Below, piece by piece: positions 1 through 64,000 of a DNA stretch of 64,000 bases. The stretch is from Maylandia zebra (taxonomy: Eukaryota; Chordata; Actinopteri; Cichliformes; Cichlidae): NCBI RefSeq assembly GCF_041146795.1, contig NC_135177.1, forward strand, positions 38,403,560-38,467,559, given 5' to 3'. The first letter of the stretch is position 1; each line of letters begins with the position of its first letter. The position numbers and the translations under genes were made by a program. The notes under the pieces are model-generated. The model did no database searches, was not told the DNA's origin, and saw only the letters and a program-made list of their open reading frames with translations.

Positions 1-1153
1 GGCTGAAAAATTGGGTTGGTGTATCTGGAACTGCATTAGAGTGGTTCTCCTCTTATCTCCATCACCGATCCTTTTCTGTGGTAGTCTCCGATTTTAGGTC
101 ATCCTCTACCTCCCTTACTTATGGTGTCCCTCAGGGGTCAGTTTTGGGGGCTTTATTGTTTTTAATACATCTTCTCCCCCTCCAGAATATAATGGGCTCT
201 TTTGAGGACATTTCTTATCACTGTTACGCTGATGACATTCAGTTGTACGTTTCTTTTATGCCCGAGGATTTATCTAAGCTTTAGCATCTGAATGATTGCT
301 TAGATTCGATCAAACGTTGGATGGCTGCAAATTTTCTCCAACTCAACGAGGTGAAAACCGAAGTCCTCGTATGCGCCCCTGATAGGTTTCTATCGCAGAT
401 AGTGAAAGCCCTCGGTCCTCTCTCACTCTGTGTTAAATCCTCTATCAGGAATTTGACTCGAGTCTCACATTGGATGGGCATGTGAAATCTCTGGTTCGGT
501 CTTGTTTTTATCGTTTAAGAAATGTGGCTAAGCTAAGCCCGGTTTTATCTCGCTCTGAACTGGAGATTGCTATACATGCATTTATTTCGTCACGCTTGGA
601 TTATTGTAATCCACTGTTTATGTGTCTAAGCAAAGGTTCTCTGGATCGTCTGCAGGTTGTGCAAAACACTGCAGCGAGGCTTTTGACAAAATCCTCCAAG
701 TACTCACATGTGACACCGTTGTTATCTCAGTTACACTGGCTTCCTGTTAAATTTAGAGTCAATTTTAAGATCCTGGTCTTGACCTACAGAGCTGTGCACG
801 GACTGGCACCAGCCTACATCTTTGATCTGCTACAGCCCTATGTCCCTAGCAGGTCTTTGAGGTCATCTGATCAGGGCTTACTTGCTTTAAAAACACTAAG
901 AGGAGGACTAAGGGTGACAGAGCTTTTGCCGCTGTGGCCCCGAGACTGTGGAACTCTCTCCCCCAACATTAAGAACTGTGGACTCAGCAGCTGTTTTTAA
1001 AAAACAACTCAAAACTCACCTTTTTAAAACTACTTTTGGTTAATTTTTTGCCTGTTTTATTTTCTCTTTTTATGACTTGTAATCTTATGTGCAGCACTTT
1101 GTGATTCTATCTCGAAAGGTGCTATATAAATAAAAAATTATTTATTTATTTAA
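1..1153 (+). mobile_element. L2-type LINE, 5'-truncated 3' half of the reverse transcriptase ORF plus tail
   Basis: The translated stretch carries the RT motif GVPQGSVLG and the catalytic box YADD (about 120-250). It continues, after stops and a frame change, into the usual L2 C-terminal region (470-1000; RLDYCN, LQVVQNTAARLL, LHWLPV). The 3' end has the typical L2 tail, a 'gctatataaataaa' box followed by ATTT/TTTA repeats (1122-1153). Stops near 284 and a shifted frame show it is a dead copy. The element starts before the window edge or is 5' truncated. Family assignment to L2/Maui is by motif recognition only. Confidence 0.85.
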
Positions 1154-1178
1154 GACTATGCTTACTCCTCACCGTCAC

Positions 1179-1454
1179 TCAGCCGTCCTGTTTCCCCGGC
1201 TGCCTGGGGCAGTCTCCCAGGGGACAGCTAGTGGGGCCTACGCTATCTTCGGCTGCACCGGCTACAGGGGCCTTGCTAGCTACAGATTTTTCAAGGGTTC
1301 TAAGCAGAGTCTCCATTTCAGTAATCCTGGCCTCCAGAGCTGTAAATAGGCTACATTTATTACAAGTATCATTACTGCTAAAGGAGGCCAAGGAGTAACT
1401 AAACATCTGACACAATGAGCAGGAAAGTGCAGGAGGGACAGGTGAAGAGGCCAT
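1179..1454 (-). pseudogene. LINE ORF1-like fragment (N-terminal zinc-knuckle/coiled-coil type)
   Basis: The 91-codon frame starts with MASSPVPPALSCSLC and has paired cysteines (CSLC, CNKC) followed by a short predicted coiled coil (ALEARITEMETLLRTLE). This layout resembles the start of ORF1 proteins of fish CR1/L2-type LINEs. It lies on the opposite strand to the L2 fragment immediately to its left, so it belongs to a separate insertion. The sequence to its right (1455-1524 and 3108-3180) would be that element's 5' UTR, split by the hAT insertion. It could also be chance; no homology search was possible. Confidence 0.4.
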
Positions 1455-1524
1455 GCTGCTAACGAGTTGGCTACGAGCTAAGCTAAGCTAGTGAAACCCT
1501 AAAGCAACCGTAAGTGAATATAAA

Positions 1525-3099
1525 CAGTGTTGGGGAGTAATGGAATACATGTAACACTGTTCCGCATTTAAAATACAAATATGAGTACCGTAATTGTCGG
1601 GCTATAAGCCGCTACTTTTTGCACGAGCTTTGAACCCTGCGGCTTTTAGTGAGGTGCGGCTTTTCTATGGATTGTCCATGATTTTTGTCATATCGTAAGA
1701 CGATTTGTTTTGTTTGTTCCGCTGTTGTACGGCACTACGTTGCCTGGCGGAAGGATCGGGGTTCAAGAGTGGTATGTTGGTCACATGTCCATCCGCCAGG
1801 CAACATAGTGCCATACAAGTAGCGCGAAAAACAAACTTCAAAGTAGCGCTACGCGTTCAGCGGGAGTCGTGGATGACCAGCGGCGATAAACTTGCGAAAA
1901 GCAAGTTATGCTCAACTCCACCGGTGGATTCTGACAGCGTGGAAAAGTGTGAAAACATCCACGATCACCAACGGATTTCGAAGGGCTGGACTGCTGCATG
2001 ATGGAGAGGAGGACACCGCCACGGCCCTTCTGAGGGTGTTCGACTCTGACAACGAGGATTTCTTTTGTTTTGAAAGTGACAACGAAGGAGAGAAGCTGAG
2101 AGTGGATGACGAAGCCATCCTGAGCCTGTTCGTTTCCGACACTGGAGGAGAGGACTTTGGTGTTTTTAGTGCGCAGGAAGAAGAGAAAGATGGTGAATGA
2201 CTGACTTTTCTTCTTGTTAAAGCCGTGTCACTGCACCTGAGCCTAAAAGGTAGTCCGAATCTATTTTTCTGGTGTGCTGTAGGTTATTGTTATGTACTAC
2301 ATGTGCAAATATGTACCCATAACTTGTTTTTCAAAATATTAATAAAAGGGGTGTGTCTCCAAACAGCCATCTCTTTCCTGACAATTCGCTTTGTGCATAT
2401 TCTCTTACATATGATAAGTCAACATTGAAATACCTGCGGCTTTTGGTCAGGTGCGGCTAATGTATGTACAAAACAGGATTTTCCCCTGATTTTAGCTTGT
2501 GCGGCTAATATTCAGGTGCGCTTTGTAGTCCGGGAAATACGGTAATTGTATTCCATTACAGTTACCGTTTAAAAAGGTGGTATTCAGAATACAGTTACTT
2601 TGTTGAAATAAAGGGATTACACAGCGGTCTTTTCCTGTTTCATATGTTCAGCTATGCACCCTCTGTATATCTCGCTAGCAAAGTTGACCCAGACAAAAGT
2701 AAAGCTAGTTTTCAGCTACGAGCCCGACATGAACCCGACGTATTAGTCAGAGGTCCCTTTACTACGGTTCGGAGCCGCGGACCTGTTTTATATACGCGCC
2801 GAATAGTTTTCTGCACGAGATCGCTGCAAAAAGTGCAGCCTTACCTAATGTCCACCTACTGTTACTCATTTATATTAAGATTTAAACATCTGGTTGGTGT
2901 GGAGGGTAACCTTCAGTAATAGTAATAAATCACACAGCAATAGGACATTCATGTAGTTGTAAAAAGCATGATAATATATTAAGTAATCCAAAGTATTCAG
3001 AATACACTACTGTCATTGAGTAACGTAACGGAATAAGTTACAAAATACATTTTGTACTCTGTAGTGGAATACATTTTAAAAGTAACCTTCCCAACACTG
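1525..3099. mobile_element. Non-autonomous hAT-type element with 8-bp target duplication, split by a pogo insertion
   Basis: The left end reads CAGTGTTGGGGAGTAA and the right end, reverse complemented, reads CAGTGTTGGGAAGGTTAC. The insertion is flanked on both sides by AATATAAA (1517-1524 and 3100-3107), an exact 8-bp target-site duplication, the hallmark of hAT transposition. Removing the internal pogo element (1586-2543) leaves about 620 bp with no long ORF, so this is a MITE-like derivative. The internal sequence contains several copies of the GGAATACA/TGTATTCC motif near both ends. Confidence 0.85.
1586..2543 (+). mobile_element. Pogo/Tigger-type element with internally deleted transposase, nested in the hAT element
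   Basis: The ends are inverted (TACCGTAATTGTCGGGCTATA at left; right end, reverse complemented, TACCGTATTTCCCGGACTAC), and the host hAT sequence resumes at a TA dinucleotide, consistent with TA target duplication. The interior has a frame (about 1892-2200) with an RRASYAQLHRWILTAW-like stretch and an acidic C-terminus, matching the C-terminal tail of the pogo transposase remnant at 28834-29445. The helix-turn-helix and the DDE core are missing. It is therefore a non-autonomous relic. Confidence 0.75.
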
Positions 3100-3107
3100 A
3101 ATATAAA

Positions 3108-3790
3108 TTAATGAGTAAATACACCAAGAGTGTGTTTCAGAGGACGCACATGAAGATTACACTACGAAATAAGAAGTTACTATAAGTTTTGTATTAAATT
3201 GCTACACAGATATACTACGGAAAAACACCACTGTGTTGGAACAGGAACAGGAAGTGATACTCTACTGCAGAGAGAACGAACACCAAGTGACAGTATGTGT
3301 ACTGCATATATGCCTGCGACCTGATGAAGGTCGGATAGACCAACGTGTGTGCAGCAGTTACATGTAACTGTTTCATGAAGCAATAAGGCAAAAAATATTG
3401 AGATGACAAGCTGAGTCTGAAGGAAATAAAACACAAAAACGGGCTGTTATTTGTGTGTGTCTGTGTGTGTGCATTTTTACAATGTTTACATATCCTTATG
3501 GGGACCAAAAATTGGCATGCTACTATACTTGTGGGAACCATCAGTCACTTATGGAGACAACGTTTGAAGACATTTCTGAGGTTCAAAACGGGGTTTTCGT
3601 GTCAGGGTTACAGGCAGCTAGGGAAAGTATTACGTCAATTATGTCCTCACTAACATATGAAAACAAGTATGTGTGTGTGTGTGTGTCTCTGTGTGTGAGG
3701 TAGTGTTTCTACTGTAGCATACCATGTAGTACTACAGGACACTATTAGAGATCGATCCCTGATCACTGATAGATTAGATAGATTACTGAT
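3108..3790. repeat. Gene-free stretch with GT repeats and a short interspersed repeat
   Basis: Two short GT-rich microsatellites (about 3450-3472 and 3667-3700) bracket a segment with 'ttatggggaccaaaaatt' and 'cttgtgggaaccatcagtc', a type of interspersed sequence common in fish genomes. No coding region is recognisable. The left part (3108-3180) may be the remnant of a LINE 5' UTR interrupted by the hAT element. Confidence 0.4.
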
Positions 3791-4560
3791 TACGTCACGT
3801 GTCCCCACGGTCACCTGGCACACAGGTGGAACCTCCGACTCATGACGACAACGATGATGATGATGATGATGAAGGTGAGCTGTGGAGGAATGCGGATCTC
3901 TCGGTTTCTACGTCACTGCGCTGCTGTGACGCACGCGGATCTATATTTACACACGCATGAGACACGTGCACGCGCGTGTCCCATCGCAACGCGCGTGCAC
4001 CAAGATGAAGATAAACGATGTTTCTATAGCTTCATCATCATCATCCTCAAACATCTCGAGGCATCACAGCGATCAAACGGACCCACACATGCACGCGCGT
4101 GGTACCGGTCCCGGGAGCGGCGATGCTGGTGGCGATAACGATGATGAAGATGGAGCAGAGCTGCAATGATGGAACTGATGAAGGTGTGTTTGGTGTTCTT
4201 ACCCCGGCATAAAGAAGCCTCTTTATCGACTCACCGACCGTTTGAGTCCGTCACCGACCGCTGCTGTTTACCGACGGACTGACGGAGCGCTCCTCCTCCT
4301 CCTGCGCGTCTTCCTCCTCCTCTTCCTCCTCAGTCTCAGCGGCTTACAACGGATTCACCCCCCCACCCCCACCGATGGTTAACGGCACAACCGGACATTT
4401 TAAACATTTCTCCCTGATCAATAACCTGATCAGACTGAAGCTCTGTTTTTAGTTCCGCTGCTTCATTTTAATAGAAATCACCTGTTAGATGGCCACGGCG
4501 TTTCCATGGCAACCGTACACTTCCTGTTCGCACGAGGGAGAGTTTTGCTGCTAAAAAAAA
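3790..4560. promoter_or_regulatory. CpG-rich candidate promoter region, possibly with a 5' exon
   Basis: This segment is far richer in CpG than its surroundings (runs such as cgcgcgtgtccc and gtaccggtcccgggagcggcg), and includes a perfect RFX X-box at 4500-4513. A frame at 3957-4169 (or from its second ATG at 4004) encodes a Ser-run, His-rich, Asp/Glu-ended peptide. A potential splice donor (AAG followed by GTGTGT) lies at about 4182-4184. I do not recognise the peptide and cannot tell whether it is coding. It could be the first exon of a gene running off the left edge or a wholly unannotated non-coding promoter. Confidence 0.35.
4500..4513. promoter_or_regulatory. Perfect palindromic RFX X-box
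   Basis: The sequence GTTTCCATGGCAAC fits the RFX-family X-box consensus (two half-sites GTTNCC and GGCAAC around a central AT). Such sites are known upstream of ciliary genes bound by RFX2/3. It sits at the right edge of the CpG-rich interval. Confidence 0.55.
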
Positions 4561-5559
4561 CATTTCAGCGCAGACCAGCGATTATTATGGGATGTTTGTA
4601 ACTGTAAGAAAGCAGGTCAGAGACTCTTCATCTCATCATCATCTTCATTATTATCATCATTTTTTATTTTTTTATTACCTGAAGATAAAAATAAAATACT
4701 GCAGCGCTCGCGCGCGCACACACACGCACACGCACACAGTGGTGCTATTATGGAAACAGTTTCTATGGTAACTGATGTCCTGAATTCCTGCAGAAGTGTT
4801 CCCACGGTGACACACACACACACACACACACACGGCGTGTGTTTAATGCTAGCATTTTAACGAATCAGCTGATGTGTTTTTGCTGAACATGCTGGAACCT
4901 CCTCACCTCACCAAATTCAGAAACCTTCATCATCCTCATCCTCACAGGGATGCTGAAACAGGGGTGTTCTCCTGTCTCTTTGAGGGTTCTCCAGGTTCCT
5001 CATCCGGTTAACTGGTGATAATAAACCTGCCATTGCCATGAATGTTGGTTTATCTCGTTGTGTCAGATTGGCCACCTGTCCAGTTGTACTCCACCTTTCA
5101 GCCTATGACAGCTGGAATAGGCTCCACCCCTCCACGACCCTGAAGTGTCTTAGCATAGAATCTCAGTGACACAGAGGAGCAGAGACGGGTACCTGATGTT
5201 TGATCTGTTTCTGATCATTTGCTGAAGGAAACTTTACAAAGTGCATTTTGGGCAAATGTTCAAACTCGCATCAGCCTGTGGGACAGGTGTCTGCTCCGGT
5301 GTGAGCAGCTGAACATTGCAGGTTTGTCACAGACCAGTTCTGTTGCAGGGTGTCAAATGTTTCATCCAGGTCCATCACAGCATCTTGGTTACGACAGAGG
5401 TATCCAAATCCATGATCACTGTGAGAATTTTCCCATCTCCACTGACATCACGGCATCAGCCAAGCTTCACCTGTTTATAATGACAGGTGCTGCTCAGTTT
5501 AAGTCCTCGAGTAAATATATGGCATTTGGGGAATGAATAATCAAATAAAGGCATGTTAG
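4561..5559. other. No gene recognised; CA repeats and one repeat fragment
   Basis: This interval contains a CA microsatellite (about 4810-4832), a CG/CA alternating run (about 4704-4738) and, at about 5080-5150, a fragment of the GATG-tailed fish interspersed repeat (CAGCTGGAATAGGCTCCA) also seen at 60.6-62.1 kb. The remaining ORFs are short and lack any recognisable domain. Confidence 0.4.
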
Positions 5560-5860
5560 AAAATGAATCTGTGCAGTGTCTTGATGCATGCTCAATCATC
5601 CAGGTAAGGAAATCCCAAAAGGTTGATTCTGTTCATCTGGACGTTTTCAGTGGGAGAAATGTTTTGTCACTCATCCAGGTGACTTCTTCAGTCTCAGCTG
5701 ACTGCAGGTTTCCCCAACCATATAAACAGGACATTTGCACAATGACTGAAACCAGCACCACTGAATGAACAATGGCGTGGGAGCTCAGTTCCTTGATCAT
5801 TAATATGCGAATTGTTATGACCATTGAACAAAGCCAATTGATGAAGGCCTAAGGAGCTTG
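5560..5860. mobile_element. Fragment of a Penelope-like element 3' region
   Basis: The segment holds the recurrent fish PLE 3'-terminal motif (gttcatctggacgttttc, gtcactcatccaggtgac, ttcttcagtctcagctgac). It abuts the larger minus-strand PLE at its right. It is too short and degenerate to give a subfamily or confident orientation. Confidence 0.5.
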
Positions 5861-6770
5861 GAAAGAAAAGCGTCTGGACTTCTTTGAGTTGCTTGAAGAC
5901 GTTTCACCTCTCATCCCAGAAGCTTCTTCAGTTCTAAGGTCAAATGGTGGAGAGTCCCAGATATAAACCTAGTGGGAGTTTCCCCCCACAGAGGGACAAA
6001 AGGACCCCCTGATGATCCTCTAATCATCTGAGCCAAGGTGTAAAACTGGGTGTGGGTCCCAATCAGCCAGGGTTTCGGGTGTGTTCATTGTGAAACCTGG
6101 CCCCACTCTATCATGTGATTTCCTGAGGTCAGATGGTCCAGGATGTGAGTGGGCGTTAAGGTGTCTGGGGAGGATCTCAAAACTGGATTATAGATGGCAG
6201 AACATTGGCATCCTCGAAAGAGTGTCCTTTATCCTTAAGATGCAGATGGACTGCTGAGTCTTGTCCTGTGGAGGTGACTCTTCTGTGTTGTGCCATGCGC
6301 TTGTGAAGTGGCTGTTTGGTCTTTCCAATGTAGAGGTCTGAGCATTCCTCGCTGCACTGTACAGCATACACCACATTGTTAACTCATTCACTGCCATTGA
6401 CGTCTATAGCCGTCAATTGCAGTGAATGAGTCAATGGGTTTAACTCATTCACTGCCAATGGCTGGCAGTGAATGAGTTAAGTCTGTGTTTTGGAGTTTTG
6501 TCTTTCAGGTGAACCAGTTTCTCTCTGAGCGTGTTGCTGGGTCTGAAATGCACCGGGATGTCATGCTTGGAGAAAACTCTCCTGAGTTTCTCTGATACAC
6601 CGGCTACATAGGGGATGACAATGTTGTTGCGTCTGTCCTTCTTATCCTCCCTCGCTGGTGTCTGGTCTTCTTTTCTGTGCCTCTTTGCTGACTTTAAGAA
6701 CGCCCATTTAGGATGGCCGCACGTTTTGAGTGCTTCCTTTACATGTGTGTGTTCCGGGGTAGCGGTCATG
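5861..6770 (-). mobile_element. Penelope-like retroelement, minus strand, C-terminal RT linker and GIY-YIG endonuclease
   Basis: Reading leftward, frames give the RT/EN linker (HTHVKEALKTCGHPKWAFLKS, then NNIVIPYVAGVSEKLRRVF) and a GIY-YIG nuclease with its hallmark tandem motif VVYAVQC...DLYIGKTKQ, as in PLE retroelements of fish. The copy is broken by a 94-bp MITE at 6383-6476 and has lost part of the sequence after the GHSFEDANV motif. Only the C-terminal part of the ORF is present; the RT core is missing. The left side (5870-6170) is the 3' segment also seen at 9600-9960 in the opposite orientation. Confidence 0.85.
6383..6476 (+). mobile_element. 94-bp double-hairpin MITE with TTAA target duplication (copy 1)
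   Basis: The insertion is flanked by TTAA on both sides (6379-6382 and 6477-6480). The intact PLE sequence at 8992-9005 carries a single TTAA at the same point, so the site is a true TTAA duplication as in piggyBac-type elements. The element consists of two consecutive hairpins, each starting CTCATTCACTGC and ending GCAGTGAATGAG. A second copy, inverted, lies at 34745-34838. Confidence 0.9.
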
Positions 6771-7556
6771 TCCGGTTAGGGGCTCTGTTGGCTCTCCGGT
6801 GACTGTTTCCTCGCGGCTGCGTGCAGCGGGGCTAGGGGAGGGTCTGTGCTGACGGACGTGGGTTACTGACCTGGTAGCCTGGCTGCCCCTGGGTGGGTCC
6901 GGGATGGGCGTGAGGTTCTGGGGGCGCTCCGTCTCTGGGCTGGGACCCGGACAGGGCCTCGGGGGCTTGGGTCCTGGTTGGTGTGTTGCCGGGGTTGTGG
7001 GCGGGTGGGTGCATGGGGGCCCAGCCCTGGAGCAGGGTGCCGCCGGTGCGTCGAGCCACCTGGGGGGCTCTTCAACTGGTGGGGGAGATTGTCACATCTT
7101 GCAGGAGCTTTCCTCTCCTCAGGAGCTCCCTCTGCAGGAGGGGGAGATACAGGAGAGGTGGAGGAAGATCTCAGCCTGGGTGTTTATTGTCTTATGTAGT
7201 CTGGAAGATGAGTGGATGGTGGGGTGGGTGCAGTTTTCTCTGTGGTGGGGTTGGGTGGACTGTCCCGGGCTCTGTGGGGCCGGGCGGCGCTGCTGCACTG
7301 GGCCCGGTCTGGATGGGCCTGGGCCCCCTTTCCCTGGCGGGTCGCGGAGTATGGGGGTACCTACTGGGGTCAGCGGGGGAGCTGGCCCCAGGGAGGGGTC
7401 ACTTGCCCCTCCCTTCCTTCCCTCCCCATCTCCAGCTGCCTCCCTCTTCCCGCTCCACCACAACCACCCACACATGCAGGGCCTTGGAGTAGGGGTATGT
7501 CACCAGGGTGCAGAGGAGGCCTATCTCCCCCCTACCACCACTTCCCCTGCCAGTGG
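6771..7556. repeat. GC-rich unclassified interspersed repeat between the two PLE arms
   Basis: This GC-rich, low-complexity segment has long open frames on several strands caused by composition, not coding. It shares features with 24390-25260: the string 'ggcctatctcc' followed by a 'ccaccac...cctgccagt' block, plus long gggg/cctgg runs. It separates a minus-strand PLE on the left from a plus-strand PLE on the right. No domain was recognised. The long plus frame 6904-7866 is a fusion of this repeat with PLE coding sequence. Confidence 0.45.
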
Positions 7557-7863
7557 CGGACCCCCTGTGCACATTGAAGAGAACGGCAACATCGAAGTTT
7601 ACCGGAAGCCCACACACACGGACCAGTACCTCCTCTTTGACTCCCATCACCCTCTGGAACACAAACTTGGAGTAATCAGGACCCTACACCACCGGGCAGA
7701 ACATGTTCCCTCTAAGCCTGAAGGGGAAAAGAAGGAACACACACATGTAAAGGAAGCACTTAAAACATACGGCTATCCTAATTGGGCGTTCTTAAAGTCA
7801 GCAAAGAGGCACAGAAAAGAAGACCAGACACCAGCGAGGGAGGATAAGAAGGACAGACGCAAC

Positions 7864-8841
7864 TAGGGATGGGTATGGAAAACCGGTTCTTGTTGAGAAC
7901 CGGTTCCCACTGTTTCAGTTCCTTGGAATTGTTTGCCATTTTTGCAAACGATTCCCTTATCGATTCCAGTCGCCCCGAATGACGTCACCACGTTGCAGAG
8001 CGTCATTTACCTGGCAGGAAACACAGCGGCTCAAACGCTCGGTTACACTTTACGAGAACGGATGACAACAGGGCAACTTGCAATACTTGCAAAGTAGATA
8101 TTTCATTTAAGGGAGGAAACACTACGAATATGCAAAAAACACACGATGACCTTACATGAATGTCGTGTTTTTAATTCCGCTCCGGACTCATGAATCTCAA
8201 CCCAGCAGCAGCGGTAACGTTTGCACGTCCTCTCCCGTTAATGCGGCAGGTAAATAATCAACTAACATATTATGTTAGCGCGATCTGCCTTATTACAAAC
8301 CTGCCATTACTGTGCATTTAGTGACCATGATGAGACAGACAGAGTCTGGCTCAGATGCTGCCAGTTCTCGCTGCAGTCTGCCGGTAGCGTCTCCTTTCAG
8401 GCAGGATAGACGAATGTCACCGAGCAGTGACTCAGTTTGTGGTCAAAGGTTTGCACCCATTTGCCACAGCAGATGATTTTCAGTAAGTGAATGTGTTTAA
8501 TTGTAGGCAGGGACATTACTGTTGTGTAATTGCTACAGAATAATTTATGTTACACTTTGTTATTGCTACAGAAGAATATTTATTTTATTATTTTACATTT
8601 ACAATGTTTTTTCCTGGGGACCCTGTGACACCCCATTGAAGAGCCGCAGGCTGGATCTCTTAAGATCTCACTGCTGGGTTTGTAAGGCCATGTTACTCCT
8701 AAATTTCTATCTTGTTCAAAGAGAAGATATAAAACAAAGTTCTGAGCTAATCGACCTTAGTGTTCTCCTTTTTAAAAAGAATCGATAAACAGAATCGAAA
8801 ATGGAATCGAATCGTGAAAATCTTATCAATACCCATCCCTA
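7864..8841 (+). mobile_element. hAT-type element with BED zinc-finger remnant, inserted in the PLE
   Basis: The ends are inverted (TAGGGATGGGTA at left; TACCCATCCCTA at right). ACGCAAC occurs immediately left (7857-7863) and again at 8843-8849, giving a 7-8 bp target duplication with one mismatch. The PLE frame continues perfectly across the insertion. Inside, at about 8046-8155, a frame reads TCNTCKVDISFKGGNTTNM, which fits a BED-type zinc finger (paired Cys and the GGNTTN segment) of hAT transposases. The catalytic region is absent. Confidence 0.85.
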
Positions 8842-9182
8842 CACGCAACAACATTGTCATCCCCTATGTAGCCGGTGTATCAGAGAAACTCAGGAGAGTT
8901 TTCTCCAAGCACAACATCCCAGTGTATTTCAGACCCAGCAACACGCTCAGACAGAAACTGGTTCACCCGAAAGACAAAACTCCAAAACACAGACTTAACA
9001 ATGTGGTGTATGCTGTACAGTGCAGCGAGGAATGCCCAGACCTCTACATCAGAGAGACCAAACAGCCACTTCACAAGCAGCAGTCCATCTGCATCTAAAG
9101 GTCAAAGGTCACTCTCTCGAGGATGCCAATGTTCACATTTTGGACAGAGAGGACAGATGGTTTGAAAGAGGAGTGAAAGAAG

Positions 9183-9527
9183 TGTCACAACCCGGCTCAT
9201 AGGAAGTGACAATCAAGAGGGAGACCACACACAGGTTTTTAAAGACTGTAAGACATATTTAATGAAAATAAGGTAAAGCAACTTAAACACAATTTAAAGG
9301 ACATAACAGCCATAACTGAAACTTCCAAATGAACAAGATGGATGCCAGACAGAGCGAGCCAGAGCCAGAGCAAGCGAGAGACTCCGCTGGTTCAGTCTAG
9401 GTGTCTTTATATACACTGGGACTGGCCTTCTCAGGTCTGCTGCATCTATAATTGGTCAGCTTCACCTACCTGCAAGAAACAGGTAACAGAAAAAGCAAAA
9501 CACAAGGCCAACCCACTGGCCATCACA
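9183..9527 (-). mobile_element. 345-bp insertion with TG..CA ends and 4-bp target duplication, candidate solo LTR
   Basis: The insert begins TGTCACAACC and ends CCATCACA, with GAAG on both sides (9179-9182 and 9528-9531). The interrupted PLE frame (GVKE | AIYVHCERP) rejoins perfectly when it is removed. On the minus strand it contains a TATA-like TATATAAAG (about 9408-9418) and an ATTAAA-type signal further down, as expected of an LTR with U3 and R. No second LTR or primer site is visible. It could instead be a small DNA element. Confidence 0.55.
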
Positions 9528-10009
9528 GAAGCCATTTATGTCCACTGTGAGCGACCATCTTTGAACAGAGGCGGGGTTTACGACACCAACTCTCTGCCAT
9601 CTATAATCCAGTTTTGAGATCCTCCCCAGACGCCTTAACGCCCACTCACATCCTGGACCATCTGACCTCAGGAATTCACATGATAAGGTGGGGCCAGGTT
9701 TCACAATGAACTCACCCGAAACTCTGGCTGATTGGGACCCACACCCAGTTTCACACCTTGGGTCATGTGATTAGAGGATCATCAGGGGGTCCTTCGTCCC
9801 TCTTTGGGGGGAAACTCCCACCGGGTTTAAATCTGGGACTCTCCACCATTTGATCCTAGAACTGAAGAAGCTTCTCGGATGAGAGGTGAAACATCTTCAA
9901 GCAACTCAAAGAAGTCCAGACGCTTTTCTTTCCAAGCTCCTTAGACTACGAGGACCTGGATGACTGAGAACCTTCCCAGACCAATTGATGAAGGACTATT
10001 GATTACTGA

Positions 10010-10470
10010 CTCAGGACGTACCACAATTCACGGATCATATTAACTTGGTGGACCGACACATCAAATTCACCAGGGAGGATATGAAAAGTGGCAGGTTAGC
10101 CTTCTTAGACTGAGATTTCCATCAGTAATGGGGGACATCTAAAAGCTGACGTGTACCGTAAACCTACATATACAGATCAGTATTTAAGGTTTGACTCTCA
10201 TCATCCACTGTAGCATAAACTGGGCGTCATCAGGACGCTACAACACAGAGCGGACACCATCCCCACAGACACAGCGGCCAGGGAGGCAGAAGAACATCAA
10301 GAAGGCCCGGAGTAAATGTGGTTATCCCAGCTGGACTTTTGTCAAAGCTGGGAAGGCTCCTAAAGAAAGCTCCAGCCGATCCAGGAGAGAAGGACAAACT
10401 GTCATGGCCAAGGCCGCCTCGAAAGAGAAAGGATGCAAATGCTGGGCGCAGAACAGCACGTAGAAAGTTT
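10010..10470 (+). mobile_element. Degenerate Penelope-like RT fragment
   Basis: With frameshifts, this stretch encodes KFTREDM..GRLAFLD, a VYRKPTYTDQYL-like piece and LGVIRTL-like piece, all from the PLE RT C-terminal region, followed by GYPSWTFVK. It duplicates the region found at 7570-7800, and lies directly downstream of the plus-strand PLE, possibly as a partial tandem copy. Many stops show it is dead. Confidence 0.65.
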
Positions 10471-10479
10471 CAGTGACAA

Positions 10480-11096
10480 CGTTTGTTTTCTCAACAAGTG
10501 TACACAATCAGGAAACTGAAATGTGAGTTTAACAAGTACTAGATGCAACACCTAAACCTAAGGGGTTTATGCAGCCTGAGCTAAGTAAGCAATCTATCCT
10601 TATTCTTATTCTTCTTTTTTATACTAAGTTAATATACTGTGTTGTGTTGTTTGTTACGTTGTGATGTGTCATATCGTGTCGTGTTGTGTTATATGTAGTG
10701 CCGACGTAGGACAGTTTTTCCAATTTCATTGTACTACTGTACTATGTATGACTGTGCAATGACAATAAAGAGTTATCTTATCTTATCTTATCTTATCTTT
10801 GTGTCGCACTGCTTACTTGCCGCGGATGGTCAGTAGTGGCGTGGAGGGGTGAGTGGTCCGGGTGAGTGGTCTGAAATCCAAAATCCCTGGCGTTGAGGCA
10901 TGGAGGTAGGCAGGTGCATAGGGCGAGAAACCCATGAGACTGTCAGGACGTCCAGCGTCTGGATGGTTCAAGGTTCAAGGTTCTTCATTTGTCACATGCA
11001 TAGTTATACAAGTATAACATACAGTGAAATGTAGCCTGACACGCTCCTCGACATGTGCAAAAATTGGGGGGGGGGAGGGGTGTAGAGGAAGAACAT
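10480..11096. repeat. LINE/SINE 3' tail with (TTATC)n and flanking gene-free sequence
   Basis: A 'gtgcaatgacaataaagagt' tail ends in TTATC pentamer repeats (10773-10799), a standard LINE/SINE 3' terminus. The remainder (10800-11096) has a doubled 'caaggttcaaggttctt' motif, typical of a dispersed fish repeat on the minus strand, and a G-run at about 11067-11078. No coding sequence seen. Confidence 0.5.
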
Positions 11097-11165
11097 TATA
11101 TATATATATAAAAAAAAACACCCAGCACGCCCCTGCGGGCGGTTTATCCTTCAAGCTCGGGTCCT

Positions 11166-14100
11166 CTACCAGAGGCTTGGGAGCTTGAGGGTCCTGCGCA
11201 GTATCTTAGCTGTTCCCAGGACTGCGCTCTTCTGGACAGAGATCTCCGATGTTGTTCCCGGGATCTGCTGGAGCCACTCGCCTAGCTTGGGAGTCACCGC
11301 ACCTAGTGCTCCGATTACCACGGGGACCACCGTTACCTTCACCCTCCACATCCTCTCGAGCTCTTCTCTGAGCCCTTGGTATTTCTCCAGCTTCTCGTGT
11401 TCCTTCTTCCTGATATTGCTGTCATTCGGAACCGCTACATCGATCACTACGGCCGTCTTCTTCTGTTTGTCTACCACCACTATGTCCGGTTGGTTAGCCA
11501 CCACCATTTTGTCCGTCTGTATCTGGAAGTCCCACAGGATCTTAGCTCGGTCATTCTCCACCACCCTTGGGGGCATCTCCCATTTTGACCTCGGGACTTC
11601 CAGGTTATACTCGGCACAGATGTTCCTGTACACTATACCGGCCACTTGGTTATGGCGTTCCATGTATGCCTTGCCTGCTAGCATCTTGCACCCTGCTGTT
11701 ATGTGTTGGATTGTCTCTGGGGCATCTTTACACAGCCTGCACCTGGGGTCTTGCCTGGTGTGATAGACCCCAGCCTCTATGGATCTTGTACTCAGAGCTT
11801 GTTCTTGTGCTGCCATGATTAGTGCCTCTGTGCTGTCTTTCAGTCCAGCTTTGTCCAGCCACTGGTAGGATTTCTGGATATCAGCCACCTCCTCTATCTG
11901 CCGGTGGTACATACCGTGCAGGGGCCTGTCCTTCCATGATGGTTCCTCGTTTCCCTCCTCTTTCTTGGGTTTCTGCTGCCTGAGGTATTCACTGAGCACT
12001 TGGTCAGTTGGGGCCATCTTCCCAATGTATTCTTGGATGTTCGTTGTCTCATCCTGGACTGTGGTGCTGACACTCACCAGTCCCCGGCCCCCTTCCTTCC
12101 GCTTAGCGTACAGCCTCAGGGTGCTGGACTTGGGGTGAAACCCTCCATGCATGGTAAGGAGCTTTCTTGTCTTTATGTCAGTGGCTTCTATCTCCTCCTT
12201 TGGCCAGCCTATTACCCCAGCAGGGTACCTGATCACGGGCAGGGCGTACGTGTTGATGGCCCGGATCTTGTTCTTACCATTCAGCTGACTCCTCAGGACT
12301 TGCCTGACCCTCTGCAGGTACTTGGTGGTTGCAGCCTTTCTAGCGGCCTCTTCATGGTTCCCATTTGCCTGCGGGATCCCCAGGTACTTGTAACTGTCCT
12401 CTATGTCTGCAATGTTGCCTTCTGGTAGTTCAATCCCCTCAGTTCTGACTACCTTCCCTCTCTTTGATACCATCCGACTACACTTCTCCAGTCCGAACGA
12501 CATTCCAATGTCATTGCTGTATAGCCTGGTAGTGTGGATCAGTGAATCGATGTCTCGTTCACTCTTGGCATACAGCTTGATGTCATCCATGTACAGGAGG
12601 TGGCTGACAACTGCTCCGTTTCGTAGTCGGTATCCGTAGCCAGTCTTGTTAATGATCTCACTGAGGGGGTTCAGGCCTATGCAGAACAGCAGTGGGGACA
12701 GAGCATCTCCTTGGTAGATCCCGCACTTGATGGTGACTTGTGCTATGGGCTTGGAGTTGACCTCTAGTGTTGTACGCCACATCCCCATTGAGTTCCTGAT
12801 GAAGGCTCTTAGGGTCCCATTGATCTTGTACAATTCTAGGCATTCCAGTATCCAGCTGTGGGGCATTGAGTCATAGGCCTTCTTGTAATCAATCCAGGCA
12901 GTGCACAGGTTGGTCAGTCTGGTCTTGCAGTCTCGGCTGATTGTTCTGTCTACCAGTAGCTGGTGTTTTGCGCCTCTGGTATTCTTGCCAATTCCTTTCT
13001 GTGTCCCGCTCATGTATTGACCCATGTGCCTGTTCATCTTAGCCGATATGATGCCTGACAGGAGCTTCCATGTAGTACTGAGGCAGGTTATTGGTCGGTA
13101 GTTGGAGGGGACCGGTCCCTTCTTGGGGTCCTTGGGGATCAGGACCGTCCGGCCTTCAGTTAGCCATTCCGGGTGTCTCTCGTTAACTAGCAGCTGGTTC
13201 ATTTGTGCTGCCAGACGCTCGTGGAGTGCAGTCAGCTTCTTCAGCCAGTAGGTGTGAACCATGTCGGGCCCTGGTGCTGTCCAACTCTTCATACTGGAGA
13301 CTCTTTCTTGGATATCTGCCACTGTGATGGTTACTGGACCCTGTTCAGGGAGGTCGCTGTGGTCTGCCCTCAGATCCTCTAGCCACTGAGCATTGCCGTT
13401 ATGGGTTGCATCCTTCTCCCATATGCTCTTCCAGTATTGCTCCGTCTCCAGCCTTGGTGGTGCTGTTCTCTTATTGTTCCCTTGCCACCGAGAGTACACC
13501 TTTGCTGGTTCTGTGGAGAACAGCTGGTTTATTCTCCTGCCTTTTATCTCTCTGGTGTACCTCCTCAAGCGGCTGGCCAAGGCTGTGAGTCTTTGCTTGG
13601 CAGTTTCCAAGGCCTCAGGTATGGACAGCTTGCTGTATTTCTTAGGCACCTTATTTGTCGCACCTTTCTGCAACTCCGTTAGTTGGCTAACCTCCCTCCG
13701 TGCTACTTTGATCTTGCCCTCTAGCCTCCTTCTCCATGGAGGGTACTGCCCCTTGTGGCTGTTCAACGTGTAGCCAAGCATCTCACTGATCACTGCTGCC
13801 ATATTGTAGATCAGCTTGTTAGTGTCGGTAATCGTGGTTGTAGGTATTGCCCGTAGTGCTGCATTAACATCATCTAGCAGACCTTCTGAGGGTACTTCAC
13901 GTAATCTTGGTAACCGGCTACAGGGGATTGAGGTTTCAAGCTTGGCCATGATCCTATTTTTCAGGTCAGTTCCTCTCGCACTCAACGATCCTTCTCCTAT
14001 CGCACTTGGGGCTATGTACCCAATCTCGGGTGGGGGTGATGATATCGCCCCCCTGACCTGGCATCCTGACTCCTCCTTGCCGTAGCATTTGTGTTGTACC

Positions 14101-14447
14101 TCGTCAATCTCTAGCTGTGAGAGCAGTCCCTTCTTTCGAATGTTGGAACACTGAGCTACTAGTTGTTTCGCCGTCATTGTGGATGTTGGGTATCGAAGAA
14201 TCCATAGGTCCCTCATCCTATTCATGTAGCCCCTTCCGCCGGGGTTACTTGCGTAGTAGCATTCCAACAACGCCCTGTTTTCGTCTCTTGCCCACCGATG
14301 CCTTCTTGTTCCAGTAGCCCACTTTTCGTCAGGGTGCCCTGGTTCCTCAACACCTGACGCGGACCTTGTTGATCCGGGCGACGTCCGAGCCGGCATGCCT
14401 TCATATTTATTTGTCTCGCTCATGTCTGCGGTAGGCTCGCTTAGCAT
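11166..14447 (-). CDS. LINE polyprotein: Myb-like DNA-binding, reverse transcriptase, CCHC, REL endonuclease
   Basis: This is the retrotransposon's single protein, 1093 codons without a stop. Visible parts, in order: a Myb-like N-terminal region (about residues 45-110; GTRRHRWARDENRALLECY and RYPTSTMTAKQLVAQ), a linker, then the RT with NYRPITCLS and IYQGDALSPLLFC and the catalytic YMDD near residue 620. Near residue 903 is a C-x2-C-x8-H-x4-C knuckle (CRLC...HITAGC). The restriction-like endonuclease follows, with PDIVVVD and VIDVAVP around residues 987-1009. There is no N-terminal AP endonuclease. The Met at 14447 was taken as the start; an in-frame Met nine codons later (MSETNKYEG) is an alternative. 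The arrangement fits the R4/Dong/Rex6 lineage more than R2, but the exact clade is uncertain. The host gene decr1 lies more than 2 kb away, and the element is unrelated to it. Confidence 0.9.
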   Translation of the reverse strand: MLSEPTADMSETNKYEGMPARTSPGSTRSASGVEEPGHPDEKWATGTRRHRWARDENRALLECYYASNPGGRGYMNRMRDLWILRYPTSTMTAKQLVAQCSNIRKKGLLSQLEIDEVQHKCYGKEESGCQVRGAISSPPPEIGYIAPSAIGEGSLSARGTDLKNRIMAKLETSIPCSRLPRLREVPSEGLLDDVNAALRAIPTTTITDTNKLIYNMAAVISEMLGYTLNSHKGQYPPWRRRLEGKIKVARREVSQLTELQKGATNKVPKKYSKLSIPEALETAKQRLTALASRLRRYTREIKGRRINQLFSTEPAKVYSRWQGNNKRTAPPRLETEQYWKSIWEKDATHNGNAQWLEDLRADHSDLPEQGPVTITVADIQERVSSMKSWTAPGPDMVHTYWLKKLTALHERLAAQMNQLLVNERHPEWLTEGRTVLIPKDPKKGPVPSNYRPITCLSTTWKLLSGIISAKMNRHMGQYMSGTQKGIGKNTRGAKHQLLVDRTISRDCKTRLTNLCTAWIDYKKAYDSMPHSWILECLELYKINGTLRAFIRNSMGMWRTTLEVNSKPIAQVTIKCGIYQGDALSPLLFCIGLNPLSEIINKTGYGYRLRNGAVVSHLLYMDDIKLYAKSERDIDSLIHTTRLYSNDIGMSFGLEKCSRMVSKRGKVVRTEGIELPEGNIADIEDSYKYLGIPQANGNHEEAARKAATTKYLQRVRQVLRSQLNGKNKIRAINTYALPVIRYPAGVIGWPKEEIEATDIKTRKLLTMHGGFHPKSSTLRLYAKRKEGGRGLVSVSTTVQDETTNIQEYIGKMAPTDQVLSEYLRQQKPKKEEGNEEPSWKDRPLHGMYHRQIEEVADIQKSYQWLDKAGLKDSTEALIMAAQEQALSTRSIEAGVYHTRQDPRCRLCKDAPETIQHITAGCKMLAGKAYMERHNQVAGIVYRNICAEYNLEVPRSKWEMPPRVVENDRAKILWDFQIQTDKMVVANQPDIVVVDKQKKTAVVIDVAVPNDSNIRKKEHEKLEKYQGLREELERMWRVKVTVVPVVIGALGAVTPKLGEWLQQIPGTTSEISVQKSAVLGTAKILRRTLKLPSLW

Positions 14448-14485
14448 AGGGGGTCTAGCCTTAGGACCCTTACTGGATACAGACG

Positions 14486-14558
14486 CCCCAGGCAGGAATC
14501 GAACTTGCGATCCTCTGTTCCAAAGGCGTGTAGTCTAACCACTACGCTATCCAGCTGC
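14486..14558 (-). promoter_or_regulatory. tRNA-like sequence (Pol III A and B boxes) at the 5' end of the REL-LINE
   Basis: Read on the minus strand, the 73-nt segment starts GCAGCTGGATAGCGTAGTGG and ends with the T-arm-like GTTCGATTCCTGCC. TAGCGTAGTGG (14539-14549) is a perfect A box (TRGYNNARNGG), and GTTCGATTCC (14495-14504) a near-perfect B box. The LINE ORF starts 38 bases downstream. A related tRNA-like head followed by the same CAGTAAGGGTCCT motif is present at 34222-34300. It may be an internal Pol III promoter or a tRNA-derived SINE joined to the LINE; it is not a functional tRNA gene by context. Confidence 0.65.
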
Positions 14559-14560
14559 AT

Positions 14561-14562
14561 TG

Positions 14563-14600
<38 letters not shown>
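14561..14600. repeat. (TA)n(CA)n microsatellite
   Basis: TA dinucleotides (14562-14580) pass directly into CA dinucleotides (14581-14600). This abuts the 5' end of the REL-LINE and appears to be its insertion target. Confidence 0.9.
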
Positions 14601-15120
14601 TGGGTTAATGTGCAGTAGTAGCAGCAAGCAGGTGAATTCTGTACATTAATATGAATAGACATCTGACTATTTTACAGGATAGACAATATAAACATATTTA
14701 AAGTTAAAGGAATTGAAATGTACATTGTGCCTTGGTTTAGTGTCTGGAAGAGAGTCCTGTCTCAGTCAATTATAGATGATGTCAGGATGGGTGTTCTTGA
14801 GTGGAGATTCGTGTCTGGCAACTTGGTGCGTGGCTGTGAAAGAGAGATACAGAATGAGATAAGGTAGTTTGCAAGTTGTGTACAAAATCACAGCGGTGGC
14901 CTGCGCTAACTAGGGTTAGCTGAGAATCTGGCGAAGAGAGGTCGTGTGCGCTGGCCTTATGAGTCCCCGGCTTAATTACCCACAGGTGCGAGCAATAAGC
15001 AGAACACAGCGCTGTGAAATTGAAGCGTGTTCTTCTAAACTCTATGAACACTCCATCAGGAAAACTCTAGTGTGAGGAGAAAACCCCTAACATGTGACAT
15101 CAGTGTAAATTAAACCTCAT
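14601..15120. other. No gene recognised
   Basis: About 500 bp of moderately AT-rich sequence. The short frames present have no recognisable domain, and no tandem repeat or terminal inverted repeat was seen. Confidence 0.4.
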
Positions 15121-16680
15121 CATACAGGCTGATCAGCCTCATCAATGTCGATGCTAAATTACTATCCAAGCTATTAGTAAGGAGGCTTGAGGGCATTCTC
15201 CCACTTCTTATAAACCCTGATCAAACAGGCTTTATCCAAAATCGTTTCTCATCTACAATTAGACGACAATTAAATATTATACAATACTCGAATCAGACAA
15301 ATTATAATATGTTATATCCTTAGATGCCGAAAAGGCATTTGACAGAATCGAGTGGACATACTTATTTAATGTATTAAAAAGATTTGGCTTAGGCGAGGGT
15401 TTTATTGGATGGATTAAAACTATTTACAAACTTCCAAAAGCTTGTGTCATAACTAATGGTGTACAATCAGCATTTCCACTGCAGAGCGGCACGAGGCAAG
15501 GTTGTCCCCCGTCCCCACTCCTCTTTGCATTAGCACTTGAACCTCTTAGTTGTCTGTGACAAAAAAAAATTACAAACGGAGATTAATAATAACCCAATTA
15601 TTTATAATACAATAAGGGTTTGGAGGGAAATGCGTAAAAGATTGGGTAGAGAAGACTGCACTTCATTCTTGACTCCTTTACTGAGAAACAAAGAATTTGT
15701 TCCAGGAATGTCTCGCAGTATATGTTCGATGAGCGGCACAAAAATGAATTAATTAAGGGTAATTGGCGACTTGTTTCAAAACAACACACTGATGAACTTT
15801 GAGCAACTGTAGTCAAATTTTAATATTCCTAGAGACCATTTTTTGGGGTTTCTCAAGGTTTGTAATTTTGTTAAAAATTCCAAAATTCCACAGTCTTTAA
15901 CATCGGTATTAACATAGGTAGATCCACTTTTACTTGCAACCGTTTGCGAGAAACCCAATACAAAATCCTACACTGCCTATACATAGCTCATAGCTATAGC
16001 TAATGTCTTGCATAAGATCACACCTCATATTTCCCCCTTCTGTAGTACATGTCAAAAAGAAACTGGCACTTTTTTTATTACTTTTGGGAATGCAAATTAA
16101 TCAAAAGATTTTGGAGCTCCATATCTCAAGAACTAAGTAATATCTCTAAGAATCGGCTCCAAAGGGACCCCGGATATTTTCTCCTCAGCCTACCCTCAAA
16201 AGAATTAACATTAAATCACTTGCAGCGCAAACTATGTGATAAACTATTGGTGCTAAAGCTAGGAAATGTATTCTCATTAACTGGGTTAAGGATAAACCTC
16301 CCTCTTTGTGGCACAGGGAATTATTTAAAGTTGTTCCTCATGAAAGAACCGCTGCTGTTTTAGGAGGACATGAGGATCTGTTTCTCAATGTTTGGTCCCC
16401 TTTGCTTATTTATTTGCCAAATGATCTGTCCCAACTGTTGAGGGGGGGTGGCTGCTTTTAAGATGTCCTCAGGTAAATAGGAAGTCTTTTTTTGTTTCTT
16501 TCTTGTTTGTTTCTCTCTTCTTTCTGTTTTCTTTTCTTTTCTGTTTTTCCCCGATATGCGTATTTGCACAGGTATATGACTTTAATGCATGTGATTTCCT
16601 TTGGGGTTTTTTCTCTTGTCTGCTTTGTTATGTGTTTTTGCTTTTCCTGATCATGAATAAAAACTGTTAAAAGTAAAAAC
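15121..16680 (+). mobile_element. Decayed L1-type LINE fragment (RT and C-terminal region)
   Basis: Conceptual translation with frameshifts gives [32 protein letters not shown] and [20 protein letters not shown], all standard L1 RT motifs. Further on, a frame at 16049-16363 resembles the L1 C-terminal segment (FWECKLIKRFW). The end is an A-rich tail around 16655-16700 (aataaaaactgttaaaag). Numerous stops and deletions make it clearly dead. It lies just beyond the decr1 polyadenylation signal. Confidence 0.8.
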
Positions 16681-16722
16681 GCAAAAACAAAAAAGAAACT
16701 CAGACCTCAGAAGATGACCTTT

Positions 16723-16728
16723 TTTATT
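16723..16728 (-). terminator. decr1: Polyadenylation signal of decr1
   Basis: AATAAA on the minus strand, 212 bases beyond the decr1 stop codon. It is the first canonical signal downstream of that stop. Confidence 0.6.
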
Positions 16729-16939
16729 ATCAAACTGTCCAAAGCATTTACACTGAGTATGTGCAAACAGTCATGTGACAGCCTCACCCCAGCTGTAAGC
16801 TAACAGGTTGGCTATTGAAGATCAGCTGATTGATCATTCATTCACTTATCTGAACTCCTGTCAGGTTTATAATTACATCGTCACTGCAGAGAGTGATTTG
16901 AATGACTGTGGTGGTCTTATGATGAGTGTCACTGTGCTT

Positions 16940-30548
<13,609 letters not shown>

Positions 30549-31220
30549 CTTCGTCGGCTCACGAAGGCGTCATAACGGGTCGTACTAAGTAAAGCAGGAG
30601 CGGCAGGAACGTCAAAACGGAAAAGCTCCCAGTCCGGTTAATGCTCGGGAATCACTCGGGACTGACCTGGATAAGAATTTGTCCATTTCTGAGTTAAAGG
30701 TTGTATTAGATTTGGTTCTTGATGACGACGACGACTATTATTGATCGCCTGGTTTTGTTTTGTTTTAAAATAATAAAGTTTCTAGTTTTAAGCTAAAATC
30801 ACCTCTAATCTGTTTTTTAAATTTCAATTTTCAAAGTTTGTTTTTTTAGCCTCGCTCTTTCTTTCTTTCTTTACGTTAGCAGTGACGACGCCCCCTCCTC
30901 CCTGCACAGTGGTTCAGTCCACATCTGACGACGATCATGTGTTACCGTAATATCGCTATTGCGTTACTCAAACCGAGCTCCGTTTTGTCCACAAACAGCT
31001 TGACGCGTCGCAGATCGATGGCCAGTCGGTTTGGTATTGATAATTGATCTGATGAAGCTTCGGTGAGTGATGACCTGCGCTCGCGGAGGACTTTGGTTTT
31101 GTTCCTTCCCGTCTACTGGGCCAGTTACGGCTCCGGTCCGTCATGGTCCGACCGGAAATCTGAACTGATAAACAGAAGCTGATCGATGCGCGCGGAGCTG
31201 AATGAGAGGATTGATCAGCA
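30549..31220. promoter_or_regulatory. Bidirectional promoter region between decr1 and pmvk
   Basis: The start codons of decr1 (minus, 30548) and pmvk (plus, 31221) are 672 bp apart, head to head. The interval is CpG-rich at both ends (30549-30620 and 31000-31200), with a more AT-rich middle. A T-rich/CTTT repeat lies at about 30838-30875. No TATA box was seen at the expected distance from either start, which fits a CpG-type promoter. Confidence 0.7.
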
Positions 31221-32708
31221 ATGGAGGACCGGGTCTCCGAGCCCAGCCTGGTTCTGGTCTTCAGCGGGAAGAGGAAGTCCGGAAAAGATTACGTGACGGA
31301 GCTGATCCAGCAGAGGTAAACACACCTGGAATATTTCGTAATTTATGGAAAATTCTGCAACAAGAGACATTTGAATTTTCACAGCAGATTTCGGACCCAG
31401 TTTCAGCTCCACTACAGCTAAAACAGAAACCAGAGAAGAACAAACTGCACTTTTTGTATAAGATAACCCACCGCCACCACCATCATCATCATCATCATTA
31501 TATCACGATCCAGTTTTTAAATCCGCCTTTCTTAATGTTAACCTTGTATTTGTAAATATTTGTTATTTGTGTTTCCGAGTGTTTGTTGTTTAAAACACAA
31601 ACACCTGGAACACTTGAACACCTGTCCATGTTTACCTCACTGCGCTGACCGTGCAGGTTGGGCCCTGACGTCTGCTGCATCCTGCGCCTGTCTGGACCCC
31701 TAAAGGAGCAGTATGCTCAGGTGAGTCTCACCTGCTCCAGATGCACCTTCACACAAATCTCTGCACTTTACCTGGAGGTCATGAGTTTAGATCCCTGGCC
31801 AACTGGTTCTCCTGGATTAAGGTGGGTGACCGTCCAGGTCTCGGAGCTCCTTCAGGTTTGCTCAGGCTGATGACGATGGAGGATGTGCGAGTAGGGCAGC
31901 AGGTTTGATCTCCAGAAGGTTCCTGGGAACCACCTCATGGACCACATCCTCCAGCAGCAGTTTATATTCATACTCAGACATGTGTGAGGTGTCCAGGTGA
32001 ACCAGCCCATTCGGGGGTCACACCTCATCATACCTGCCAGTTTGCTACTGTACCTGAAGCTGATAAACCACAGCCAGACACTATACCAAGAAGGCTGCTT
32101 CTGGTTCTGCAGGAACACGGTCTGGACCTGGACCAGTTGATGGGTCCTGGACCTTATAAGGAGCAGTATCGAGCTGACATGATTCACTGGGGAGAATCTC
32201 GCCGCCGCCAGGACCCCGGCTTCTTCTGTCGCCTGGCGAGCAGAGGAGCCTGCCAACCAGTGTGGGTAGGTGAGCGTGGATCATGTTGCTGTGATGTCAT
32301 CCTTCAGACAGCTGAGCTGTGCTCTGTGATTGGTCAGTTGGTGAGCGACGCGCGGCGGCTCTCAGACCTGCAGTGGTTCCAGGCAGAGTTTCCTCAACAG
32401 ACTCAAAGTGTCAGAGTTCAAAGTTCCGAGAAGACCAGGTCACAGAGGGGGTGGAGCTTCACTGCAGGTGAGATTGAATCCTCCTACTAACCGTTTGTTT
32501 CTCTCACCTTTTTCCGTCTCACCTGTCTGCCCATCTCGGTCTCTCAGGTGTCGACGATGCAGAGTCGGAGTGCGGTCTGGACAACGGAGTTGAATTTGAT
32601 TGGATTGTAATTAATGAAGCCGACGCCCCCTCGTTGGACGAGCAGCTGCGTCCAATCTTGCAGCTCACTGAGGAAGCAGCTTCAACATCATCAGTAAATC
32701 AAAGCTGA
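31221..32708 (+). CDS. pmvk: Phosphomevalonate kinase (5 exons)
   Basis: PMVK phosphorylates mevalonate-5-phosphate to the diphosphate in the mevalonate (sterol/isoprenoid) pathway. Exons: 31221-31315, 31657-31720, 32113-32265, 32338-32467, 32548-32708. They join in frame to 603 bp, 200 aa (human 192). The P-loop-like [12 protein letters not shown] is near residues 15-26. [18 protein letters not shown] follows across exons 2-3, then [27 protein letters not shown] and the C-terminal [12 protein letters not shown], all characteristic of animal PMVK. Every intron is GT/AG; intron 1 has a CAT-trinucleotide repeat (31479-31497). The protein ends in VNQS, without the Ser-Arg-Leu tail of the human enzyme. 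The gene is divergent from decr1 and convergent with tpm3. Confidence 0.95.
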
Positions 32709-32875
32709 TCATCAGTGACTGATCAGGTGGTCCCGCCCACAGAACTAACACGTTGACCTAACCTGCAGCTCAGGTGTTTCAGAGCAGCTGCTGCAGGTGG
32801 TCTGGCATGTTTTTAAAGAAGGGAGGACGGCATGCTTTCAGCAGAATGAACTACAAAACTATTGTTCAGCGGATC

Positions 32876-32881
32876 AATAAA
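32876..32881 (+). terminator. pmvk: pmvk polyadenylation signal
   Basis: AATAAA is found 168 bases after the stop codon, followed about 20-30 bases later by GT-rich sequence (gtgttgttgtgttt). Confidence 0.75.
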
Positions 32882-33404
32882 GTTTTATTTAACACCTGTT
32901 CAGGCCCTGTGTTGTTGTGTTTAGAAGTTTGTAGTCCCCCTCAGCTGTTGCTGGTGTACGAGCACCCTCTGCTGGTCTGAGCAGGTTAAATCAATGATTT
33001 CAATGAGAAAGATGACAGCCGAGGCTTCGTTCCAAACTCTGCAGTTCCTACTTTAGTCCAGCAGATGTTGAATGAACGTGGCTCTGCAGCTGGAAGACAA
33101 CGCTGGTGTAGTAAAAGGAGCCATTTCACCGGCTCTCAGCACACGCCTGTTCCACAAGCCTGAAAGTTTACCCAAGTTTGCACTTTCAGTCACTAGAACG
33201 TGACCAGGTTTTAAGACTGAGCCTAAAACTGACCTGGTGTCAGTTTTTAAACTCTCCTGCGGACGTGTATTTGTACTGCAGTACAACTTCACAGCTGCCT
33301 CACCGTTTCAGAGGAAAATGAGTCGATCGATCAATAACCCCCAGACTCTGTTTGGTTCTACATACGGTACTTTTATTTTATAAAATCCTGTTTCACTTTC
33401 ACGA

Positions 33405-33410
33405 TTTATT
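33405..33410 (-). terminator. tpm3: tpm3 polyadenylation signal candidate
   Basis: AATAAA on the minus strand, about 630 bases beyond the tpm3 stop. A second candidate lies at 33372-33377 and an earlier one at about 33659-33664. The interval 33411-34039 is therefore assigned as 3' UTR. Confidence 0.5.
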
Positions 33411-34039
33411 ACAATGAACTGTGACATCATCAGTGATGACAGCACCTGCCTCCAGGTAATCACTTTTCTTAACTTTGATTCTGTCCTAAGGTCAAAGAAA
33501 ACAGGAGGCGTGTCTGGCTTGTGATTGGCCCCTTTGTTCACCATATTTGGCAGTTGAATGCCTCCGTTATTGGTCACTCCAGTAAGCCACACCCCAGAAG
33601 ACAAAAACAATAATTAATTGGCTAACAGAAGATTGGCTTTCATCAATCAGTCATCAATATTTATTGTGGCAAAGTGAACTAAAGCAGGAACAACAAACCG
33701 TTAAGACAAACACGCCATTAGTCATTAGTTAACGAGGGGCGGGGCTGTTAGTCACTCATTATTACAAAAACATGACTGGGGTGGAGGCAAAGCAAACTGT
33801 GCAGAAAAAGTTCAAAGTAGGAATGTGAGAAAAGAGGGGGAGGGGCCAGATTGGAGAGGAAATATCTCCCACACTCCTCTCATAGCAGGATCAGAGGATC
33901 TAGTTTTTGACCTCCAGCAAGCAGAGAAAAGGGGAGGGGCCAGTGACAAAAGGGGTTGAGCCAGAGGAAGAAAGGGAAGAGGAATATTTTGGCCACAGAG
34001 TTTCCTGACATCCACGTCAGGTAAGGCGGAGCCAGAGGT

Positions 34040-36338
34040 TCAGCAGGAGTTGAGCTCCTCCATGGTCTGGTTCAGGGTCGCCTGGAGCTCCAGGTTTGCG
34101 TTCTTGGCAGAAGTCAAAGCATCTGCAACACAGAGAGGAGGGGCCAACCAGTCAATGACCAATCACATCAATCACAGGCTGGTCTCTGAGGTCTTACAGT
34201 TTTACTTTGTGACCTCAGCTGGCAGCTGATAGTGTAGTGGTAAGACTATATGCCTTTGGAGCGGGAGTTGCAAGTTCGCCCTGTATTCAGTAAGGGTCCT
34301 GCTAGAAAACCATGCTAAAACCTGGAATGGCGCAGCTAAGTCTGCAGGCTGTCCGCAGCTCGGACACATGTTGTACTGTGTATGTGACAAATAACACTTG
34401 TTGTCTGTGATGAATATTGATCGTGGGCCTCACCTTCCAGACCGTCGATGGTTTTCTCCAGTTTGGCCACCGAGCGCTCGGCAAACTCAGCTCTGGTCTC
34501 AGCCTGAAACACAGGAAGTCGGATGACAAAAGGGAAATACACACGGGGGAGAATGTGAAAAGCTGGTCTGTTGCAGAACCCTGATTGGTCGCTCTGGTTT
34601 GTTGTTTTGTGCAGGATAAATAGTCAAACTGAAAACGCTCGTACGTCCTGGTTTTATACTTTCTTAAACCCTTTCAAGATATTTTTTGTTTAGTTTTTTT
34701 CAAAATAAAACATCACACTTTATGGTCACATTAATCTTGTTTAACTCATTCACTGCCAGCCATTGGCAGTGAATGAGTTAGACCCATTGACTCATTCACT
34801 GCAATTGACGGCTATAGACGTCAATGGCAGTGAATGAGTTAATATTCGTGACCTCAGACAAAGTCTCAGACCTTAATTATAAAATTGAAAATACATTACA
34901 CACTTAGCCTTAAACCGACGATTGGCTGACTTTATTCAGATGCTTCCCTCCATGCAGCTGACAGCTTTTATTGTGAAAAGAAGAAACAAATCGAGTTTCT
35001 CCAACAGGTCGTGACGTCACAGGTGAACATGACACTCACCTCCTTCAGTCTGTTGCGCAGACTCTTGATCTCCTCCTCATACCTGTCCTCCTTCTGAGAG
35101 TACTGACACACAGAGACAGCAGCCAATCAGAGAGCAGGTACACACAGGTGAGCACACAGGTGTGAGGCTGAACCGTTTCTGGTTCCAGAGACTGCACCGG
35201 CTCCGTTCCCCGGCAGAATTACCTGTGCCATGAAGCCCCACCCCCTCCTCCTACCTTGTCGGCTTGGGCCTCCAGAGACTTTGCACTTGTGAACACAGTT
35301 TTCAGCTCCTCCTCCAACACCCGGGTCTTGCTGCAGGTCAAAGGTCACATCAGAGGACACAGTGTGTCAGACAGGCATGTGGGCAGGTAGGCTCAGGTGG
35401 TGTCAGGTATCAACTACGGTACCTTCCGACTAAAGCAGGATGCACTCAGCAGAACCTGGAAATGTTATGAGCCTGACCCAACTGTTCATACGGTCCCCAT
35501 CTTTAATGTTCCTGCCTCAAGACTTAGACGGAGCAGCACACCTGCACAGGTGCTGCTCTGAGAGATTGCCAGGTACGGAACTGATGATGTATTCTGTCGC
35601 CAGGCAGACAGGTGCAAGGTGGAACACCATAAATGTGATCTGTAGGCTCCGCCCCTTTGTTTTCAAGTCATGAGGATGCCAACAAAGCCATTGATTTACA
35701 TTTCTACCTCACCTGCTGCTTGACATCCTGTTATCAAGATGGCTGCCGAGTGACGAGAACTGCTTCTAGAAGCATTTTAATCAACCCGACACCATCTGAG
35801 CACCCTATGAGTTTGTGTGTGTGTCATCAGGTGTGTGCGCGCGCACTGTCAGGTGTCATTGAGCCTGCAGGTAGATTCATGCAGAGCAACAAGAGGAGGA
35901 GGGTGAGGAGGAGGAGCTGAAGCAGCAGATAAAGGTCAGAGATCATGGAGGCAGTGGGAGGTCAGGAGGAGGAGCTTCACTCGGTCAGCAGGTCCAGGTC
36001 ACGTGACCCTCAGTACCTTATCCTCGGACGCCTGCAGACTCTTCAGCGAATGATCGAAGCTCCTCAGCTGCTCCTCCAACCTCCGAACCTTACTGTGAGA
36101 CAGGTGGAGGCAGGTAGCAGGGCATGCAGACAGTTGCCGTAGAAACAGACAGGGAGAAAGAGGCGGAGCTGTTACAGAAGCAGTGTGGCATCACATCAAT
36201 GTGATGTCAAAGTTACCAGGTGTGTCAAAGCAGCTTCATGCTGTTACAGAGGCAGGTATGTCCACTTCATTAGGAACACCTACCCGCTCGAAACTCACCT
36301 GTGTGGTCCCCAAGGTGTTCCTAATAAAGTGGCTCTGA

Positions 36339-36428
<90 letters not shown>

Positions 36429-38470
36429 AACCTCTCGGCCTGCTCCGCTCGTTCTTCAGCTCGCTCCAGCTCTCCTTCCACCATCACCAGTTTACGAGCC
36501 ACCTGTCAATCAAACAGCACACTGCATTCCTGTGTACGACACCACTATGTACTACTAGGGCTGGGTCATATCATACCGTTCACGGTAATACCGATAGATG
36601 TATAATATGGCGATAGAATATGGGTAAAACGTGCATGCGCTGTGCCTTTGTTTACATACGCACATGGCGGCGACGCAGAACGAGAAGAGTGAAAGCGGAT
36701 CGTTGAATGAAACAATGAACCTGAACTGGTTTGTAAAAACGCTGCAGCTTCACTGGTGTGGAACTGGTTTAGCTTTCGTCCGTCAGATACACAACAAAGC
36801 ACTATTTTTGGTAGCGCATGCTAGCGGGCCGTCGTTATTACCGTGTTGTTTGGAAAATACGGCGCACTTAAAATCAATCCTTTGATTTGTCTGAAAGTCG
36901 ACAGAGCCCCTTATAATCCCGTGTGCCTTATGTATGAACTCTGGTTGTGTTTACTGACCTCGAAACGATTTTATGTGCACGGCGCTCGACAATCTGTCAG
37001 ATGTTTCAGTACGACTTTGCTAAGCTACAAAGCCGCACCGCTTGATGGATTGTCGGAGCATTACGGCTGTCGTAGGCGGAGCCTCGCGGAGTGATACGTA
37101 CTGTGCTTCAGCATAATGTTACCGTACTGTGTGTGTATGACCTCTTTTTAAGTGTTGTGGATGTTATACATGGTTATGCTGAGGATATGTCGGCCAGTTT
37201 CCACTGGAAATGCCTTTTGGTTAAACTGTCAGCGAGGAGTTTGCATTTGCACTGTTACATGTTTATATAACTTTAATGCAGATAAAACAGCTGCTTGTTT
37301 AAGTGAAAATACTTTGATTTTTTTTTTGCACTAATAAAGTTGTGGAGTTGTAAAGTATTTTGTCTCGTGTCAATTATATCGTTATCGCAGATTTTCAGAT
37401 GTATATCGTGATAAATATTTTGGGTCATATCACCCTGCTCTAACTATGTGGTAATGCCAGTAGCAGCGTGTGCAGTACCTCCTCATACTTGCGGTCTGCC
37501 TCCTCAGCGATGGTTTTGGCCTCCCTCAGCTGCACCTCCAGCAGCTCCATCTTCTCCTCGTCCTTCAGAGCTCTGTTCTCAATCACCTTCATCCCCCTGA
37601 TTGTGGACAAAGTTATGTGATCACATTTAACCTTTGACCTTCTCAGCACTGCTGCTGTGTAAAACAGCTACAAACAAATCCTACAAATCCTGCAGTGCTT
37701 CTCATAGTACTGCCACAGTATTACTGTGTATTATTACAAGCTGTAGTACTTTGCAGTATTTGTGGAATACAAGCGCCCTCTGACCTCTCGCTCTCGTCGG
37801 CTACCTTCTCAACCTCGTCCAGCTTGTGCAGCGCGGCGGCGAGTCTCTCCTGAGTGCGGTCCAGGTTCTCCTCGCTGAGCTGCAGACGTCGACCGAGAGA
37901 CGTGACCTCGGCCTCCGCCTGCGGGGAGACAGACACAGGTCAGCTGACACATCGACCTCTAACCCCCCAGGGGCGCAAACATCCGGTCATTCCCCATCCT
38001 GTTCCTTCCTTTCACAATAAAATTCCTTTTCACACACACAGGTGCGCGCACACACAGTGACAGCTGCACATGAAATACTTAAAGCTAAAAATGTGTTTTT
38101 ACTAGTTATGAAACATTGTTATTGTAGTAATAACAAGCTTGCTCTGGTTCAGGAGCACAAACAGGAAATGACACAGGAATCATCTGTTTTATAAATAATG
38201 TTTCTGATTTCATGATTCACAAACAAAAACAAAGCTTAACTGTAGTTTGTCTATTTACTCTTAAATTATGAAACTCGACTTTAATTCTGCTTAAAGTCGA
38301 GTTTCAGCAGCAGAACGCACAAGCAGACTGCAGCCTTTTTAATCCAGCACCTTTAATCTGGAGGTAACAGGAAGTGAAACGGCTCAGGTTTCCTGTACGC
38401 ATCAGGTCACACAGCCAAGTGTGTGTTATCAGCAGCTTCATGCTGCCGTTTATCAGCGCGTCACGCCCTG

Positions 38471-38513
<43 letters not shown>

Positions 38514-41500
38514 GTACTGCAGTACTCAGAGTACACACTCCGCTGACAGGAAGGGTACTGGATATTTACTGTAACAGGTAGAAATGAGGCTGTGCACACT
38601 GTGAGGAAGGAACCACATGTGAGCCACCTCCAGATGTGCGTGAGTCAACGCACCTATCAATCAAGGCATTTTCACAACACTTTGATAATCGGAGGAAATG
38701 ATGTCGCTGCAGCACAACAACAGTAAGATAAATAACAGGATATTTGTGGAGTCCGGTGACGTAGGCGGTCAAGATGGCAGCTTGAATAGAGATTGACAGA
38801 CCACGCGACTTTCGCACATTGCATGCTGGGAACTCGTGGCAAAACAATCCAAGTACCGCATCACATGCAAGCATTTGCAGCACCGCAAAACGTTCATTCT
38901 CCAGTTCCAATACCTTCTTGGTTTTTCTTTGCCGCCCAAAAAAGGTATGTACAAAACGAAGGAGAACAATGCCGGTCCGTACAAAGACAGACTCGACAAA
39001 AAGGCAAAGAAAAGATATGAGGAAAAAAAAAAAAAATCAAAGGGGTGAAAGGGTTAGACCCTTACGAGCACACAGAGTGGACAAAAGACGTTAGCATGCT
39101 GCCCAACTTTCACCACGCTCATATTTATAATTATACGGTTCTTGGAGTGAGTGCACTTGTCACGGACAAACGAGCGGCATTTAATCCCTGTATACGGCTG
39201 CTGCACCAAAGGAAGATAAAGTTCTCCCTACTGTTCCCAGCGGTGCTGGTGCTGAAAAAGGGCAGACGTGAGTTTACCGACACAAAAAAAAAAAAAAAAA
39301 GCCCAGGACTACATTCTGTCTTTACTTTAAGGGAGATATTTACAGTCAGGGCTTGGATTTAAACACTACCCTTTTTCTTTTCCTTTTTTCTTTCTTGCCC
39401 TAGCTTTAATTAACATGCTATACACGATATACTTTGCACCTCCTAACTGTTTAGTTTCAATATTATAGGGCTTCGCAGTTTTATTTGAGTTATTCAGTTG
39501 TGCTGCTTCTGAGGATTCGAAGCTCACTAAGACTATTAAATTCCTGTAAGTTTTTCAGTTGTTATGAAGCCCTTTTCAGTTTGTTCAGCTAGCTAAGTCC
39601 CGGAATGACTGTTTTCCTCATATTACATTGATTTAATATGCTGCTGGCGACAGGTCCTGTTTATGACTGTTCGACTGGTTAGAGTCACGGACCATAAAGT
39701 TTATGTTTTGCTTTCTGGGGCTCATAGCCCACCTGAGGGTGACTAGTGTTCTTGGTTGCCCCAGACGTATCTGTTTAAATGTTTATCAGTTGGTATTTTT
39801 ATTTACTTCCAACCCCCCCCCCCCAATTTTTCTTACAGCCAGCCTTCCAAATATTGTCCACTCAGTACTGAACTCCTGGTTCTAATAATAAGTTACCCCA
39901 CGGTTATATGTCCGACACGTATTGCATGATGGCGAATAAGCCACAAAGGGCCCTTACTTTAATGACCTGGAATGTAAAGGGCCTTAACCACTCAATAAAA
40001 AAAAGAAATCATGACATTTATCAAATCAAAAAAAGTTGACATTGTCTTTCTTCAAGAGACTCACTTGTCTCCCCAAGAGTCAGATAAACTTTGCCGTGAT
40101 TGGGTTGGTCAGGTATTCTTTTCGTGTGGCAGCAGTCAGAGTAGGGGTGTCGCAATTTTAATTCATAAGCAGTTACAGTTTAAATGCTCCCGGATGGTTA
40201 AGGATGAAGATGGGCGGACATTGATACTCTTGGCTGAGATTCAAGGCCATAGGATGATTTTAAGCAATATCTATGCACCAAACATCAACGACCCCACCGT
40301 TTTTGGAAACTTGGAATGCAAAATTTGTGATATGGGCGACTACCCAATCCTGATAGCAGGGGACTTGGTCATGGATGATATACTGGATCGAAGCACTCCC
40401 TCACAGCGACACTCTAGATCAGCGTCGGTCGCTATAAAAATGTGTAGGACCTTGGGTTTGGTGGACGTATGGAGAGTATTCAACCCATCCACCAGAGATT
40501 ACACCTTTTATTCTGCCCCCCACAACACTCTGTCAAGAATAGATTATTTTCTTGTGTCAAATTCTATCATGCCCTCAGCAATGTCCTGCTCTATTGGTAG
40601 AATACGCGTTTCTGACCACGCCTCTGAGCTCATTTGGTAGCCCCCCCAAGTCTCCCAGATGGAGGCTAAACTCAAGCCTTTTACATGATCCCAACTTTTT
40701 CCACTCCTTGAGAGAGCAGATCAATTCTTATATAGAAATTAACTTCTCTACAGCTCCCAGTGCAGGTGTAGCATGGGAAGCTTTGAAAGCCTTTATTAGA
40801 GGGTTCATCATCCAGCATGCCTCATATAAGAAGAGAACTGCTCTGACCAAGCAGATAGACCTGGAGAGGAAGATTGCCATAGCTGAAGCCGCTTTTAAGG
40901 CAGACATGAGCTCGGCAAATCTGACCCACCTAACTAGACTTAAATATGAGTTTAACTCAATTTTGACTCAGAAAATGGAGTTTTCTCTATTTCGGGCAGA
41001 AATACTTCGAAGATGTAAACTGCTTGCAAGATATATTAAACAAAAAGAAGCTCAGACTATCATAGCAGCAGTTAGAGCACAGGATGGCACTATGGTGTCA
41101 AAACCCTCTGAAGTGAATGAAGCCTTTAGAGATTTCTATATGCAACTCTACTCCTCTACTCTAGCTCCCCAACTGGGTCTAGAGAGTATTTTAAATTCAG
41201 GGAATTTAAAATAGAAAGTAGCTCGTCCACAGAAGGACTGGTAGCTCCCCTTACGATAAGGGTTCAGATCGCGCGAACAGGTGTGAAATGTGTGTGTTTA
41301 GTTTGTTTGTTTGCTTGTTTTAATCAATTTTAAATCATACTTTTTATTTGTTTTTGTTTCTAATGTCTCTGTAAAGCACTTTGAATCACCTTGTTGTTGA
41401 ATTGTGCTATACAAATAAATTTGCCTTGCCTTGCCTTACTCAGAAATACAAGCAAACTCTCAGGAAATTAACAGTTTTCTCTCCCCCCTCAACCTCCCAA

Positions 41501-44500
41501 CTCTCTCTAGGACACAGGTGGACTCCCTGGACGCCCCAATTTCAAAGGAAGAGATCTTAAGGGTAATCAAAAACCTTCCAATTGACAAGGACCCTGGGTT
41601 GGATGGGTTTACAGCCGAGTTTTACAGGAACTTTGCAGATGAGCTCTTCCCTTTACTCCTGCAAATGTTTGAGGAAGCCCTGGATAAGGGCAGCCTGCCA
41701 CCAACACTGTCAGAGGCACTTATTTCGCTTGTCCTAAAGAAAAACAAAGACCCGCTTGACTGTAAGAGTTACAGACCAATAAGCTTGATCAATTGCAATT
41801 GCAAAATTTTAGCTAAGGTACTAGCAACCAGATTAGATGAGGTCATGACTTACTTAATACACCCCGACCAAGTTGGTTTTATTCGGACCACAGCTCTGCT
41901 GATAATATTAGACGCCTAATTGATATTATGTGGACAACCCAGGATAAATCCTCTACGGGGGACTTTTCTCCAGCTATAGCCCTCTCCCTGGATGCAGAGA
42001 AAGCATTCGACAGGGTGGAGTGGCGTTTTCCTCTGCCCCCCTCTCACGGACAATAACCATATCCAACTTCTTAATAGCAATGAACTGGTCTGCATTGGTG
42101 CATCATATCTTTATTCTCTTCCCCCTCCTGCCCCCCCCCCCTTCTTTCTTAAATAGATAACTATCATATCTGATATCATATCTCACAGTACAATAATATT
42201 GAATGGGTTGCATTGTTGTATTTTGTCATGTTTCTCAGGTCTTTGTCTGAATTTCTACGAACATTATTGCTAAGGATTGTCTTATTGCATTGGAGTCACA
42301 CTGGGTTAAATATGTACACTTGGGTTTTAAGGGGTATTTATTATTTTCTTCTTTTTTTGGGGTTGTATGGAAGCCCCAAACGCAATTTCATTGTTCTTGA
42401 CAATGACAATAAATAAATAAATACTAAAATACTAAAAATACTAAAATACTTCTATTTTGTGTAATGGAAGCATTTGGCTTTGGCCCAAAATTCATAAGGT
42501 GGGTCAAACTTCTCTACAACAATCCAAGAGCATCAATACTAACGAACCGTATTGTATCACAGTCCTTCGACCTCCACGGAGGTACAAGACAGGACTGCCC
42601 ACTGAGTCCTTTGCTTTTTGCTCTAGCTTTAGAGCCTCTGGCAGCAACAATACGTAGAGACCCTGATTCTCCAGGTATCCAGGTCCACAATAATAATCAC
42701 AAGTTGATGCTCTATGCTGATGACGGCCTGGTCCTAATATCGCAGCCAGAACGCTCTCTACCTGCTCTCTTAAGAATTATTAACCGGTTCTCTAATATAT
42801 CAGGATATAGACTAAATTGGTCAAAGTCTGAAGCGCTCCCTCTGACAGCCTTCTGCCCCAAAACCCTGTTCCAGCCGGGGGATTTCAGCTGGCCTCAGAC
42901 CGGTAACAAATACTTGGGCATTACATTCCCCCGTTTGTTATACAACATAGTTCAGGCTAGTTTTGAAACTCTATTGGACAAGTTCAGAACCGACATAAGT
43001 AGATGGTCCCCTTTGTTCCTCACCCTTTGGGGTAAAGTTAACATCATCAAAATGAATTGTGCTCCAAAATTTAATTACCTACTACAAACACTCCCGCTAA
43101 AAATCCCATCAAAATATTTTCATCAATTTGACAGATTGTGCAACCAATTCATATGGAATAACAGACGCCCTAGAATAAAGCTTAAAAAGCTACAGCAACC
43201 AGTGGAGTCGGGAGGCCTGGGGGTCCCAGATTTACTGTTTTACCATTATGCTTTCGGTCTGAGACACATGGTTCACTGGCCCTCCCTCCAGAACGAGCCC
43301 CCCCATGGTTTAGTCTGGAGAGTACTTTGTGCTCACCACTCCCTCCGATGCACATTTTAACCACCAAGCTCCCACCAGATATACAAACCCACCCCATTCT
43401 TCCGGTTCTGCAGACGGTCTGGAAGAAGGTGGCCTTGCTATTAAATTTTAACTCCCACCTTCACACTGAGGCTTCCATATGGCTCAATCCCAAACTCTGC
43501 ATTAATAAGTTTCCGTTTTTCTGGAGACTGTGGGTCCAGACTGGGATACTTGTTCTCGGAGACCTGTATCAGGGGAGTATTCTCAAGTCCTTCAACGACC
43601 TTAAAGCAGTTTTGGTTGCCACAGAGTCAGTTTTGGAGGTACTTGCAGCTCCGGCACTTATTGCTCAAAACTTTTGGTTCCCCCTAAACACCACCTCCAA
43701 CTATTGAATATCTCAGCTACATCAAAAAAATCTTTGGGGGAGGTCGTGAAGTCTCTAAATATTACTCAATGCTTGTTAAGGGCACGAGTAAAGGGCTACC
43801 CGCCCTCCAGTTAGCTTGGGAATCTGACCTTGGTGTGGCTTTTACAGATCAGGAATGGACTGCAATTTTGCAGAATAGTAAAAAGGTGTCCAGGGAACTT
43901 AGAAGGACACTAATCCAATTTAAATTACTACACCGAATTTACTGGTCGCCACACAGACTGTATAGGGCGAACCTCATGCAGATGTCAGACTGGGGTAGGC
44001 ACATTGACCCATATGATTTTGGAGCTGTCCTAAAACCCAAATCTTTTGGACTGAGATACATGACTTTATCAAATCAACCATACGATGGGATATTCCTTTT
44101 TCACCAAGACTATTTGTTTTGGGGGACCCATCACTCCTTAAATATGCTCCGCCTAAGGCTGCTGTGGGTACAGACTGCATTGATGCTGGGGCGTAAACTC
44201 ATTATTTCCCAGTGGAAGGCCCCTTCCACCCCACCTGTCTCTGTATGGCATATTCAACTAGGGAGACTTGCTGCACTTGGACAACTGTCATACAGGCTTC
44301 TGAATAAAGTGGAGAGTTTCCATCTGAAGTGGGATCCATATCTGTCCAGAATAAAACGAACAGACTAGAACTTGGAGTGGGACTGACATTGACATTCTGA
44401 CGAAGCACCCTCAGGGATGTCAGGGTGTGGCATGCAGTAAGACCCACATAGTCAAAGGCTGGCTGTTTTTGTTTGTTTATCTCTTGCTTTGTTTGTCCCC

Positions 44501-46221
44501 CTCATTTTGGTTTTGTATTCTCTACTGTTCTGCTGATGCTTTTTTTTTATGTGATGTAATCTGTCTCTGCAGTGGACTGTAGTGTTCTCAAAGCACAATA
44601 AAATATTAATCACAAAAAAACAAAAACAGGATATTTGTAAATGTTTACAAACATAAGAGCTCAGTTATAAACATCCAGAATATTACAGAGGTGAAATATA
44701 TCTGTGTTTAAAGAAGCAACAGGAACGTGTTCATCGAGCTTCATCACTTCCTGTTCACGCTGGCCGCCGGGTTAACGCATTCTCCTCCAGCATCATCAAA
44801 CACGATCAGCATGTTGTCACGGACAGCTTAAACAGCCAATCAGAGTAAAAACAGCACCATGCTGAGCCAACCAAGTGGCTGGACCAAATATTCACAAAAA
44901 CTCAGGCGACTGTGTCAGCGAGCCCATAAACTTAGAAAAGGTGAGCGCCCTCTGCTGCAGCCCTGCTGGAACTACACAGCTCGCCTGATCTCGCCCTGCT
45001 TCAAACACGCCGAGTTCGCTCTAAACTTCAGGCTGTACACCAATCAGAGCCAGCCGCATCAGGCACACTTCCTGTTTTGTGACTGAAGTCTGATTGCGAG
45101 TAATGGCATCACTTCCTGTCTGACGGCAGGTAAATGCAGTGCCACATAAGCCTTTAAGCCTTACCACAGAACCAAGTCCGCCAGAGCTTATCTTTATATT
45201 TTTACAGGCTGTGGAGCCATTTTTGGGAACATTTCAAGTTGCTATACATCAATACAACAGTTATAGCCCAGATTTTAATAACATGTATGCATTAAGTCCA
45301 TAGTAACTACATAAATTGCAAAAAAGTGCAATGAACAAGAAAATTGAAAATTGTTTTTGATTTTTTTACATATATTTCTAGTTAGAGAAATTTTTATAAT
45401 TTTTATATACTGCAGGAAAAACAAAAATAAATATTATAATGCAAATTTGCAAAAGATTCAGCATGTGCATCAAAAACTATTTCCAGCAGTGCAGTTTGAG
45501 TTGTAAGCATCCCAGAAACTATTCAGAAAAGCATAACACTAAATATGACTTTTAAAAACACCAGTATAGGCTTATAAGGCCCTGAAGCTAAAAAAACCGA
45601 CATTTTCCACGAAAATGACATCACTTCCAGTCTCGGCCAGGTAATGGCGGACATGCGATTGTTCGCGCTGACGTCTATTCCAACGTAGGAAGTGTTTTGA
45701 ACAGCTGAAAGCGTGTTTCTGGAACATTATGTTTTTGTTGCTGCAAGTGCTTTTTATGCAGTTTTTTCAAAGCGTTATGTGGAAGGAAACCGTGACCTAG
45801 GGCAAGCTGATGGCATAAGATGCAAGTACAACTCCTCTGGTTTCATACGCAAAAATTTTTTGCGCTAGCTTACGTGGTTCCAGTTCTACAGAGATTTAAA
45901 AATAGTTACGCAAAACGGAGCGTGCCCACTCCGACCGGTTTTAAAGGGTTAAACCCACAATGACAAATGCACAGCAGTACAGGACTGTGGGAGCGCAGCC
46001 TCGTGCCATCTGACAGGAAACAGCTGTGAAATACGTGATGTCATCGCCTGTGACTTAAGGACATCGTTCGGGTGCGTGTGCCGTACCTCCTCCCGGGTCC
46101 TCTTCTCCTTCTCCACCTCCCTCTGCAGTCGCTCTGCCCGCTCCTCAGCCTCCTCGGCCTGCTCCTGCAGGACTTTGATCTTTTTCTTCACTGCCTCGAT
46201 GCTGTTCATGCCGCCACTCAT
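34040..46221 (-). CDS. tpm3: Tropomyosin, short non-muscle isoform (8 coding exons used plus one alternative)
   Basis: Tropomyosin is a coiled-coil dimer lying along actin filaments, here the cytoskeletal form. Exons in transcript order: 1b 46087-46221, 3 at 37785-37918, 4 at 37479-37596, 5 at 36432-36502, alternative 6 at 36017-36092 or 35255-35330, 7 at 35040-35102, 8 at 34434-34503, 9 at 34040-34122. Sizes 134, 118, 71, 76, 63 and 70 bp match the vertebrate tropomyosin exon set exactly. Either choice of exon 6 gives 750 bp, 249 aa. Heptad motifs such as [35 protein letters not shown] and [19 protein letters not shown] are visible. The start [15 protein letters not shown] is exon-1b type; no long-isoform exon 1a/2 was found in the window. 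Calling it tpm3 rests on synteny with pmvk and arhgef2 (human 1q21-q22); tpm4 or tpm1 paralogues are the alternatives. A short polar C-terminus ([11 protein letters not shown]) resembles exon 9c. Confidence 0.92.
34222..34410 (+). mobile_element. tRNA-derived SINE sharing its head with the REL-LINE 5' end
   Basis: A perfect A box (TAGTGTAGTGG, 34230-34240) and a B-box-like AAGTTCGCCCT (34272-34282) are followed by CAGTAAGGGTCCT (34288-34300), the same motif that follows the tRNA-like head of the REL-LINE at 14459-14485. It lies in the intron between tpm3 exons 8 and 9, on the strand opposite the gene. The end (gtatgtgacaaataacactt) is approximate. Confidence 0.65.
34745..34838 (-). mobile_element. 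94-bp double-hairpin MITE with TTAA target duplication (copy 2)
   Basis: It is the reverse complement of 6383-6476 with a single difference in 94 positions (TTAAACCC versus TTAGACCC). It is flanked by TTAA on both sides (34741-34744 and 34839-34842). It lies in the tpm3 intron between exons 7 and 8. Confidence 0.9.
35255..35330 (-). CDS. tpm3: tpm3 alternative exon 6 (distal copy)
   Basis: A 76-bp exon encoding [20 protein letters not shown] and on to EAQADK, with AG acceptor and GTAGGA donor. It resembles the exon-6b sequence of vertebrate tropomyosins (ELEEELK.V..N.KSLEAQA.K). It is mutually exclusive with 36017-36092, since both have the same phase and length. Confidence 0.9.
36017..36092 (-). 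CDS. tpm3: tpm3 alternative exon 6 (proximal copy)
   Basis: A 76-bp exon encoding [20 protein letters not shown] and on to QASEDK, with CACAG acceptor and GTACTG donor. It resembles exon 6a of vertebrate TPM3 (EMDEQIRLMDQNLKCL type). The divergence from the distal copy fits the known ancient exon duplication. Confidence 0.9.
36262..36332. mobile_element. 71-bp palindromic MITE
   Basis: The first 20 bases (CCACTTCATTAGGAACACCT) are matched by the reverse complement of the last 20 with one difference, leaving a 31-bp loop. It lies in the tpm3 intron between exon 5 and exon 6, next to the long GT repeat. Confidence 0.7.
36341..36424. repeat. (GT)42 microsatellite beside the tpm3 exon-5 donor
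   Basis: Eighty-four bases of uninterrupted GT on the plus strand, meaning CA repeats in tpm3 pre-mRNA. They start eight bases downstream of the exon-5 splice donor (36431/36432). Confidence 0.95.
36556..37441. mobile_element. DNA transposon relic with TAGGGCTGGGTCATAT terminus
   Basis: The left end TAGGGCTGGGTCATATCA and the right end, reverse complemented, TAGAGCAGGGTGATATGA are imperfect inverted repeats. ATATCG-rich subterminal sequence is present at both ends. The interior has 'aaaatacggcgcacttaaa', a pogo-like terminal motif, and a segment (37020-37100) shared with 20235-21260. A truncated copy of the left end is at 52940-53076. No intact transposase. Confidence 0.6.
38020..38747. other. 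tpm3 intron, CA microsatellite and no gene
   Basis: A CA repeat at 38473-38511 and an inverted pair of 'aaagtcgagttt' motifs (about 38270-38310) are the only structures seen. The sequence just before 38748 is the target site of the L1 insertion. Confidence 0.45.
38830..39140 (+). pseudogene. Non-L1 coding fragment at the 5' end of the L1 (tentative SWIM/YqaJ-family protein N-terminus)
   Basis: Frames at 38836-39048 and 39045-39140 give [20 protein letters not shown] and then [16 protein letters not shown] and [20 protein letters not shown] recall this type of sequence from N-termini of teleost SWIM-zinc-finger/YqaJ-domain proteins, not from L1 ORF1. The sequence then changes abruptly at about 39143 into L1 ORF1 C-terminal sequence. 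A poly-A stretch causes the frame change. It lies inside the L1 target duplication. The family call is from memory and needs a search. Confidence 0.45.
41213..41436 (+). mobile_element. 5'-truncated LINE 3' UTR nested in the L1 ORF2
   Basis: The L1 frame stops at LNSGNLK and resumes with [18 protein letters not shown] after this insert. The insert ends with 'gtgctatacaaataaatttg' and CTTGC repeats, a LINE 3' end of the L2/CR1 type. Confidence 0.7.
42032..42453 (+). mobile_element. 5'-truncated LINE 3' end nested in the L1 RT domain
   Basis: It interrupts the RT just after the [11 protein letters not shown] motif. The RT resumes with [18 protein letters not shown]. The insert ends with 'gacaatgacaataaataaat' and an AATACTAAA repeat. 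Confidence 0.75.
44640..46086. other. tpm3 intron; possible TTAA-type DNA element, no gene
   Basis: The stretch 45160-45955 has 'tttaagcc' near its left side and a right end reading 'accggttttaaagggttaaaccc', which may be the terminus of a piggyBac-like element. The 45600-45950 part is moderately CpG-rich. No coding domain was recognised in any frame. Confidence 0.3.
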
Positions 46222-46235
46222 CTTTTCTTCTTCTA
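46222..46235 (-). other. tpm3: tpm3 5' UTR part of exon 1b with splice acceptor
   Basis: Upstream of the exon-1b ATG the minus strand reads TAGAAGAAGAAAAG, preceded by a good acceptor (pyrimidine-rich TTTTTCTGTGCAG). This shows that exon 1b is joined to a more 5' non-coding exon. Confidence 0.6.
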
Positions 46236-46969
46236 CTGCACAGAAAAAGTTTATTACACACTTTTCACAGTAAAACAGAGCGCCGCACATACCTATTCTG
46301 AAATAAACTATCAGCAGGAAGTCCGTTCAAACGACGTTTTGTAAGAGTGAAATAATTACAGCTGTGGTCAGAGGGAGGCCCTCTATCACTGAGCCGGGGA
46401 GCGAACACAGCGAGCCGCGGTGTGATACACAACGTGGAGCTTTTCAGAGCTCTGTGTGTAAATACATGAATCCAAAAAAAAGGGGCAAGGGGAGCTCACT
46501 TCTACAACCTGTTAGCGGTCCGGACTTGTCCACGCCAGTAAACACGACTTTACAATAACGTAAACACAAACGCAGACCAAATGTCTCCGTTTAGAAATGA
46601 TCCTGAAAAGAAAAACAAGAATAAGGCAGAATTTACACGTCAGTCGAAGCTCAGAGAAAAATCAAACATTGAGGCAAGAATTCAAACACTGAGCTCAACA
46701 GCTGGAAAGAAAGAAGCCAAACCTGAGCCATTTCAGGAAGAGCTCTGTGTTAGTGGCCTTTAAAACAAATGTCGCAGCGCCAGTCACTAACCCGGGTTAG
46801 AGTATCCAGCTGCTGAGGCTCAGTGACAAATAGAGCTGCATGTCATCAGGGGGGTTCAGAGTGGACTCAGATCATCATCCATTGGGCGTAAAACGTACAG
46901 CTTATTGCACCAGCAGCATCTGCTCTTATAGAACTATCATTAGCTTACAGCTTTAAGTGTTTAAGGTCT

Positions 46970-47803
46970 GTGCTAACTAAAAATAAAGACAAGATGATAG
47001 TTTATTAAATTTTAATGAAGTTTGCAGATTGTTTCAGTGGAGTTTAATAAACTCCTTGCTATCTAAAATATAAAATAACATATTCTCGAGCATCTCACAC
47101 TTCTGATAATCAGCTGTCGGCTTGACGTTTATTCAGCTGTGTAAAAACTATAACTTTAATCTCAGCCAAACCGATTTACTCAGGAACAAATAAAATACTG
47201 AAAAAAGCCAAACAATAACATGTTTAAGTTATCTAAGTGACTCATATATCATGTTTAACCTGAGTAGCGAAAGACGGCGGTGGGTTTGAAAACGATTAGC
47301 CGGGAGTCCGGTGTTCTCACGGCGCTAGTGAGCCTAGCCCCCGGCTCGCTATCAAGCTAATGGGTAACAGACGTCTCCGAAAAGGTCGGAGCGCTTTTGA
47401 AAATATGCGGTGTCTTGATAAACTGAGCAGATATTTGAGGTTTACACAGCTACATTCTCGCCTGAAAATATGTTAAACGTTTATTTTGTGACCCAGAAAG
47501 AATAATAAGAGTAACATTAAAACTAACTAGCTGCCACCATTGTTGGAAACTGAGCTGGGCTGCGCTATGAATTCTGGGACACAGCTTCTTCTTCTTCGGG
47601 GTTTAACGCCAGCTGGCATCCTTGTACATGCAGTGCTGCCATCTCCTGTTTCAGTCCGTTATTACACTCTTAAATCCTGCTACTTATTCCTGCATCTTTT
47701 GTGATCTTACAAAGCTTCAAACGACGCGTCGACTATTAAATCAGTCGTCGACGATTTCGATAGTCGACGTAATCGTGACTAGTCGACTAATCATGGCAGC
47801 CCT
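46970..47803 (-). mobile_element. hAT element relic related to 27184-30168
   Basis: The reverse complement of 47270-47480 matches 27550-27720 (aaatatctgctc, gttttatcaag, cggagacgtctgttaccca). A hAT-style terminus TAGGGCTGCCATGATTAGTCG (minus strand) ends at about 47803, with several GTCGAC palindromes inside (47725-47795). No ORF remains; the two parts may belong to two different hAT copies. Confidence 0.6.
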
Positions 47804-47805
47804 AG

Positions 47806-49155
47806 AGACCAGTCTTACTTGTTATCATCTATCGTCCACCTGGGCCTTACACAGAGTTTCTGTCTGATTTCTCAGACTTTTTATCTGATTTAGTTCTGAG
47901 CTCAGATAAAATAATTATTGTGGGGGATTTTAACATCCATGTAGATGCTAAAAATGACAGCCTCAACATGGCATTTAATCTGTTATTAGACTCAATTAGC
48001 TTCTCTCAAATGTAAAAGAACCCACCAAGCTTGATGATGACACCATCAACATGCGCTATCGCAGTAGAGCGGTATAGTCAAAATCTCTACTGTTGGCCAA
48101 ATTTATATCGTTTCTACCGCCCACCCCTAGTTACAAATTATCTTCTTATTGACTCATCTCACAGAGGTCCTGCTAGACCTCAGTGCAGCGTTCGATACTG
48201 TCGACCATAATATCCTATTAGAGCGATTAGAACATGCTGTAGGTATTACAGGTACTGCACTGCAGTGGTTTGTATCATATCTATCTAATAGACTCCAGTT
48301 TGTGCATGTAAATGGAGAGTCCTCTTCACACACTGAGGTTAATTATGGAGTTCCACAGGGTTCAGTGCTAGGACCAATTCTGTTTACATTATACATGCTT
48401 CCCTTAGGCAGCATCATTAGAAGACATAGTATACATTTACACTGCTATGCAGATGACACCCAGCTCTATCTGTCCATGAAGCCAGATAACACACACCAAT
48501 GAGTTAAACTGCGGGAATGTCTTAAAGACATAAAGACCTGGATGGCCGCTAACTTTCTGCTTCTTAATTCAGATCAAACTGAGGTTATTGTACTCGACCC
48601 TGAAAAGCTTAGAAATATGGTATCTAAGCAGATTCTTACTCTGGATGGCATTACCTTGGCCTCCAGTAACACTGTGAGGAACCTTGGAGTCATTTTTGAC
48701 CAGGACATGTCCTTCAACGCACATATTAAACAAATATGTAAGACTGCTTTCTTCCATTTGTGCAACATCTCTAAAGTTAGAAATATCCTGTCTCAGAGTG
48801 ACGCTGAAAAACTAGTTCATGCATTTATTACTTCCAGGCTGGACGACTGTAATTCATTATTATCAGGAAGTCCTAAAAACTCCCTGAAAAGCCTTCAGCT
48901 AATCCAAAATGCTGCAGCAAGAGTCCTGACAGGGACTAGAAAGAGAGAGCATACTTGAGCCTGATTCTGCCAGAGGTTTCTTCCTGTTAAAAGGGAGTTT
49001 TTCCTTCCCACCATCACCAAAGCCCTTGCTCATATAATTGTTTGGGCTTTCTCTGTTTTCCTCGCATTATTGAAGGGCCTTTACCATATATGGCACCTTG
49101 GGGCAACTGTTCTTGTGATTTGGCGCTATATAAATAAAACTGAGTTGCATTAAAC
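47806..49155 (+). mobile_element. L2 LINE copy (endonuclease end, RT and 3' tail) in the tpm3 intron
   Basis: The left part translates to VIIYRPPGPYTEFLSDFSDF and IIIVGDFNIHVDAKND (endonuclease). After an internal deletion and a short insertion, the RT continues with [33 protein letters not shown] and [10 protein letters not shown]. It then reads into SNTVRNLGVIFDQDMSFNAH and LQLIQNAAARVLTGTRK. It ends with 'ggcgctatataaataaaact'. An in-frame TGA at 48500-48502 interrupts the RT. Near-identical to the minus copy at 53080-55357. Confidence 0.9.
48040..48131 (-). mobile_element. hAT terminal fragment inside the L2 copy
   Basis: The right end (ttggccaaatttatatcg then ctaccgcccacccctag) is the inverted form of the terminus at 20238-20330. 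It lies exactly at the break in the L2 sequence. Confidence 0.65.
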
Positions 49156-49159
49156 CAAC

Positions 49160-49410
49160 GTGTGTATTTTTGAGTGACCAAGCCGTACGGAAAGCAGTGA
49201 TCAGGCGGTTCTCGAATGTGTAAGAAAGATTAGTGATATGCTGTGTTGCTGGTGATACGTGAATGGCTCGAACTCATGAAGAACCAAAACAAAAACCTAG
49301 ACTGTCCGAGCTGGGGCTCGCAACACCACAAAACAAACGATTGCGTAAAATGAAACGATAGACGTTTTTATATTGTCATCCGATATATATCGTTATATCG
49401 AACAGCCCTA
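49160..49410. mobile_element. Truncated hAT terminus
   Basis: The right part ends in 'atatatcgttatatcgaacagccctag', a hAT-type terminus of the TAGGGCTG family. The left boundary is not defined. Confidence 0.4.
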
Positions 49411-49726
49411 GTATAACAGCTTAGCTCAGACAGAAGGCGGCGTGGTTATTTCTGCTGTCAGATCCCAGTGGCATCCTGCAGCCCATAGAGAAACATGGGT
49501 TTCGCGCTCCTGAGATGAACGAAGAGGGCAGAGCAATCTCTGCTTTAGATCATCTCCACAGAACAGCGTCCTCTGGGAGGACCCGATATTTGGATTGGGT
49601 ATCAGCAACGAGTTGATCTCGGGGAATTTTCCTCGCAGTCAGCTGACATAAATCCGCTGAGATGGGTAGCCGCTGTTCCACCTGAGCACCAGTGGCTCTT
49701 TCTTGTGCTGCATCAGCCTCTTGATT

Positions 49727-49969
49727 GGGGCAGGGATAGCTCAGTAGGTAAAGTGGTCGCCCCATGATCGGAAGGTCGGCGGTTCGAATCCACTTAACGG
49801 CTACCCTGAGGTACCCCTGAGCAAGGTACCGTCCCTACACACTGCTCCCCGGGCGCCTGCTTAGTGGGCTGCCCACTGCTTCACTGAGTGAATGGGTCAA
49901 ATGCAGAGAAAAACAAGTAATTTCCCCATGGGGATCAATAAAGTATCCATTATTATTATTATTATTACT
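49727..49969 (+). mobile_element. tRNA-derived SINE with (TTA)n tail
   Basis: The head has a perfect A box (TAGCTCAGTAGG) and B box (GGTTCGAATCC). The body has 'ctgaggtacccctgagcaag' and 'gctccccgggcgcctgc', then 'ggggatcaataaagtatcca' and an ATT repeat tail. A reverse copy is at 58044-58236. It lies in the tpm3 intron between the 5' non-coding exon and exon 1b. Confidence 0.85.
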
Positions 49970-50532
49970 ATTCCCAACACCGCCAAGCTGAAGGCTGTAA
50001 GAACGACTGCTACACTTGAGCTCAGCTCAGAGATTCTTAGAGTACTCTGATTATTCTTAATAATCTGATTTCCACACACTGCTGGGCCTGAGCAATGACC
50101 CATCCTCCAAGTGTGATTAATGTACAGGGTCATCACCCGTATTTTTGACCACTGCTTAAACTGATCAAATCGGAAGTGTAGGTCAGAGTTGAAGCTTTGA
50201 CCTGAAGAGACACGTTCAGGGGGCGGTTCTAGTTCTCTCCCCCTATGATTGGCTTTTTTAAATAAAGTTGGTCTGAATAAAACTCAAACTTTAGTCCCTC
50301 CCTGTGCCCGCGCACCTCTCACGTGCTCAGGTCGTTTATCCATACCTCATCGATTATTACCGACTTTATCGGAAGCACGTTTTTCACACCTGACTTCCTC
50401 TTGTGTGCGCCACTGTTTGTTCCGTGTTAGCACGTTAGCGCCGGAAGCTAGCTGCGGACACCGCCCTGTTAGCGGCTAGTTCGTTAGCTCAGCTCAAGTG
50501 TGCTCGGCTTTACCCGTGTGTCCCCCACTTAC

Positions 50533-50830
50533 CTGTCCGAATCCTTGGAAACAGTCACACCTGTAGCTCGCGCCCTTCTTCCGCTGCACTCACTTCCCGG
50601 TCAGCTAACTGTTAGCTGTTGGCGGCTAATGCCTCACTCTCCGTGAAGTTTGACGAACTGTGAATCGCGCTCCGTCTCAGCCTCCGCGGACTCGAGTCTC
50701 GTGTCGGTCCTCGTGCTCCCTGTTTGGGTGGTGGTCTCGATTTCTGGTCTAGGGTTCTGGTCGCGCTGAGTCTGGATTCCGGTTCCAGCCAACTCCCAAC
50801 TCAGGAGACTCCGCCCTCTTCCGGGTTAAA
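50533..50830 (-). promoter_or_regulatory. tpm3: Probable tpm3 5' non-coding exon and CpG promoter
   Basis: A consensus donor (CAG followed by GTAAGT on the minus strand) sits at 50532-50533, at the left edge of a CpG-rich block reaching about 50830. This fits a first non-coding exon spliced over 4.3 kb to the acceptor at 46236. An ETS-like cttccggg lies at about 50818. The transcription start is not visible, so the right boundary is approximate. Confidence 0.5.
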
Positions 50831-50869
50831 TTCGCTCCACGGGAAGTGATGTTGCACTATGTCCTCTTC

Positions 50870-51082
50870 AAAGTAAAAGTCCGAAAGAAGAAGCTGCCGA
50901 GTATCAAAGTTTAAAATCAGACTCCTGAGCTCTGTGAATACCTCCCGGACAGCTGACATTAACGCTCTCTATCAAAACTAAAGAAAGTGTATTAATTCTT
51001 TGTGCAAATATGACTGTTTTAAATGAATTAAAACGTACTTTTTACTTTTAATTCCTCTCAGACAAACTGCAGATTTAATAAT
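50870..51082. other. No gene recognised
   Basis: A short AT-rich interval right of the tpm3 promoter region. Nothing was identified. Confidence 0.3.
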
Positions 51083-51255
51083 GGATTGGATTTATATAGC
51101 GCTTTTCAAGGCACCCAAAGCGCTTTACAATGCCACTATTCATTCACTCTCCCATTCATACACTGGTGGAGGCAGCTACACTTGTAGCCACAGCTGCCCT
51201 GGAGCAGACTGACAGAAGCGAGGCTGCCATATCGCGCCATCGGCCCCTCTGGACA
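51083..51255 (-). mobile_element. SINE 3' half, reverse orientation
   Basis: It contains 'tttatatagcgcttttcaag', 'caaagcgctttacaatgcc', 'gtagccacagctgccctgga' and 'aggctgccatatcgcgccat', the body and tail of the same tRNA-SINE family found at 55358-55565. The tRNA head is missing. Confidence 0.75.
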
Positions 51256-51689
51256 GATTTGCTTCAGTTTTACCGGTTTTAGTGACTTTCCTGAAACTGA
51301 ATGGACTCTTCAATCTCTGGCTGTGTTCTGTTTTGTTTTTGGGGGTTTTTTTCCCCTGAATAAGTTGTTTTTGAAACTCCTTAGCTGTTAATCCCCTCTC
51401 ATTGTGATTGAATATTAAACCTTAGAAAGCATAATGACAATTTTTTTTTTAACAAACCAAACCAGAAATCTTCTCCAGCTTGTTCTTCTGATGTGTTATT
51501 GCAATTTGGCTCTAACTAAATCAATTAAATTAACAGCAGCAGCCACCTCGAGGTGGGAAGAAAGTGTAGAAGATCAGAGAGGAGTGACTCTGACAGGTGT
51601 GCACAGGTAGCTCCAGCGTGATGTTAAAGCAGACTGTGTGCTGGCCAGCAGGAAGACCCCCACTTTCGTGCTGTAACAGCAGCGATCTG

Positions 51690-51865
51690 TGGTCCTGGGA
51701 CATTGATCAAGCCGCTCTTCTATGGAACCAGCTCCCTGTTCGGATTATACAATTTTCTTCCTGTTAAAAGGGAGTTTTTCCTTCCCACTGTTGCCAAGGG
51801 CTTGATCAAAGGTTGCCATTTGATTATTGGGTTTTCTCTGTATTATCATAGGGCAGTGTGCCAAA
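51690..51865 (+). mobile_element. L2 3' UTR fragment
   Basis: The stretch tcttcctgttaaaagggagt plus 'tttttccttcccactgttgcc' is also found in the L2 copy at 48985-49020. It is truncated at both sides. Confidence 0.65.
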
Positions 51866-52927
51866 CAGACAATGCTGGGGGCCAGAATTGGTCCGCAAAG
51901 GATTCGATTTGACCCACTGGACCAAGGGCGGATCTAGAGAAATTTTCTTAGGGTGGCATGAGGGTGGCAAAATCAAAGCCCTTTTTTTCAAACACACATG
52001 CAGGTGGTTACATATGGTTAAAATGATTCAAATGCAGTAAGTATACACGTTTTTCATAGAAATATAGTCCATAACTTAATTATTTTCTGTAGCCCCCATA
52101 ATTAAACACTTTAGTGACATAAAATATGTGATGTTATGTACTGTATAGCCTGGATAATAAATAAAGATGTAACGCTGTAAGTATACGATCCAGAAAGCTA
52201 CACCACATGGGGCGGTTCATTTACCAACACAAGTCTAACTTAAGTTTCACTGTTTATTGTTAGAAAAAAAGGTAAAATCGTTACAGCTTAAATTACACAA
52301 AATGTCAGAAATCTGCACTGTCATGCACAAAAATCTAAACCTAATTTTTCATGATTTGTTGGATTAACCCTCTGAGGCCCAAAATATAACCGGTCATTTT
52401 TGACTTCTTTTGATTTTACGTTTGTATTTCACCTTCAAATTGTGCCATTTTATTTTTTCCCCTCTTTGTTTGGTATCATTCTTTTCAGCTTGACCTCACG
52501 TGTCTGAATTTAGTTGTTTTTTCATTGACATACTGTGTTAACACAACTGATCTGAAATCACACAAACTTCAAATCCTAGTAGTATCTTTTTTACTGTAAA
52601 CAAAAAAACAGACATGTTGAGTAAATTATTCTTATAACTTGAAATGTAAATATAAATTGTACATTTTGAAAACTTATGCACACATTTTGTAAACATATAC
52701 AACTATTTATCTAAAAAATGCAGCCAATACACCTGCCGTTTTTTTATTTTTATTTTGTACAACCATTTAAAAATATTACTAAAACTAAAATCAGGTGTCG
52801 CAATAAGATGCCCCACAAATTATGTGTGACAGTAAAAAGAAATTGTTTGTCCACCACAAGACAGGAGAACAGCACAGGGATAAACCTGCAGGCCTGACAA
52901 CAGGAGGTGTATCACTCCGCTGGTTTT
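51866..52927. other. AT-rich gene-free interval
   Basis: There is a possible piggyBac-like end at 52365 (TTAACCCTCTGAGGCCC), otherwise AT-rich sequence without coding potential. One conserved-looking stop-free frame is absent. Confidence 0.3.
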
Positions 52928-52939
52928 CTACTTGGTGAC

Positions 52940-53076
52940 AGTGCTGGGTCATATCATACCGTTCACGGTGATACCGGTGTAATGTTGGGCAACGATAAGA
53001 AAATGAAATATGGCGATAGAATATGAGTAAAACGCACATGCGCAGTGCCTTTGTTTACATACGCACATGGCGGCGA
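52940..53076 (+). mobile_element. Truncated terminus of the TAGGGCTGGGTCATAT-type DNA element
   Basis: The segment gctgggtcatatcataccgt through 'ggcgatagaatatgagtaaa' and 'cctttgtttacatacgcaca' matches 36558-36680. It stops at an L2 boundary. Confidence 0.75.
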
Positions 53077-53079
53077 AAA

Positions 53080-55357
53080 AAACAACTCCCTTTTAACAGG
53101 AAGAAACCTCCAGCAAAACCAGGCTCAGGGAGGGGCGGGGCCATCTGCTGTGATTGGTTGGGGTGAGAAAAGGAAGACAGGATAAAGACATGCTGTGGAA
53201 GAGAGACAGAGGTTAATAACAGATATGATTCAATGTAGAGAGGTCTGTTAACACATAGTGAGTGAGAAAGGTGACTGGAAAGGAAAAACTCAGTGCATCA
53301 TGGGAATCCCCCAGCAGCCTACGTCTATTGCAGCATAACTAAGGGAGGATTCAGGGTCACCTGGTCCAGCCCTAACTATATGCTTTAGCAAAAAGGAAAG
53401 TTTGAAGCCTAATCTTAAAGTAGAGATAGTGTCTGTCTCCTGAATCCAAACTGGAAGCTGGTTCCACAGAAAAGGGGCCTGAAAACTGAAGGCTCTGCCT
53501 CCCATTCTACTTTTAAATACTCTAGGAACAACAAGTAGGCCTGCAGAGCGAGAGCGAAGTGCTCTAATAGGGTGATATGGTACTACAAGGCCATTAAGAT
53601 CAGATGGGGCCTGATTATTTAAGACCTTGTATGTGAGGAGCAGGATTTTGAATTCTGGATTTAACAGGAAGCCAAAACAGGAGAAATCTGCTCTCTCTTT
53701 CTAGTCCCTGTCAGGACTCTTGCTGCAGCATTTTGGATTAGCTGAAGGCTTTTCAGGGAGTTTTTAGGACTTCCTGATAATAATGAATTACAGTCGTCCA
53801 GCCTGGAAGTAATAAATGCATGAACTAGTTTTTCAGCGTCACTCTGAGACAGGATATTTCTAACTTTAGAGATGTTGCACAAATGGAAGAAAGCAGTCTT
53901 ACATATTTGTTTAATATGTGCATTGAAGGACATGTCCTGGTCAAAAATGACTCCAAGGTTCCTCACAGCGTTACTGGAGGCCAAGGTAATGCCATCCAGA
54001 GTAAGAATCTGCTTAGATACCATATTTCTAGGCTTTTCAGGGCCGAGTACAATAACCTCAGTTTGATCTGAATTAAGAAGCAGAAAGTTAGCGGCCATCC
54101 AGGTCTTTATGTCTTTAAGACATTCCTGCAGTTTAACTCATTGGTGTGTGTTATCTGGCTTCATGGACAGATAGAGCTGGGTGTCATCTGCATAGCAGTG
54201 TAAATGTATGCTATGTCTTCTAATGATGCTGCCTAAGGGAAGCATGTATAATGTAAACAGAATTGGTCCTAGCACTGAACCCTGTGGAACTCCATAATTA
54301 ACCTCAGTGTGTGAAGAGGACTCTCCATTTACATGCACAAACTGGAGTCTATTAGATAGATATGATACAAACCACTGCAGCACAGTACCTGTAATACCTA
54401 CAGCATGTTCTAATTGCTTCAAATAAGCCATTCCTCTGCAGATGATCAGTTAGCTGTTTGACAACTACTCTTTCAAGGATGTTTGATATGAAAGGAAGGT
54501 TGGAGATCGTGGCTCAAGAGTTGGCAGTTCGTCTTGTAATCGGAAGGTTGCCAGTTCGAGCCCCGGCTTGGACAGTCTCGGTCGTTGTGTCCTTGGGCAA
54601 GACACTTCACCTACCGCCTACTGGTGGTGGTCAGAGGGCCCGGTGGCGCCAGTGTCCGGCAGCCTCGCCTCTGTCAGTGCGCCCCAGGGTGGCTGTGGCT
54701 ACAATGTAGCTGCCATCACCAGTGTGTGAATGTGTGTGTGAATGGGTGGATGACTGGATATGTAAAGCGCTTTGGGGTCCTTAGGGACTAGAAAAGCGCT
54801 ATATAAATACAGGCCATTTACCATTGGCCTATAATTAGCTGAGACTGCTGGGTCTAGAGATGCTTTTTGAGTAAAGGTTTAACTACAGCCAGCTTGAAGG
54901 CCTGTGGTACATAGCTGATTATTAGAGACAGGTTGATCATATTTAAGATTGAAGCATTAATTAATGGCAGGACTTCTTTGAGCAGTTTTGTAGGAATGGG
55001 GTCTAAAAGACACGTTGATGGTTTGGAGGAAGTAATTATTGAAGTTAACTCAGAAAGATCAATTGGAGGAAAAGAGTCTAACTTAACATCAATGGTACTA
55101 AGAGTAGCTGTAGATAATATTACATCTGTGGGATGATTATTGGTAATTTTTTCTCTAATGATAAAAATTTTATTTGTGAAGAAGTTCATGAAGTCATTAC
55201 TAGTTAACGTTAAAGGGATGGTTGGCTCAACAGAGCTCTGACTGTTTGTCAGCCTGGCTACAGAGCTGAAGAGAAACCTGGGGTTGTTCTTATTTTCTTC
55301 AATCAGTGATGAATAGTAAGATGTTCTGGCTTTGCGGAGAGCTTTCTTAGGCAAGCT
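53080..55357 (-). mobile_element. L2 LINE copy, minus strand, interrupted by a SINE
   Basis: Read leftward: KKALRKARTSYYSSLIEENK and NPRFLFSSVARLT (54854-55357, linker before the RT), LLDPIPTKLLKEVLP and KLAVVKPLLKKHL. Then comes the SINE (54504-54825), then [23 protein letters not shown] and [10 protein letters not shown] (54138-54431) and the C-terminal region (53661-54098; LTLDGITLASSNAVRNLGVI). The conserved 3' UTR continues to about 53085, but the usual tail is missing, so it is 3' truncated. An in-frame TGA at 54138-54140 is at the same codon as in the plus copy. Confidence 0.9.
54504..54825 (+). mobile_element. tRNA-derived SINE inserted in the L2
   Basis: The head has 'cgtggctcaagagttggc' (A-box region) and 'gccagttcgagccccggc' (B box). 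The body has 'tccttgggcaagacacttca', and the tail 'aaagcgctttggggtcctta' and 'gcgctatataaatacaggcc'. The last part resembles an L2/CR1 LINE 3' end, as expected if the SINE is mobilised by such a LINE. The L2 frame (ANYRPI and NLPFISNI) continues on both sides. Confidence 0.9.
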
Positions 55358-55565
55358 ACAGTTGTAGCCACAGCTGCCCTGGGGCAGACTGACAGAAGCG
55401 AGGCTGCCATATCGCGCCATCGGCCCCTCTGGCCATCACCAGTAGGCGGTAGGTGAAGTGTCTTGCCCAAGGACACAACGACCGAGACTGTCCGAGCCGG
55501 GGCTCGAACCGGCAACCTTCCGGTTACAAGACGAACTGCCAACTCTTTGAGCCACGATCGCCCAT
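55358..55565 (-). mobile_element. tRNA-derived SINE, reverse orientation
   Basis: On the minus strand the head starts GGGCGATCGTGGCTCAAAGA and has a B box GGTTCGAGCCCC. The body is the same as in the SINE at 54504-54825, with the extra 'gccatatcgcgccatcggcc' block of the copy at 51083-51255. It ends at the L2 boundary. Confidence 0.85.
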
Positions 55566-55679
55566 GATGGACTAAGCCTCCATCTTTAAGGAAGATGCAC
55601 GATGACAGTCAACGTCAAATGCTTACTCCAAGCCGGTAGCGTTAGTTACTTTAGGTGAAAGTGGATTGTTGGTTTTGAA

Positions 55680-55972
55680 GCCCGCTGATTGTGTGTTTGG
55701 TTTCAACCTCTCCCAGGAGATTGGCACGGAGAGGAGAATCAGGAAGCACCATTCAGACACGGAATCGCACGGACGAAGCTACACTTGGGGATTAAGGAGG
55801 AGCACCTTTGGATTAGCACCTTTCACTGTTTTTTGGCACTACCTTTGGAAACGCACACTTTTTGGCCAGAGCGCCGCATTTTGGGGTCCTCTTTCTCCTG
55901 CACCCGTGACACTTGAGGCGACTGTTGTTGTAATTTGACACTATATAAATAAAACTGAATTGAATTGAATGT
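55680..55972 (+). mobile_element. LINE 3' end (L2/CR1 type)
   Basis: The segment ends in 'tgacactatataaataaaac' and TGAAT repeats, a standard L2-type tail. The upstream part has no recognisable RT sequence. Confidence 0.6.
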
Positions 55973-57684
55973 CAGCCATCTTTGTTTATTTTTAGTTTCA
56001 GGAAATAAATTTTCCAAATGAAGTTTGTGTCACTGTGTGCTTAGTTTATCAATTCATTCATTTCTGCATCAGTAATCAAAATCTGAAAGTCATGTTTCAT
56101 CTGAAGCTAAAAGTAAAGACAAATACTCGAAGAGCAGCTGATTAGATTTATAAAGAGTACAGCAGGAATCACCTACACTCATCAGAGATCAATACAATTA
56201 CTTCAGTCCATTGTTACTACAGTTAAAATACACTCAAAAGAAATGTTACAGCGGCACATCTGGATGTGAGGCGTGCATCCTGGCGAGCTTTTTTGCATAA
56301 ACAGAAATGTTTTGGATCCCAAAGCTTCAGATAAAAAAAACATATCAAAACAGTGATGAATCACACTGTAGAAACTTCCCAGCGTTAAACCTGAACACAA
56401 TCAGTTATTCAAAAACTTCAAAATCACATTCAGGTCCTGATGTTACAAATTCATTTTTTTGTGTTTCCAAAACCTATAGAACATCATGTGAACTCACAGG
56501 GGGTGGGACTACTGTCCATAAAACACCTGATCAGAGATGATCAATCACACATGATCAGGACAGAGGATACCCGCATTCTTCGGTAACGCTTTCTGCTTTA
56601 TCAGCGCCAAACTACAGTTCCTCTACTGTCCAGCAGAGGCAGCAGCGAGTCAGTCCCAAAACCCTTACATGTTAAAATAAACATGCTTACAGCCTGATTC
56701 ACAAACTGGTCTCTATAGATAACACTCTCCTGTCTGAACTGATTAGAGTTTGCATTATTAGGGGCGTGGCCTCTTTGACTGATCGCAGACTTGTTAAACT
56801 TGCTGTAGTCCACCCCAATATGATCGCATGATTACATCATCACCGGCGTCTGTTGTTCTTTTTTGTAAATGAACAATTTTCTATGTCAAACACTGTTCCA
56901 TCATCATCATCATCACCGGACGACACGAGGAGCTGACATCATCACCTCCATGCATCAAAAGAAACAAGCTGATTGGTCAATTCAACCAATGTCCTACACA
57001 AGTATAAGAGACACAGCCATGCTAACATGCTAATAGAAGGAGCTCTGTGCTCCTTAAAAACACACCTGACCTACAATCCAGCACTACGTGAGTCCCGACC
57101 CCCAAAACCCACATCTGACCACACCAACCTCCAATCCCTCCCCATAATCCCAGTCCTTTCAATGCTTACATACTGGTAATGGTTTCTGTAAATCAGACAC
57201 CATTAAAATCAAAACTTTAAATATGAGATGGCTGCTGGTCCAAAGGCATTCTGGGTAATGTAGTGTGGTGTGTCTCAGATTCAAAGAATAAATAAAAATC
57301 TGTCTGCTTAAAACAAACTGTGAAAAATATCTGGATCAGACCAGATCCAGATCCAGGTCCAGCTCCAGATACGCATGCTCTGGTCCCATTTACAAACAAC
57401 AAAGAAACAAAGAAACAAAAAACATCAAGGGCACAGATCAAACCAGTGATCTAATCACATGACCCAGTTTGTTTGAAGCGGAAAATAAGTTGCCAATTTA
57501 ACCTCGCCCTTACCCTTTTGGCTCCAAGTTTTAGAAAATGTTCCAAGAACAAAAGTCTGATTTGGTCTAAAAACTGTAAAACAGGCAATGGCATTATATC
57601 CAGGGCCTTTAACAATAAGAGTCCGATGTGTGTCTGTGGCATCGCAGTGACAACAGCAGAGGTCCCTGAGCTGTAGGTGGGGCG
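55973..57684 (-). other. arhgef2: Candidate arhgef2 3' UTR and 3' flank
   Basis: No coding region or repeat was recognised over 1.7 kb directly downstream of the arhgef2 stop. Several minus-strand AATAAA-like signals exist (for example within 57285-57295 and near 55985), so the exact transcript end cannot be fixed. Confidence 0.4.
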
Positions 57685-60600
57685 TTAACTCTCGCTCTCC
57701 TCTGGGATGTCCTGCAGGTCTGAGGGGTCAGAGGTAATAGGTTACCATGGAGACCATCATAATGCCATGGGCTTTATATTGATTGTTGATCAGTGGTACT
57801 AACCTCTGGGGCTGTCAGAGCGAGGAGAGATCTTCATCACTTCCTCCTCTTCCTCTTCATTTCCTTCTTGGACGCCATCTAATTGGTCGACTGGATCCTC
57901 GGTGGCTAGTGGGGCGAGGGGGCGAAGCTCCAGTTCCCGACTGCTACGTCTCTTGTTAACCTGCCAACAGACAACTCTGATTTATTTCAGTTTTGTCGAC
58001 TTATCGCGCTTTAGTAATGTAATGTGTGCGTGTTAGTCCCCATAGGGAAATAGTTCCTCTGCATTTAACCCATTCACCCAGTGAAGCAGTGGGCAGCCAC
58101 CAATGCAGCGCCCGGGGAGCAGTGTGTAGGGACGGTACCTTGCTCAGGGGTACCTCAGGGTAGCCGTTCAGCGGAGTTGAACCCCCGACCTTCCGATCAT
58201 GGGGCCACCACTCTACCTACTGAGCTATCCCTGCCCAGTAGGTGAACAAGTGAACCCAACTCACCTGTTCTCCTTTCATAACATCACTCTTCTCTCCATT
58301 TTTGCTCCTCCTTCTGGTGCCTGGCTCCACTCCCTCCCAGTTTTGGTCCTCCTCTCGCAGACGGAGGCGTGTCACTTCCTCCTGTAGCAGCTCCACCTGC
58401 CGCCGCAGCAGCACCGCCTCCCCGCTGGCTTCCAACCCTGTGTCACGTGACAGTGACCGGCTGAGGCGGGGGCCAGGGGCAGAGCCAGGGGTGGTGGAGG
58501 GGGTGGAGCCTGCACTGACCAACAGCGCTAGCATTGAGTCCTGACGAATCACAGCAGCCTGCAACATTGATAACATAAATACTGAATAAATGAATCACTA
58601 TTTATACATTTATTTGGGTTAATTGCAGGATGTATAAACAAACAATACTAGAAATAAGTTTCAGACCTGCAGGGCGTGAAGCTGTGTGCTCAGACCGATC
58701 AAGCGCTGATGGACGTCCTGCAGAGAGGACAGCTGAAGATGTTAGAACTGCACAGGCAGAAACTTTGTACATCAAAATGTATGAAACGGTGCATGAGCTG
58801 CATCCCAACACAGACAGAAACATGTCGATCTTCAAAGCGAATCTAAGCCCTTTTGGCACCTACTCAGATCGACTTGCTTTTATTACAGTCCAGTTACACC
58901 TAATGTGCGTGTTCGTCATCATACCGACATGTCCGAGTGTCCCGTGATTAATATGCGACGACTACAACAAAGGTGGACGTGGAGCCAGCAGTATAGCTGC
59001 TGCTGGGTCTGTGGCTTTTCGTCAGACTCGTGCACCTTGTGTCGGTTTTTGCAGCCTTTTTCCTCGTTGTCGGGTTTCAAAAATGTCTGTTTTGATTTTC
59101 GTGAACGAGTTGCTTTCGTGACTCTTTGAATGACGCCACTGACCAGCCAATCGGTGTCACGCAAACTGACATCACATTTTAGTACCTGCCCGGGTCCCTT
59201 GGAACCTGGGCCGAGCAGGTACTATTGCAGTATGTGGTGCCAACCCCGAAAACCGGCGAACTGTGGCAAGGCGATCCGAGTAGGTACTGATGGAGAAGGG
59301 GCTTAGGTCTTTGACTTCTTGGTATCAAGAGGTTACTCAGAAAAGAGGAAGTAGGTGTTACCTCGTTCAGGGTTCGCTCCTGCAGCTGGTTACCATTTCC
59401 ATCCTGAAAGAGAAAAGAGCTGAAACTGAGAGACGTGGAGACAAGCTGCCACAGACCTTCTCTTATTCTGAAGGTTCACTCAGACATATGAAAACATACA
59501 GTTTATATAAAGAGGATTTATTTGAAGAACTGTGGTTCAGCAGACAAACATTTAAACACAACTGAAGGTTTGCATCGTGCAGATGCAGGTTCAGCTTCAC
59601 GAACCACCTGAAACTTGCGGACCAATCAGGTGGAGCCTCTGTTGTACCAGCTGCATACGATGATGTTATAAATAAGGGAAATGTTGCGGAACGTCGACCA
59701 TGTAAGTGAAGAAGTAGCTCCACCCGCTCGTCTGTGCAGTGAGACGTAAACGAGCCCCTCAGAAAAACATTCTTCAACATTTACTTGTTTTTTACTGTCA
59801 CCTGTATCTTCATTTCTGCTCCAGTTTCCATGGAAACAAAATCCACCAAAACCCTGCTGTGACATTGGGATCATATGACCAATTGCTCACTGATTGGTTA
59901 AAGACTGTAAATAACTTCCATGGAACCTCTGAGCATTCAAACATTTTAGCTGTCAGAAGAAAAATGAAGGGTTGAAAGTTTCACTTCTTTAAGACACACA
60001 CCTGAGCAGAAGGTGAAAGGTGAGCGTTACCTTTGAGGACTTGTCGTTCAAGTCAAAAGAGCCGTTCAGAGAACCAGAGTCACCATCTGAGAGAAAGAGA
60101 CAGGTTATCAAACAGCAACAGAAAGATGATTTCTGCATCACGACACGAAGGGGCGGAGCACAAACAGGCGACAGGTGACTCACCGCTGATCTCCTGGTTG
60201 CCGTTGGTTATGGAAGATTTCTGGATGCTGGCATCTGACAGCAGCTCCGTCAGTCTGTCGACTGAAACAGAAAATATGGTGAGCCTGATGGTGAGCAACC
60301 GGCAGCCTGGACCGAGTCTCTGTTAGCGCTGGAAGCTGCTCGGGGTGGAGGCTGTCTCGGAGAACGTTTCCTTTAATGCTCAGTTCTTCTTTGTTCCCAG
60401 ATGTTTATGTGTGGCACAAAGACCTGAGGTGTGATGGCTTCATCCCATAAATATCAATTTTAAACATCGAACCAGGTGAGCTACATCCATGTAACCACGG
60501 CAACATCTGACCCCACTTCCGCAAATCCCTTTATTGTGGCGGGAATGAACCCTGTATAAGTTCCGGGTCAATCAGCTGCATGTCCCCTGCTCCTATGGAC

Positions 60601-63600
60601 TAAATTGAACTGTTGATACACACAGGTCATCCATCCATCCATTCGCTTCCGTTTATCCTTTACAGGGTCGAGGGGGGCACTGGAGCCTATCCCAGCTGTT
60701 TTAGGGCGAGAGGCGGGGTAGACCCTGGACAGGTCGCCAGTCTGTCGCAGGGCCGACACACAGGGACAGACAACCATTTGCTCTCACATTCACTCCCACA
60801 TTCAGACCTATGGGCAATTTATTTTTTAATTATATTTGGATTTGGATTGGAGAAGAAAAACCATCTGCACAGCAGTATATGAATAACATGGGAACAAAGT
60901 CCTTCCAGGTTTTAGATTAAGTCCAGGAGAGCAAATGATGAAGTGATCAGCGGGTGCATATTAAGCGGTGGAGGTTAACTAGCTATTACTAGGAGAGTTG
61001 CTCGCATGCTCTCCCGAAGGAGATATATAGAACACATTACATGGAACTATAAACACAAACTGGGGGGGTGCCCATGCTGCAATCATGGTGAACAAATAAG
61101 TAAATAAACAAGCAATAGTAATAGAAGTAAATGTAATAAATAAATAAATAAATAAAACAAAAACCAACCAAGTAATAGTGAGATCAAGTGAAGTCAGCCC
61201 TCGTGGGGGTGATGAATTGGATCCAATTGCTCCAAATGTGGTAGAATTTGGCTTTTTGCTTTCTTAACAGATATGTAAGTTTTTCCATCCTAAATATCTC
61301 TAAAATGATCCCAAACCAGTCATCCAGGGTAGGCTGGGCTGGGCTGAACCATCTTCTAGTAATTGTTTTTTTACTCGCCACCAAGAGGAATTGCACCAAC
61401 TTAATCTCACTCCTACGTTCCAGAAAGGGGACCAAACTCATGTATAAAACCTTGAAATCTAAAGGTATTTGAACGTTAAAGACTGCACTTAAGGAGACCT
61501 GAACACCTATCCAACAGTTTTTTAACTTGGGACAGTCCCAAAAAACATGAAAATGGTTAGCAACAGTCGAGCCCCTTTGTATCTCTCCTGATATGGAGTC
61601 TTGAAGCACCTAATAATATTCTTCCAGCCATGCTCCTTCCAGCTCATAGAACTGGACGTGGACCACTGGCAGTACCAAACATTTTCCCACTCCCCCACAG
61701 AAATACCAATTCCTGATTCCCTTTCCCATTTATCCTTAGTGTATAAAGTGTTATCCTTGCTGGCACTAGAGAGAGCTTTGTATAGTTTAGAAATAGATTT
61801 AGTAGGGGTCATGGTTGTGGCATTTTTCAGGATGAGGAAAAATGCAACTCAACATCATTGATGCCTATGGGCAATTTAGATTAACCAATTGACCTATCCC
61901 CACTAACTGCACGTCTTTGGACGGAAGCCGGAGTACCCGGAGGGAACCCACGCAAACACGGGGAGAACATGCAAACTCAACACAGAAGGAACCGGCCTGA
62001 TGGGGGAATTGAACTCAGGACCTTCTTGCTGTGCGGCAACAGTGCTGACCACCGTGCCACCGTGCTGTCCTATCACAGGTCAATGGAACAAAACTGATCT
62101 CACACTGGACTAAACCTCGTCCCACCTCCTTTTGGGACCTAATAAGCTGTTTTGTGTTATTACCATTATTTCTGTTCGTGATATATATGCATATATTTAT
62201 TTTCTGTATACTTTTGAGCTCTATTTCTGTTTCCTGTGTTTTATTCACACACTCAGGCTCCGTAGCCTGATTAGCTCATTATCTATGAAGCTGCAGTTAG
62301 GCGCCCTGGTCCTTTACCGCGTTACACCCTAATCTCCACCAAAGGTCACATGATCTGTTAAAGTCTTAGTCCATCGTTCTGGACCTAAGAAGCATTAGCA
62401 CCTCCTCACCTTCACCGATGGCAGCGAGGAGGAGTGGCTCGGCCTGAGGTGCCTGAGGAGTGTCAGCTCTAAAAAGGTTCCTGCAGGAGGAGGAGATCCT
62501 GACCTCCATGTCTCCTTCTTCTTCTGCCTTTCCTCTTCCAGACGCCTCCACCAGATCAGAAAACAGAGTGACGCGCTCCTGTAAGAGCTCCAGCACCTCC
62601 CTGTCCTTCTGCTGGATGTCAGCTCTGAGTCTGCGCAGCAACGCTTTGTCTTCTGTCTCAATGAGAGGAAAGTCGTCTCTGCACGGACAGCTGCAGAAAA
62701 AAAATACATCAGTAACTAAAGTACACAGTAACTACAGTAACTACAGTTTGCAGTAGTTACCACAGTAACTAAGGTCATCAAAACTAAGTAGAGGCGCAGA
62801 AGGTAACAAATACAAATACCAGTTTCACAGGTTAAATATCAATTATATATATTTGGCCTCTGTAATATTATGGATATTTATAATTGAGCCGTTTGTGAGT
62901 ATTAGAGTGATTTCTTATGTTTGTATTATTTAACTGGTTCAGCCTGTTGCTCTTAAATACATCATTTCATTTGATAGTTGTGATTCTGATTCCTGCAGCA
63001 CGTCATATACTAAAGAGAAAACCGGACATCAAAACTCCCACAAATACACGATGCCGTGCACTGGTCGAGACACTCGACTGCAGGAATATGACTGTATTAT
63101 ATTCACTGAATTTACAGGCGCTCTGTATTGTGATAACTGTCGTCATCGGGGTAGGAAATGACGCACAGCCAGAGCACTTCGTTTCCTCAGGACACACACG
63201 TGTGTCTTGCTCACCTGGTGGCGGCCTGCTGGATGCGGCTCATCCAAGTCTTCCTGTCTTCTTTCGATGAGGCGTGCAGCTCATACATCTCCGGGGGGGT
63301 GGAGTCACTGATCAGGTACATCCCTCTCTCCTGATTGGCTATGTCTCTGACAATCAGATTAGTCAATGAGACCACTGGAGACTTGTCCTGAAACGCAGGT
63401 GAGCAGACAGGTGAGCAAACAGGAAACCTTGAACAGAGCTGAAGAAGGTCAGGGGGCTTTCGAATGTTATCAGGCATGACTCACCAGTGACACAACAAAG
63501 GTGAACTTCTGGTCTTTCTCCTGGAGGAAAACCAAGATGTCTGACATCAGCAGCACCTGCACATCTGGAGACAAACACAGTCGTGACTTGCAAGCTCTGC

Positions 63601-64000
63601 CCACACGCATGTTGCACCACAGCAGGTGATAAAGCCCACTACCTTTCATCCTGGTACCCTGGACCTTGCAGAGGAGTGTCCCCTCGTGCAGGAGCCTCCT
63701 CCTCAGCAGCTCTCCACCTCTGAACACACCTCCTCCCCGGACCTCTGCCTGGGCACGCGGGTCCAGGCGGGCATGGATCTCCTGCAGCCTCCTGCTCCGG
63801 TCAAGCTCCAGGACCTCTTTGTCCACAGAGCTGATCAGCTCCTTCAGGAGGCCCAGTGCGCGGCTCAGAGCCTGTGCCTCCTCTTCGCAGCCTGCAGGAG
63901 GTTATGGATTCATCACAGTCATAAGTCAAAGGTCATCAGAGAATCCTAAAGGTCAAAAGTCACAGATTACCTTTAGTGTTGTCCAGGATTCGCTGGATGA
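57685..64000 (-). CDS. arhgef2: Rho guanine nucleotide exchange factor 2 (GEF-H1), 3' half, partial
   Basis: GEF-H1 is a microtubule-bound exchange factor that activates RhoA. Coding exons from the right edge: 63971-64000 (partial), 63643-63891, 63485-63564, 63215-63387, 62410-62690, 60184-60261, 60031-60086, 59362-59403, 58667-58717, 58265-58558, 57804-57960, 57685-57719. The frame is open through all junctions, and the stop is TAA at 57685-57687. The first exons encode the end of the DH domain, the DH-PH linker and the PH domain: [61 protein letters not shown] and [19 protein letters not shown]. Then [20 protein letters not shown] (closely GEF-H1-like), a coiled coil ([20 protein letters not shown]), an acidic stretch and the C-terminal [17 protein letters not shown]18 and AKAP13 are related but lack the last motifs. 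Synteny with pmvk and tpm3 (human 1q21-q22) agrees. The DH domain lies beyond the window. Confidence 0.95.
58044..58236 (-). mobile_element. tRNA-derived SINE in an arhgef2 intron
   Basis: The minus strand has the A box TAGCTCAGTAGG and 'gaaggtcgggggttcaactc' (B-box region), the same family as 49727-49969. It lies between the exons at 57804-57960 and 58265-58558, only 28 bases before the latter's donor side. Confidence 0.85.
58844..59304. mobile_element. MITE, possibly PIF/Harbinger-ISL2EU type, in an arhgef2 intron
   Basis: Left end AAGCCCTTTTGGCACCTACT then CAGATCGACTTGC; right end, reverse complemented, AAGCCCCTTCTCCATCAGTA then CCTACTCGGATCGCCTTGC. The borders are TA on both sides. About 460 bp, without an ORF. 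The class assignment is tentative. Confidence 0.55.
60625..62075 (-). mobile_element. GATG-tailed interspersed repeat, split by an L1 fragment
   Basis: The left end is CATC-repeat (60629-60645), then 'cgcttccgtttatcctttac' and 'ggagcctatcccagctgttt'. The right half (61864-62075) reads 'gcacgtctttggacggaagc', 'ggagaacatgcaaactcaac' and 'gaccaccgtgccaccgtgc'. This is a very common fish repeat, in reverse orientation with its GATG tail at left. It is in the arhgef2 intron between 60261 and 62410. Confidence 0.75.
60822..61863 (-). mobile_element. L1-type LINE C-terminal fragment with 15-bp target duplication
   Basis: CCTATGGGCAATTTA flanks it on both sides (60807-60821 and 61864-61878), and the host repeat is continuous across. 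Minus-strand frames encode [20 protein letters not shown] and (61184-61609) [20 protein letters not shown], the L1 ORF2 C-terminal region. It is 5' truncated. Confidence 0.85.

Follow-up and report, generated by a model that had tools for sequence, protein, structure and literature searches.

A tRNA-like head with Pol III boxes and a coding sequence poor in T runs: a candidate Pol III-transcribed R4/Rex6-like LINE family in Maylandia zebra

Results

A complete LINE with a tRNA-like head

The 64,000-nt stretch of Maylandia zebra DNA that we analyzed, referred to as the window herein, contains a complete LINE of ∼3.4 kb at 14557-11110 on the minus strand. Judging from its sequence and that of its genomic copies, we consider it probable that this element represents an R4/Rex6-like LINE family whose full-length form would be transcribed over its whole length by Pol III. 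From 5′ to 3′, the element consists of a tRNA-like head, a leader, an ORF of 1093 codons, a short 3′ UTR, and a T tract, and its insertion site is a (TG)n(TA)n microsatellite. An earlier note on this DNA had described an intact 1093-codon LINE ORF, which we located at 11166-14447 (minus strand), and a tRNA-like segment that, as drawn there, does end 38 bases before the ATG. The features are as follows.

11110..14557, minus strand: whole element, R4/Rex6-like LINE in (TA)n; 5′ end drawn from 30 loci including the window, 3′ end from the window and 19 fetched copies
14470..14557, minus strand: tRNA-like head with closing stem; from boxes, folding, and genome loci
14539..14549, minus strand: A box, TAGCGTAGTGG
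14495..14505, minus strand: B box, AGTTCGATTCC; 44 nt from start of A box to start of B box
14448..14478, minus strand: head end to start codon; common to the SINE-like copy at 34221
11166..14447, minus strand: single ORF, 1093 codons, few T runs
12375..13127, minus strand: RVT_1 reverse transcriptase (RT) domain, residues 441-691; Pfam E 1.1e-25; PDB R2 proteins, best E 7.9e-33
11301..11741, minus strand: zinc knuckle (C903, C906, H915, C920) and presumed restriction-like endonuclease region; residues common to L001
11119..11165, minus strand: 3′ UTR, 47 nt, with GGGTG at its end
11110..11118, minus strand: T9 tract, 3′ end, candidate Pol III terminator; last T perhaps part of the TA repeat
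34221..34403, plus strand: SINE-like copy with head and leader in common and an L2-like tail

The (TA)n repeat had been placed right beyond the head. The flank is indeed TA-rich, but in the window six bases (TCAATG) intervene between (TA)n and CAGCTGG, the T among them perhaps being repeat-derived. Across genome loci the 5′ end is sharp, falling at CAGCTGG or at most 3 bases off, frequently with a preceding G. The motif AATAAA occurs in the element only at 14411 and 13533 (minus strand), inside the ORF, and is absent near the 3′ end. Just downstream of the element lies an L2-like LINE 3′ end (10955-11065, minus strand) that resembles the tail of the SINE-like copy.

Protein and class assignment

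The ORF encodes a LINE-type RT whose nearest solved structures are R2 proteins, and no APE family appeared among its Pfam matches up to E 1. From its motif, we presume the C-terminal region to be a restriction-like endonuclease; CCHC and PD..D residues are conserved between the ORF and L001, and the match of this part in the PDB search was not significant. L001, an unclassified LINE whose ORF is ∼35% identical to the focal protein, was the only relative found among GTDB contigs. The assembly to which it belongs bears the label Streptomyces narbonensis JCM 4147, and its contig there is probably animal contamination; positions 1-3992 of L001 comprise an R4-type LINE ORF and, after it, AAT-rich sequence. 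The viral, phage, and E. coli sequence collections yielded zero relatives, and the plasmid collection yielded a single distant RT (23% identical).

The layout agrees with the R4/Rex6 group: as in Rex6/R4 elements (Dong, R4), a single ORF carries the RT and then a C-terminal zinc knuckle and presumed restriction-like endonuclease. Going by this layout, we file the element with R4/Rex6 tentatively, the endonuclease being a presumed one. Dong and R4 have microsatellites or rDNA as targets, and a TA-rich 5′ flank, as for an R4/Rex6-type target, was present at 30 of 30 head-bearing loci drawn from the best 40 of 1599 candidates. Rex6 is an R4-family element in teleosts, and neither a tRNA head nor a Pol III promoter is mentioned for it in the available portions of the papers that describe it (PMC6274825, PMC7599744); in this the focal element differs.

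Boxes and fold of the head

Both Pol III boxes claimed for the head, the A box at 14549-14539 and the B box at 14505-14495, are intact and spaced by 44 nt. A search of the window for exact A/B pairs 38 to 55 nt apart returned three pairs, all at 44 nt, the other two being SINEs at 49737 (plus strand) and 58227 (minus strand). In 60 dinucleotide-shuffled windows there were no pairs with an exact B box, one pair at ≤1 B-box mismatch, and five at ≤2. The two tRNA-derived SINE copies (49728-49934, plus strand, and 58236-58037, minus strand; boxes at 44 nt) are 88% identical to each other, and their core presumably is of the V-SINE type.

As a tRNA the head is degenerate. ARAGORN at default settings did not call it, and loosened searches reported an intron-bearing tRNA-Pro solely at the most permissive setting tried; an Rfam search gave no tRNA family among matches at E≤10. 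The fold of the 75-nt segment outlined in the earlier note reached a z no better than −1.68. Extending the head to 14465-14557 gained an 8-bp closing stem (GCUGGAUA/UAUCCAGU) and a z of −2.77, with 3 of 200 shuffles equally good, and the longer stretch 14448-14560 gave −1.92.

The head is shared by copies across the genome

We searched the host genome (962 Mb) with two queries, one made of the head and its flank and one internal to the ORF. The head-and-flank query, for which the best 40 of 1599 candidates were scored, gave 30 loci including that of the window (L002). All 30 carry the head, both boxes at 44 nt, and the TA-rich flank; the head begins at base 1 in 26 loci and at bases 2 to 4 in the other four, with at most one mismatch. 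Because this query held the head, it favors headed copies. The ORF-internal query (best 40 of 1054 candidates scored) gave 12 loci, again including the window (L052). Five of these reach the ATG and all five continue into the head. Three have both boxes, namely the window, L056, and L063 (head from base 1, 1, and 4), and the remaining two, L055 and L060, show only the B box because they are 5′ truncated inside the head, at bases 34 and 42. The other seven end within the ORF, at element positions 117 (L061), 170 (L053, L057, and L058), 196 (L062), 249 (L059), and 250 (L054). Headless copies in this set are thus shorter, and none has an alternative 5′ end before the ATG, so that in this sample of 12 loci it is not the case that most full-length copies lack the head. 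That the tRNA-like part lies inside the element, as first proposed, is borne out by 30 of 30 loci from one query and by all five ATG-reaching loci from the other.

These copies bear directly on the idea, also raised earlier, that the head of the window copy stems from a unique event, either a junction between the LINE and a pre-existing SINE or one template switch. Chimeras of tRNA and LINE-1 are known, with 21 loci reported, mostly antisense half-tRNAs (PMC13174262, available part). Here the head is in sense, at least 29 other loci have the same head, and it recurs in the four other ATG-reaching loci of the internal query, in two of them only in part. Since other loci share the head, we reject a one-off origin for the window copy, which is exceedingly improbable. 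Target mimicry, a further suggestion for the head, found no support, as the flank of all 30 head loci is TA-rich and is not a tRNA gene.

Several loci depart from the common arrangement. L063 has no TA repeat at its flank, and in L056 the TA repeat ends 21 nt before the head and six closing-stem bases are missing. L053, L057, and L058 (contig C3, 56-60 Mb) share an identical truncation junction into what reads like the coding sequence of another retroelement and are probably one duplicated locus; no other upstream sequence recurs among the internal-query loci. In L061 a second, inverted piece covers element 1-144 (92%), head included. A TTTT lies within 1.6 kb of the head in 3 of the 30 head loci (L003, L007, and L016), in each case in rearranged or inserted sequence of an inverted or interrupted copy. 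The 3′ parts of L003 and L007 are inverted, and L016 and L012/L038 (one locus, fetched twice) have internal gaps and foreign inserts; all five look as if rearranged by reverse transcription or repair.

Full-length copies and their 3′ ends

Twenty stretches around head loci, chosen from the best matches, were fetched, and 19 of them include both ends; L032 stops at about 1233, and 775-2130 is missing from L038. Counting the window with 19 fetched copies, no TTTT occurs between head and 3′ end in any of the 20, and TTTT is likewise absent from the ∼2.1 kb examined of the other four ATG-reaching loci of the internal query. All 20 copies end in GGGTG followed by T2 to T13. The T tract is T4 or longer in 15, T8 or longer in 12, and T2-T3 in five, including L043 and L046, whose ORFs are nonetheless intact. 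TA-rich DNA lies downstream of the tract in 19 of 20 copies, the exception being L041; the end of a neighboring copy in L032 reads T1 and then (GT)n.

The LINE family is young and high-copy. Alignment of 19 copies above 3 kb, 18 of them fetched and one the window's own, showed identities of 98.5% or more, with a mean of 99.1%. The 1093-residue ORF is kept in nine of 20 copies (window, L034, L037, L040, L043, L044, L046, L049, and L050). Counted against the column majority, substitutions found in more than one copy comprise 26 synonymous, 20 missense, and no stop changes, and singletons comprise 59 synonymous, 75 missense, and two stop changes, a distribution that may point to selection acting on the protein of source copies. 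Copies this similar do not serve as independent tests of T purging, and new T-run-making changes among them (1 observed versus 2.7 expected) are uninformative.

Scarcity of T runs in the coding sequence

The ORF has a T content of 16.1% and contains a single TTT run and no TTTT. Synonymous codon permutation predicts 5.4 TTT runs (P 0.006) and base content predicts 11.5. If the protein were recoded with the codon preferences of L001 or of two LINE ORFs from the window, ∼15 TTT and 2.1 to 2.5 TTTT would be expected, and the probability of zero TTTT would be 0.06 and 0.10. These controls are one distant relative and two partial ORFs, for one genome. The longest TTTT-free stretch of the window on either strand (3769 nt) spans the sense strand of the element and ends at its T9, and in 500-base steps the scarcity of T runs coincides with the extent of the element.

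At fourfold sites, T makes up 13.2% in the ORF versus 29.0% in L001 and 28.8% and 29.0% in the two window LINE ORFs. Within the ORF, T fills 53 of 297 fourfold sites with no T neighbor, 11 of 169 with one, and 0 of 20 with two (P 1e-4). No such neighbor effect was seen in L001, and the two window ORFs avoid T next to T more weakly (57/160 versus 30/141, P 0.007). Phe accounts for six of 1093 residues versus 29 of 1131 in L001 (P 1e-4); in the RT region it amounts to 1.0% versus 2.7% in L001 and 3.3 to 3.4% in two R2 proteins.

T-run depletion could instead follow from base composition, from codon preference, or from general avoidance of A/T homopolymers, with the head a weak or decayed promoter. 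Under the ORF's own codon use, the absence of TTTT taken alone is not significant (0.66 expected, P 0.46). A runs, too, are fewer than expected (AAA 40 versus 55.1, AAAA 7 versus 14.3), and some of the depletion may therefore reflect a broader avoidance of A/T runs; CCCC shows an excess (17 versus 10.3 expected). However, T runs are hit hardest, with observed-to-expected ratios of 0.18 for TTT, 0.73 for AAA, and 0.49 for AAAA, and Phe and fourfold T are low in a family whose two boxes match in all 30 head loci. We regard this compositional explanation as quite improbable.

Proposed transcription by Pol III

In our preferred reading, the full-length element would bring along, at its 5′ end, a Pol III promoter of type 2 (tRNA-type). 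Pol III would start at or next to the first element base, pass through the 3.3-kb ORF owing to the lack of TTTT on its sense strand, and stop in the 3′ T tract. The uncapped RNA with its oligo-U end would be translated cap-independently, and the same RNA would be copied into (TA)n by target-primed reverse transcription. With promoter and terminator both inside the transcript, a full-length copy would form a complete transcription unit wherever it lands. We infer Pol III occupancy, the full-length transcript, the translation route, and the integration mechanism from these features. As in type-2 Pol III genes, the A box, the B box, and their spacing are in place, internal TTTT is found in 0 of 20 copies, and 15 of 20 end in T4 or longer. 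The suggestion that the tRNA head is a promoter gains indirect support from the intact boxes, the head, whole or 5′ truncated, on all five ATG-reaching loci of the internal query, and the purging of T runs from the ORF.

Counting against this reading are the depletion of A runs alongside T runs, the T2-T3 ends of five of 20 copies, the degenerate tRNA fold, and the youth and likeness of the copies; Pol III transcripts above 3 kb would also be unusual. In the available text of PMC8501072, whole Pol III terminates at ∼50% at 5T, and at 9T termination by the Pol III core reaches at least 80%, comparable to the holoenzyme. TRIM length is tied to Pol III processivity in the part of PMC10886601 at hand. 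The same source presents the TRIMp3 elements (Cassandra, Helenus, and Ajax), which like the focal element are retroelements having taken over a small-RNA promoter and unlike it are short, non-autonomous LTR elements. R2, which belongs to the same broad group, with a related RT and an RNA made without its own Pol II promoter, has a 5′ ribozyme, Pol I co-transcription, and IRES-type translation (PMC7650587, available part), so that going without a cap and poly(A) may be of little consequence to such elements; R2 differs from the focal element in its 28S-gene location, Pol I co-transcript, and ribozyme. Among the literature matches listed, titles and abstract openings disclosed no Pol III-transcribed LINE.

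The R2 precedent can also be read another way. The head may be inherited in the family and yet yield only short Pol III RNAs, or serve as an RNA structure in 5′ end definition, RNase P/Z cutting, or translation, with full-length RNA coming from Pol II or from flanking transcription. The strong closing stem of the extended head suits such a role. This explanation leaves the scarcity of T runs in the ORF and the oligo-T 3′ ends unaccounted for, and we hold it to be unlikely.

A SINE-like copy and the origin of the head

At 34221-34403 (plus strand), the window holds a SINE-like copy in which the head is followed by sequence shared with the LINE up to the start codon. Its post-head part aligns to the LINE with a score of 52 versus 28 for the best of 2000 shuffles, and the stretch before the ATG alone scores 33 versus 24 for the best of 3000. 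Similarity to the first ORF bases is weaker (24; 6 of 3000 shuffles as good), the L2-like tail scores 31 (8 of 3000 as good), and the B box is damaged. Outside the LINE matches, no further SINE-like copy was found in 62 fetched stretches (213 kb). This copy may be a SINE born from the 5′ end of the LINE or a relic of the SINE that donated the head. Template switching or SINE capture, untenable as a one-off event, may thus be the historical origin of the head since the SINE-like copy shares both head and leader. The LINE itself resembles tRNA-derived SINEs, including the two in the window, in having a tRNA-type promoter at the 5′ end, its A and B boxes 44 nt apart, but it is neither short nor non-coding, at 3.4 kb with a 1093-codon ORF for its own RT.

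Transcription by Pol III as proposed above invites a wider reading, to which we lean slightly: the life cycle of this LINE may have moved wholly to Pol III, reshaping its coding sequence and protein toward few T runs and few Phe, and its 5′ end may also have spawned a SINE by way of an L2-type tail. The available part of PMC10886601 assigns LINEs to Pol II and SINEs to Pol III. A coding 3.4-kb Pol III element would, if real, break that division, show the reach of Pol III in an animal, raise the question of how uncapped, non-polyadenylated RNA is translated, and offer a direct route for SINEs to arise from the 5′ end of a LINE itself. The scarcity of T runs opens the claim to testing in sister families by sequence alone.

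Two further repeats were observed in the window. An inverted pair at 48222-48951 and 53689-54418 is 98.8% identical over 730 bp, and a short palindromic repeat occurs at 34741-34842 and 6379-6480 with 99% identity over 102 bp.
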